Origin: Candidatus Coprousia avicola
GTDB lineage: Bacteria > Actinomycetota > Coriobacteriia > Coriobacteriales > Coriobacteriaceae
Length of the DNA: 41,190 nucleotides
NCBI GenBank assembly: GCA_018715125.1
Contig: DVMF01000046.1
Coordinates: forward strand, 1 to 41,190
Direction: 5' to 3'
This document shows, piece by piece, positions 1 through 41,190 of the stretch. The notes under the pieces were generated by a model that had not been told where the DNA came from, ran no database searches, and saw only the letters and a list, made by a program, of their open reading frames with translations. The translations under genes and the position numbers were made by a program. The first letter of the stretch is position 1; each line of letters begins with the position of its first letter.

Positions 1-1016
<1,016 letters not shown>

Positions 1017-1030
1017 CGTTGGGGAACTCG

Positions 1031-1068
1031 GCCGGAGCGTTGGCGGACTTTGTCCGCGGCGCTCCGGC
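1031..1068 (+). terminator. Strong hairpin after the deaminase-like gene
   Basis: GCCGGAGCG (1031-1039) pairs perfectly with CGCTCCGGC (1060-1068). Inside it GCGGAC (1043-1048) pairs with GTCCGC (1052-1057) around a TTT loop. Only TTG/GG is unpaired. No U-run follows, so it may be a processing or weak terminator structure rather than a classical intrinsic terminator. It begins 15 bases after the stop codon. Confidence 0.55.
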
Positions 1069-1300
1069 TGCAGCCTAGCCCCCGGCAAGCGCCCCGGCCC
1101 CTTTGCGGATATGGTTGCCGAGCTCGAGGAAGCGCGGCTCGATGAGTATCTGTTCCTGGCCCGTGCGTAAGGGGGCGGTGCCGCAGCGTTTCGGCGCGCT
1201 AGAGGGGTGCGGCGCATCGCGCGGGGCGACACTGGCAGGGGTAGAGCCGAGTGCGCATGTGAACAATCGCCTCAACTTCCGGAGGGATTACCCCCAAATA
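1069..1300. other. Intergenic stretch without a recognised gene
   Basis: Between the hairpin and the next promoter no frame has a convincing start, ribosome site and composition. The short open frames here are incidental to GC richness. The stretch may hold the upstream regulatory region of the sorted surface protein. Confidence 0.5.
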
Positions 1301-1330
1301 TTGACAGGGGGTAGCCAAAAGCTCTACAGT
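1301..1330 (+). promoter_or_regulatory. Putative sigma-70-type promoter of the sorted surface protein
   Basis: A perfect -35 box TTGACA (1301-1306) is followed after 18 bases by TACAGT (1325-1330), 66 bases before the ATG at 1397. It is the best consensus-like promoter in the window. A ribosome site AAGGG (1384-1388) lies 8 bases before the start. Confidence 0.7.
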
Positions 1331-1396
1331 TACGTGAAGTTGGGTGGGGGCACCTGTAACTATTCCGGCTCCCGACCATAGAGAAGGGATGCTTTC

Positions 1397-1996
1397 ATGA
1401 AGAAGCTCGTTACTGCTATTGCAGCGGCTGCCATGATCTTCGCCCTGCCGGGTGTCGCCATGGCCGCTGATTTCCAAAGCCCTGCCGGCACTTCGGTGAC
1501 CGATGAGGCCTCCGGCGTTGCCCTGCACGTCTCCGGCAACATCTCCGGCACCGGTTTTGTTCACGTTAACGTTACCGACAAGATCGCCTCGAACGTCCCC
1601 GAGGGCGTTGATCCCATCGCCTCCTTTGAGGTCACCAAGGATGACGGTGTGGAAATCGATGGTCAGCTGAGCTTCGTGTTCTCCGTCGGCACCCAGTACG
1701 CCGGCGCTACCGCCACCATCTACATCGAGCACGGTACTGATGGAAATGGTGCCACCGAGACCCAGACCGCCACGGTCGCTGCCGACGGCACCATCACCAT
1801 CGCTGTTGACGAGCTCTCCGTCTTCTCCGTCGTGATCGACGAGTCCACCATCCCGGCTGGCGGTGCCACTACCGACACCTCCGCCACCTCCCCGCAGACC
1901 AACGCCACGGTCGCTCCGGTTGCCATGGTGACCACCGTCGCCGTCCTCGGCGCTGGTGCTGCCGCGGTCGCCCTGCGCAAGAAGGTCAACGAGTAA
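1397..1996 (+). CDS. Secreted surface protein with SPQTN sortase signal
   Basis: This is a 199-residue precursor. Residues 1-23 form a signal peptide: MKK, a hydrophobic core, then a GVAMA|AD-type cleavage site. Residues 24-160 are a Thr/Val/Gly-rich, probably beta-strand domain with no known motif and no cysteine. The C-terminus has a complete cell-wall sorting signal: SPQTN at 165-169, a hydrophobic segment at about 173-193, and a basic tail RKK. SPQTN resembles class B sortase motifs (NPQTN in S. aureus, SPKTG/PPKTG in C. difficile) more than LPXTG. The sortase gene follows at once, which suggests a dedicated enzyme-substrate pair. The gene has a consensus promoter, a terminator of its own, and more T-ending codons (GTT, GCT) than its neighbours, all consistent with high expression. 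The function of the mature domain is unknown. Confidence 0.85.
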   Translation: MKKLVTAIAAAAMIFALPGVAMAADFQSPAGTSVTDEASGVALHVSGNISGTGFVHVNVTDKIASNVPEGVDPIASFEVTKDDGVEIDGQLSFVFSVGTQYAGATATIYIEHGTDGNGATETQTATVAADGTITIAVDELSVFSVVIDESTIPAGGATTDTSATSPQTNATVAPVAMVTTVAVLGAGAAAVALRKKVNE

Positions 1997-2032
1997 GAGG
2001 CCTTTCGCGCGGTTGCGCGGCTTCTGAGCTGC

Positions 2033-2064
2033 AAAAGGGGGCCCGGTTTCGGGTCCCCTTTTTT
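2033..2064 (+). terminator. Rho-independent terminator after the surface protein
   Basis: AAAAGGGGGCCCG (2033-2045) pairs with CGGGTCCCCTTTT (2050-2062) around GTTT, with one G-U pair, followed by further T residues. It separates the highly expressed substrate from the sortase gene, so read-through or a second promoter would set the sortase level. Confidence 0.9.
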
Positions 2065-2167
2065 GTACGTAGGGGAGTGCGGCGCCGGCGCGGACCGGAT
2101 GCCGCATCGCGACACGGCGCCCCGTGCGGATGTTGGGGCCGCACGGGTGTGCCAGCAAAGGACGGTT

Positions 2168-2968
2168 ATGGCTGCTACGGATACTCCCGAGCAGGAGAAG
2201 AAACCCAAGAAGCGCGGGGTCGCCCCGCTCGTCGCTATTCTGGTGGTGTGCCTTCTGGTCGCTGTCTGCGGCGGCGGGTACATGCTCACGCAGTACCTCA
2301 GGGCGCAGGAGGAGCTCGCGCGTCAAGAGGAGACGCCCACTCCGGAGGAGGTCGAGCCGGAGGAGGAGCTCCCCGCGAACCCCATCGACTTCGGTTCGGT
2401 AAAGCTCGACACGCCCGAGGCGTATGCCTGGATCTACATCCCCGATACGGGTGTGAACTACCCCATCATGCGAAGCGCGACGGACGACAACTTCTACCTG
2501 CGCCGCAACGAGCACGGCGAGGATTCCGTCTTCGGTTCCATCTTTACCCAGAGCATGAACGCGCTCGACTTTTCCGATCCCGTCACGCTCATCTACGGGC
2601 ACAACACGGCCAACCACACCATGTTCGGCGACGTACGCCAGATGGAGAACCCGGACTACTTCGCCTCTCACGAGACGATGTACATCTACACGCCGGGGCA
2701 CATCCTCACGTATCGCATCATCGCCTCGTATATGTACGATGACCGTCACATCATGAACAGTTTCGATTTCACCGACGTCGAGACGCGTCTGGCGTACTTC
2801 GATGCGGTCCTGCACCCCACGTCGATGTCGGTCAACGTGCGGGAGGGGGCGACGCTCGACGAGAACAGCAAGATCGTCCAGCTGAGCACCTGCCCGGACG
2901 TCAACACCACAAGCAACAGCCGCTTTATTGTGACGGGAGTGCTGATCGATGACCAACCGACCCAGTGA
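2168..2968 (+). CDS. srtB: Class B sortase
   Basis: This 266-residue type II membrane protein has a short basic N-terminus, a membrane anchor at about 18-40, an acidic Pro/Glu linker at 45-70, and a sortase domain at 71-262. The domain shows the class B pattern: NPIDF, YAWIYIPDTGVNYPIM (86-101), catalytic His145 in YGHN, catalytic Cys242 in LSTC and Arg252 in SRFIV. Sortases cleave the sorting signal between Thr and the next residue and join the protein to a peptidoglycan amine. The adjacent SPQTN protein is the obvious candidate substrate. The ATG at 2168 is preferred over upstream in-frame starts because AAAGGA (2157-2162) lies 5 bases upstream. The last 20 bases overlap the LCP gene, implying translational coupling. 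Confidence 0.92.
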   Translation: MAATDTPEQEKKPKKRGVAPLVAILVVCLLVAVCGGGYMLTQYLRAQEELARQEETPTPEEVEPEEELPANPIDFGSVKLDTPEAYAWIYIPDTGVNYPIMRSATDDNFYLRRNEHGEDSVFGSIFTQSMNALDFSDPVTLIYGHNTANHTMFGDVRQMENPDYFASHETMYIYTPGHILTYRIIASYMYDDRHIMNSFDFTDVETRLAYFDAVLHPTSMSVNVREGATLDENSKIVQLSTCPDVNTTSNSRFIVTGVLIDDQPTQ

Positions 2969-4478
2969 CGATGCGCGCCCCGCGCTCGCCGGCGCACAAG
3001 GGGGAGCCCCGGGTGCCGAGGGGGCGCCTGCTGCAAACGCGCCGGCGGGGGAGACGCCCCGCGAGGCAGCGCTCGCTCCGCGTCCGCAGGGACGCCACTT
3101 CCGCGCACCCGCCGACGGGGAGGCGCCGGCGCCGTCTGGGGCTGCGACGGCCTCGGGCGCGGTATTTGCCGAGAGCCCGGTCGATGCCGACGCCGTGGCC
3201 CCCGTGGCCCCCGCGGCTCCCATGGCAGAGGAGACGCCCGAGACAGAGGCGGCGTCGACGCCCGCATCTGTTTCGTTGGGGGATGATGACGCCCCGGGGC
3301 AGACGGATCCCTCCCCAGACCACGACGCGGCCCCCGACGCGGACCCCGCCTCCGACGATGTTCCCGCGCCCAGCGTGACCGGCAACCTGCCGCCTTTGCC
3401 CAAGCTCGAGGAGGACCCGCACGCGGGCCTCACCAAGGTGCGCAAGAAGACGCACAACCGCCTGAAGCGCCGCCTCAAGATCGCCGCCATCGTGCTCGCC
3501 GTCATCGCGGTGCTTGCGGGGGGAGCGGTCGGCATCGTCTGGGCCCTGATGGGCCAGGGCGGCGCCGCCATGAGGGAGGCCGCGCAGGCGGAGGACCTCG
3601 GCGTGGCCGAGGACGCCTCTACCGAGGACGAGGGCCAGACCGTCACCTACAACGGCCAGACCTATCGCTACAACGAGAACATCGTCTCCATCGTGGTCAT
3701 CGGCACCGATTTGGGCTGGTCCACCACCGCCGAGGGCAACGCCGGGCAGGCGGACGCCATCATGGTGGTCGCGCTCGATACCGAGACGGGCTCCATGCGC
3801 GCCATCGGCATCCCGCGCGAGACGATGGTCGATGTGGACGAGCACGTGGGCTCGGCGTTTATCGGACAGGACAAGATGCAGCTCTCGCTCGCGTACAACT
3901 TCGGCGACGGATACGCCGCAAGCAGCGAGAACGTGGTGCGGGCCGTATCGCGCATCCTGTACAACATGCCCATGACCTACTACTTCACCATCCAGATGGA
4001 CGGCGTCGCCGTGCTGAACGACGCGGTGGGCGGCGTGACCGTGACCCCGCTCGCGAGCATACCCGGCACGCGCATCCAAGAGGGCGTGCCCATCACGCTT
4101 TTGGGCAGCAACGCGCAGCGCTACGTGCAGTACCGCGACACGTCATACCTCGAGAGCTCGAGCGACCGCCAGGCGCGTCAGACGCAGTATCTGCAGGCGT
4201 TTTTCTCGCAGGCGCTCGCCACCGCGCAGGGCAACCCCCTGAGCCTGGTTGAGCTCTATCGCGCCGTGCAGCAGTACTCGACCACCAACCTCGGCATAGG
4301 CGAGTTCACGTTCTTGGCGTCCGAGGTGGTGCACAGCGGCCTCTCCAACCTGACGGTGACCACGCTTCAGGGCACGCAGCAGAAGGGCCCGCAGTTTGTG
4401 GAGTTCTACCCGGACGAGGCCAACGTCTACCAGACGGTGCTCGACACGTTCTACACGCCGGTAGACGACGTGGAGTAG
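2949..4478 (+). CDS. LytR-CpsA-Psr (LCP) family wall-polymer transferase with long acidic N-terminus
   Basis: This protein has 509 residues. LCP enzymes move undecaprenyl-linked glycopolymers to peptidoglycan on the outer membrane face. The LCP domain covers about 240-430, with VVIGTDLGW (strand 1), IPRETMVDV, DAVGGVTV and the arginine-rich block YVQYRDTSYLESSSDRQARQ, which holds the phosphate-contacting residues of the family. A single membrane segment lies at about 178-200, preceded by a basic stretch (KVRKKTHNRLKRRLK). Residues 1-150 are a disordered Ala/Pro/Asp/Glu-rich cytoplasmic region, much longer than in typical LCP proteins. Start: ATG 2949 with GGGAG (2935-2939) 9 bases upstream, inside the end of srtB. 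The coupling to the sortase suggests both act on the same surface layer. Confidence 0.9.
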   Translation: MTNRPSDDARPALAGAQGGAPGAEGAPAANAPAGETPREAALAPRPQGRHFRAPADGEAPAPSGAATASGAVFAESPVDADAVAPVAPAAPMAEETPETEAASTPASVSLGDDDAPGQTDPSPDHDAAPDADPASDDVPAPSVTGNLPPLPKLEEDPHAGLTKVRKKTHNRLKRRLKIAAIVLAVIAVLAGGAVGIVWALMGQGGAAMREAAQAEDLGVAEDASTEDEGQTVTYNGQTYRYNENIVSIVVIGTDLGWSTTAEGNAGQADAIMVVALDTETGSMRAIGIPRETMVDVDEHVGSAFIGQDKMQLSLAYNFGDGYAASSENVVRAVSRILYNMPMTYYFTIQMDGVAVLNDAVGGVTVTPLASIPGTRIQEGVPITLLGSNAQRYVQYRDTSYLESSSDRQARQTQYLQAFFSQALATAQGNPLSLVELYRAVQQYSTTNLGIGEFTFLASEVVHSGLSNLTVTTLQGTQQKGPQFVEFYPDEANVYQTVLDTFYTPVDDVE

Positions 4479-4584
4479 GCGCCGGCGATACCGCGCCGCC
4501 TCTTGGCCCGTGCGGGTGGACGGGGATTGGGGCCGCCGCATCGCCGTCATCGCGCGAAAAGAGCCCATGGTATTCGTGAAATCA

Positions 4585-4733
4585 GGGGTTATTCATTCTA
4601 GTGCCTATTTCAGGCAGGGTGCAGAAAGTAGCCTTGGAATTGGGCAAGCCTGTGACCTGCGCACCTTTTGAAGCGCAACACGCTGTCTACTCTGAGAGGG
4701 GCCCTTCAACTAGGCACTAGAATGAATAACCCC
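4585..4733. repeat. 149-bp element with perfect 23-bp terminal inverted repeats (MITE-like or structured RNA)
   Basis: The left arm 4585-4607 begins GGGGTTATTCATTC and ends TGCCTA. The right arm 4711-4733 is its exact reverse complement. The 103-base interior is less GC-rich than the flanks and contains no open frame of note. CAGA/GTAG near its left side can pair with CTAC/TCTG near its right, so the whole element could fold as one long hairpin. The octamer CGTGAAAT occurs on both sides (4575-4582 and 4744-4751), like a target-site duplication, but at unequal distances (2 and 10 bases). It fills the gap between the LCP gene and the pta terminator. I see no other gene in 4479-4770. Confidence 0.8.
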
Positions 4734-4769
4734 CTGTTTGATGCGTGAAATGTGGAAGATCGCGCCATG

Positions 4770-4849
4770 AAAAAGCCCCGGAGGGCTCCTTGCGTGCTCC
4801 CCAGCCGCGTAGCTGCTGGGGAGCGTCAGCGAGGAGACCCTCCGGGGCT
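4770..4849 (-). terminator. Large double-stem intrinsic terminator of pta
   Basis: AGCCCCGGAGGG (4774-4785) pairs with CCCTCCGGGGCT (4838-4849). Inside, CTCCT pairs with AGGAG (4786-4790/4832-4836), and GCTCCCCAGC (4796-4805) pairs with GCTGGGGAGC (4815-4824). Read on the minus strand the structure ends in TTTTT (complement of 4770-4774), 28 bases after the pta stop. Confidence 0.85.
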
Positions 4850-4877
4850 CGTTTCTCGGCTATCCGGAGATGGGAGC

Positions 4878-5861
4878 CTAGGCCATCTGCGCCTGTACGG
4901 AGGTGATGGCCACGACGCCCACGATATCGTCGGCGGAGCAGCCGCGCGAAAGGTCGTTCACCGGCTTGGCGATACCCTGGAGGATGGGGCCGTACGCCTC
5001 GGCGCGGCCGAAGCGCTGCACCAGCTTGTAGCCGATGTTGCCCGTCTCGAGGTTGGGGAACACGAGCACGTTGGCGTGGCCGGCGACCGTGGACTCGGGG
5101 GCCTTGAGCTCGGCGACCGTGGGAACGATGGCCGCATCGAGCTGCAGGTCGCCGTCGATGGCGAGTTCGGGCGCCTTCTCCTTGGCGAAGGCCGTCGCCT
5201 CCTGGACCTTCTTGGCGGTGTCGCCGCCGGCGGACCCCATCGTGGAGTAGGAGAGCATGGCGACCTTGGGCTCCACATCGCCCATGAAGGCCTTGAAGGA
5301 GTTGGCGGAGGCGATGGCAATCTCGGAGAGCTCGTCGGAGGTCGGGTCGATGTTCAGGCCGCAGTCGGCGAAGACGAGGGTACCGTCGGCGCCGAACTCG
5401 GGCGTCTTGGTGCACATGACCATGAAGGCGGAGACGAGCTTGGTGCCGGGCGCGGTCTTCAGGATCTGAAGCGCGGGGCGCAGGGTGTTGGCCGTGGAGT
5501 GGCAGGCGCCGGAAACGAGGCCGTCGGCGTCGCCCATCTTGACCATCATGGTGCCGTAGTAGGTGGCGTCCATCATCTGGGCGCGGGCCTGCTCGATGGT
5601 GACGCCCTTCTTAGCGCGGAGCTCGGCGAACTTCTGCGCGTACGCCTCGTGCTTGGGGGCGGTGGGGGAGGTGGGGTCGATGACCACCACGCCCTCGACG
5701 TCGATCTTGGCCGGGTCACCCAGAATGACGAGGTTCGCGAGGTCCTCGGCCACGATCTTGCGGGCGGCCTCGATGGTGCGCGGGTCCTCGCCCTCGGGCA
5801 GGACGATGGTCTTCTTGTCCGCGCGGGCGGCCTCTTTCATACGGGTCAGGAAGTCTGCCAT
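4878..5861 (-). CDS. pta: Phosphate acetyltransferase
   Basis: This is a 327-residue short-form phosphotransacetylase (acetyl-CoA + Pi to acetyl phosphate + CoA) of the PTA_PTB family. Typical segments are VLPEGEDPRTIEAA near the start, DGLVSGACHSTANTLRPALQI, VFADCGLNIDP, MLSYSTMGSAGG, and GNIGYKLVQRFGRAEAYGPILQG close to the end. The length matches the single-domain enzymes of fermentative bacteria. The start at 5861 is chosen because GGAGGAG lies 5 bases upstream; the frame continues 36 codons further without a better site. Acetate kinase, its usual partner, is not next to it and is not found in the window. The gene is transcribed away from glf from a shared AT-rich promoter region. Confidence 0.95.
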   Translation of the reverse strand: MADFLTRMKEAARADKKTIVLPEGEDPRTIEAARKIVAEDLANLVILGDPAKIDVEGVVVIDPTSPTAPKHEAYAQKFAELRAKKGVTIEQARAQMMDATYYGTMMVKMGDADGLVSGACHSTANTLRPALQILKTAPGTKLVSAFMVMCTKTPEFGADGTLVFADCGLNIDPTSDELSEIAIASANSFKAFMGDVEPKVAMLSYSTMGSAGGDTAKKVQEATAFAKEKAPELAIDGDLQLDAAIVPTVAELKAPESTVAGHANVLVFPNLETGNIGYKLVQRFGRAEAYGPILQGIAKPVNDLSRGCSADDIVGVVAITSVQAQMA

Positions 5862-5974
5862 TTCAGCTCCTCCAAAAACGTGCCCAACACGCGACGTGCG
5901 CGCGGTACCTGCCCCGATGCGCCCGGTCCGCCGCTGCGCCCACCATGTTGAGCATTCCTTGTGAGACATCCCCT

Positions 5975-6011
5975 ATTATAGGCGCCTGCGCGCTATAATC
6001 TCTACGATTAT
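5975..6011. promoter_or_regulatory. Divergent pta/glf promoter region with inverted repeat
   Basis: Two exact -10 hexamers face opposite ways: TATAAT on the minus strand (5975-5980, towards pta) and TATAAT on the plus strand (5994-5999, towards glf). Neither has a good -35 box at normal spacing. The inverted repeat ATAATC-TCTAC-GATTAT (5995-6011) overlaps the plus-strand -10 and is a candidate operator. Confidence 0.5.
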
Positions 6012-6076
6012 TCGGCCCCCTGCGGGCTGGAACGGCGAATGAGGTGCCGCCCGGCGGCGCCTTGTGAGGAGCATCG

Positions 6077-7279
6077 ATGGACATCACATCTGGTCTGCCC
6101 GATTCGTTCAATCCCGGCGCGTACGACATGATCGTCGTCGGCGCGGGCTATGCCGGCTCGGTTTGCGCGCGCCGCCTGGCCGAGAGCGCGGGGTTCCGCG
6201 TGGCGGTGCTCGAGCGCCGCGGGCACATCGCCGGCAACGCCTACGATTGCACCGACGAGGCGGGCATCCTCATTCACGAGTACGGCCCGCACATCTACCA
6301 CACCTTCGATGAGCGCGTGCACAACTTCCTCTCGCGTTTCACCAAGTGGACCGACTACCAGCACAAGGTGCTCGCCAACATCCACGGCACGCTCATGCCG
6401 GTGCCCTTCAACCACGCCTCGCTCAAGCTCGCGTTTGGCGAGGAGCGCGGCGAGGAGCTCTATCGCAAGCTGGTGGAGACCTTCGGCGAGAACAAGAAGG
6501 TCCCCATCATGGACCTCCGCAAGAAGAACGATCCCGACCTGCAGGAGGTCGCGGACTACGTCTACGAGAACGTCTTCCTCTACTACACCATGAAGCAGTG
6601 GGGCCAGACGCCCGATGAGATCGACCCGTCCGTCACCGGGCGCGTGCCCGTCTTCATCGGCGACGACGACCGCTACTTCCCGCAGGCGCCCTTCCAGGGC
6701 ATGCCGGCCGAGGGCTATACCAAGATGTTCGAGCACATGCTCGACCACGACCTCATCGACGTCTTCGTGAACGTCGACGCCCGCGACATTCTCGAGATCA
6801 CCGACACCAACGTGCACGTGTGCGGGCAGTGCTACGGCGGCGAGATCATCTACACGGGCCCCCTCGACGAGCTCTTCAACCTCGACTTGGGCGCGCTTCC
6901 GTACCGCACGCTCGACATGAAGTTCGAGACGCTCGATGTCGACCAGTTCCAGCCGGTCGGCACCGTCAACTACACCACGAGCGAGGACTTCACACGCATC
7001 ACCGAGTTCAAGAACATGACGGGCCAGGTGGTGCCCGGCAAGACCACCATCATGAAGGAGTACAGCCACGCCTTTGAGCCGGGTAGCGGCCAGACCCCGT
7101 ATTACGCCATCATCGCGCCCGAGAACCAGGAGCTCTACGAGCGCTATTTGGAGCGCGTGCAGAACCTCACGAACTTCCACCCGGTGGGACGCCTCGCGGA
7201 GTACCGCTACTACGATATGGACGCGGTGACCGCCTCCGCCCTCGACCTATCCGACGAGATTATTGCGACCCATGCCTAA
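6077..7279 (+). CDS. glf: UDP-galactopyranose mutase
   Basis: This 400-residue flavoenzyme interconverts UDP-galactopyranose and UDP-galactofuranose, the donor for galactofuranose in surface glycans. Evidence includes the FAD-binding VVGAGYAGSVCARRLAE near 21-37, ERRGHIAGNAYD, the family-typical GPHIYHTFDERV, MKQWGQTPDEIDPSVTGRVPV, RYFPQAPFQGMPAEGYT, and the C-terminal GRLAEYRYYDMD with its arginine and the final FAD contacts. Length is normal for the family (about 370-400). The ATG at 6077 has GAGGAG just upstream. The glycosyltransferase gene that follows overlaps its end, so they form an operon. No galactofuranosyltransferase of the GlfT type is recognisable here. Confidence 0.95.
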   Translation: MDITSGLPDSFNPGAYDMIVVGAGYAGSVCARRLAESAGFRVAVLERRGHIAGNAYDCTDEAGILIHEYGPHIYHTFDERVHNFLSRFTKWTDYQHKVLANIHGTLMPVPFNHASLKLAFGEERGEELYRKLVETFGENKKVPIMDLRKKNDPDLQEVADYVYENVFLYYTMKQWGQTPDEIDPSVTGRVPVFIGDDDRYFPQAPFQGMPAEGYTKMFEHMLDHDLIDVFVNVDARDILEITDTNVHVCGQCYGGEIIYTGPLDELFNLDLGALPYRTLDMKFETLDVDQFQPVGTVNYTTSEDFTRITEFKNMTGQVVPGKTTIMKEYSHAFEPGSGQTPYYAIIAPENQELYERYLERVQNLTNFHPVGRLAEYRYYDMDAVTASALDLSDEIIATHA

Positions 7280-8333
7280 TATGACGCCTGAAACCAACCA
7301 TATGTTCAAGATCTGCTCGTTCGGCATACCGTGCTACAACTCGGCGGCCGACATGGACCGGTGCATCACCTCGATTCTGGAGGGCAGCGGATACGCGCCG
7401 GACGTTGAGATCATCATCGTCGACGACGGCAGCGTGGACGAGACGCCGGCGAAGGCCGACGAGTGGGTGAGCCGTTACCCGGGCATCATCCGCGCCGTGC
7501 ACCAGGAGAACGGCGGCCACGGGACCGCCGTCCTGACCGGTCTTAAGAACGCCACCGGCGTGTATTACAAGGTTGTTGATTCCGATGACTGGCTTGACGG
7601 CGCGGCGCTCGCCACCATGCTGTCGTGCCTGCGCGGCTTTGTCGAGCGCGACACGCGCGTGGACCTCTTCATCTCGAATTACGTGTATGAGAAGGTCCAC
7701 GAGGGCACGCACACCACCATCGACTACCGGTTCGCCATCCCGCGTAAGAAGATCATCGGCTGGAACGACGTGGGCTACTTCCGCCCCGACCAGCACCTGC
7801 TCATGCACAGCCTGTGCTACCGCACCGACGTGCTGCGCGCGGGCGACCTGCCGCTGCCGCCGCACACGTTCTACGTGGACAACATCTACGCGTACGTGCC
7901 GCTGCCGCGCTGCAAGACGCTCTACTACGCCGACATCGACCTCTACCGCTACTTCATCGGCCGCGAGGGCCAGAGCGTCAACGAGGCGACGATGGTCAAG
8001 CGCATCGACCAGCAGTTCCGCATCACGCGCATCATGATGAAGGCCTACCACCTCTACGACGACATCGAGGAGAAGCCGCTCGCGTCGTGCATGATGGGCT
8101 ACTTCACCATGATGATGGTCGTATGCTCCATCTTCTCCAAGCTCGCGCATGACAAGAGCAAGGTGGACGAGGTCATCAAGATCTGGGCCGAGCTCAAGGC
8201 GTTCGACAAGAAGATGTACAACCATGCCCGCTGGGGTCTTCTCGGCTTTTGGACCAACCTGCCGACGCCCGTGGGCGAGAAGGTGTCCGTGGGGCTCTAC
8301 CGCGCGGCGCAGAAGATTTTCAAGTTCAATTAA
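7272..8333 (+). CDS. Family 2 glycosyltransferase
   Basis: This GT-A fold glycosyltransferase has about 353 residues. The N-terminal domain has SFGIPCYNSAADMDRCI, IIIVDDGSVDET (nucleotide binding) and VVDSDDWLD (the DXD-type metal site). The C-terminal half is soluble, with no clear membrane helices apart from a methionine-rich hydrophobic stretch MMGYFTMMMVVCSIF. The donor and acceptor cannot be read from the sequence. Coupling to glf makes UDP-galactofuranose or a galactan acceptor plausible, but this is inference. Start choice is uncertain: ATG 7272 (overlapping glf by 8 bases), ATG 7281 and TTG 7263 are all possible and none has a strong ribosome site, which fits translational coupling. 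Confidence 0.88.
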   Translation: MPNMTPETNHMFKICSFGIPCYNSAADMDRCITSILEGSGYAPDVEIIIVDDGSVDETPAKADEWVSRYPGIIRAVHQENGGHGTAVLTGLKNATGVYYKVVDSDDWLDGAALATMLSCLRGFVERDTRVDLFISNYVYEKVHEGTHTTIDYRFAIPRKKIIGWNDVGYFRPDQHLLMHSLCYRTDVLRAGDLPLPPHTFYVDNIYAYVPLPRCKTLYYADIDLYRYFIGREGQSVNEATMVKRIDQQFRITRIMMKAYHLYDDIEEKPLASCMMGYFTMMMVVCSIFSKLAHDKSKVDEVIKIWAELKAFDKKMYNHARWGLLGFWTNLPTPVGEKVSVGLYRAAQKIFKFN

Positions 8334-8389
8334 CCGGGGCGCCGCCCGCTGTGGTCGGCACGCGTTGGGAACATACGGTAACGCACTGA

Positions 8390-8413
8390 GGACGGCCCCG
8401 GCGGGGGCCGTCC
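8390..8413. terminator. Bidirectional hairpin between convergent genes
   Basis: GGACGGCCCC (8390-8399) pairs with GGGGCCGTCC (8404-8413) around GGCG. It sits between the ends of the glycosyltransferase (plus) and P1 hydrolase (minus) genes. No long T-run follows on either side. Confidence 0.7.
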
Positions 8414-8432
8414 TGCTATCCGGCCCGAAGTT

Positions 8433-9431
8433 CTACGCGAGGTCGCGCGCGGCGGGGATGCCGTGGCTCGCGGTCGCCTCGGTCGCGCCGGCCACCAGCG
8501 CTGCCTCGAGGGCGCGCGTGGCGGCGAGTCCCACCACATCGAGCGGCGGCGTGGCGTCGCCCGCCTCGCCTGTGGCGAGCACGTAGATGGTGTCCCCGTC
8601 GTTGGTGGTGTGGGTGGGGCGGATGATGTGCGCGTAGGCGTCAGCCGCCATCTGGGCGACCTTGGTGGCCTCCGCCTTGGTGAGGCGCGCGTTGGTTACG
8701 ATGCAGCTGATGGTGGTGTTGGTGCGGTCGAGCGGCATCTGCGCATCGGCCCCGGCGGCGAGCATCGCCTCTTCCATATCGGCGATCTCGCGCGCCTCAG
8801 GTGCAGGGCGCATACCCGCGATGGCCGCACCCGTGGCCGGATCGCAGATGTTGCCGCAGGCGTTAACGGCGGCGAGGGCCCCCACGCGAAGCTCGCCGAG
8901 CGCGAAGGCGCGGGCTCCGAGACCGGCCTTCATGGCACAGGCGGGGCCGTTGAGCTTGCCGACCGTCGCGCCCGCACCCGCACCGACGTTTCCCTCCGCG
9001 AGCGGTGCCTCGGCATCGCCGTCGAGGGCTGCCGACACGGCGGCGCGCCCGGCGGCGATGTCGGGGCGTACGGTGGCGTCTCCGAAGGCGAGGTCGAACA
9101 GGCAGCTCGAGCACACGATGGGGACGAGCGCCGCGCCCGTATCGAGCCCGATGCCGTGCGCCTCAAGCTCGCGCGCCACGCCCGATGCCGCCTCGAGCCC
9201 GTAAGCGGAGCCGCCGGAAAGGCAGACGGCGTGGACGCGGTCGACGGTGTTCTCGGGGCGGAGCAGGTCCGTCTCGCGCGAGGCGGGGGCTCCGCCGCGC
9301 ACGTCGACGCCTCCTGCGGCGCCCTCGGGCGCGACGATAACGGTGCAGCCCGTGCCCGCCTCCTCGTCGGTCCAGTGGCCGAAGCGGAAGGCGCCTACGG
9401 CGGAAAGCGGGATGAGGGAGAGACCGGTCAT
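8433..9431 (-). CDS. P1/S58 family N-terminal-nucleophile hydrolase (DmpA/NylC-like)
   Basis: This protein has 332 residues. The family includes L-aminopeptidase/D-esterase DmpA, beta-peptidyl aminopeptidases and the nylon-oligomer hydrolase NylC. All cut themselves into alpha and beta chains to expose an N-terminal Ser or Thr. The conserved block DRTNTTISCIVTNARLTKAEATKVAQMA is near 235-262, followed by RPTHTTNDGDTIYVLATGE. The predicted cut is Asn238-Thr239, as in NylC (Asn|Thr), rather than Gly|Ser as in DmpA. Upstream motifs HAVCLSGGSAYGLEAASGV and EGNVGAGAGATVGK are typical. There is no signal peptide, so it acts in the cytoplasm. The natural substrate is unknown. A GGAG site lies 8 bases before the ATG. 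Confidence 0.85.
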   Translation of the reverse strand: MTGLSLIPLSAVGAFRFGHWTDEEAGTGCTVIVAPEGAAGGVDVRGGAPASRETDLLRPENTVDRVHAVCLSGGSAYGLEAASGVARELEAHGIGLDTGAALVPIVCSSCLFDLAFGDATVRPDIAAGRAAVSAALDGDAEAPLAEGNVGAGAGATVGKLNGPACAMKAGLGARAFALGELRVGALAAVNACGNICDPATGAAIAGMRPAPEAREIADMEEAMLAAGADAQMPLDRTNTTISCIVTNARLTKAEATKVAQMAADAYAHIIRPTHTTNDGDTIYVLATGEAGDATPPLDVVGLAATRALEAALVAGATEATASHGIPAARDLA

Positions 9432-9532
9432 GATGAGTGCTCCAATCGTGCGGATGCGGGTTGCGGTATGTGGCAGCGGGATTCTCGTTCGGACACGGGG
9501 CGGGGCGGATGCCGCGCCGCCGTCTCCCGTTA

Positions 9533-10228
9533 CTAGCTGCGGGTCGTGAGGGCGCGCAGGTGGCGCACCACCTCGGCGACGGGGAGGCCCACGACGTTGT
9601 AGAAGTCACCGTCGATACCTCGGACGAGGAGCCTGCCTCCTGCGCCTTGGATACCGTAGGCGCCCGCTTTGTCGGCGGGTTCGCCCGTCGCCACGTAGGC
9701 GTCGATCTCCGCAGCGGTGAGGTCGTAGAACGTCACGTCCGTCACCGCGGTGAACTGGTTGCAGAGGGTTTCGGATGTAACCTCGCCTGCGGCGGTCGCC
9801 CCGGGCGCGGTTGCCGGGGCAACCCCAGGTGCACCCTGCTTGAGCAGGCATACGCCCGTCGCCACCTGATGCGTGCGGCCGGACAGGCGCCTGAGCATCG
9901 CGCGTGCGTCGGCATCGTCTGCGGGCTTGCCCAGGGCCTCGCCGTCGACGGTCACGATGGTGTCCGCCGCCACGACGATGTCGCCCGGGCGGGCAGCCGC
10001 TTGGGCGACGGAGGTCGCTTTGGCAACGGAGAGCCGCCCGACAAGCGCGAAGGGTGTCTCGCCGGGGCGCGCCGTCTCGTCGATGTCGGCGGGGATGACC
10101 TCGGGCTCAAACCCGGCCTCGCGCATCAGCTCGATGCGCCGCGGCGACTGCGATGCCAAGATGAGGCGCCCGGCAGGTGCGGGCGCCGTGTGGTTGCCGT
10201 CTGAGGTGATCGGATTCGTCTCCGTCAT
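9533..10228 (-). CDS. maf: Maf family nucleoside triphosphate pyrophosphatase
   Basis: This 231-residue protein hydrolyses non-canonical or excess NTPs (dTTP/UTP- or m7GTP-type in studied members) to NMP and PPi. Signature features are LILASQSPRRIELMREAGF with the SxxR motif, IVVAADTIVTVDGEALGKP, SGRTHQVATGVCL, and DKAGAYGIQGAGGRLLVRGIDGDFYNVVGLPV. A poorly conserved Ala/Pro/Gly-rich insertion of about 25 residues follows the VCLLKQG strand and makes the protein longer than the usual 190-205. The start lies 9 bases after the DJ-1 stop, so the two are co-transcribed. Confidence 0.93.
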   Translation of the reverse strand: MTETNPITSDGNHTAPAPAGRLILASQSPRRIELMREAGFEPEVIPADIDETARPGETPFALVGRLSVAKATSVAQAAARPGDIVVAADTIVTVDGEALGKPADDADARAMLRRLSGRTHQVATGVCLLKQGAPGVAPATAPGATAAGEVTSETLCNQFTAVTDVTFYDLTAAEIDAYVATGEPADKAGAYGIQGAGGRLLVRGIDGDFYNVVGLPVAEVVRHLRALTTRS

Positions 10229-10237
10229 GGGCGCCGC

Positions 10238-10783
10238 CTAGAGCTGGATGCTCTCGCGCACCTTGGCAACGGCCTGCTCGCCCGCGATGTCGCCCAAGAT
10301 GGCGAGGGCGAACGGCAGCGCCTGCCCCATGCCCGAGGCGGTGATGATGTTGCCGTCGGTGATGACGGTCTTCTTGCCGGCGAACGTGCCCGCGGGCAGA
10401 TGGTCCTCAAAGTCGGGGAAGCACGTGGCGCGGCGCCCGACGAGGAGGCCGAGGTCGCCCAAGATGGACGGCGCGGCGCAGATGGCGGCGACGTGCTTGG
10501 TGGTGGCGAACTCCTCCACCACGTCGCAGACGCGCGGGTCCTGGCGCAGGTGCAGCGTGCCGGGCATGCCGCCGGGCAGCACCACGTAGTCGTAGTCGGC
10601 GAAGTCGACCTCGGTCATGGTGTAGTCGCAGGTGATATCGATCTGCTGCGAGCTCACGGCATCGCGCGTGGTCATGATGGAGACGAGGTCGACGCGCACG
10701 CCGCCCCTCCTCAGGACATCGACGACGGTCAGGCACTCGATGGTCTCGAATCCATCGGCAACGAGCACGGCGACAGCAGACAT
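10238..10783 (-). CDS. DJ-1/PfpI (ThiJ/YajL-like) family protein
   Basis: This 181-residue protein has a flavodoxin-like fold. The nucleophile-elbow cysteine is Cys102 in AAICAAPSILGDLGLL. The acidic partner is in DGFETIE (residues 10-16). YDYVVLPGGMPGTLHL and NIITASGMGQALPFALAIL are also typical of DJ-1/YajL. Family members are linked to oxidative or carbonyl stress and protein or nucleotide deglycation; the exact role is debated. The start at 10783 has AAAGGA 7 bases upstream; 37 further open codons lack a site. Confidence 0.9.
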   Translation of the reverse strand: MSAVAVLVADGFETIECLTVVDVLRRGGVRVDLVSIMTTRDAVSSQQIDITCDYTMTEVDFADYDYVVLPGGMPGTLHLRQDPRVCDVVEEFATTKHVAAICAAPSILGDLGLLVGRRATCFPDFEDHLPAGTFAGKKTVITDGNIITASGMGQALPFALAILGDIAGEQAVAKVRESIQL

Positions 10784-10854
10784 GGGCGTTCCTTTCAGCA
10801 CGGGGCGGGATTTGGTGCAATCGCTCCTGTTGTACCCCGTTTTGCCCGCTTGGG

Positions 10855-10880
10855 GCACGGCGGTCGCCTTCGCGCCGTGC
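10855..10880 (-). terminator. Hairpin after the rRNA methyltransferase gene
   Basis: GCACGGCG (10855-10862) pairs with CGCCGTGC (10873-10880), 18 bases after the stop of the upstream minus-strand gene. No U-run follows, so termination may be partial and let transcription reach the DJ-1/maf genes. Confidence 0.45.
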
Positions 10881-10897
10881 GATTTTCGCGCCATGCG

Positions 10898-12220
10898 CTA
10901 TGCGCGGCGCGTAAGGTGCACGACGGTCTCGCAGTGGAACGTCTGGGGGAAGAGGTCGACCGGGGTGATGCGCACCGGTTCGAAGACGTTCTGCTCGCGG
11001 AAGCGCTTGAGGTCGCGCGCGAGCGTGGCGGGGTCGCACGAGACGTAGGCGACGTCGCGGGCCGAGGTCTCGGCGATCAGATCGACGGCCTCGGGGGCGA
11101 GGCCGGCGCGCGGCGGGTCGACGACGAGTACGTCGGCGTCGGCATCGGGGAACTCGCGCACCGCGTCGCCGCCGATGACGTCCACGTTGTCGAGCTGCGC
11201 CCGCTCGAGGTTGCGGCGGAGGTCGCGGACCGCCGGGCCGTACGACTCGACGGCCGAGACGTAGTCGCAGCGGCGGGCGAGCGGCAGGGTGAACGTGCCG
11301 GCGCCGCAGTAGAGGTCCATCGCCATCTCGTGGGGCTTGGGGTCGAGCGCATCCATCACGATGTCGATCAGAATCTCGGCCGCCTGCGTGTTGACCTGGA
11401 AGAACGACGGGGCGGAGATGAGCATCTCCTCGGATCCGATCCGCTCGTTCCAGCAGCTCCTGCCCGCCAGCACCTCGGTGGCGCTCACGCGGCGCGCCTT
11501 CTTCTCGCCCTTGCTCATGACGCGCACCACGCCCGCCTGGCTGGATACGGCGTCGGCGAGCACGCGGGCGACCTGCGCGCGCGGAAAGCCCCCGGTGGGG
11601 GTCCAGAGGGCGATCTCGACGGCGCCGGTGCGGCGGCTCGCGCGGATGCCGACGCGCTCGAGCGCGAGGTCGCGCGAGTTGGAGAGGTAGGAGAGGGCGC
11701 CCGCCACCGCCTTCACGAGCTTGGGGAACTTCTTCTCAAAGAGGGGGCACGCATCGACTCGCACCATCTGACCGGCTTGGCGTCCGTGCATGCCGAGCTG
11801 CAGCTTTCCGTTTGCACCCACAAACGGCGCGAGTTCGATCTTGTTGCGGTAGCCCCAGACGTCCTTGCTGGAGCGCAGGGGTGCGACGAGCTCGTCGACC
11901 TCCTCGCGGGCAAAGCCGCCGATGCGCTCGAGGGCGCTTTTGAGGTTCTCCTCCTTGGCTGCGCGCTGCACCGTGCGCGAGAGACCGCCCCAAGGGCACC
12001 CGCCGCAGACCCCGATAAACGGGCAGGGGACCTCCACGCGGTCGGGGGAGGGGGAGACGATGCGCTCGGCGACGGCGCGGACGAGGGACTTCTCCTCGGC
12101 GACGAAGCGCGCCTCCACGGTGTCGCCCGCCACCGCTCCCGCCACGAAGACCGTCTTGCCCTCGGGGGTGTGGGCGAGGGCGTCGGGGCCGTATACCATG
12201 CGTTCACAGGTGAGCTGCAT
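10898..12220 (-). CDS. rlmD: 23S rRNA (uracil-5-)-methyltransferase, TrmA/RlmD (RumA) family
   Basis: This 440-residue class I methyltransferase makes 5-methyluridine in RNA. A TRAM-like N-terminal domain (1-55) is followed by an iron-sulfur cysteine set C66-x5-C72-x2-C75 (CPFIGVCGGC) with a later cysteine in VDACPLFEKK. The SAM domain shows MDLYCGAGTFTLPLA and VVDPPRAGL, and the catalytic cysteine lies in YVSCDPATLARDL. Whether the target is U1939, U747 or tRNA U54 cannot be told. The ATG at 12220 is preferred because AAAGG lies upstream; the ATG at 12238 has no ribosome site. It lies downstream of the ppk terminator on the same strand. Confidence 0.9.
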   Translation of the reverse strand: MQLTCERMVYGPDALAHTPEGKTVFVAGAVAGDTVEARFVAEEKSLVRAVAERIVSPSPDRVEVPCPFIGVCGGCPWGGLSRTVQRAAKEENLKSALERIGGFAREEVDELVAPLRSSKDVWGYRNKIELAPFVGANGKLQLGMHGRQAGQMVRVDACPLFEKKFPKLVKAVAGALSYLSNSRDLALERVGIRASRRTGAVEIALWTPTGGFPRAQVARVLADAVSSQAGVVRVMSKGEKKARRVSATEVLAGRSCWNERIGSEEMLISAPSFFQVNTQAAEILIDIVMDALDPKPHEMAMDLYCGAGTFTLPLARRCDYVSAVESYGPAVRDLRRNLERAQLDNVDVIGGDAVREFPDADADVLVVDPPRAGLAPEAVDLIAETSARDVAYVSCDPATLARDLKRFREQNVFEPVRITPVDLFPQTFHCETVVHLTRRA

Positions 12221-12321
12221 CGTGCGATTGCCTTTCATGCGGGCGCCGGGGCGCGGGTTTCGTGCACCTCAGTGTAGGCGATGGCGCGTACGTGCGGTGC
12301 GTGGCGAACGCCGCGCGCATC

Positions 12322-12355
12322 AAAAAAGCGCCGGAGACCAGAGGGTCTCCGGCGC
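12322..12355 (-). terminator. Intrinsic terminator of ppk1
   Basis: GCGCCGGAGACC (12328-12339) pairs perfectly with GGTCTCCGGCGC (12344-12355) around AGAG. Read on the minus strand the stem is followed by TTTTTT (complement of 12322-12327), about 85 bases after the ppk stop. Confidence 0.92.
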
Positions 12356-12440
12356 CGGGTGCGCGTCGGTGCGGGCGCGCGCCTTCTGGGGACGTTTAGG
12401 CGCCTGGGGCGGCCGGGCGGGGCGGTGCTCGGGCGTAGCG

Positions 12441-15092
12441 CTACGCCTTGGGCCTGTTGCCGCGCACGAGGGTCTTGATGCCGAGGCCGATGAGGGCGAG
12501 GCCCGTGCGCAGGCGCCCGGCGGGGCGCTTGGCGAGGGTCGTGCGGGCGGCAGCCTGCTGATCGGCGGCAGCGGTGCGGGCGCCGGCCTCCGGGTCGATG
12601 AGCTCGGCGGCAACGGCGGTCTCGGCCGGTGCGGGCGCGCCCTGGGGCGCCGGGGTGGGGCCGGGCTCCGGCGCGCTCGGGGCGGTCGCCGGCTGCGCTG
12701 CCGGCGCGGCGGCGGGCGGAACCGCTCCCGTGGCCTGCGCGATGCGGCGCTGAGCGGCCTCGGCTGCCTGCGCGCGCGCCTCGGTTTCGGCGAGCGCGGC
12801 CTCAAACGCGGCGCGGGCGTTCTCGTCCGCCTGCTCCTCGGCCTGCTTCTCCGGCTCCGGCGCGGGTGCGGGCGCGTCCTCGGCGACGCCGACCCCCGCC
12901 TCGGCGCGGGCGCTCGCCATGGCGCGCTTGGGATGGCGCGCGTGCTCGTAGGCCTGTGCGAGCAGATATTCCTGCGCGTTGAAGTCCTCGGCGCCGGGCG
13001 CGCGCCCGACCCGCTCCCACGTGCCCGCGGACGAGAGCGCTCGTGCCTTCACGTTGTCGCGGAGCTGCGCCTGCATGTACTCCTCCACCAGCGCGCGGCA
13101 CATGGGGTCGAGCACGGGGTAGGCGATCTCCACGCGGTGCTCGGTGTTGCGGGTCATCATGTCGGCGGAGGACAGGTACACGATGTCGTTCTCCACGCCA
13201 AACGCGTAGACGCGGGCGTGCTCCAAAAAGCGCCCGACGATCGAGCGGATGTGCACGTTCTCCGTCTTGCCGGCGATGCCGGGCACAAGGCAGCTGATGC
13301 CGCGGATGATCATGTCCACCGTGACGCCCGCCTGCGAGGCCTCGGCGATCTTGTCGATGATCTCGCGGTCGGTGAGCGAGTTCATCTTAAAGAACACGCG
13401 CGCCGGCTCGCCGGCGAGGGCGCGCTCGATCTCGCGGTTGAGCCCGTTCATGATGAGGGGCTTGAGGCCGGCCGGCGCCACGCCCAGGTAGCGGTAGTCG
13501 CCGCGGAGGTTGCCGAGGGCGAGGTTGCGGAAGAACGCGTTGGCGTCCTCGCCGATGCCGGGGTGCGCCGTCATCAGCATGAAGTCGGAATAGAGCCGCG
13601 CCGTCTTCTCGTTGAAGTTGCCCGTGCCGAGCAGCGTGATGCGCGTGAGCGCCATGCCCTCGCGGTAGGTGATCTGGCAGATCTTGGAGTGCACCTTAAA
13701 GCCCTCGGCGCCGTAGATGACGGTGCAGCCGGCCTCCTCCAGGCGCTCGGCCCACTCGATGTTGTTCTGCTCGTCGAAGCGCGCGCGGAGCTCCATCAAG
13801 ACGGTGACTTCTTTGCCGTTCTCGGCGGCATCGATGAGCGCCTCGCACAGGCGGCTCTGCTTGGCCACGCGGTAGAGCGTGATCTTCATCGAGATGCAGT
13901 CGTCGTCAAACGCGGCCTCGTGCATGAGGTCGAGGAGCGGGTTCATGGACTCATAGGGGTAGAACAGGAGCTTGTCGCCCTCGATGACCTGCTCGCGGAG
14001 GCTCCGGCCCGCCGTGAACATGGGGCTCGCCTGCGGGCGGAACGACGCGAAGGTGAGCTGGCGCTTGACGCCCTCGGGCAGGTGCCCCTCGATGCCGTAG
14101 ACGTAGTCGAGGTCGAGCGGCGTGGTGTAGGAGAGCACGGCGCGGGAGGCCAGACCGAGCGACTTGCGGATGCTCTTGAGCGTCGCGGGCTCGAGCCTGC
14201 CCTCGACCTGCAGCGCCACCGGCTGCAGGCGCAGACGCTTCTTGAGGATCTTCTTCATGTGCTGCCGGTAGTCCTCGTCCTCCTCGACGCCCTCGCCGTC
14301 CGGGTCGATGTCGGCGTTGCGCGTCACGCGCACGACGGCGCGGTCGAGCGGCTCGTAGGAGCCGAAGCAGCTGCCGAGGCAGGTGAGGATGACGTCCTCG
14401 AGGAGCATGTAGCGGTAGGAGTCGTCGCTTGCGGGGAGCGCCACCACGCGGCTCATCGACGCGGGCACCTCAATGAGGCCGATGAGGTTCTCCTCGTCTG
14501 CGCTCGCGAGCGCGCAGACGAGGTAGAGCGCGCCGTTGCGCAGGTTGGGGAAGGGGTGGCGCGGGTCGATGACGAGCGGCGAGATGACAGGCGACACGTA
14601 GCTCTGGAAGTAGCGCTCCACAAACGTGCGGTCCGCGCCGGCGAGGTCCTCGGCGCCGAGGCGCTTCACGCCCGCCCGCTCGAGCTCCGCCTCGATGGCC
14701 TCGACGATGGCGTTCTGGCGCTTGATGAGCGGCGGCAGGGCCTGGAACACGAGGTCGATCTGCTCGCTCGGGGTGAGGTTGCTCTTGTTGTCGACCGGCT
14801 GGCGCTTGAGCGTGGCCAAATCGGAGAGGCCTCCGATGCGGATCATGAAGAACTCGTCGAGGTTCGACTGGAAGATGGCGGCGAACTTCAGGCGCTCGAA
14901 GAGGGGCACCGTCTCGTCGTACGCCTCGGAGAGCACGCGGTCATCGAAGCGCAGCCAGCTGATCTCGCGGTTCTGCGTGTAGCTGAAATCGTAGCGCTCG
15001 GAGCGCGCGAGCTCGCCGAGCGGGGTCTTGCCCGCCTTTTTGAGCTTGGCTGATTTCTTGCCCTTCAGGTCTTTTTCCAGCTTGGACGCCAT
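12441..15092 (-). CDS. ppk1: Polyphosphate kinase 1 with Ala/Glu/Pro-rich C-terminal extension
   Basis: This 883-residue protein makes polyphosphate from ATP and can run in reverse. Domain order is the N-terminal helical domain (REISWLRFDDRVLSEA, SNLDEFFMIRIGG), the head domain (ISPLVIDPRHPFPNL), and two phospholipase-D-like domains. The catalytic region has KVHSKICQI with the autophosphorylated histidine, LGTGNFNEKTARLYSDF, and a second histidine region around TRNTEHRVEIAYPVLD. The usual PPK1 ends near residue 720. Here about 157 further residues follow (from about 727), rich in Ala, Glu and Pro. They contain a likely helical EARAQAAEAAQRR stretch and end in a basic/hydrophobic GLALIGLGIKTLVRGNR segment. 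A ribosome site (AAGGGATGGAA) precedes the ATG. Confidence 0.95.
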   Translation of the reverse strand: MASKLEKDLKGKKSAKLKKAGKTPLGELARSERYDFSYTQNREISWLRFDDRVLSEAYDETVPLFERLKFAAIFQSNLDEFFMIRIGGLSDLATLKRQPVDNKSNLTPSEQIDLVFQALPPLIKRQNAIVEAIEAELERAGVKRLGAEDLAGADRTFVERYFQSYVSPVISPLVIDPRHPFPNLRNGALYLVCALASADEENLIGLIEVPASMSRVVALPASDDSYRYMLLEDVILTCLGSCFGSYEPLDRAVVRVTRNADIDPDGEGVEEDEDYRQHMKKILKKRLRLQPVALQVEGRLEPATLKSIRKSLGLASRAVLSYTTPLDLDYVYGIEGHLPEGVKRQLTFASFRPQASPMFTAGRSLREQVIEGDKLLFYPYESMNPLLDLMHEAAFDDDCISMKITLYRVAKQSRLCEALIDAAENGKEVTVLMELRARFDEQNNIEWAERLEEAGCTVIYGAEGFKVHSKICQITYREGMALTRITLLGTGNFNEKTARLYSDFMLMTAHPGIGEDANAFFRNLALGNLRGDYRYLGVAPAGLKPLIMNGLNREIERALAGEPARVFFKMNSLTDREIIDKIAEASQAGVTVDMIIRGISCLVPGIAGKTENVHIRSIVGRFLEHARVYAFGVENDIVYLSSADMMTRNTEHRVEIAYPVLDPMCRALVEEYMQAQLRDNVKARALSSAGTWERVGRAPGAEDFNAQEYLLAQAYEHARHPKRAMASARAEAGVGVAEDAPAPAPEPEKQAEEQADENARAAFEAALAETEARAQAAEAAQRRIAQATGAVPPAAAPAAQPATAPSAPEPGPTPAPQGAPAPAETAVAAELIDPEAGARTAAADQQAAARTTLAKRPAGRLRTGLALIGLGIKTLVRGNRPKA

Positions 15093-15390
15093 GGTTCCAT
15101 CCCTTTTATTCGCACGCCCGCAGGCGTTTCAGACATTCCCTCTCATTTTAGACGTCGAAGCGAGCGCCGTGCCGGCGCATACGCTTGCTTTATCAAGTCC
15201 TTACGTGGGGTCCAGCACCGCGAGAGATGCCTCCCAGCACGCTTTTACCACGGCGGGGGTCTATACTTATCCCCGATGTGCGCCGCGCCCGCGCGAGTGG
15301 GCGCGCGCCGCACGCCATGGTGAACATGCGCGCCGCCTTCGCCCGCCGCACCGCCGCGCGGGCCCCGGGGCGCCGTCAGAGGAGGGGCTT
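15093..15390 (+). promoter_or_regulatory. ppk1/arcA divergent intergenic region
   Basis: The 298 bases separate the divergent ppk1 and arcA starts. A -10-like TATACT lies at 15262-15267 facing arcA, but no -35 box stands at normal distance (TTTACC at 15244 is only 12 bases away). The AT-richest part, 15130-15200, is next to ppk1. I see no clear operator or small gene. Confidence 0.35.
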
Positions 15391-16641
15391 GTGGCAAGCG
15401 GGCTCAACGTGACGAGCGAGATAGGACCGCTCAAAAAGGTGATGCTCCACCGACCGGGGGAGGAGCTTCTCAACCTGCCCCCGCGCGATCTGGCGCGCCT
15501 GCTCTTTGACGACGTGCCTTTTTTGCCGGAGGCGCAGCGCGAGCACGACGCCTTCGCCGATGCGCTCCGCGCTGAGGGCGTGGAGGTCGTCTATCTGGAG
15601 GACCTCGTCGCCGAGGCGCTCGACGCCGCACCCGGGGCGCGCGAGGAGTTCGTCGCGCAGTGGATCTGCGAGGCGGGCATCAAGGGGGACATCGCCACCC
15701 GTGCCGTCCGCGAGTTCTTGGACGGCATCGCCGATACCCGCGCCCTGGTCAAGCAGACGATGGCGGGTATCGCGCGCCGCGCCGTCGAGCTGCCCCTCGG
15801 CAGCACGGCGACGCTGAACGCCCTGGTGGAGGCGGAGTCGCAGTCGCACCTGCTGGCGGACCCCATGCCCAACCTCTACTTCTGCCGGGACCCGTTTGCC
15901 GTCGTGGGCGACGGGGTGCTCCTCAACCGCATGTACGCGCCCGTGCGCAACCGCGAGACCATCTACGGGAAGTACCTCTTCAAGTACCATCCCACGTACC
16001 GCACGGCGGCGCTCTACTACCGGCGCGCGGCGTCGTTTCATATCGAGGGCGGCGACGTGCTCGTCCTCTCGCGCGACACCATCGCCGTCGGCATCTCCGA
16101 GCGGACCGAGGCCGCCGCTATCGACGTCCTCGCCCAGAGCGTCTTCTGGGACACCGATTGCCCCGTCGAGCGGATCTTGGCGTTCAACATCCCCGTCTCG
16201 CGCGCGTTCATGCACCTCGACACGGTCTTCACGCAGGTGGACGTCGACGCGTTCACCATCCATCCGGCCATCGTGGGGGCGCTCGAGGTCTTTGAGCTCA
16301 CGCCCGGCACGGCACCCGGCGAGGTGCGCATCCGCGAGGAGGTCGACACGCTCGAGCACCTGCTGGCGCGCGCCCTCGGTCTCGACGCCGTCCGCCTCAT
16401 CCCCTGCGGCGGGGGCGACGCCATCGCCGCCGACCGCGAGCAGTGGAGCGACGGCTCCAACACGCTCGCTGTGGCTCCGGGGCGCATCGTCGTCTACGAC
16501 CGCAACGTGGCCACCAACGACGCCCTCGCGCGCGCCGGGATGGAGCTTTTGGTGGTGCCCTCCGCCGAGCTCTCGCGCGGGCGGGGCGGCCCGCGCTGCA
16601 TGAGCATGCCGTTTGCGCGCGGCCCCGTGGCGGGCGCGTAG
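15391..16641 (+). CDS. arcA: Arginine deiminase
   Basis: This 416-residue protein hydrolyses arginine to citrulline and ammonia, the first step of the arginine deiminase pathway. Typical segments are EIGPLKKVMLHRPGEEL at the N-terminus, LLFDDVPFLPEAQREHDAF, FCRDPFAVVGDGVLLNRM, the catalytic His/Asp/Glu blocks FHIEGGDVLVLSRDT and MHLDTVFTQVD, CGGGDAIAADREQWSDGSNTL, and the nucleophile Cys403 in GGPRCMSMPF. The GTG at 15391 is chosen because AGAGGAGGGG lies immediately upstream and homology begins here, although the frame stays open far upstream. Ornithine carbamoyltransferase follows after 199 bases. Confidence 0.95.
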   Translation: MASGLNVTSEIGPLKKVMLHRPGEELLNLPPRDLARLLFDDVPFLPEAQREHDAFADALRAEGVEVVYLEDLVAEALDAAPGAREEFVAQWICEAGIKGDIATRAVREFLDGIADTRALVKQTMAGIARRAVELPLGSTATLNALVEAESQSHLLADPMPNLYFCRDPFAVVGDGVLLNRMYAPVRNRETIYGKYLFKYHPTYRTAALYYRRAASFHIEGGDVLVLSRDTIAVGISERTEAAAIDVLAQSVFWDTDCPVERILAFNIPVSRAFMHLDTVFTQVDVDAFTIHPAIVGALEVFELTPGTAPGEVRIREEVDTLEHLLARALGLDAVRLIPCGGGDAIAADREQWSDGSNTLAVAPGRIVVYDRNVATNDALARAGMELLVVPSAELSRGRGGPRCMSMPFARGPVAGA

Positions 16642-16840
16642 CGGGGTGCGGGCCGGCGCGCCTCCCGGGCACGGCGCGATCCCGTGCGGGGCGGTGCCAT
16701 GTAAACACTTGGCGTCACGCCGCCTGCGCCGCCGACCGTTCCGTACCATAGCCCTAACTGCGGCGCGGCGGATGGCCCCGCGCCCGAGCCGATTGCACGC
16801 GCGGCCCGCGATGCCGCGATGACCGAGAAAGGAACCTGCC

Positions 16841-17836
16841 ATGGGCGTCAACATCTCCGGCCGGAGCTTCCTCAAGCTGCTCGATTTCTCAACCGCCGAG
16901 ATCGAGTACCTGCTCGCACTCTCCAAAAACTTCAAGGACCTGAAGCGCGCGGGGGTGCCCCACCGGTATCTCGAGGGTAAGAACGTGGCGCTGCTGTTCC
17001 AGAAGACGTCGACCCGTACGCGCTGCGCCTTTGAGGTGGGCGCCCACGACCTCGGCATGGGGACGACCTACCTCGATCCGTCCGGCTCGCAGATGGGCCA
17101 CAAGGAGTCCATCGCCGACACGGCGCGCGTCCTCGGGCGCATGTTCGACGGCATCGAGTTCCGCGGGTTCGCCCAGGCGGACGTGGAGGAGCTCGCGGCC
17201 TACGCGGGTGTGCCCGTGTGGAACGGCCTCACCGACCTGTGGCACCCCACGCAGATGCTCGCCGACGTGCTCACCATCCAGGAGAACTTCAACTACGACA
17301 TCAAGGGCAAGACCGTCGTGTTTCTGGGCGATGCCAAGAACAACGTCGCGCGCTCGCTCATGGTGGTGTGCGCGAAGCTCGGCATGAACTTCGTGGCGTG
17401 CGGCCCCGAGTCGTGCCTGCCCGCCCGCGACGTGGTGGAGGCGTGCGAGCCCATCGCCGCGGCAAACGGCTGCACCATCACGCTCACGACCGACCCGGTG
17501 GCCGCCGTCACCGGCGCCCATGTGGTCTATACCGACGTTTGGGTCTCGCTGGGCGAGCCGGCCGAGATTTGGGCCGAGCGCATCCGCCTGCTCGAGCCGT
17601 ACCGGGTGAGCGAGGACCTCGTGGCGCGCATGGACCCCGCGGGGATCTTCCTGCACTGCCTGCCGGCGTTCCACGACACCAAGACCACGACGGGCGCCCG
17701 CATCGCCGAGCAGTTCGGTCTGACCGAGATGGAGGTCGCCGACAGCGTGTTCGAGGGGCCGCGCTCGCGCGTCTTCGATGAGGCGGAGAACCGCATGCAC
17801 ACGATCAAGGCCGTGATGTACGCCACGCTCAAATAG
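16841..17836 (+). CDS. arcB: Ornithine carbamoyltransferase
   Basis: This 331-residue transferase interconverts ornithine plus carbamoyl phosphate and citrulline. The carbamoyl-phosphate loop STRTR is at 57-61. HPTQ appears in LTDLWHPTQMLADVLT, and the ornithine-binding loop is HCLPAFHD near the end, with a final MHTIKAVM. Position after arcA implies the catabolic ArcB role, though ArgF cannot be excluded by sequence. The ribosome site AAAGGAA precedes the ATG. Carbamate kinase and an arginine/ornithine exchanger, needed to complete the pathway, are not in the window. No convincing promoter is visible in the 199-base gap after arcA. Confidence 0.93.
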   Translation: MGVNISGRSFLKLLDFSTAEIEYLLALSKNFKDLKRAGVPHRYLEGKNVALLFQKTSTRTRCAFEVGAHDLGMGTTYLDPSGSQMGHKESIADTARVLGRMFDGIEFRGFAQADVEELAAYAGVPVWNGLTDLWHPTQMLADVLTIQENFNYDIKGKTVVFLGDAKNNVARSLMVVCAKLGMNFVACGPESCLPARDVVEACEPIAAANGCTITLTTDPVAAVTGAHVVYTDVWVSLGEPAEIWAERIRLLEPYRVSEDLVARMDPAGIFLHCLPAFHDTKTTTGARIAEQFGLTEMEVADSVFEGPRSRVFDEAENRMHTIKAVMYATLK

Positions 17837-17900
17837 CAGCGCCCCTCGGCCGCCCCTCGGCGGCGCGCCTCCCTCGAGGGGCGGGACCGCCGCGGGGCAC

Positions 17901-18001
17901 AAAAAGGCAGAAAACCACTCCGGGAAGCGCGCCGCAGGCGCTAAGGAGTGGTTTTCTGCTAGAAACGGGGCCCTGGAGGTCTTAAAAGGGCAGAAAACCA
18001 C
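17901..18001 (-). terminator. Long-stem terminator with a third copy of its arm
   Basis: GCAGAAAACCACTCC (17907-17921) is the exact inverse of GGAGTGGTTTTCTGC (17945-17959). Read on the minus strand the stem ends in CTTTTT, so it terminates the ABC permease operon and also lies behind the ornithine carbamoyltransferase gene. The first 18 bases (17901-17918) recur with one change at 17984-18001 as a direct repeat. Confidence 0.75.
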
Positions 18002-18061
18002 ACGCGGATGAGCGGGGGCGGGCAGACGTGCCGGTGGCATTCTGGCCTGTCCCCGCGCCCC

Positions 18062-18835
18062 CTAGTTGTCGCGGATGAGCCGGCGGAAGAGCGCCGCGAA
18101 GACCGCCCCGCCCGCGACCGTCCAGGCGAGCGTCACACCGAGCGGCAGGAGCGCGTCGACCGACATCAGCCGTCCCTCGACGAGAAGCCCCATCAGCTCG
18201 TTCATCCCGCCGGTGGGGAGCCACCGCACCACGGAGCTCGCGCCCTCGTTGTACATCCCGAAGATCGGGGCGAGCGAGATGAGCACCACCGGCACCGAGT
18301 AGAACCCGGCCGTCATCTGGTCGCGCGAGGCGAGGCCGAAGACGAGCGAGATGAGGATGATCGGCAGGGCGCCGAGCGCGCCGACCGCGAGGTACGCCGG
18401 CAGCAGCTCGACCCCGGCGGTCCCCACCACGAAGAAGCTCGCCGTCGCCACCGCGAGCGTCGCGCCGAGCGCCACGAGGGCCCGCGAGGCCACGATCTCG
18501 CCGGCGCTCACGTTGGCGAGCATGAGGGTGCGCAGCGTGTGCTTCTCCTTCTCCTCGGCGATCCCGTACACCACCGTCATCCCCACGACCATGCCGATGG
18601 CCATGGCGAGCGCGCTCGTGAGCGTGAAGGTGCGCAGCACCTGATCGGCCCGGCTCAGGGCGGCGGCGCTTGCGGCGGCCGCGGCAACCTGATCAGATGC
18701 GTTGGCAAGCGCGAAGCGCGTGACGAGGGAGAACCCGACGGGGAGCGCGAGGCAGACGAGCATGCTCGGGTTCTTGACGAGGTCGGCGAGGTCCTTGCCC
18801 ATGAGGACCCTCACCTTGCGCAGCGTTGCTTCCAT
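18062..18835 (-). CDS. ABC-2 type transporter permease
   Basis: This 257-residue integral membrane protein has about six hydrophobic segments. They include SMLVCLALPVGFSLV near the N-terminus, LAMAIGMVVGMTVVYG, ALVALGATLAVATASFFVVG, LGALPIILISLVFGLA and LLPLGVTLAWTVAGGAVFAALF. The cytoplasmic GIAEEKEKHTLRTLMLANVSAGEIVASR between segments is the coupling-loop pattern of ABC-2 exporters (EEKErgTL...). It starts one base after the ATPase stop and therefore forms one transporter with it. The substrate is unknown; drug, lantibiotic or lipid-type export is typical of the family. Confidence 0.88.
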   Translation of the reverse strand: MEATLRKVRVLMGKDLADLVKNPSMLVCLALPVGFSLVTRFALANASDQVAAAAASAAALSRADQVLRTFTLTSALAMAIGMVVGMTVVYGIAEEKEKHTLRTLMLANVSAGEIVASRALVALGATLAVATASFFVVGTAGVELLPAYLAVGALGALPIILISLVFGLASRDQMTAGFYSVPVVLISLAPIFGMYNEGASSVVRWLPTGGMNELMGLLVEGRLMSVDALLPLGVTLAWTVAGGAVFAALFRRLIRDN

Positions 18836-18836
18836 G

Positions 18837-19697
18837 CTAGAACGTCCTTCCGGTCAGATCGAGGAAGACCTCCTCGAGGTTGGGTTCGTCGGTGTGGATC
18901 GAGAGCGCCTCTCCCTGCGCCATGAGCTCGGCCACGACGTCGGCGCCCGCGGCGTCCTTGGAGGTGACTATGGTACCGCGGCTTCTGGTGCGCACGGTCA
19001 CTCGGTTGCGCGCATGGGCGAGCTTGAGCGCGTCGGGCGTGTCGCAGGCGGCGATGCGTCCCTCGTTGAGGATGGCCACCCTCCCGCAGACCTTCTCGGC
19101 CTCCGCCATGTCGTGGGTGGTGAGAAAGATCGTGGTGCCGCCGGCGATCAGCTCGCCGAGCATGCGGTGCACCTCGGTTCGTGCAGCGGGGTCGAGCCCG
19201 CTCGTGGGCTCGTCGAGAAAGAGGAGCTCGGGCGAGTGGATGAGGGCGGCGATGAGGGCGGCGCGCTGGCGCATGCCCTTGGAGCAGTTCTTGAGGGGCG
19301 TCCTGCGCGCGTTGGCGAGGCCCATGCGCTCGAGGAGCCCGGGGATGCCCTGCGGGCTCACGCCGCGGATGCGCGCATAGAGGCGCAGGTTCTCCTCGAT
19401 GGTCATGCGCTCGTAGAGGGCGCTCGTGTCGGAGAGGATGCCGATGCGCTCGTAGTCGGCGTCGCTCGCGTTCTCGATGGGGCGCCCGAAGAGCCTGATG
19501 CGCCCGGCATCCTTCTTGAGCTGGCGGGTGAGGAGCTTGATGGTGGTCGTCTTGCCTGCTCCGGACGGGCCGAGAAAGCCCAGGCACTCGCCGCGTGCGA
19601 GTGAGAAGGTGAGGTTGTGGAGCACCTGCCTCGGCGGCGTCGAGCCGCCCGCGGGAAAGGAGAGGATCACACCCTCCATAGAGAGGATGGCGCTCAT
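18837..19697 (-). CDS. ABC transporter ATP-binding protein (ABC-2 exporter type)
   Basis: This 286-residue nucleotide-binding subunit has Walker A LGPSGAGKTTTIKLL (around 38-52), Q-loop region GILSDTSALYERMTIEENL, and signature NCSKGMRQRAALIAAL (SKGM in place of SGGQ, frequent in BcrA/DrrA-like exporters). Walker B is LLFLDEPTSGLDP, and the switch histidine lies in IFLTTHDM. The C-terminal 70 residues resemble the usual BcrA-type tail (NRVTVRTRSRG). Its ATG overlaps the stop of the 48-residue protein upstream (ATGA), and the permease follows at once, so four genes form one operon. Confidence 0.93.
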   Translation of the reverse strand: MSAILSMEGVILSFPAGGSTPPRQVLHNLTFSLARGECLGFLGPSGAGKTTTIKLLTRQLKKDAGRIRLFGRPIENASDADYERIGILSDTSALYERMTIEENLRLYARIRGVSPQGIPGLLERMGLANARRTPLKNCSKGMRQRAALIAALIHSPELLFLDEPTSGLDPAARTEVHRMLGELIAGGTTIFLTTHDMAEAEKVCGRVAILNEGRIAACDTPDALKLAHARNRVTVRTRSRGTIVTSKDAAGADVVAELMAQGEALSIHTDEPNLEEVFLDLTGRTF

Positions 19698-19840
19698 TTC
19701 GCACCTCCCGTGCGGTCGCGACGGTCTGAGGCGGACGGCTTGCTCTCGGTGTCGCGGCGCTTGCGCGACGTTCCTCCGCCAAAGGTGCCGGCGGCGAAGC
19801 AGCAGGCGATGATGAGGGCTCCCATAAGGGCGGGTTCCAT
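19694..19840 (-). CDS. 48-residue single-pass membrane miniprotein
   Basis: A short gene starts at ATG 19840, with AAAGGAA 6 bases upstream, and stops at TGA overlapping the ABC ATPase start by four bases. The product begins MEPALMGALIIACCFAAGTF: one short hydrophobic helix with a Cys-Cys pair. It continues with GGGTSRKRR and a charged Ser/Asp/Arg tail ending TGGAK. The ribosome site, the ATGA coupling and the clean membrane-then-basic layout argue that it is real. I recognise no family. It may assist the adjacent ABC transporter, or only couple translation. Confidence 0.65.
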   Translation of the reverse strand: MEPALMGALIIACCFAAGTFGGGTSRKRRDTESKPSASDRRDRTGGAK

Positions 19841-19866
19841 AGCGGTTCCTTTCTCGTGCGGGCTGA

Positions 19867-19901
19867 CTGATGTCTGCGGGTCGGCTGATGTCTGCGGGTC
19901 G
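19867..19901. repeat. Tandem 18-bp repeat
   Basis: CTGATGTCTGCGGGTCG occurs at 19867-19883 and again at 19885-19901, with a partial third start (CTGACGGG) at 19903. It fills the 81-base gap between the two small genes. Confidence 0.8.
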
Positions 19902-19921
19902 ACTGACGGGGGCTGGCGGGG

Positions 19922-20131
19922 CTACTCGCCGGCGGCTGCCGGTGCGGCGGGCGCCGCCTCGAGCTGCTTCACGCGGCGCTCGAGACGGGCGATCTGGTAG
20001 CCCATGCCCATTACGAGGAGCACGACCGAGATGGCGAGAAGGCAGACGAGCGCGGAGAGCTGGTCGAGATTGAGGCTGGTGTTGGGGGCGAGGGCCTCGG
20101 TGGCGATGCGGGCGATCTCTTCGGGGGTCAT
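19922..20131 (-). CDS. 69-residue membrane protein with C-terminal coiled-coil
   Basis: The start at 20131 has AAAGGA 5 bases upstream. The product begins MTPEEIARIATEALAPN. A hydrophobic helix LSALVCLLAISVVLLVMGMGY (about 28-48) is followed by QIARLERRVKQLEAA, a heptad-like coiled-coil, and an Ala/Pro tail ending AGE. No family is recognised. It is the first gene of the minus-strand ABC unit and lies opposite the LytTR regulator across the divergent region, so it is a likely accessory part or target of that system. Confidence 0.75.
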   Translation of the reverse strand: MTPEEIARIATEALAPNTSLNLDQLSALVCLLAISVVLLVMGMGYQIARLERRVKQLEAAPAAPAAAGE

Positions 20132-20221
20132 GGTGGTCCTTTCTGGTCGACGTTTGCGCCGGGCGGACGTGCGGGGGCGGCTACCGTCCCGGGGCGCCCT
20201 CGGCGGGGCGCAACCGCATCG

Positions 20222-20268
20222 TGCGCCACGGGAGCGCCCGGTACCAGCGTTTTTGCGCAACGGGAGCG
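20222..20268. promoter_or_regulatory. 15-bp direct repeats in the divergent ABC/LytTR region
   Basis: TGCGCCACGGGAGCG (20222-20236) recurs as TGCGCAACGGGAGCG (20254-20268), one mismatch, 32 bases (about three helical turns) apart. LytTR proteins bind paired direct repeats, so this is a candidate operator. The rest of 20132-20467 (336 bases) is G-rich, without a recognised gene or a clear promoter. Confidence 0.5.
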
Positions 20269-20467
20269 GTGTTGGCTACGAAAGGAGCACTGGAGGGCAC
20301 GAGTGGAGCCGCGGTGCGCGCCTACCGCCGGGGGCGGGCCTGCTACCATGGTGGGGCAGTTTAGAAAGCCATCGCGTGGCAGGCTGCCGCAGGCGGAGGC
20401 GAGGGGCAAGAGGAGCCCCTGTCCGCCGGTGCGGGACTTGGGCGCGCGGGCGGGGAGGGGAGGCGTC

Positions 20468-21400
20468 ATGTCGACCGCGGGAGACTACGCAACCGTCGGC
20501 GAGCTCATCGCCGGCGAGACCGGTCGGAGCCTGCATATAGAGTGCGGGCGCGAGGCGAGCCGCCGCGCCCTCGAGGCCGTCGAGCAGGTTTACGGCAGGC
20601 GCCGCCGCGCATGCTATCTCGAGTCGGACCGCGGGTTCGACCGCGATACCGTCCGCTCCTACCTCACGCTCTTCTCCCGCCTGGCGGGAGGCGCGGTCTC
20701 ACCGGCATCCGCCGCGGCGCACTTCGGCCTCAAAGACCGGATGCGGACCAAGCTCTCCCACCTCACCGCCGAGGAGCGCGCGCTCGCCAACTTCGCCCGC
20801 CTCACGCTCGGCGAGCCCGAGGTGGTGTTCTGCGAGCGCCCGCTCATCGACCTCGGGCCCGAGGCGCGCTCGCTCGTGCTCGGGTGGATCGCGGGGGAGG
20901 TCGAGCGCGGAACGGTCTTCATCACCGTGGGAGAGCCGTTGCGCGAGGCGCTCCTCATGCCGGGCGACGCCTGGTGGGAGGAGGACGGCCGCTTCTTCCC
21001 CGCGCAGACGGCCGACGAGACCGAGGGGGACGACGGACCCGTGTTCGCCGGGGACGAGGTCCGCGTCTGCAAGGTGCAGGCCCGCTCGGGGTCCTCGACG
21101 CTCCTGTTCGACCCGCGCGAGGTCGACTTCGTGGAGAGCGTCAACCGTCAGAACTACGTCTCGGTGCGCGGCGAGCTCTATCCCACGCCCTCGACCCTCG
21201 ATGAGCTCGAGCGGGAGCTCGTGCGCTACGGGTTCTTCCGCTGCCACCGCTCCTACATCGTGAACGTGCAGCGCGTGGCAAAAGTCGAGCGCTTCACCCG
21301 CAACTCCTTCAACCTGACGCTGTCGGACGCCGCGCACAGCTCCATCCCGCTCGCCAAAGGGCGCGCGGAGGAGATGCGCGCTACGCTGGGGATGCGCTAG
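20468..21400 (+). CDS. Degenerate ABC-ATPase-like domain fused to LytTR DNA-binding domain
   Basis: This protein has 310 residues. Residues 205-305 are a LytTR domain: REVDFVESVNRQNYVSV, then LDELERELVRYGFFRCHRSYIVNVQRV, the family core with conserved F.R.HRSYIVN. Residues 1-175 read like a worn-down ABC ATPase. A signature-like LSHLTAEERALANFARL (96-112) is followed by EPEVVFCERPLIDLGPEAR (116-134), which aligns with Walker B LLLDEPTSGLDP. VFITVGEPL matches the switch strand with the histidine lost. No intact Walker A is present; LHIECGREASRRA (22-34) occupies that place. ATP hydrolysis is unlikely. It is probably a transcription regulator of the flanking transporter genes. The ATG at 20468 has GGGGAGG upstream. 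The next gene starts one base after the stop. Confidence 0.8.
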   Translation: MSTAGDYATVGELIAGETGRSLHIECGREASRRALEAVEQVYGRRRRACYLESDRGFDRDTVRSYLTLFSRLAGGAVSPASAAAHFGLKDRMRTKLSHLTAEERALANFARLTLGEPEVVFCERPLIDLGPEARSLVLGWIAGEVERGTVFITVGEPLREALLMPGDAWWEEDGRFFPAQTADETEGDDGPVFAGDEVRVCKVQARSGSSTLLFDPREVDFVESVNRQNYVSVRGELYPTPSTLDELERELVRYGFFRCHRSYIVNVQRVAKVERFTRNSFNLTLSDAAHSSIPLAKGRAEEMRATLGMR

Positions 21401-21401
21401 C

Positions 21402-22097
21402 ATGGCCGCGCCTGTGCGCCTGCGGGCCCGCGTCGTGCGCGCGATCTTCCTGCACGAGGTCCGCGCGCTTCTGGTCAACCCGTCCGTCACGGCAACGGCC
21501 GCCATGGTGCTCGGCTTCGCGCTCGTGTTCACCAGGGTGCTCGGGTTCTACCCGTCGTATGCCGGCCCGTTTCTGGGGCAGGCCGCCGTCACCACCGTCA
21601 CCGCCATCGGCACGGTCGGCATGCTCGTGGAGCTTCGCGAGCGCGGGGGAACGGCGACCCTCGCCCGCTCGGGCGCGACGCCCGGAGAGCTTGCGGCGGG
21701 GTGCGTGCTCGCCGGCATCGCGGTCTCGGAGCTCGCGGCGTTTCTCTGCGCGCTCGTGGTGGAGGGCGACGTCCCGCGCGCACTCGTCTCCGCGGCGCTC
21801 CTCTTGGCGACGGCGGCGCCCGGCGCGTGCGCCATGACCGCCCTCGGCATGGCCGGCGTCGACCAGCAGCATGTCTCGCCGTGGGGCTCGGCGCTGGTGA
21901 TCTGGGGCATGCTCGTGGGCGCCGCGCCCACGGTGCTGGGCTCGCCCTGGCTGCTGCCGTGCGGCGCAGCCTCCGAGCTCATGAGCACGGTGCTCTACGG
22001 CAGCGCGCCGGCGGTGCCCGTCGCCTGCACCGTCGCGGCGGCACTGGGCTACCTCGCCCTCTCGGCGGCAGCGCTCCGCCGGGCGCTGCGGGCCTGA
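21402..22097 (+). CDS. Polytopic membrane protein, ABC-2 permease-like
   Basis: This 231-residue protein has about six hydrophobic segments. It opens with a basic RLRARVVRAIFLHEVRALLVNPSV, typical of ABC-2 permease N-termini, and has the cytoplasmic loop LVELRERGGTATLARSGATPGELAAG between segments 2 and 3, matching the ABC-2 coupling loop. An alternative is a stand-alone membrane sensor for the LytTR protein. There is no ATPase with intact motifs on this strand, so it would need the ATPase encoded at 18837-19697. The start lies one base after the regulator stop. Confidence 0.7.
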   Translation: MAAPVRLRARVVRAIFLHEVRALLVNPSVTATAAMVLGFALVFTRVLGFYPSYAGPFLGQAAVTTVTAIGTVGMLVELRERGGTATLARSGATPGELAAGCVLAGIAVSELAAFLCALVVEGDVPRALVSAALLLATAAPGACAMTALGMAGVDQQHVSPWGSALVIWGMLVGAAPTVLGSPWLLPCGAASELMSTVLYGSAPAVPVACTVAAALGYLALSAAALRRALRA

Positions 22098-22123
22098 AGG
22101 GGCTCCGCCTTCGGGAGGTTTCG

Positions 22124-22149
22124 TTGACGCCCCTCGGCTCCGCTATACT
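22124..22149 (+). promoter_or_regulatory. Putative promoter of the DUF1846 gene
   Basis: A good -10 box TATACT (22144-22149) lies 41 bases before the start at 22191. TTGACG (22124-22129) is present but only 14 bases away, which is short. TTCGTT (22120-22125) gives 18 bases but is weaker. Confidence 0.45.
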
Positions 22150-22190
22150 GGTTGGGTTTACTGAAGGGCCGTGCCGAGAGGAGCGCACGC

Positions 22191-23672
22191 ATGCGTGAGG
22201 GTTTCAGCAACGACAGGTACATCGAGCTGCAGGCAGCGCGGATCAAGGAGCGCATCGAGCAGTTCGGCGGCAAGCTCTACCTCGAGTTCGGCGGCAAGCT
22301 CTTCGACGACTTCCATGCGAGCCGCGTGCTTCCCGGCTTCGCGCCCGACTCCAAGTTCCGCATGCTCAAGAGCCTCTCGGACGATGTCGAGGTCATCATC
22401 GCCATCAACGCCGGCGACATCGAGAAGAACAAGGCCCGCGGCGACCTCGGCATCACGTACGACGAGGACGTGCTGCGCCTCGCCGACATCTTCCGCTCCA
22501 ACGGGCTCGCCGTGGCGGCCGTGGTGCTCACCCAATACGCCGGTCAGCCCGCCGCCGACGCGTTCCGCCGCCGCCTCGCCATGCTCGGCATCACCTGCAA
22601 GCTGCACTATCCCATCGAGGGCTATCCGCACGACATCGACCTCATCGTGTCGGAGGAGGGCTACGGCAGAAACGAGTTCGTCGAGACCACGCGCCCGCTC
22701 GTCGTGGTGACGGCCCCCGGCCCCGGCTCGGGCAAGCTCGCCACGTGCCTCTCCCAGATCTACCACGAGCACCAGCGCGGCATCGAGGCGGGTTACGCCA
22801 AGTTCGAGACGTTCCCCGTGTGGAACCTCTCGCTCAACCATCCCGTCAACATCGCCTACGAGGCGGCGACCGTCGACCTCGACGACTCGAACATCATCGA
22901 CTCGTTCCATCTGGAGGCCTACGGCAAGACAACCGTCAACTACAACCGCGACGTCGAGGCGTTCCCCGTGGTCAAGGCGCTCATGGAGAAGATCATGGGC
23001 GAGAGCCCCTATCAGAGCCCCACGGATATGGGCGTCAACATGGTGGGCTTCGCCATCACGGACGACGAGGCCTGCCGCGAGGCGGCCCAGATGGAGATCG
23101 TGCGCCGCTACTTCACCGCGGCGGTGAACGTCAAGCGCACGGGCACGGGCCAGGAGTTCGTCGATAAGCTGAAGCTCATCATGAAGAAGGCCGGGGTGGG
23201 GAAGGACTTCTCGCCCGCGCGCTCGGCGGCGCTACTCAAGGAGGAGACGACGGGGGCGCCCGTGGGGGCCATGGTGCTGCCCGACGGCTCGGTGGTGACC
23301 GGTAAGACCTCCGAGCGCCTCGGCGCGGCGAGCTCGCTCATGATGAACGCGCTCAAGAGCGTTACGGGCGTGGACATGGAGCTCGAGGTCATCAGCAACG
23401 AGGCCATCGAGCCCATCAGCCGCCTCAAGACCCAGCAGCTCGGCAGCAAGAACCCGCGCCTGCATCCGGACGAGACGCTCATCGCGCTCTCCATCACCTC
23501 GGCGACGAGCGAGGTGGCGGCGCGCGTGCTGGCGGGGCTTCCGCTGCTGCGCGGTTGCGACGCCTTCTTCTCGGTCATCATCTCGGCGACCGACGAGGCG
23601 CTCCTGAAGCGCTTGGGTATCAACGTGTGCTGTGAGCCCAAGTTCGAGCGGAGCGGTTACTACCACAAGTAA
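22191..23672 (+). CDS. DUF1846 family protein
   Basis: This 493-residue protein belongs to a conserved family (DUF1846) found in Firmicutes and some Actinobacteria, whose biochemical role is not settled. Segments that identify it are REGFSNDRYIELQAARIKERI at the N-terminus, KLYLEFGGKLFDDFHASRVLPGF, MLKSLSDDVEVIIAINAGDIEKNKARGDLGITYD, VVVTAPGPGSGKLATCLSQIYHE (a P-loop-like GSGK), FPVWNLSLNHPVNIAYEAATVDL, and a C-terminal region with LKTQQLGSKNPRLHPDE. No signal peptide or membrane segment is seen. The ATG at 22191 has AGAGGAG 7 bases upstream. It stands alone, between the LytTR unit and pyrG. Confidence 0.9.
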   Translation: MREGFSNDRYIELQAARIKERIEQFGGKLYLEFGGKLFDDFHASRVLPGFAPDSKFRMLKSLSDDVEVIIAINAGDIEKNKARGDLGITYDEDVLRLADIFRSNGLAVAAVVLTQYAGQPAADAFRRRLAMLGITCKLHYPIEGYPHDIDLIVSEEGYGRNEFVETTRPLVVVTAPGPGSGKLATCLSQIYHEHQRGIEAGYAKFETFPVWNLSLNHPVNIAYEAATVDLDDSNIIDSFHLEAYGKTTVNYNRDVEAFPVVKALMEKIMGESPYQSPTDMGVNMVGFAITDDEACREAAQMEIVRRYFTAAVNVKRTGTGQEFVDKLKLIMKKAGVGKDFSPARSAALLKEETTGAPVGAMVLPDGSVVTGKTSERLGAASSLMMNALKSVTGVDMELEVISNEAIEPISRLKTQQLGSKNPRLHPDETLIALSITSATSEVAARVLAGLPLLRGCDAFFSVIISATDEALLKRLGINVCCEPKFERSGYYHK

Positions 23673-23734
23673 CGGAGGCGCCGCCCGGTCCGCGCTGGAT
23701 CGGCTGCGGTGGGCCGTATAACGGTGCCTTGCGG

Positions 23735-23767
23735 GGGCGCCCGGCTGCGCGATGCCGCCGGGCGCCC
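23735..23767 (+). terminator. Terminator of the DUF1846 gene
   Basis: GGGCGCCCGGC (23735-23745) pairs with GCCGGGCGCCC (23757-23767), an 11-bp perfect stem with an 11-base loop followed by TAATTATT. Confidence 0.75.
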
Positions 23768-23774
23768 TAATTAT

Positions 23775-24022
23775 TAACCCCCGGTGGACAAAAACCGCAG
23801 TGAAATAATGGTTGGCGCCCCCATCGGGGCAGGTTTCGGCCATTTTCCACCGCTGGAAGCCGCTTTTTCGTCATCGTCACGGTTGGTGGTAAGAGCATCG
23901 CGCTGACAGACACACCTTGTAGCTGGGAAAACGCGCTGCGGCTTGGTCTTCTATGTTGAGAGGTGCTCGTCAAGGGAGGGGTTAGTTATTATTTCGTTGC
24001 GGTTTTTGTCCATAGGGGGTTA
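23775..24022. repeat. 248-bp element with imperfect 35-bp inverted ends
   Basis: The left end (23775-23809) contains TAACCCCC, then TGGACAAAAACCGCA, then GAAATAAT. The right end (23988-24022) is its reverse complement with changes only at two dinucleotides between these blocks. The interior has mixed composition and no credible gene. The whole 518-base gap 23673-24190 therefore holds the DUF1846 terminator, this element, and the pyrG promoter region. The arms could mark a mobile or MITE-like element, a pair of inverted short repeats, or ends of a long RNA hairpin. Confidence 0.75.
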
Positions 24023-24130
24023 TTTATATGCGATTCGGAGACGCGCGGCGCCCCTTTTCCGCGCGTTTCCCCTCCCGCGTAGGTTTCCCTTTGGTGAACG
24101 CTAAATTCCCCGGCGCCGCGCGCCGGCGAG

Positions 24131-24139
24131 TGCTACGAT
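24131..24139 (+). promoter_or_regulatory. Extended -10 element of pyrG
   Basis: TGCTACGAT is an extended -10 (TGnTAnnAT), 51 bases before the pyrG start. No -35 box of quality is seen. No reiterated-G start site like that of Bacillus pyrG is visible. Confidence 0.4.
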
Positions 24140-24151
24140 AAAGACCCGTAA

Positions 24152-25861
<1,710 letters not shown>

Positions 25862-25862
25862 C

Positions 25863-26849
25863 GTGGGGGCGCACCCCGCCGCCGCGCGGTCGCGCCTCGC
25901 CGCGCCCGCGTCCGAGCCGTCTTCCGACGCCGCGATCCCGGCGCCGTTCGCGCGGGCGCTCCGGGCGTATCTCGACCATCTCGCAATCGAGCGCAACCTG
26001 TCGGACAACACGGTCGCCGCCTACCGCCGCGACCTCACCGCCTACGGCGCGTTTCTGGCCGAGCGGGGCATCTTCGACCCCGATGCGGTCGACCGGCACG
26101 CGGTGGAGGATTTCGTGGCGGAGCGCCGCGCGGGCGGGTATGCCGACGCGTCGGTCGAGCGGTCGCTCTCGGCCGTGAAGGGCCTCCACGCGTTTCTGGC
26201 GCGCGAGGGCATGGCGTCGTCGCAGCCCGCGGCGGCGGTGCGGTTCCCCAAGAAGGAGGAGCGCCTGCCCGACGTCATCTCTGTCGCCGCCGCCGCGCGC
26301 CTCGTCGAGCAGCCGTTCCCGCCCACGGCAGCCGGCGCGCGCGACCGGGCGGTGCTCGAGGTGCTCTACGGCTGCGGCCTGCGCGTGAGCGAGCTGGTGG
26401 GGCTCGACCGCCGCGACCTCAACCTCGACGATGAGTTTCTGCGCGCGGTGGGCAAGGGGCGCAAGGAGCGGATCGTGCCCATCTTGGGCTCGGCGCGCGC
26501 GGCGCTCCTTTCCTATCTGGACGGGCCGCGCTCCGAGCTCGCGGCGCACGCCCGCCGGGGAGGCCCCACCGACGCGGTCTTTCTCAACAAGAACGGCGGT
26601 CGCCTCTCGCGCCAGGCCGTGCACGCGCTCGTCGAGCGCTACGGTCGCGCGGTGGGCATCGAGGGCCTGCACCCGCACACGCTGAGGCACTCGTTTGCCA
26701 CGCACATGCTCGCGGGCGGCGCCGACCTGCGCGTGCTGCAGGAGATCTTAGGCCACGCGAACATCGCGACGACGCAGATCTACACCCATGTCGACCGCAC
26801 GCAGCTGCGGGAGGTCTATCTGGCCTCCCACCCCCGCGCCCGCGCATAG
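25863..26849 (+). CDS. xerD: Tyrosine recombinase, XerD/XerC type
   Basis: This 328-residue protein resolves chromosome dimers at dif sites with its partner and FtsK. An N-terminal SAM-like core-binding domain (about 25-125, YLDHLAIERNLSDNTVAAYRRDL) precedes the catalytic domain. Catalytic residues are Arg in YGCGLRVSELVGL, Lys in VGKGRKERIVP, His-x-x-Arg in HTLRHSFATHML, His in LGHANIATTQIYTHV and the nucleophile Tyr in that motif. The GTG at 25863, one base after the pyrG stop, gives a disordered Ala/Pro-rich lead of about 20 residues; a shorter start is possible. No attachment-site pair or integrase neighbours are seen, so a housekeeping Xer is likelier than a phage integrase. Confidence 0.9.
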   Translation: MGAHPAAARSRLAAPASEPSSDAAIPAPFARALRAYLDHLAIERNLSDNTVAAYRRDLTAYGAFLAERGIFDPDAVDRHAVEDFVAERRAGGYADASVERSLSAVKGLHAFLAREGMASSQPAAAVRFPKKEERLPDVISVAAAARLVEQPFPPTAAGARDRAVLEVLYGCGLRVSELVGLDRRDLNLDDEFLRAVGKGRKERIVPILGSARAALLSYLDGPRSELAAHARRGGPTDAVFLNKNGGRLSRQAVHALVERYGRAVGIEGLHPHTLRHSFATHMLAGGADLRVLQEILGHANIATTQIYTHVDRTQLREVYLASHPRARA

Positions 26850-26964
26850 CGCGTAAGGGGCACCCCTCGGCACGTCAGCGCCCGACCTGCGGCTTCTCTA
26901 ATTCGTCACAAATCCGCAGCTACGAACATCAATTCGATTCAAGTTTTCCTTGAAGGTTAGGCTT

Positions 26965-27013
26965 TCCGCCCGCCTTCGACCTATGGGGGTTCACCTTCGG
27001 GCGGACCCCCATA
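26965..27013. other. Two interlocked GC-rich stems upstream of mraZ
   Basis: TCCGCCCG (26965-26972) pairs with CGGGCGGA (26998-27005), and TATGGGGGT (26982-26990) pairs with ACCCCCATA (27005-27013). The arms alternate, so they either form an H-type pseudoknot or exclude each other as switching hairpins. A smaller stem TTCAAG/CTTGAA (26938-26954) precedes them. The whole gap 26850-27194 also contains the G-rich array and the mraZ -10 region; no gene is seen. Confidence 0.55.
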
Positions 27014-27037
27014 TCTTGTGGTCAGCGAGGTGCGGTG

Positions 27038-27112
27038 TGGGGCGGTGGGGGACCGCTCGGGGCGAAGTGGGGGACGCTGGGGGAGAAAATGGGAAAAAGT
27101 GGGGCCATGGGG
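27038..27112 (+). promoter_or_regulatory. Array of TGGGG boxes: candidate MraZ operator
   Basis: TGGGG or close variants begin at 27038, 27046, 27058 (CGGGG), 27068, 27078, 27090 (TGGGA), 27100 and 27108, mostly about 10 bases apart. MraZ is known to bind direct TGGG(N) repeats with 5-base spacers in front of its own operon. The array ends 83 bases before the mraZ start and just upstream of a -10-like TATAGAAT (27124-27131). Confidence 0.7.
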
Positions 27113-27123
27113 AGGCGATTGCC

Positions 27124-27131
27124 TATAGAAT
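27124..27131 (+). promoter_or_regulatory. Putative -10 region of the mraZ operon
   Basis: TATAGAAT gives two overlapping -10 hexamers, 64 bases before the mraZ start. The expected -35 position is occupied by the last TGGGG boxes, so a repressor bound there would block RNA polymerase. Confidence 0.5.
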
Positions 27132-27194
27132 GGATGACGTCGACAGCGGGGTGGCTCCCGCACCTGCCCACGAGAAGCCTAAGGGGGTTGAGCG

Positions 27195-27632
27195 GTGTAC
27201 CTGACCGGTTCCTACGATCGAAATCTCGATGCCAAGGGCCGTCTGTCGCTCCCGCCCGCCTTCCGCAAGGACCTCACCGAGCAGGTAAGGGTCATCTACG
27301 CTCCTGAGAAGGAGGTCGACGCCGTGTACGTGTTCACCGAGGACACGTTCCGGGCTTGGCTCGACGCGGTGTTTGAAGCGAAGGGCGGGTTCGACCCGAC
27401 CAACGAACAGCACCGTCAAGTCAAGGAATGGTTGAACGGTGAGGCAACCACACTCGAAATAGACTCCGCCTCCCGCATCAGCCTTCCTGAGGAGTGCCGG
27501 GCGGATGCGCACCTCGACCGCGAGGTGACGGTGGTCGGTAACGGCGACCGTCTCGTGGTCTGGGACCGTGCGACCCACCAGGCGCGCAAGGCGAGCGTCC
27601 GCCAGGCCGTCGCGAACTTCTTCGACAACTAG
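27195..27632 (+). CDS. mraZ: Transcriptional regulator MraZ
   Basis: This 145-residue protein is built of two SpoVT/AbrB-like halves, each with the DxxxR motif (DAKGRLSLP near 11-19 and DSASRISLP near 91-99). MraZ forms a ring-shaped oligomer that binds G-rich direct repeats and represses the division and cell-wall cluster. Here it is the first gene of that cluster. The GTG at 27195 has AAGGGGG (27181-27187) 7 bases upstream, and homology begins with MYLTGSYDRNLDAKGR. RsmH follows after 27 bases. Confidence 0.96.
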   Translation: MYLTGSYDRNLDAKGRLSLPPAFRKDLTEQVRVIYAPEKEVDAVYVFTEDTFRAWLDAVFEAKGGFDPTNEQHRQVKEWLNGEATTLEIDSASRISLPEECRADAHLDREVTVVGNGDRLVVWDRATHQARKASVRQAVANFFDN

Positions 27633-27659
27633 TCGGGGATTCTCGAGAAGGAGACGTAC

Positions 27660-28625
27660 ATGGATGAGGGAACGTTGACACCTGAATATCGGCATGAACC
27701 CGTGATGCTCCAGGAAGTGCTGGAGACGCTCGCGATCGCACCCGGCGCCACGGTGTGCGACTGCACCCTCGGCGGCGCGGGCCATTCCTCCCGGATGGCC
27801 CAGGCGGTGGGGGAGGAGGGGCTCCTTATCGGCATCGATCAGGACGACATGGCGCTCGAGGCGGCTGGAAAGCGGCTCGACGCCGAGGCTCCCGGGGTCC
27901 CGCACAAGCTCCTCAAGGGGAACTTCGGCGACCTCGACCGCCTGCTCGTGTCTGCGGAGGTGCCCGGTGTGGACGGATTCCTCTTCGACTTGGGCGTGTC
28001 CAGCCCCCAGCTCGATATCCCGGAACGGGGCTTCTCGTACAACGAGGACGCCCCCCTCGACATGCGGATGGACCCGAGTAACAACACTCTAACCGCGGCT
28101 GATGTCATCAATACCTTTGACGGACCAGACATCGCTCGGGCCCTGCGCACGTTAGGCGACGAGAAGTACGCGCGCGAAATCGCGCGCGAGATCTGTCGGC
28201 GCCGGGAGGTGAAGCCCATCGAGACCACCGGCGAGCTCGTCGACGCGATCAAGGCGGCCATCCCCGCCGCGGCGCGCCGGCACGGCCACCACCCGGCGCG
28301 GAAGACCTTCCAGGCCATCCGCATCGTGGTGAACCGCGAGCTCGATGTGCTGGAGGAGGGGCTCGAGGCGGCGATCCGGTGGCTGAACCCGGGAGGGCGC
28401 ATCTGCGTCATCTCGTACCACTCGCTCGAGGACCGCATCGTGAAGCACACCTTCCAGGAGATGAGCCGGGGCTGCACCTGCCCGCCGGATCTGCCGGTAT
28501 GCACGTGCGGCAACGTGCCGACACTCAGAGTCATAACCCGAAAACCGCTGGTTGCAAGCGCCGAGGAGGTGCAGCGCAACCCGCGGGCGAGATCGGCGAA
28601 GATACGCGTCGCCGAGCGCCTGTAG
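27660..28625 (+). CDS. rsmH: 16S rRNA (cytosine(1402)-N4)-methyltransferase
   Basis: This 321-residue SAM-dependent enzyme methylates C1402 in the ribosomal decoding centre. Motifs are YRHEPVMLQEVLE, the SAM loop CTLGGAGHSSRM, FDLGVSSPQLDIPERGFSY, LDMRMDPSN, KTFQAIRIVVNRELDVLEEGL and ISYHSLEDRIVKHTF, with a Cys-rich CTCPPDLPVCTCGN region. Length and position after mraZ are standard. GAGAAGGAG precedes the ATG. Confidence 0.97.
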   Translation: MDEGTLTPEYRHEPVMLQEVLETLAIAPGATVCDCTLGGAGHSSRMAQAVGEEGLLIGIDQDDMALEAAGKRLDAEAPGVPHKLLKGNFGDLDRLLVSAEVPGVDGFLFDLGVSSPQLDIPERGFSYNEDAPLDMRMDPSNNTLTAADVINTFDGPDIARALRTLGDEKYAREIAREICRRREVKPIETTGELVDAIKAAIPAAARRHGHHPARKTFQAIRIVVNRELDVLEEGLEAAIRWLNPGGRICVISYHSLEDRIVKHTFQEMSRGCTCPPDLPVCTCGNVPTLRVITRKPLVASAEEVQRNPRARSAKIRVAERL

Positions 28626-28718
28626 GCGCTCGAGAGGCATACCGGCGTCCGTCCCGCACCACCAGAAACGAAGCTTACACGTACTACCAACACACCAGGG
28701 ACGGAAGGCCGGCATATC

Positions 28719-29192
28719 ATGGCTTACTACACTTCAAACACAGCACTCGCCTATGATATGCAGGCCGCGCCCGCCTATGCGCCCGAGGCCCCGCGCCGCG
28801 CGCCCGAGGTGCGCGAGCGCCCGCGCTTCGACGTGTACACGGGTGCGGGCCGCGAGGCCAACCAGCTCGTGAGCCCGGTCTTCACGCACGTGCTCAAGGT
28901 GTTCTGCGTGCTCGCCGCGCTCGTGTTTGTCATCGGCGTGGCGCGCGTGGGCATCGCGACCCTGACGGCGGCGGAGCTCAACGGCAACGCGACCGTCTCC
29001 AACGAGTTGACCCAGGCACGCGACCAGTCGGGCGACCTCGAGGTCATGCGCTCGGTCTACGGTGCAGACGCGCGCATTCGCGACCTTGCCGAGGACACGC
29101 TCGGCATGGTGGAGCCGACCGACCGCATCACGCTCGACCTCGCCTCGGGCGCCGGCGCGGCGGGTGTGGACGCGGCGGCACCGACGGCATAA
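28719..29192 (+). CDS. ftsL: FtsL-like septum protein
   Basis: This 157-residue bitopic protein lies where ftsL normally sits, between rsmH and ftsI. Residues 1-52 are a cytoplasmic, Ala/Pro/Arg-rich region. A membrane helix (about 58-80, LKVFCVLAALVFVIGVARVGIA) is followed by an extracellular coiled-coil-like segment (AELNGNATVSNELTQARDQSGDLEVM) and the loop AEDTLGMVEPTDRITLDL, which resembles the FtsL LGMv.P pattern. Sequence similarity in this family is low, so the call rests on layout and position. It should form a trimer with FtsQ and an FtsB/DivIC protein. Confidence 0.78.
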   Translation: MAYYTSNTALAYDMQAAPAYAPEAPRRAPEVRERPRFDVYTGAGREANQLVSPVFTHVLKVFCVLAALVFVIGVARVGIATLTAAELNGNATVSNELTQARDQSGDLEVMRSVYGADARIRDLAEDTLGMVEPTDRITLDLASGAGAAGVDAAAPTA

Positions 29193-29206
29193 GAAGGGGA
29201 GCTCAG

Positions 29207-31147
29207 GTGAGCCGAGATAGCTATTCCGGACGCGGCGGGGGCAACCGCCGCGGCCCGTACAACGATGGATTCGACGGCGGTCGTCCCTCCCGCGGGGGCG
29301 ACCGCTCGCGCTCAGGGGCGCGCGCGGGCGACCGCGGCGCGTACCGCGAGGGCGGGCGCGGCGCGTATCGGGGCGGCGCGCGCGACGGGTACGCCCCCCG
29401 AGGCGGCGGCGTTGGCGGCGGCCGGGGTACGGGCGGCCGCGGCGGCAGGCGCGACCGCGTCGAGACGGACTTCCTCCACAGCGACCTCATGCACGAGTCC
29501 GTCTCGCGCCGCAACGTCGTGATGGGGCTCTTTGGCGCCGCCCTCGTCGCCGCGACGGCCCAGCTCGTCGACTATCAGGTCGTCAACGCCCAGACCTACC
29601 GCGACCGCGCCGACGAGCGCCGCCTCTACAGCCAGACGCTCTTCGCCAAGCGCGGCGCCATCTACGACCGCAACGGCAACGTCATCGTGCAGAGCGTGGA
29701 GTGCGAGAACGTCTACGCCAACCCCAAGCTCGTGACCGACGTGGACGCCGGCGTGAAGGCGCTCGTCGAGGTGCTCGGCCTCGACGAGGACGAGTGCCGC
29801 GACAAGCTCACGCAGGACACGACCTTCGTCTACCTCAAGCGCCAGGTGGACCAGGACCTTGCCAACGAGCTCGCGGACTACAAGGTGGCCGGTATCGAGT
29901 TCGAGCCCGCCGTCATGCGCGTCTACCCCTACGGCAACCTCGCCTCGCAGGTGGTGGGTGTCGTCGATATCGACAACAAGGGCCTCACGGGGCTGGAGGC
30001 GCAATACGACGAGGTGCTCACCGGCACCAACGGCTGGATCGCGCGCGAGCGCGCCCGCGACGGCTCCTACATCGCCGGCGGCGCGTACGAGAAGGTGGAG
30101 GCGGAGGACGGCTCCGACCTCGTGCTCACGCTCGACATGGATATCCAGCAGGCGGCCGAGGAGGCGCTCGCCCAGGCGGTGGAGGACGCGCACGCGCAGT
30201 CGGGCTCGGCTCTCGTCATGGACCCGCGCTCGGGCGACATCCTCGCGTGCTGCTCGTGCCCCACCTACAGCCAGACCGATCTTGCCAACGCGGCCACGGC
30301 GGATATGAACCTCCGCATGGTGACCGACTCCTACGAGCCGGGCTCCGTCTTCAAGACGCTCGTCTCCGCCATGGGCATCGAGCTCGGCCTCGTGACGCCC
30401 GATACCGAGTTCGCGGTGCCCGCGCAGGTCAAGGTGGGCGACGACATGGTCTCGGACGCCGACAAGCGCGATTACGGCCTCACCATGACGCTGCGCGAGA
30501 TCATGCGCCGCTCGTCCAACACCGGCATGGTGCTCGTGGGCGAGAAGATCGGCGCCGATGACTTCTCCTCCTATCTCGACACCTTCGGCATCACCGAGGA
30601 CTCGGGCATCGATTTTCCGGGCGAGAACCCCGGCACCATCCGCGCGCGCGAGGACTACGACGGCTCCACGCTCGGCTCCATGTCGTTCGGCCAGGGCATC
30701 GCGGTCGCCCCCATCCGCGTGGCGCGCGCCGTGGGGAGCATCGCCAACGGCGGCGTGCTGACGACCCCGCACTTCGTCTCTGCCCAGAGCGACGAGCGCG
30801 TCGACTGGACCGAGCACCACGACCGCGTCATGAGCGTCGAGACGGCGAGCCAAGTGACCTCCATGATGGTGACCGTCGTGGACGAGGGCACGGGCATGGA
30901 CGCCCGCATCGACGGCTACGACGTGGCGGGCAAGACCGGCACGGCCGAGCGCGCCTCCGAGGAGGGCGGCTACTCCGACTACGTCTACATGTCCTCCTTC
31001 TTGGGCTTCGCCCCGGCGAGCGACCCAGAGCTCCTCGCCTACATCACGCTCGACGGCACGCCGCAGGGCTCCAACGCCGCGTGCGAGCCGTTTGTGCCCA
31101 TCATGCAGAAGGCGCTGTCGGTCATGGGCGTCGCGCGCACGCGGTAG
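29207..31147 (+). CDS. ftsI: Septal peptidoglycan transpeptidase FtsI (class B PBP) with RGG-rich N-terminus
   Basis: This protein has 646 residues. Residues 1-85 are cytoplasmic and rich in Gly/Arg with repeated RGG/RG motifs. A membrane anchor lies at about 104-122, then the dimerisation domain (FAKRGAIYDRNGNVIV), then the transpeptidase domain. Active-site motifs are SVFK (Ser380, Lys383), SSN (436-438) and KTG (576-578). No PASTA domain follows. Together with FtsW it makes the septal wall synthase. The GTG at 29207 has AGAAGGGGAG 5 bases upstream, and only 14 bases separate it from ftsL. Classical PBP2x/FtsI lack such an RGG tail. Confidence 0.94.
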   Translation: MSRDSYSGRGGGNRRGPYNDGFDGGRPSRGGDRSRSGARAGDRGAYREGGRGAYRGGARDGYAPRGGGVGGGRGTGGRGGRRDRVETDFLHSDLMHESVSRRNVVMGLFGAALVAATAQLVDYQVVNAQTYRDRADERRLYSQTLFAKRGAIYDRNGNVIVQSVECENVYANPKLVTDVDAGVKALVEVLGLDEDECRDKLTQDTTFVYLKRQVDQDLANELADYKVAGIEFEPAVMRVYPYGNLASQVVGVVDIDNKGLTGLEAQYDEVLTGTNGWIARERARDGSYIAGGAYEKVEAEDGSDLVLTLDMDIQQAAEEALAQAVEDAHAQSGSALVMDPRSGDILACCSCPTYSQTDLANAATADMNLRMVTDSYEPGSVFKTLVSAMGIELGLVTPDTEFAVPAQVKVGDDMVSDADKRDYGLTMTLREIMRRSSNTGMVLVGEKIGADDFSSYLDTFGITEDSGIDFPGENPGTIRAREDYDGSTLGSMSFGQGIAVAPIRVARAVGSIANGGVLTTPHFVSAQSDERVDWTEHHDRVMSVETASQVTSMMVTVVDEGTGMDARIDGYDVAGKTGTAERASEEGGYSDYVYMSSFLGFAPASDPELLAYITLDGTPQGSNAACEPFVPIMQKALSVMGVARTR

Positions 31148-31213
31148 GGGGTCGCGCGTCCGGGAGCCTTCTCGTCCGTCCTGCGGTCTTGTGGGTTCCA
31201 CACCCCCTGCACC

Positions 31214-31239
31214 ACCGGCGCGCGCCGGTCGGGTAGAAT
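31214..31239 (+). promoter_or_regulatory. 16-bp palindrome and -10 box ahead of murF
   Basis: ACCGGCGCGCGCCGGT (31214-31229) is a perfect palindrome, followed at 31234-31239 by TAGAAT, a good -10 hexamer 38 bases before the murF start. The palindrome covers the -35 position, so it could be an operator of an internal promoter, or a small attenuating hairpin after ftsI. Confidence 0.45.
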
Positions 31240-31277
31240 GAGCGGTTGCAAGTAAGAGCTTGAGTCAAGGAGAGCTC

Positions 31278-32726
31278 ATGGTAGAGATCGCCGTGAAATA
31301 TATCGAGAGCGTCACGGGCGCCCGCGGCGTGGCGGGCGACGGCGAGCGCCTGTGCCGCGGCTGCGTGATCGATTCGCGCCTGGTCGAGCCCGACAACATC
31401 TTCGTCGCGTTTGCCGGCGAGCGCGTGGACGGCAACGACTACGCCGAGCGCGCGCTCGAGGCGGGCGCCGCGGCCGTCGTGCTCACGCGCGAGCCCACCG
31501 AGGACGAGCGCGCCGTCGCGCGCCGCCGGGGCGCGGCCATCTTTGTGACGGACGACCCGGAGGAGTTCCTGCTCCGCCTCGCCCAGGGCTACCGCGCCCG
31601 CCTGCGCGCCACGGTCATCGCCGTGACGGGGTCCATCGGTAAGACGACCACGAAGGACATCCTCGCCGCGACCCTGTCCAAGCGCTACCGCGTGCATGCG
31701 ACCGCGGGCAACTACAACAACCTCATCGGTATGCCGCTCACCATCCTCGCGGCGCCCCGGGACACGCAGGTCCTCGTGCTCGAGATGGGCATGGACGGTC
31801 CGGGGCAGATCGAGCGCATGAGCCGCTGCGCCCAGCCGGCCTACGCCGTCATCACCAAGATCGGCACGAGCCACGTGGGGCTCCTCGGCAGCCGCGAGAA
31901 CATCGCCCGCGCCAAGGCCGAGGTGCTCGCCGGCATGCCCGCCTCGTCCGTCAACTTCGAGGGGTCGCACACGCTGCTCGTGCTCGCGGGGGAGGACGAC
32001 TTCACCCCGTTTATCATCGACGAGTTCGCGCGCCCGGCCGGTGTTGACGTCGTGCTCTGCGGCATGAGCTCGGACGACGACGTGTCCGCCCGCTCCATCG
32101 AGCTCGACGAGAGCGGCTGCGCGACCTTCGACATCATGCTCGAGAACGGCTCGCAGTACCGCACGGGCCTTTCTATCCCCGGCCTGCCCGCCGTGCAGAA
32201 CGCGCTGTTCGCCGCGGCCATCGCCCAGCGCATGGGCATCCCGCAGTTCGAGATCGACGAGGCGTTCCACGAGCTCTCCATCACCGGGCACCGCCAGGAG
32301 GTGCGCGACGCCGCGTCGGGTGCCCGCATCATCGACGACTGCTACAACGCGAGCCCCGAGTCCATGGCGGCCGGCCTCGACCTTCTCGCGCGCCTGGATG
32401 CGGCGGGTTCATGCGTGGCCGTACTCGGCGAGATGGGCGAGCTCGGCGAGGAGGCGGCCCGGCTGCACGGCCTCGTGGGCTCCTACGCCGCCGCCAAGAA
32501 GCTCGACCTCCTCATCTGCGTGGGCGGCGACGCGGCCCGTGAGCTCGCCGCTGCGGCGAAGCTCATGGGGATGCCCGCTGACAGCATCTTCTGCGTGCCG
32601 ACGCCCGAGGCGGCGCTCGCGCGCTGGGGGGACGCGTTCGGTCCCGGTGACCTCGTGCTCGTGAAGGGCTCGCATGCCGTCGGCCTCGAGCGCTTCGTAG
32701 AGGGGGTGATGGGCGATGCTCGGTAA
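31278..32726 (+). CDS. murF: UDP-MurNAc-tripeptide:D-Ala-D-Ala ligase
   Basis: This 482-residue Mur ligase adds D-Ala-D-Ala to UDP-MurNAc-tripeptide. The N-terminal domain has the substrate-binding DSRLVEPDNIFVAFAGERVDGNDY. The ATP loop is TGSIGKTTTKDI, then GNYNNLIGMPLTIL, EMGMDGPGQI, ITKIGTSHVGLLGSRENIARAKAE, and the C-terminal IDDCYNASPESMAAGLDLL specific to MurF. ATG 31278 with AAGGAG 6 bases upstream is preferred over the in-frame TTG at 31260. It overlaps mraY by 11 bases. MurE, usually just upstream, is missing. Confidence 0.95.
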   Translation: MVEIAVKYIESVTGARGVAGDGERLCRGCVIDSRLVEPDNIFVAFAGERVDGNDYAERALEAGAAAVVLTREPTEDERAVARRRGAAIFVTDDPEEFLLRLAQGYRARLRATVIAVTGSIGKTTTKDILAATLSKRYRVHATAGNYNNLIGMPLTILAAPRDTQVLVLEMGMDGPGQIERMSRCAQPAYAVITKIGTSHVGLLGSRENIARAKAEVLAGMPASSVNFEGSHTLLVLAGEDDFTPFIIDEFARPAGVDVVLCGMSSDDDVSARSIELDESGCATFDIMLENGSQYRTGLSIPGLPAVQNALFAAAIAQRMGIPQFEIDEAFHELSITGHRQEVRDAASGARIIDDCYNASPESMAAGLDLLARLDAAGSCVAVLGEMGELGEEAARLHGLVGSYAAAKKLDLLICVGGDAARELAAAAKLMGMPADSIFCVPTPEAALARWGDAFGPGDLVLVKGSHAVGLERFVEGVMGDAR

Positions 32727-33747
32727 TCCCGCGTACCCCACCTATCAGTCGTTCATCGCCTTCGGCATCGCCGCGCTCGTGGCGCTCGTGCTCATGCCGC
32801 TGTGGATCCGCGTGCTCAAGTACGAGCACATCGGCCAGCAGGTGCGCGCCGACGGTCCGCAGCGCCATCTCATCAAGCAGGGCACGCCCACCATGGGCGG
32901 GGTGGTGATCCTCACCGCCATCGTGGTGTCGAGCCTCATCATGGGCCGGCTCACCTGGGAGCTCATCCTCGTGCTCGCGGCGACGCTCGCCACGGGCGCC
33001 CTCGGCCTCATCGACGACGTCACGAGCGTGACGCACGGCCGCTCACTCGGCCTCACGCCGCACGCCAAGATGATCGGCCTCACGCTCATCTGCGTCGCGT
33101 TCTGCTTGACGGCCGTCAACCTCTGCGGGGTGGCGCCCGAGGTGCGCTTCCCGGGCGGCTTCGTCATCGACCTCGGCGTCCTCACCACCACGCTCACGGT
33201 CGGCGGCGCCGCGGTCCAGATCCCGTGGCTCTACGTCGCGTTCACCTGGCTTCTCATCGCGGGCCTCTCCAACGCCGTCAACCTGACGGACGGCCTCGAC
33301 GGCCTCGCGGGCGGCACCTCCATGATCGCGATGCTCATCATGGCCGCCATCTCGTTTCTGCACGGCGACGTCAACCTCGCCATCTTCAGCGCGTCCTGCG
33401 CGGGCGCGTGCCTCGGATTCCTCTGGTTCAACTGCTATCCGGCGAGCATCTTCATGGGCGACACGGGCTCGCTCGCGCTCGGCTCCGCGTTCGCCTGCGT
33501 GGCCATCATGACCAACACCGAGATCGCCTCCCTCGTCATCGGGGGGCTCTTCATCGCCGAGGCGCTCTCCGTCATGATCCAGGTCGTGAGCTTCAAGGCC
33601 ACCGGCAAGCGCGTGTTCCTCATGGCTCCCATCCACCATCATTTCGAGAAGCTCGGCTGGGCCGAGACCAAGGTCGTCATACGCTTCTGGATCGTGGCGG
33701 CCGCCTTTGGCGCGCTCGGCCTCGCGCTGTTCTTCCAACTCGGGTAA
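32716..33747 (+). CDS. mraY: Phospho-N-acetylmuramoyl-pentapeptide transferase
   Basis: This 343-residue enzyme with about ten membrane helices transfers phospho-MurNAc-pentapeptide to undecaprenyl phosphate (lipid I). Motifs include KQGTPTMGGVVIL, LIDDVTSV (catalytic Asp pair), NLTDGLDGLAGG, FMGDTGSLALGS, and the histidine cluster APIHHHFEKLGWAETKVV. Start within the end of murF indicates translational coupling. Confidence 0.97.
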   Translation: MLGNPAYPTYQSFIAFGIAALVALVLMPLWIRVLKYEHIGQQVRADGPQRHLIKQGTPTMGGVVILTAIVVSSLIMGRLTWELILVLAATLATGALGLIDDVTSVTHGRSLGLTPHAKMIGLTLICVAFCLTAVNLCGVAPEVRFPGGFVIDLGVLTTTLTVGGAAVQIPWLYVAFTWLLIAGLSNAVNLTDGLDGLAGGTSMIAMLIMAAISFLHGDVNLAIFSASCAGACLGFLWFNCYPASIFMGDTGSLALGSAFACVAIMTNTEIASLVIGGLFIAEALSVMIQVVSFKATGKRVFLMAPIHHHFEKLGWAETKVVIRFWIVAAAFGALGLALFFQLG

Positions 33748-33763
33748 ACGAAGGGTCGCTATC

Positions 33764-35167
33764 ATGCCGCTTCCTCAAACCATGAGCCTGCTCGTGCTCG
33801 GCCAGGGCACGTCGGGTACCGATGTCGTCCGCTGGGCGCTCGCGCACCCCGAGCGCGTGTCCCACATCACGCTCTACGGCGGCGCCAAGAGCGCGCCCAC
33901 GCCCGACACGCTCGAGCTCGAGCGCGCCGGGGTCGCGTGCGTGTACGGCACCGAGGACGTGGCGGGCACCTACGACGTCTGCGTCGCGAGCCCCGGCATC
34001 TCCGAGTTCTCCCCGTTTTTCGCGAGCGCCCGCGCGCACGCGACCGAGGTCATGGGCGAGCCCGAGTTCGCCTACCGGCTCTCGCCCGAGCGCTGGATCG
34101 GTATCACGGGCACCAACGGCAAGACCACCACGACGGCGCTCACCGCCCATCTGCTCGAGGCGGCCGGCTGGGACGCCGACGCCGTGGGCAACATCGGCGA
34201 CACGCCCACGAGCCGCGTCGACCACCGCGCGCCGGGCTCCTGGTTTGTGGCCGAGCTCTCGAGCTATCAGCTCGCCACCGCAAGCGAGCTGCACCCCCGC
34301 GTGGGCGTGCTTTTGAACATCACCCCCGACCACCTCTCATGGCACCGCAGCCACGAGGCCTACGCCCGCGCCAAGTGCCGGCTGTTCCGCAACATGGGGG
34401 AGGGCGACCTCATCATCATCGATGCGGAGGACGAGGGCACGGCCGCCGTGCGCGCCCACATCGACGGCCCCGGCCGCCGCGTGCTCGAGCTCGGGCTCGC
34501 GGACACGGGCGCTGCCGACGCCGCCTTCGTGCGCGACGGGGTGCTCACGGTCCGCCTCGCCGGTGCGGAGACCGCGCTCGTGCGGGTTGACGAGCTTGGC
34601 ATCGCCGGCGCCCACAACGTGCTGAACGCACTCGCCGCCTCCGCGGCCGCGCTCTTCTTGGGGGCGGACGCCGCCCAGGTCGCAGCGGGCCTCATGAGCT
34701 TCGCGGCGCTGCCGCACCGCATCGAGCCCGTGGGCACGGTCGACGGCGTGCGTTTCTACAACGATTCCAAGGCGACGAACACCGACGCCGTCGAGAAGGC
34801 GCTCACGGCCTTTCCCTCCGAGCGCGTGGTGCTGCTCCTCGGCGGGCGCGACAAGGGAACGCCCCTCGAGGAGTTCGCGCGCGCGGTCCTCTCCTCCACG
34901 GTGGGCGCAATCGTCTGCTTCGGCGAGGCGCGCTCCCGCTTCCTCGAGGTGCTGCGCGCCACCGACGGCGCGTCCGAGATCGATCTGGCGGAGGCCGACA
35001 GCCTGCGCGATGCCGTCGACGTGGCCCGCACGCTCGCCAACCCCGGCGACGTCATCCTGCTGTCGCCCGCCTGCGCATCGTTTGACGAGTTCTCGGGCTT
35101 CGAGGAGCGCGGGGACGCGTTCCGCTCCTACGTCGCTGAGCTCGGCGACGCTGCGGACGCGCACTAG
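33764..35167 (+). CDS. murD: UDP-MurNAc-L-Ala:D-Glu ligase
   Basis: This 467-residue Mur ligase adds D-glutamate. The N-terminal Rossmann domain reads SLLVLGQGTSGTDVVRWAL. The ATP loop is TGTNGKTTTTALT, followed by VGNIGDTPTSRVD, ELSSYQL, and the C-terminal YNDSKATNTDAVEKAL and LLGGRDKGTPLEEF that separate MurD from the other ligases. The ATG at 33764 has AAGGG (33751-33755) 8 bases upstream; an upstream in-frame start lies inside mraY and has no site. Confidence 0.95.
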   Translation: MPLPQTMSLLVLGQGTSGTDVVRWALAHPERVSHITLYGGAKSAPTPDTLELERAGVACVYGTEDVAGTYDVCVASPGISEFSPFFASARAHATEVMGEPEFAYRLSPERWIGITGTNGKTTTTALTAHLLEAAGWDADAVGNIGDTPTSRVDHRAPGSWFVAELSSYQLATASELHPRVGVLLNITPDHLSWHRSHEAYARAKCRLFRNMGEGDLIIIDAEDEGTAAVRAHIDGPGRRVLELGLADTGAADAAFVRDGVLTVRLAGAETALVRVDELGIAGAHNVLNALAASAAALFLGADAAQVAAGLMSFAALPHRIEPVGTVDGVRFYNDSKATNTDAVEKALTAFPSERVVLLLGGRDKGTPLEEFARAVLSSTVGAIVCFGEARSRFLEVLRATDGASEIDLAEADSLRDAVDVARTLANPGDVILLSPACASFDEFSGFEERGDAFRSYVAELGDAADAH

Positions 35168-35175
35168 GGGCCCTC

Positions 35176-36804
35176 ATGCCGATCTCCCGCCGCACAGAGG
35201 GCCGTCCGTCGGACGCGCCCGATAGCGCAGCCGCCCCCGAGCGCACCCGCCCCCGCCGCGCCCCGCGCGACGCCTCGGAGCACTCCGCCCTCGGCGAGCG
35301 CCTCATCGCCGGTGTGCCCGCGCGCATCATGCGCCCCCGCCTCGTCTTCCTCGCGAGCCTTCTCGCCATCCTCGCCTTCGGCCTGCTCATGGTCTACTCG
35401 GCGTCTTCGGTCGAGGCGCTCTCCGAGTACGGGAGCTCGACGTACTTTCTCGTGCGCCAGGGCATCTTCATCGCCGTCGGTCTGGCGGGCATGCTGCTCA
35501 TCGCGACCATCGTGCCGCTCGACTTCATGCGCTCGGGCGCCATGTGGGGCGTCTGGCTCGCCTTCCTGTTCCTGCTCGTGGCGGTGCTCATCGCCGGCGA
35601 GGAGCGCGGAGGCGCCACGCGCTGGATCGTGATCGCCGGCCAGCAGTTCCAGCCCTCGGAGTTCGTCAAGCCGGTCGTCATCGTCACGGCGGCCAAGATC
35701 TTCTACGAGTACTACGAGGAGCGCTCGCTCGACACGGCCCGCTTCATCGCCATGCTCGGCGTCTGCGTGGCGTTGCCGCTCATGCTGATCATCGCCGAGC
35801 CCGACCTCGGCAGCTGCCTCATCATCGCCGGCACCGTCTTCGCCATGTGCTACTTCGCCGGGTTCAGCTACAAGGTCATCCTATCGGTGCTGGTAGCGGG
35901 CGTCATCGTGACGATCGCCTTCATCGTCTCGGCCGATTACCGCATGGCGCGCGTCAACTCCGACCCCTGGTCGGACCCGTACGACTCGGGTTACCAGGCG
36001 GTGCTCGCCATCATGGCGTTCGCCTCGGGCGGCCTGTTCGGCCGCGGCATCGGCAACTCCACCATGAAGTACCACTACCTGCCCGAGGCGCACAACGACT
36101 ACATCCTCGCCATTATCGGCGAGGAGCTCGGCTTTGTGGGGATGCTCATCTTCTTTGCGGTCTACGCCCTCATGGTCTTCTCCATCTTCAAGATCGCCGA
36201 GCAGTCGCCGACGGTTCAGGGCAAGCTCATCGCCTACGGCTCGGGCGTGCTCATCATGCTGCAGTTCCTCATCAACGCCCTGGGTATCCTGGGCGTCACG
36301 CCCATGACGGGCAAGACTATGCCCTTCATCTCCTACGGCGGCTCCTCCATGATCACCATGCTCGCCATCGCGGGCCTCGTGCTGCGCGTGTCGCTCGAGA
36401 GCAACCCGCGCACCGTGCACGATGTGTTCCGCGCGCGCATGGCCGTGGTGGGCGAGGGCGGCCCGGACGGCCCTGACGGGGGAGGCCCGTATGACGGCGA
36501 GGCCCCCGTCATCGAGGGGAGCACGGCAGGTCCGGCTCGGCGCCGCTCGGAGCGCTCGAGCGCCTTTTCCGTCGTGGACGGCGCGGGCGGCATGCCGTCG
36601 CGCCCGCGTCCGCCGCGCGGCGGCGCGCAGGCACGGGGCGCGGCCGGCGACCCGGCGTCTCGCTACCGGTCGCGTGCCGGCGGGCCCGCGGGCGGCTACG
36701 AGCGGATAAACTTAGACTACGACCCGGCAGCGCGGCTGCGCTCGCGCGACGGGCAGGCCCCGCGCTCGGGCGGGCGCGCTGGAAGGAGTCGACGTGACAG
36801 ATAG
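35176..36804 (+). CDS. ftsW: SEDS septal glycosyltransferase FtsW with long basic C-tail
   Basis: This 542-residue protein polymerises lipid II at the septum with FtsI. Residues 1-50 are cytoplasmic. About ten membrane helices span 55-405, with LMVYSASSVEAL, GGATRWIVIAGQQFQPSEFVKP, IAEPDLGSCLIIAG, GYQAVLAIMAFASGGLFGRGIGNS, PEAHNDYILAIIGEELGFVG and PFISYGGSSM, all SEDS hallmarks. The last ~137 residues form a disordered Arg/Gly/Pro-rich cytoplasmic tail ending GRAGRSRRDR. It starts 8 bases after murD and overlaps murG by 11 bases. Genomic position between murD and murG supports FtsW rather than RodA. Confidence 0.95.
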   Translation: MPISRRTEGRPSDAPDSAAAPERTRPRRAPRDASEHSALGERLIAGVPARIMRPRLVFLASLLAILAFGLLMVYSASSVEALSEYGSSTYFLVRQGIFIAVGLAGMLLIATIVPLDFMRSGAMWGVWLAFLFLLVAVLIAGEERGGATRWIVIAGQQFQPSEFVKPVVIVTAAKIFYEYYEERSLDTARFIAMLGVCVALPLMLIIAEPDLGSCLIIAGTVFAMCYFAGFSYKVILSVLVAGVIVTIAFIVSADYRMARVNSDPWSDPYDSGYQAVLAIMAFASGGLFGRGIGNSTMKYHYLPEAHNDYILAIIGEELGFVGMLIFFAVYALMVFSIFKIAEQSPTVQGKLIAYGSGVLIMLQFLINALGILGVTPMTGKTMPFISYGGSSMITMLAIAGLVLRVSLESNPRTVHDVFRARMAVVGEGGPDGPDGGGPYDGEAPVIEGSTAGPARRRSERSSAFSVVDGAGGMPSRPRPPRGGAQARGAAGDPASRYRSRAGGPAGGYERINLDYDPAARLRSRDGQAPRSGGRAGRSRRDR

Positions 36805-37921
36805 GCTGCGCATAGCGATTGCGGCGGGCGGTACGGCCGGCCATGTGAATCCCGCTCTGGCACTGGCCGAGTGCCTGCGCGACCGCGGGCATGCGGTCCG
36901 GTTCTTCGGCGAGGAGCGCCGGCTCGAGGGCCGCCTCGTACCCGAGGCCGGCTTCGACTTTTACCCCGTGCATGTGACGGGTTTCGACCGCCAGCGCCCC
37001 TGGACGCTCGCCACGGCGCTCGCGCACCTCGCGCACGAGGAGCGCCGTCTCGCCAAGGCGTTTCGCGATGACGCGGGGCTCGCGCCCGACGTCGCCATCG
37101 GATTCGGCGCCTACGTCGAGCTGCCGCTCATGCGCGCCGCCAAGCGCCTCCGCATCCCCATCGCCCTGCACGAGCAGAACTCCGTGCCGGGCCTCGCCAA
37201 CAAGCAGACGGCGCGCGATGCGGCCCTCATCGCCATCGCCCAGCCCTCGGTGAAAGACGTGTTTTTGCGCGCCGGCGCAAAGGAGGGCGCCATCCGCTTC
37301 ACCGGCAACCCCGTTCGCCGGCAGGTGCTCGCGGGCGACCGCGCCCGCGGACGCGCCGCCGAGGGCGTGCCCGAGGACGGCATCCTGCTCGTCGTCTTCG
37401 GTGGATCCCTCGGCGCCCATCACCTGAACGCCCGCATGGCCCAGCTCAAAGACGAGCTCCTCGCCGACCCGCGCGTGCACGTGCTCCACTCCACCGGCGC
37501 CGAGGACTTCGAGGCGACGCGCGACGCCCTCGCCCTTACGCCCGACGAGGAGCGCCGCTACCACGTGCAGAGCTACATCGACGATATGGGCGACGTGCTC
37601 GCGGCGGCCGACCTCGTGCTCTCGCGCGCGGGCGCCTCGTCCATCGCCGAGATCGCCGCCCTCGCCGTGCCGGCCGTGCTCGTGCCGTACCCCTTTGCGA
37701 CGGCGGACCATCAGACCACCAACGCGCACCTGCTCACCGATGCCGGCGCCGCGGTGATGTTCGCGGACGCCGATATCGACGGCAGACCCTTCGCAGCCGA
37801 GCTCTTGGGCCTTCTTGCCAGCGCCGACAGGCGCGCCGAGATGCGCGCGGCCGCGCGGGGGCTCAATCAGGCCGAGGCGGCGGAGCAGCTCGCCGACGCC
37901 TTGGAGGAAATCGCGCGCTGA
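36794..37921 (+). CDS. murG: Lipid I:UDP-GlcNAc transferase
   Basis: This 375-residue GT28 enzyme makes lipid II. The N-terminal glycine loop is AAGGTAGHVNPALALAE, followed by FFGEERRLEGRLVPEAGF, IALHEQNSVPGLANK, and RFTGNPVRRQVL. The C-terminal domain has VVFGGSLGAHHLN, SRAGASSIAEIAALAVPAVLVPYPFATADHQTTNA, the UDP-GlcNAc site. The GTG at 36794 has AAGGAG 5 bases upstream and lies within the end of ftsW. The 149-base gap to murC has no clear terminator. Confidence 0.96.
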   Translation: MTDRLRIAIAAGGTAGHVNPALALAECLRDRGHAVRFFGEERRLEGRLVPEAGFDFYPVHVTGFDRQRPWTLATALAHLAHEERRLAKAFRDDAGLAPDVAIGFGAYVELPLMRAAKRLRIPIALHEQNSVPGLANKQTARDAALIAIAQPSVKDVFLRAGAKEGAIRFTGNPVRRQVLAGDRARGRAAEGVPEDGILLVVFGGSLGAHHLNARMAQLKDELLADPRVHVLHSTGAEDFEATRDALALTPDEERRYHVQSYIDDMGDVLAAADLVLSRAGASSIAEIAALAVPAVLVPYPFATADHQTTNAHLLTDAGAAVMFADADIDGRPFAAELLGLLASADRRAEMRAAARGLNQAEAAEQLADALEEIAR

Positions 37922-38070
37922 CGCCCGGTGCGGCCCCCGGCGGGACGTGGGCGGCGGCGCGGCGAGAACCCCGTGCCGTCCGGCGACCCGCCGCCCTCCT
38001 CGCCAAGGCCCTCCATTTGCGCTAAAGTAGCATGCTGAACACATCCGGCCTCTTTGAGGGAGCATTCGCC

Positions 38071-39489
38071 ATGGCAGACACCCCGACCCCATCCGCTACG
38101 CCCGCTTTCAAGCGCGCCCACTTCATCGGTATCGGCGGAGCGGGCATGAGCGGCATCGCGCTCGTCCTGCATGAGCGCGGCTACGCCGTATCGGGATCGG
38201 ACCTCAAGACCTCGCGCTACATCCGCCAGCTCACGCGCGCCGGCGTCGATATCCACATCGGCCACGCCGCCGAGACCATCGATGCGGTCGACCCGGACGT
38301 GGTCGTCGTCTCCACGGCCATCCCCGAGACGAACCCCGAGCTCGTCCGCGCCCGTGAGCTCGGCATCCCCGTGTGGCCGCGCGCCAAGATGCTCTCCGCG
38401 CTCGGCGAGGGCTACACGACGGTGGCCGTGGCGGGCACGCACGGCAAGACCACCACATCCTCCATGGTCGCCACCATGCTCGACCGCATGGGGGAGGACC
38501 CGAGCTTCCTCATCGGCGGCATCGTCGAGGGGTACGACACCAACGGCAAGAACGGCTCGGGCCCCTTCTTCGTGGCCGAGGCGGACGAGTCGGACAGCTC
38601 CTTCCTCTATCTCAACCCAAGCGTGGTCATCGTCACCAACGTCGAGGCGGACCATCTGGACCATTACGGTTCGTTTGACGAGATCAAGCGCACCTTCGCC
38701 GAGTTCATGGGCCTCGTGGGAGAGGACGGCACCGTCATCGTGTGCGGCGACGACCCGGCGCTCGCCGAGCTCGCCCGCGGCACGGGCCGCCGCGTGGTGA
38801 CGTACGGCTTCGAGGACGGAAACGACGTCGTCTGCGCCCCGCACGCGCACGCCGCGAGCATCGCCAACGCCGCGGCGGTCACGCTGGCGGACGGCCGCGT
38901 GCTCGACATCGAGGTTCGCAACAACCCCGGTCGCCACAACCTGCTCAACGCAACGGCCGCCCTCATCGTGGCGGACGTGCTCGGACTCGATGTCGAGGCG
39001 GCCGCGCGCGCCCTCTCGAGCTTCGAGGGCGTGCGCCGGCGCTTCACGCACGTGGGCGACGTGTCGGGCATCACCGTGGTGGACGATTACGGCCATCATC
39101 CCACCGAGATCCGCGCGACGCTCGCCGCCGCCAAGACGCTCGGCTACCGCCATGTGGACGTCGTCTTCCAGCCGCACCGCTACTCCCGCCTCGAGGCGTT
39201 CGCCGACGCCTTCGCCGACGCCTTCGCCGACGCCGACCGCCTCATCCTGATCGACGTCTTCTCGGCAGGGGAGATGCCCATCCCGGGCGTGACGAGCAAG
39301 ATGCTCGCCGACCTCGTTGCCGCCCGTCACCCCGGCAAGGAGGTCCACTACGTGGCTGACCGCCTCGCCGTGAGCGAGGTGCTCGAGCGCGTGGTGGACG
39401 AGGGCGACCTGCTCATCACCATGGGCGCCGGCGACGTCACCACGGTCGGCCCGGAGTTCATCTCCCACCTCACGCGCCGGAAAGCCTAA
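38071..39489 (+). CDS. murC: UDP-MurNAc:L-Ala ligase
   Basis: This 472-residue ligase adds the first L-alanine to UDP-MurNAc. It has FIGIGGAGMSGIALVLHERGYAVSGSD, the ATP loop AGTHGKTTTSSM, EADESDSSFLYL, TNVEADHLDHYGS, RNNPGRHNLLNATAA, and the C-terminal VDDYGHHPTEI and FQPHRYSR. The ATG at 38071 has GAGGGAG 8 bases upstream and fits the family start; an in-frame ATG at 38032 is less likely. The helix LEAFADAFADAFADAD is written by a 12-base tandem repeat without changing the expected length. Confidence 0.96.
   Translation: MADTPTPSATPAFKRAHFIGIGGAGMSGIALVLHERGYAVSGSDLKTSRYIRQLTRAGVDIHIGHAAETIDAVDPDVVVVSTAIPETNPELVRARELGIPVWPRAKMLSALGEGYTTVAVAGTHGKTTTSSMVATMLDRMGEDPSFLIGGIVEGYDTNGKNGSGPFFVAEADESDSSFLYLNPSVVIVTNVEADHLDHYGSFDEIKRTFAEFMGLVGEDGTVIVCGDDPALAELARGTGRRVVTYGFEDGNDVVCAPHAHAASIANAAAVTLADGRVLDIEVRNNPGRHNLLNATAALIVADVLGLDVEAAARALSSFEGVRRRFTHVGDVSGITVVDDYGHHPTEIRATLAAAKTLGYRHVDVVFQPHRYSRLEAFADAFADAFADADRLILIDVFSAGEMPIPGVTSKMLADLVAARHPGKEVHYVADRLAVSEVLERVVDEGDLLITMGAGDVTTVGPEFISHLTRRKA
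39196..39231 (+). repeat. In-frame 12-bp tandem repeat inside murC
   Basis: Three copies of GCCTTCGCCGAC (first copy GCG at its start) stand head to tail, encoding (AFAD)3, followed by GCCGAC. Slippage would add or remove four residues from a surface helix in the C-terminal domain. Confidence 0.9.
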
Positions 39490-39494
39490 GCGCG

Positions 39495-40406
39495 ATGGGG
39501 CTCTTCAACGCGGTCATGGCGCTCTCGGGCGCCGCGGACACCGATCTCATCGAGCAGGAGCGCCTGGCGCGCCACACGAGCTACCGCATCGGCGGGAAGG
39601 CCGACCTCTACCTCGTGTGCCATAGCTACCACGCCCTCCGCCGCGCCATCGACGTGCTCGGCGAGGAGGGGGTGCCCTGGGTCATCATCGGCAAGGGCTC
39701 GAACCTCCTCGTCTCTGACGATGGCTACCGCGGCGCGGTCGTGACGCTCGGGCGCGAGTTCTCGCGCATGGTCGTGGCCGAGGACGGCGTCACCCTCACC
39801 GTCGGCGCGGGCGTGATTCTGGCGCGCCTCGTCAACGAGGCGCTCTCGCGCGGGCTTACGGGGCTCGAGTTCGCCGTCGGCATCCCCGGCACCGTGGGCG
39901 GCGCCGTGTCCATGGACGCGGGCACGCGCACCGAGTGGATGGGCGCGGTGGTCGAGGACGTCCTCACCCTCAAGCCGGGCGCCGGGCTCAGGCACTACGC
40001 GCACGACGACATCGTCTGGGGCTACCGCACCTCGACCCTCCCGCGCGACGAGATCGTGCTCGAGGTGACGGTCAAGCTCGCCCCGGGAGACAAGGCCAAG
40101 ATCCGCTCCCGGATGGAGCGCGCCCTCGATAGGCGGCGGAAGACGCAGCCTCTGGGCAGCGCCTGCTGCGGCTCGGTCTTCAAGAACCCGCCCGACATGA
40201 GTGTGGGCAAGATGGTCGAGGACTGTGGATTGAAGGGTTTTTCCGTGGGCGGCGCCGCAGTCTCGCCCATTCACGGTAACTTTATCGTCAATACGGGGAC
40301 CGCGCGCGCCGCCGACGTCGCGGCGGTCATTCAGAAGGTGCATGAGGAGGTACGAAGGGCGTATGGCGTCGAGCTCCAACCGGAAGTCAAATTCCTCGGT
40401 TTCTAA
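39495..40406 (+). CDS. murB: UDP-N-acetylenolpyruvoylglucosamine reductase
   Basis: This 303-residue flavoenzyme reduces UDP-GlcNAc-enolpyruvate to UDP-MurNAc. FAD-binding motifs are HTSYRIGGKADLYL, WVIIGKGSNLLVSDDGYRG, and GLEFAVGIPGTVGGAVSMDAG. The active-site serine region reads CCGSVFKNPP, typical of the shorter type II enzymes, and the catalytic glutamate region near the end is GVELQPEVKFLGF. It starts 5 bases after murC. Its last 44 bases overlap the proposed ftsQ start. Confidence 0.95.
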   Translation: MGLFNAVMALSGAADTDLIEQERLARHTSYRIGGKADLYLVCHSYHALRRAIDVLGEEGVPWVIIGKGSNLLVSDDGYRGAVVTLGREFSRMVVAEDGVTLTVGAGVILARLVNEALSRGLTGLEFAVGIPGTVGGAVSMDAGTRTEWMGAVVEDVLTLKPGAGLRHYAHDDIVWGYRTSTLPRDEIVLEVTVKLAPGDKAKIRSRMERALDRRRKTQPLGSACCGSVFKNPPDMSVGKMVEDCGLKGFSVGGAAVSPIHGNFIVNTGTARAADVAAVIQKVHEEVRRAYGVELQPEVKFLGF

Positions 40407-41190
40407 GGCCTCGAAGCCCACCTTCCGTCGTGCCGGCTCCAAGCCGGCTGCCGCCCGCCCCGCACCCGCGGTGAGCGCCGCCCCCCGGCCGGCGCAGAAG
40501 CCCATCTCCTCCTATACGGCGCGCGCCCGCGTGGCGAAGCCCTCCGCCAAGCCGCGGAAGGCGCCCTCGGCCGCCCCGGCGCGCAAGCCCGCGCAGAAAC
40601 CCGCCCCCCGCGCCGCCGTCAAGCCGCAGGCGCGGACCCGCAGGGCACCGCTCAAGGGGCCCGCGGCGACCCCGCGCGTGCAGAACGTGTCCGCCGCGCC
40701 CTCGCCGCAGCAGAAGCCCGCGCGCGGCGCCGCTCTCAAGAAGGCGGCGCGCCGTCCGGCCCCGGGTACCGTGAGCACCGTTCCCGCCCAGGCACGTCCC
40801 GCCCGCAAGGGGGCGGCCGGTCCCGCGGGCGCCCTCATCGGCCTTGTGGGGGGAGTGCTCGGCGGCGCCGTGCGCGTGGTCGGTAAGCTCCTCTCGGGCA
40901 AGGTCGTCGCGCTCGTCATCGCGGTCGCGCTCCTTCTCGGCATCGGCGGCATCGTCGTCGTCAACTCGCCGCTCTTCGCCGCGACCGACATCCAGATCGA
41001 GGGGAGCGAGCACGTGAGCGCCGAGGCGGCGCGCCAGCTCATCCAGGTGCCCGAGGGCACGACGCTCCTGAACGTCGATACGGCCGCGCTCACCGCCGAG
41101 CTCTCCGAGAACCCGTGGGTGAGCGGGGTCACGGTGGAGCGCGAGTTCCCCCACACGCTGCGCATCACGCCCACGGAGCGCGCGGTCGCC
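40363..41190 (+). CDS. ftsQ: FtsQ/DivIB-like divisome protein, partial (3' end beyond window)
   Basis: The frame is open from ATG 40363 to the window edge (276 codons), running inside the murB end. Residues 1-150 are a cytoplasmic Lys/Ala/Pro/Arg-rich tail reminiscent of histone H1-like low complexity. A weakly hydrophobic GALIGLVGGVLGGAV (156-170) precedes the main membrane helix VVALVIAVALLLGIGGIVVV (181-200). A POTRA domain begins with FAATDIQIEGSEHVSAEAARQLI and NPWVSGVTVEREFPHTLRI. An alternative ATG at 40342 would add seven residues; AGGAGG (40345-40350) favours the later start although its 12-base spacing is long. FtsQ scaffolds FtsL/FtsB and recruits FtsW/FtsI. The long basic tail is unusual. 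Confidence 0.88.
   Translation, partial: MASSSNRKSNSSVSKASKPTFRRAGSKPAAARPAPAVSAAPRPAQKPISSYTARARVAKPSAKPRKAPSAAPARKPAQKPAPRAAVKPQARTRRAPLKGPAATPRVQNVSAAPSPQQKPARGAALKKAARRPAPGTVSTVPAQARPARKGAAGPAGALIGLVGGVLGGAVRVVGKLLSGKVVALVIAVALLLGIGGIVVVNSPLFAATDIQIEGSEHVSAEAARQLIQVPEGTTLLNVDTAALTAELSENPWVSGVTVEREFPHTLRITPTERAVA

Follow-up and report, generated by a model that had tools for sequence, protein, structure and literature searches.

In the textbook view, LCP enzymes attach the capsules of Gram-positive bacteria directly to peptidoglycan. To our knowledge, protein glycosylation by an LCP enzyme has been described in a single oral bacterium, and the capsule of Mediterraneibacter gnavus has been linked to colonisation and inflammation. 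A review of capsule attachment from 2025 names direct ligation to peptidoglycan by LCP enzymes as the sole covalent route in Gram-positives, and the word "sortase" is absent from it (PMC12220298). In Actinomyces oris, LcpA, which is encoded beside GspA, glycosylates GspA before the latter is anchored by the housekeeping sortase (PMC6381275). In M. gnavus, a capsule cluster that contains a BY-kinase/phosphatase pair (RGna_12030-12060) also includes srtB4 (RGna_12035), which encodes a class B sortase, and, at the next locus tag, an LCP gene (RGna_12040) (PMC13121745). Capsule display was lost upon clean deletion of srtB4 and restored by complementation, and a mutant in the LCP gene RGna_12040 exhibited the same display defect (PMC13121745). 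The authors noted possible sorted proteins near sortase genes and assigned no substrate or mechanism (PMC13121745).

Organization of the three-gene locus

The window, i.e. the whole stretch of 41,190 nucleotides of Candidatus Coprousia avicola DNA that was analysed, carries genes for a small sorted protein, a class B sortase and an LCP transferase at positions 1397-4478. The following features were assigned.

1301..1330, + strand: putative sigma-70-like promoter, TTGACA-18-TACAGT, upstream of the substrate gene (consensus scan, 1 found against 0.3 expected)
1397..1996, + strand: gene of the small sorted protein, 199 aa (open reading frame call), with signal peptide (residues ~1-23), predicted beta-sandwich (~31-150), SPQTN signal and RKK tail
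1478..1483, + strand: Ser28-Pro29 box at the N-terminal end of the mature protein, putative site of glycan attachment
1874..1903, + strand: DTSATSPQTN, sortase motif with Asp at -5, the Asp being kept in most relatives
2037..2064, + strand: predicted intrinsic terminator, hairpin of -24.7 kcal/mol (z -4.2) with T run
2168..2968, + strand: gene of a membrane-anchored class B sortase, 266 aa, of the LCP-coupled clade
2949..2968, + strand: overlap of the sortase and LCP genes, exactly 20 nt in the sequence
2949..4478, + strand: LCP glycopolymer transferase gene, 509 aa

The coordinates given in an earlier note on this DNA, the SPQTN tail, the YGHN/LSTC/SRF set of the sortase and the 20-nt overlap all proved correct when the sequence was read again. 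The sortase starts with the ATG at 2168, which is preceded by a AAAGGACGG ribosome site; the mechanically called open reading frame begins earlier, at TTG 2063. As for GspA and LcpA of A. oris, the LCP gene lies by the gene of a sorted protein, here with the sortase gene between them. Downstream of the module, pta is followed by glf and a glycosyltransferase gene at 1.6-3.9 kb.

The predicted terminator stands between the substrate and sortase genes. A terminator 3' of the substrate gene was found in 37 of 60 loci, compared with 0.8% in shuffled sequence. This arrangement would favour substrate over enzyme in amount, in line with a substrate that is consumed. The description of the 199-residue protein as strongly expressed gains indirect support from the one sigma-70-like promoter and the strong hairpin with its T run, both predicted.

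Conservation of the module and its association with capsule genes

Among 60 related genomes, 9 others contained an orthologous sortase (41-97% identity). The genes of the small protein, the sortase and the LCP enzyme were adjacent and in the same order in all nine orthologous loci. The flanking genes differed in eight, which shows that the arrangement is not due to chance; nagB, pta, glf and the glycosyltransferase gene were common only to the nearest orthologous locus, which corresponds to one of Collinsella sp. An268. A scan of 84,980 species genomes yielded 411 relatives of the sortase, and the best 80 of these were fetched. These 80 come from Coriobacteriia and Clostridia. In 75 of them the sortase gene is immediately followed by an LCP gene; in the other 5 an LCP neighbour was absent. 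Of the 75 pairs, 62 have genes that overlap by 14-35 nt, mostly by 17-26 nt: the overlap is 20 nt in 28 loci and 17 nt in 19, and a further 11 have 23 or 26 nt. A small protein with an (S/A)PxT(G/N/D) signal was encoded beside the sortase in about 65 of the 80 loci (63 found by script and 2, L091 and L120, by hand), and in about a dozen no substrate gene was found nearby. The hosts include Collinsella, Olsenella, Enorma, Thermophilibacter, Gordonibacter, Adlercreutzia and Ellagibacter among the Coriobacteriia, and Ruminococcus bromii (with two tandem copies), Oscillospiraceae and Lachnospiraceae among the Clostridia.

The module was often found in the company of capsule genes. In 11 Coriobacteriia loci it is contiguous with or near genes for Wzz/CpsC, BY-kinase and CpsB/CapC on the same strand, two of these loci (L052 and L065) having one such capsule gene each on the stretch examined. 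The order substrate-Wzz-BY-kinase-sortase-LCP-CpsB was observed in two Coriobacteriia loci, which places the substrate within the capsule operon. A sortase match with E < 1e-40 was obtained in 41 of 150 Lachnospiraceae genomes. Twenty Lachnospiraceae loci were fetched; the LCP gene adjoins the sortase gene in 17, and in one further locus the two are separated by the substrate gene. At least one of Wzz, BY-kinase and CpsB is encoded next to the module in about 14 of the 20, most of which have an SPKTG-type small protein, and the profile of the window protein picks up the small proteins of the Lachnospiraceae loci with E values down to 5e-24. At the window locus itself, the sortase-LCP pair stands apart from Wzz, BY-kinase and CpsB, which are encoded on another contig of this genome (C26) that carries no sortase-LCP module.

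That the three genes form a unit, that this unit is broadly distributed and that it is linked to capsule genes is well supported. The three-gene order, for which the earlier note had proposed a comparison across Coriobacteriia, is kept there, and the neighbourhood is conserved across genera and phyla. The sortase-LCP pairing, which the earlier note did not know as a standard arrangement, is not a one-off: it occurs widely in Coriobacteriia, Oscillospirales and Lachnospiraceae, in many cases within a capsule operon. A literature search for a class B sortase with an LCP enzyme in Collinsella or Ruminococcus bromii found no paper on the module.

The sortase belongs to an LCP-coupled clade of class B

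The sortase matched the Pfam model PF04203 with 42.6 bits (cut-off 26.6). The catalytic set consists of His145 in YGHN (nt 2600), Cys242 in LSTC (nt 2891) and Arg252 in SRF (nt 2921), and all three residues are invariant in 10 orthologues. With the class B model TIGR03064 the score was 129.3 bits, below the cut-off of 153.75; the enzyme is thus of class B yet outside the curated equivalog. The named ones among 15 matching solved structures were class B or SrtB-family enzymes (best E 1e-30). Both the catalytic His/Cys/Arg fold and the SrtB-family best structure match assign the enzyme to class B.

An LCP neighbour within 1.5 kb was present for 10 of 10 module sortases and for 0 of 20 other class B sortases of the same order, all fetched from the relatives. 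In a quick tree of 94 sortase-domain rows, computed with SH-aLRT support and without bootstrap, the module sortases formed one clade of 70 (SH-aLRT 96). This clade holds all 61 LCP-adjacent rows, compared with an LCP neighbour in none of the 24 rows outside. The sortases of the Coriobacteriia (20 rows, support 98) nest inside those of the Clostridia, which suggests that the Coriobacteriia gained the module sortase horizontally.

The LCP transferase carries a GQxD signature

The LCP domain (PF03816) was recognized with 67.8 bits (cut-off 24.6) in a protein that comprises a long cytoplasmic tail, one transmembrane segment and the LCP domain. The cytoplasmic tails of the module LCPs are long and, in Coriobacteriaceae and Atopobiaceae, contain a conserved GRHF motif. 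The window enzyme has arginines at positions 290, 396, 407 and 410, and GQAD where RxD is expected. Arg290, Arg396 and Arg407 were present in 102 of 102 module LCPs and Arg410 in 99. Equivalents of the catalytic arginines R118 and R227 of TagT were found, Arg290 having been aligned through Lmo1026 and either Arg407 or Arg410 being a candidate for R227. The arginine of RxD, at the position of TagT R95 and LcpA R128 (the latter aligned through Lmo1026), is replaced by Gln in 97 of the 102 module LCPs (GQ[AS]D). In A. oris LcpA, R128 is dispensable for GspA glycosylation (PMC6381275). The sole other LCP enzyme of this genome (contig C38) retains YRTD. GQxD is usable as a sequence marker of the module. 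The cysteine count of the window LCP is 0, and the disulfide of the GspA-LcpA system has no counterpart in it.

The small sorted protein

The C-terminus of the substrate consists of DTSATSPQTN, a hydrophobic stretch and RKKVNE. SPQTN is a local variant, the family having mostly (S/A)PxTG. In the substrates of the relatives, drawn from the best 80 of 411, Asp at -5 before (S/A)PxT(G/N/D) was found in 52 of 63, and 58 of 63 have Ser-Pro within the 16 N-terminal residues of the mature protein (shuffled sequences: mean 4.7, maximum 11); the sequences are kin, so that neither count stands for independent trials. Ser28 tops conservation in the mature body, being present in 97% of 30 aligned orthologue rows. 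Among Lachnospiraceae substrates the Ser-Pro box occurred in just 6 of 13, which argues against its universality.

Structure prediction, a check suggested in the earlier note, gave a confident beta-sandwich at residues ~31-150 with disordered ends on either side. No family match was obtained for the substrate in Pfam and NCBIfam, and comparison of the model with known structures gave no Foldseek match below E 0.001. A fold search returned weak and mixed beta-sandwich matches, with ankyrin ZU5 domains as the best (Z 6.5) and carbohydrate-binding modules among the weak likenesses. Because these matches were weak and mixed, the fold was not used to assign a function. Across the family, ~23 to 181 residues separate the signal peptide from the motif, and ~17 do so in one Lachnospiraceae example, the smallest substrates having ~17-40 mature residues ahead of the sorting motif. 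These are too small for a folded domain, which makes a role as enzyme or adhesin unlikely family-wide. We propose that the beta-sandwich may be a dispensable spacer or a recognition domain.

Other sorting signals in the genome were sought by profile. The genome-wide tail profile gave one convincing match, the window protein, in agreement with the idea of a dedicated substrate. The NCBIfam SrtB target profile TIGR03063 yielded no match in the genome, and a DNA pattern for the DT..S.T.SP tail performed there no better than the control except for the window match. As the draft is 96.6% complete and in 93 contigs, an SPxTx protein may have been missed. The other anchored proteins of the genome carry LPQTG, LPETG, LPHTG, LPKTD and IPATG signals and were assigned by motif to other sortases, to which they would belong; at least three further sortase loci are present (on contigs C1, C61 and C8).

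Proposed mechanism and alternatives

With moderate confidence, we regard the three genes as a surface-polysaccharide anchoring unit in which the small protein would be the covalent adaptor between polysaccharide and wall. The small protein would be exported by Sec, and its sorting signal would keep it in the membrane. The LCP enzyme would transfer a lipid-linked glycopolymer, either capsule or wall polysaccharide, to the small protein, the acceptor most likely being a hydroxyl in the Ser-Pro box or in the stretches rich in Ser and Thr towards either end. The class B sortase would cut the SPxT(G/N) signal and join the loaded protein to peptidoglycan. We infer the acceptor role of the small protein, the residue, the order of events and, for this genome, which polymer is served. 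The earlier note suggested that the LCP enzyme may join the sorted protein to a glycopolymer; this reading now has the best support, the chemistry being presumed.

Known LCP enzymes, those of S. aureus and S. pneumoniae, attach their polymers to peptidoglycan (PMC12220298), and the module enzyme might likewise link polysaccharide directly to peptidoglycan, with the sorted protein as a non-covalent lectin or retention factor similar to Wzi. The weak resemblance of the predicted beta-sandwich to carbohydrate-binding modules, among others, is consistent with this. However, we consider it unlikely, since several substrates, in which 17-40 residues separate the signal peptide from the sorting signal, are without a folded domain, and the fold match is weak (best Z 6.5, none below E 0.001 in Foldseek). 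Less probable still is a small protein that assists the LCP-sortase pair as an activator or chaperone, or that organises the export site as a spacer, without a need for sugar. Such a role would agree with a tiny substrate that has both ends conserved and usually occurs with the pair, and the long LCP tails with the GRHF motif hint at organised assembly. Yet the sorting signal implies permanent removal to the wall, which would be odd for an activator, and the terminator in 37 of 60 loci suggests an excess of substrate over enzyme that fits a consumed substrate.

The three genes might also be independent, co-regulated surface genes, the sortase displaying an ordinary protein and the LCP enzyme serving wall polymers. 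LCP genes are frequent in polysaccharide loci (PMC12220298), and the sortase-LCP link in the module is drawn from the genes. We nevertheless rate independence as the least probable of the alternatives, because the coupling is limited to one sortase clade, with a conserved overlap and across two phyla, and because loss of the sortase alone removes the capsule in M. gnavus (PMC13121745).

Beyond the covalent adaptor at this locus, we suggest more tentatively that carrier peptide, GQxD LCP enzyme (loading at Ser-Pro) and class B sortase clade may constitute a widespread, undescribed anchoring route that is shared horizontally between gut Clostridia and Coriobacteriia. If true, a capsule on a sortase-anchored carrier protein would represent a second attachment route. 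It would also explain why the M. gnavus capsule needs a sortase and would predict the missing gene of that story. The module provides a testable handle on LCP protein glycosylation, with an LCP subfamily that is marked by sequence.

Comparison with known systems

The earlier note had compared the locus with IsdC and with pilus sortases. Neither comparison was apt, and both GspA-LcpA and srtB4-LCP are closer. A pilus reading was rejected because the module loci have the small substrate only and genes for tip or shaft pilins were not seen there; an IsdC-like haem role was rejected because the recurrent neighbours include no haem or iron genes.

SrtB of Clostridioides difficile, with (S/P)PxTG substrates, is likewise a class B enzyme with an SPxTG-type signal. 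It is, however, a single sortase that serves scattered surface proteins, and we know of no LCP coupling for it. Cps2A and S. aureus LcpC share with the module the LCP fold and chemistry as well as the company of a capsule locus, but they place capsule straight onto peptidoglycan without a dedicated sortase or sorted protein.

The likeness to A. oris GspA-LcpA lies in the sorted protein encoded by the LCP gene and in the kept arginines equivalent to R149 and R266. The two systems differ in the sortase, which in A. oris is the housekeeping SrtA encoded elsewhere and in the window is part of the module. They differ further in the stabilising disulfide of LcpA, as opposed to an LCP enzyme with no cysteine, and in the R128 position of LcpA, which is Gln in the module LCPs. 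The link between the M. gnavus srtB4 cluster and the module is drawn from gene order and locus tags, and unlike that cluster the module of the window genome is detached from the capsule regulators. GspA-LcpA of A. oris and the srtB4-LCP capsule cluster of M. gnavus are thus the closest known cases.

A short motif in the LCP tails

The motif G-x-[RH]-F-[KR] was found in 14 of 26 Coriobacteriia LCPs, against 0.22 expected, and its carriers are the module LCPs of Coriobacteriaceae and Atopobiaceae, in which it lies in the cytoplasmic tail. The genus's other class B sortase, from contig C61, carries the motif in repeated form (GKRFK/GARFK/GTRFK). The motif is possibly a docking signal shared by the module LCPs and this sortase.

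Window 3090-3107, G-x-[RH]-F-[KR], module LCP residues 48-53, cytoplasmic tail
Locus L003 688-1290, GKRFK/GARFK/GTRFK repeats, N-terminal part of the C61 sortase

Other elements of the genome

Window 4585-4733, 149-bp MITE-like element bounded by 26-nt terminal inverted repeats, in the LCP-pta intergenic region
Locus L001 1060-2883, a pair of sortase-like genes that share one reading frame and belong to a different class, at about 40 kb on contig C1
Locus L199 5844-13385, separate capsule locus with Wzz, BY-kinase, CpsB and putative glycosyltransferases, contig C26

About 10 more near-full copies of the 149-bp element (69-74% identity) occur elsewhere in the Candidatus Coprousia avicola genome, and together they form a MITE-like repeat family. 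The second C1 gene shows an apparent frame change and is either a pseudogene or the product of an assembly error. Sortase and LCP genes are absent from the C26 capsule locus.

Module variants in relatives

Locus L093 5261-10927, two complete substrate-sortase-LCP units in tandem, Ruminococcus bromii

Both tandem units have SPxTG substrates. Similar duplications of the module were observed in two further loci, L114 and L123. Within the module clade, the sister sortases of Enteroscipio (L061) and Eggerthella (L077) are without an LCP neighbor and retain an SPKTG protein directly downstream; they are useful natural controls.

Follow-up and report, generated by a model that had tools for sequence, protein, structure and literature searches.

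A helically phased array of G-rich boxes upstream of mraZ in a Collinsella relative, a probable MraZ operator with a conserved three- to four-box core

Introduction

MraZ is a widespread division regulator whose sign of control differs between bacteria: it is described as a repressor in Escherichia coli and mycoplasmas, whereas loss of MraZ lowers expression of the dcw genes in Neisseria. The stretch of DNA analysed here (41,190 nucleotides from Candidatus Coprousia avicola, contig DVMF01000046.1, hereafter the window) carries an array of G-rich boxes at 27038-27112 that lies in the gap between a XerD-type tyrosine-recombinase gene (25863-26849) and mraZ. The locus raises the question of whether this array is an MraZ operator, whether it is truly larger than other operators of its kind, and in which direction it would act on the promoter.

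Results

The array precedes a genuine mraZ

The draft genome carrying the window (2.42 Mb) is that of a Collinsella relative, with an MraZ sharing 99% identity with its counterpart in Collinsella sp. An268, and its dcw cluster is headed by a genuine mraZ. This gene (27195..27632, + strand, GTG start; PF02381, 66.7 bits) encodes the transcriptional regulator MraZ, and is the sole gene found in the genome whose product contains both Pfam MraZ domains. It is followed by the second dcw gene, rsmH (mraW; 27660..28625, + strand; PF01795, 384.7 bits), and then by ftsL and a gene for an ftsI-type penicillin-binding protein. A predicted model of the window MraZ (pLDDT 90) superposes on solved Mycoplasma MraZ with Z scores of 18.6 to 20, consistent with an MraZ fold. 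The features expected of an MraZ operator are recognizable: the array stands before an mraZ that heads a dcw cluster, a two-domain MraZ is encoded in the same genome, and TGGGN/GTGK direct repeats recur at 10-base steps in the core of the array, with one apparent 12-base step.

Eight G-boxes in helical phase

Runs of three or more Gs occupy positions 27039-42, 27047-51, 27059-62, 27069-73, 27079-83, 27091-93, 27101-104, and 27109-112. Seven of these are preceded by T (boxes 27038, 27046, 27068, 27078, 27090, 27100, and 27108), and the box at 27058 is CGGGG, without the T. The eight boxes with 8- and 12-base breaks described in an earlier sequence-only reading are thus borne out, as seven TGGG and, with 27058 included, one CGGGG, at successive steps of 8, 12, 10, 10, 12, 10, and 8 bases. 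With seven TGGG in 75 bases, this is the densest such cluster on either strand of the window, where about 0.27 are expected per 75 bases per strand and the reverse-strand maximum is two. Among 5,000 dinucleotide shuffles of the array's own 75 bases, only 0.06% contain at least seven TGGG, and none reaches the array's count of five boxes followed by a partner at a distance of 10 or 12 bases. The centres of the G-runs fit a line with a slope of 10.26 bases and a residual standard deviation of 0.79 (P = 0.00055 against random gaps with run lengths kept). A genome-wide search with the pattern TGGGN6TGGGN6TGGG gave no matches, which is uninformative, as the window array itself escapes the pattern through a 2-base slip.

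The longest strict chain of TG[GT] boxes at 10- or 12-base steps in the window comprises four boxes (27068-27100), and we propose 27068..27104 (+ strand) as the core MraZ operator, with TGGGGG at 27068, TGGGGGAG at 27078, TGGGA at 27090, and TGGGG at 27100. Upstream lies a species-variable extension (27038..27062, + strand) of TGGGG at 27038, TGGGGG at 27046, and CGGGG at 27058. The eighth G-box, TGGGG at 27108..27112 (+ strand), lies between the -35 site and the predicted -10 and is not conserved as TGGG.

Position relative to the predicted dcw promoter

We compared the window with loci of its own family (f1, which includes named Collinsella loci), of two other families in the same order (f2 and f3), and of other orders. 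MraZ is present in 61 of the 65 f1 genomes; two at contig edges (G043 and G044) were left out and 59 were read, of which four loci of genus g2 (L031, L034, L062, and L063) with no TG at the -35 box were excluded from the f1 counts. The remaining 55 loci were aligned on the -35-site box and form 35 clusters at 85% identity. For f2, f3, and the other orders, 24, 25, and 23 loci could be aligned from 30 each; the remainder had no anchor or, in the case of L080 and L126, were truncated or misplaced. Offsets are given from the anchor, the TG at the -35 box (27100 in the window).

The -35/-10 pair was located by comparison of the relatives, with a predicted -10 of TAGAAT (27126..27131, + strand); TA..AT lies 17 bases behind the -35 TTG in 30 of the 35 f1 clusters and 18 bases behind it in the other five. 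A plain sigma-70 consensus scan of 26840-27200 for a promoter and a terminator finds nothing, missing TAGAAT too, so the predicted dcw promoter derives from comparison only. The box at the -35 site (27100..27107, + strand) is TGGGGCCA in the window and TGTTGC, in which TTG is the -35, in most relatives. The TTG is lost only in L003, L004, L005, L006, and L008, all of the window's genus, such that GGG replaces it in five of the eight analysed genus members (the window and four of seven congeners).

The f1 consensus reads TGGGGGAGaaaGTGGGAAAAA.TGTTGC, 17 bases, TA..AT, with boxes extending upstream from the -35. That of f3 and the other orders is TGTTGC.AAGTGGG....AGTGG.ATA, in which boxes at 0, +10, and +20 coincide with the -35, the spacer, and the -10, and TGGG is present at +10 in 21/25 (f3) and 22/23 (other orders). 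All four class groups share a TG box phase-locked to the promoter at 0 (the -35), with further boxes at either +10/+20 or -10/-20. The window array stops short of the predicted -10 (27126), and boxes between the -10 and mraZ, the E. coli-type placement, are not found.

Two other arrangements were seen among the relatives. In L062 and L063 (f1, genus g2), TTG is missing and the G-boxes continue beyond the expected -35, ending about 15 bases ahead of the -10, which may represent another promoter layout within f1. In L078, L082, L086, and L094 (other orders), TGGG faces an inverted CCCA about 20 to 25 bases upstream of the -35 (for example, GTGGGATGAATTCCCAC), a palindromic arrangement of MraZ-like half sites.

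A conserved core and a drifting but nonneutral extension

At offset 0, TG is present in 35/35 f1 clusters, which holds by construction, and the box is TGTTG in 32 and TGGGG in three. Exact TGGG is found at 27090 (offset -10) in all 35 clusters, at 27078 (offset -22) in 29, and at 27068 (offset -32) in 13, and at 27058, 27038, and 27046 in just four, two, and one, respectively; box 27108 is TGGG in one cluster, with some form of GGG in 17. Only three promoter-proximal boxes (27078/80, 27090, and 27100) are thus position-fixed in f1. Between offsets -75 and +12, the 40 distinct f1 sequences contain from two to seven TGGG (seven in 4, six in 2, five in 6, four in 13, three in 8, and two in 7), and the window is among the top four.

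One reading of this pattern is that only the three promoter-proximal boxes function, and that the upstream G-runs are neutral G-rich sequence or products of repeat slippage. The poor retention of the exact upstream positions is as expected from this, and one relative (L059) lacks a single unit of about 12 bases when compared with its close relatives, consistent with slippage. However, between offsets -75 and -24 the f1 sequences contain 59 TGGG but only five CCCA (21 versus 3 in -75 to -50 and 38 versus 2 in -50 to -24), whereas further upstream (-110 to -75) the two are found six and eight times. Moreover, the distances of these 59 upstream TGGGs to the -22 box are phased (R = 0.58 at 10 to 10.5 bases), and the phase persists in 20 sequences less than 50% alike (R = 0.53 to 0.55), a value reached in none of 4,000 uniform placements; these tests count related sequences as independent and the values serve as guides. 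The drift of the upstream TGGGs is not neutral, with enrichment on one strand and helical phase with the core, and we regard the neutral explanation as unlikely. The sequence-only reading had named conservation of three boxes, with the rest drifting, as the outcome that would speak against an enlarged operator; three boxes are indeed fixed and most others drift, but not as neutral sequence would.

Chains of three to four TG[GT] boxes at 10- or 12-base steps are the commonest in all groups examined, a count that took in four sister groups and 30 loci from a phylum-wide sample, and are present in 27 of the 35 f1 clusters. The conserved core is three to four boxes, and the eightfold expansion is species-specific. 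Of the proposal of an expanded MraZ operator, the identification as an MraZ operator is well supported by the mraZ that follows and by the conservation of box type, phase, and strand through the class, whereas expansion toward eight boxes is confined to a few species, with seven TGGG in 4/40 f1 sequences, and is not general.

Two registers within the TGGGGGA boxes

Much of the 8- and 12-base irregularity vanishes because TGGGGGA boxes also contain GGGGA two bases further on. With this second register, 27038, 27048, 27058, and 27068 share a 10-base grid; another grid, shifted by 2 bases, holds 27080, 27090, and 27100 in exact 10-base phase. At offset -20 (27080), T or G followed by GGG is present in 35/35 family clusters and GGGGA in 32/35, and at offset -22 TGGGG is present in 29/35; in sister family f2, offset -20 has GGGGA in 4/24 clusters and TGGGA in another 4/24. 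These counts suggest that conservation falls on the box with exact 10-base phase, in the 27080 register.

Comparison with known MraZ operators

The E. coli K-12 operator, which we read directly from the sequence, is TGGGA-TGGGG-TGGGA at 10-base steps. The window array resembles it in having TGGGN direct repeats at 10-base steps that precede mraZ; however, the three E. coli boxes lie at -43, -33, and -23 from the ATG, behind the -10 TAAACT, whereas the window has more boxes, placed upstream of and across the -35. The Mollicutes operator is given as (AAAGTGKN3)3 with K = G or T (PMC5282649), which covers the -35 form AGTGTTG. It shares with the window the 10-base direct repeats, the TG core, and the MraZ fold (predicted here), and differs in that the window boxes are G-runs, with one on the -35 site and additional variable boxes upstream. 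The four-box core matches a Mycoplasma genitalium complex whose PDB entry (9sz7, with 9r4j) is titled "MraZ in complex with 4 box promoter", a comparison that extends to the entry title; our literature search found no paper on that structure. In Burkholderia cenocepacia, PMC7761207 describes a dcw operator of four 7-base repeats with 3-base spacers and places the boxes behind the -10 in this species and in E. coli. The number of repeats is like that in the core here, but the B. cenocepacia repeats follow the -10 and cover the start site. The main difference from the published operators appears to be one of position, the f1 array lying upstream of and across the predicted promoter. A literature search of incomplete coverage gave no report of an MraZ operator from Collinsella or from any other member of the Coriobacteriia.

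Discussion

We consider it most likely, with a probability of roughly 70%, that the boxes are an autogenous MraZ operator, most likely repressing by covering the -35. The MraZ boxes would govern the predicted promoter of mraZ-rsmH-ftsL-ftsI. Because chains of three to four boxes are the commonest and the strict chain in the window has four, we propose that a single MraZ octamer grips the three to four boxes nearest the promoter along one helix face (27068-27104), with the two-base choice of register in the TGGGGGA boxes probably absorbing the apparent 12-base step. With the last box on the -35 site, bound MraZ would block RNA polymerase and lower its own and the dcw transcript, a negative feedback. 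The upstream boxes could be extra same-face sites, individually dispensable, that raise local MraZ occupancy, perhaps by allowing a ring to slide or two rings to bind. Where GGG has overwritten the -35 TTG, in the species group of the window, intrinsic promoter strength may have been given up in exchange for an improved MraZ box. We favour repression as the sign of control, given the overlap of the last box with the -35 and the boxes that span the core promoter in the sister families.

Nonetheless, most of the array is upstream of the -35, the region where activators usually sit, and direct-repeat boxes are known to replace a poor -35 at activator-dependent promoters, such as those with pho boxes. 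MraZ could thus activate, or both activate and repress, the dcw promoter here, with the boxes standing in for a poor -35. In addition to the location of the array upstream of and over the -35, the loss of the TTG from the window and four of its congeners without an obvious extended -10 is consistent with this, and in Neisseria elongata MraZ has a positive effect on dcw transcription, with lower expression of the dcw genes on mraZ deletion and higher expression on overexpression (PMC9395523). However, the TTG at the -35 is kept in 32/35 f1 clusters, the boxes of f3 and the other orders extend over the -35, the spacer, and the -10, an arrangement that speaks for occlusion, and PMC8475190 describes the MraZ proteins of E. 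coli and M. genitalium as repressors. Activation is a less likely but live alternative. A yet more doubtful proposal is that the array has replaced the -35 and made the promoter MraZ-dependent, recruiting polymerase at low MraZ and shutting off at high MraZ, with an NrdR-like site upstream (see below) coupling dcw to nucleotides. If so, the extended, phase-flexible array with its two-register TGGGGGA boxes would host rings that aid polymerase recruitment, and expression of cell-wall and division genes would be tied to nucleotide supply through the NrdR-like site.

The G-tracts could also serve chiefly to control mraZ expression as a G-quadruplex, in DNA or in RNA, a potential that had been raised from the sequence and is real: the G4Hunter mean over 27038-27112 is 1.72, a score this high being reached by 2 of 41,116 75-base windows of the contig, the array included, and besides the array the plus strand of the window has three other G4 motifs. 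Four tracts of at least three Gs with loops of 1 to 7 bases are present here, but such motifs occur in 18/35 f1 clusters versus 2/24, 2/25, and 1/23 in the three sister groups, and the TG boxes and their 10-base phase persist in those groups. Furthermore, the most constant boxes include TGTTG, which interrupts the G-run, and the array is upstream of the predicted start, such that an RNA G-quadruplex would require an upstream start. We reject a G-quadruplex as the main function, which is very unlikely given that the potential is not conserved and looks like a by-product. Staphylococcus aureus likewise has several G-tracts before mraZ, and in PMC11796246 a G-quadruplex in that promoter region is shown biophysically and in reporters; as given there, the S. 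aureus tracts are read as a G-quadruplex behind the promoter, whereas those of the window form phased boxes of the MraZ type that precede the -10. The main text of that paper contains none of the terms MraZ box, direct repeats, and MraZ binds, and we caution that G-tracts at mraZ promoters read as G-quadruplexes may be MraZ boxes.

Returning to the MraZ operator, its position relative to the promoter is a more informative difference than box number. The Coriobacteriia present a natural series in which the same boxes lie within the promoter, across the -35, or upstream, and the effect of box number and position on control is therefore testable.

Neighbouring elements

Between the predicted promoter and the mraZ start is a leader hairpin, GCGGGG-TGGC-TCCCGC (27146..27161, + strand). 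Listed sequence by sequence, its stem is kept in nearly all of 42 distinct leaders, with paired changes in a few (GCGAGG/CCUCGC, CGGAG/CUCCG, and ACGGGG/CCCCGU); the RNAalifold consensus of the 42 is weak (-1.7), partly since the aligner split the stem. The loop UGG(C/U) is conserved in f1, and by eye, GUGG in the loop could base-pair with CCAC further downstream, close to the ribosome site. A search of Rfam with the window leader (E up to 5) returned no known RNA family and two chance matches, and the leaders of eight relatives gave only microRNA-type matches below their cut-offs, all of them at a single site of L019.

Upstream of the MraZ array, at a nearly constant distance, is a palindrome with the consensus ACAC(A/T)A(C/T)AT.T(T/A)GTGT, which resembles the NrdR-box consensus. 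At least 13 of its 16 positions are matched in 33/35 f1 clusters, 9/24 in f2, 9/25 in f3, and 0/23 in the other orders, at -94 to -98 from the -35 box in 29/35 (for example, -96/-97 in L009, L020, and L033) and at -85, -85, -86, or -119 in four more. The window copy (27006..27021, + strand) is degenerate, matching 12 of 16 positions, with its left half degraded. NrdR is encoded in the window genome, where the same palindrome pattern precedes nrdD (L167; NRDD Pfam, E = 2e-84). These patterns suggest that the dcw operon is connected to dNTP control.

In the window and in An268, an inverted repeat, TATGGGGG / CCCCCATA (26982-26989 and 27006-27013), is found just upstream of the array, with its right arm in the place of the NrdR-like palindrome's left half. 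A different palindrome, GAACN4GTTC, presumably the LexA/SOS-box form, is present in 8/24 f2 clusters (L132, L133, L135, L145, L147, L148, L152, and L155), at about -93 to -97 from the -35 box in all eight. It is found in 1/25 f3 clusters, in 0/35 f1 clusters, and in none of the coding controls, and the f2 dcw operon may be under SOS control.
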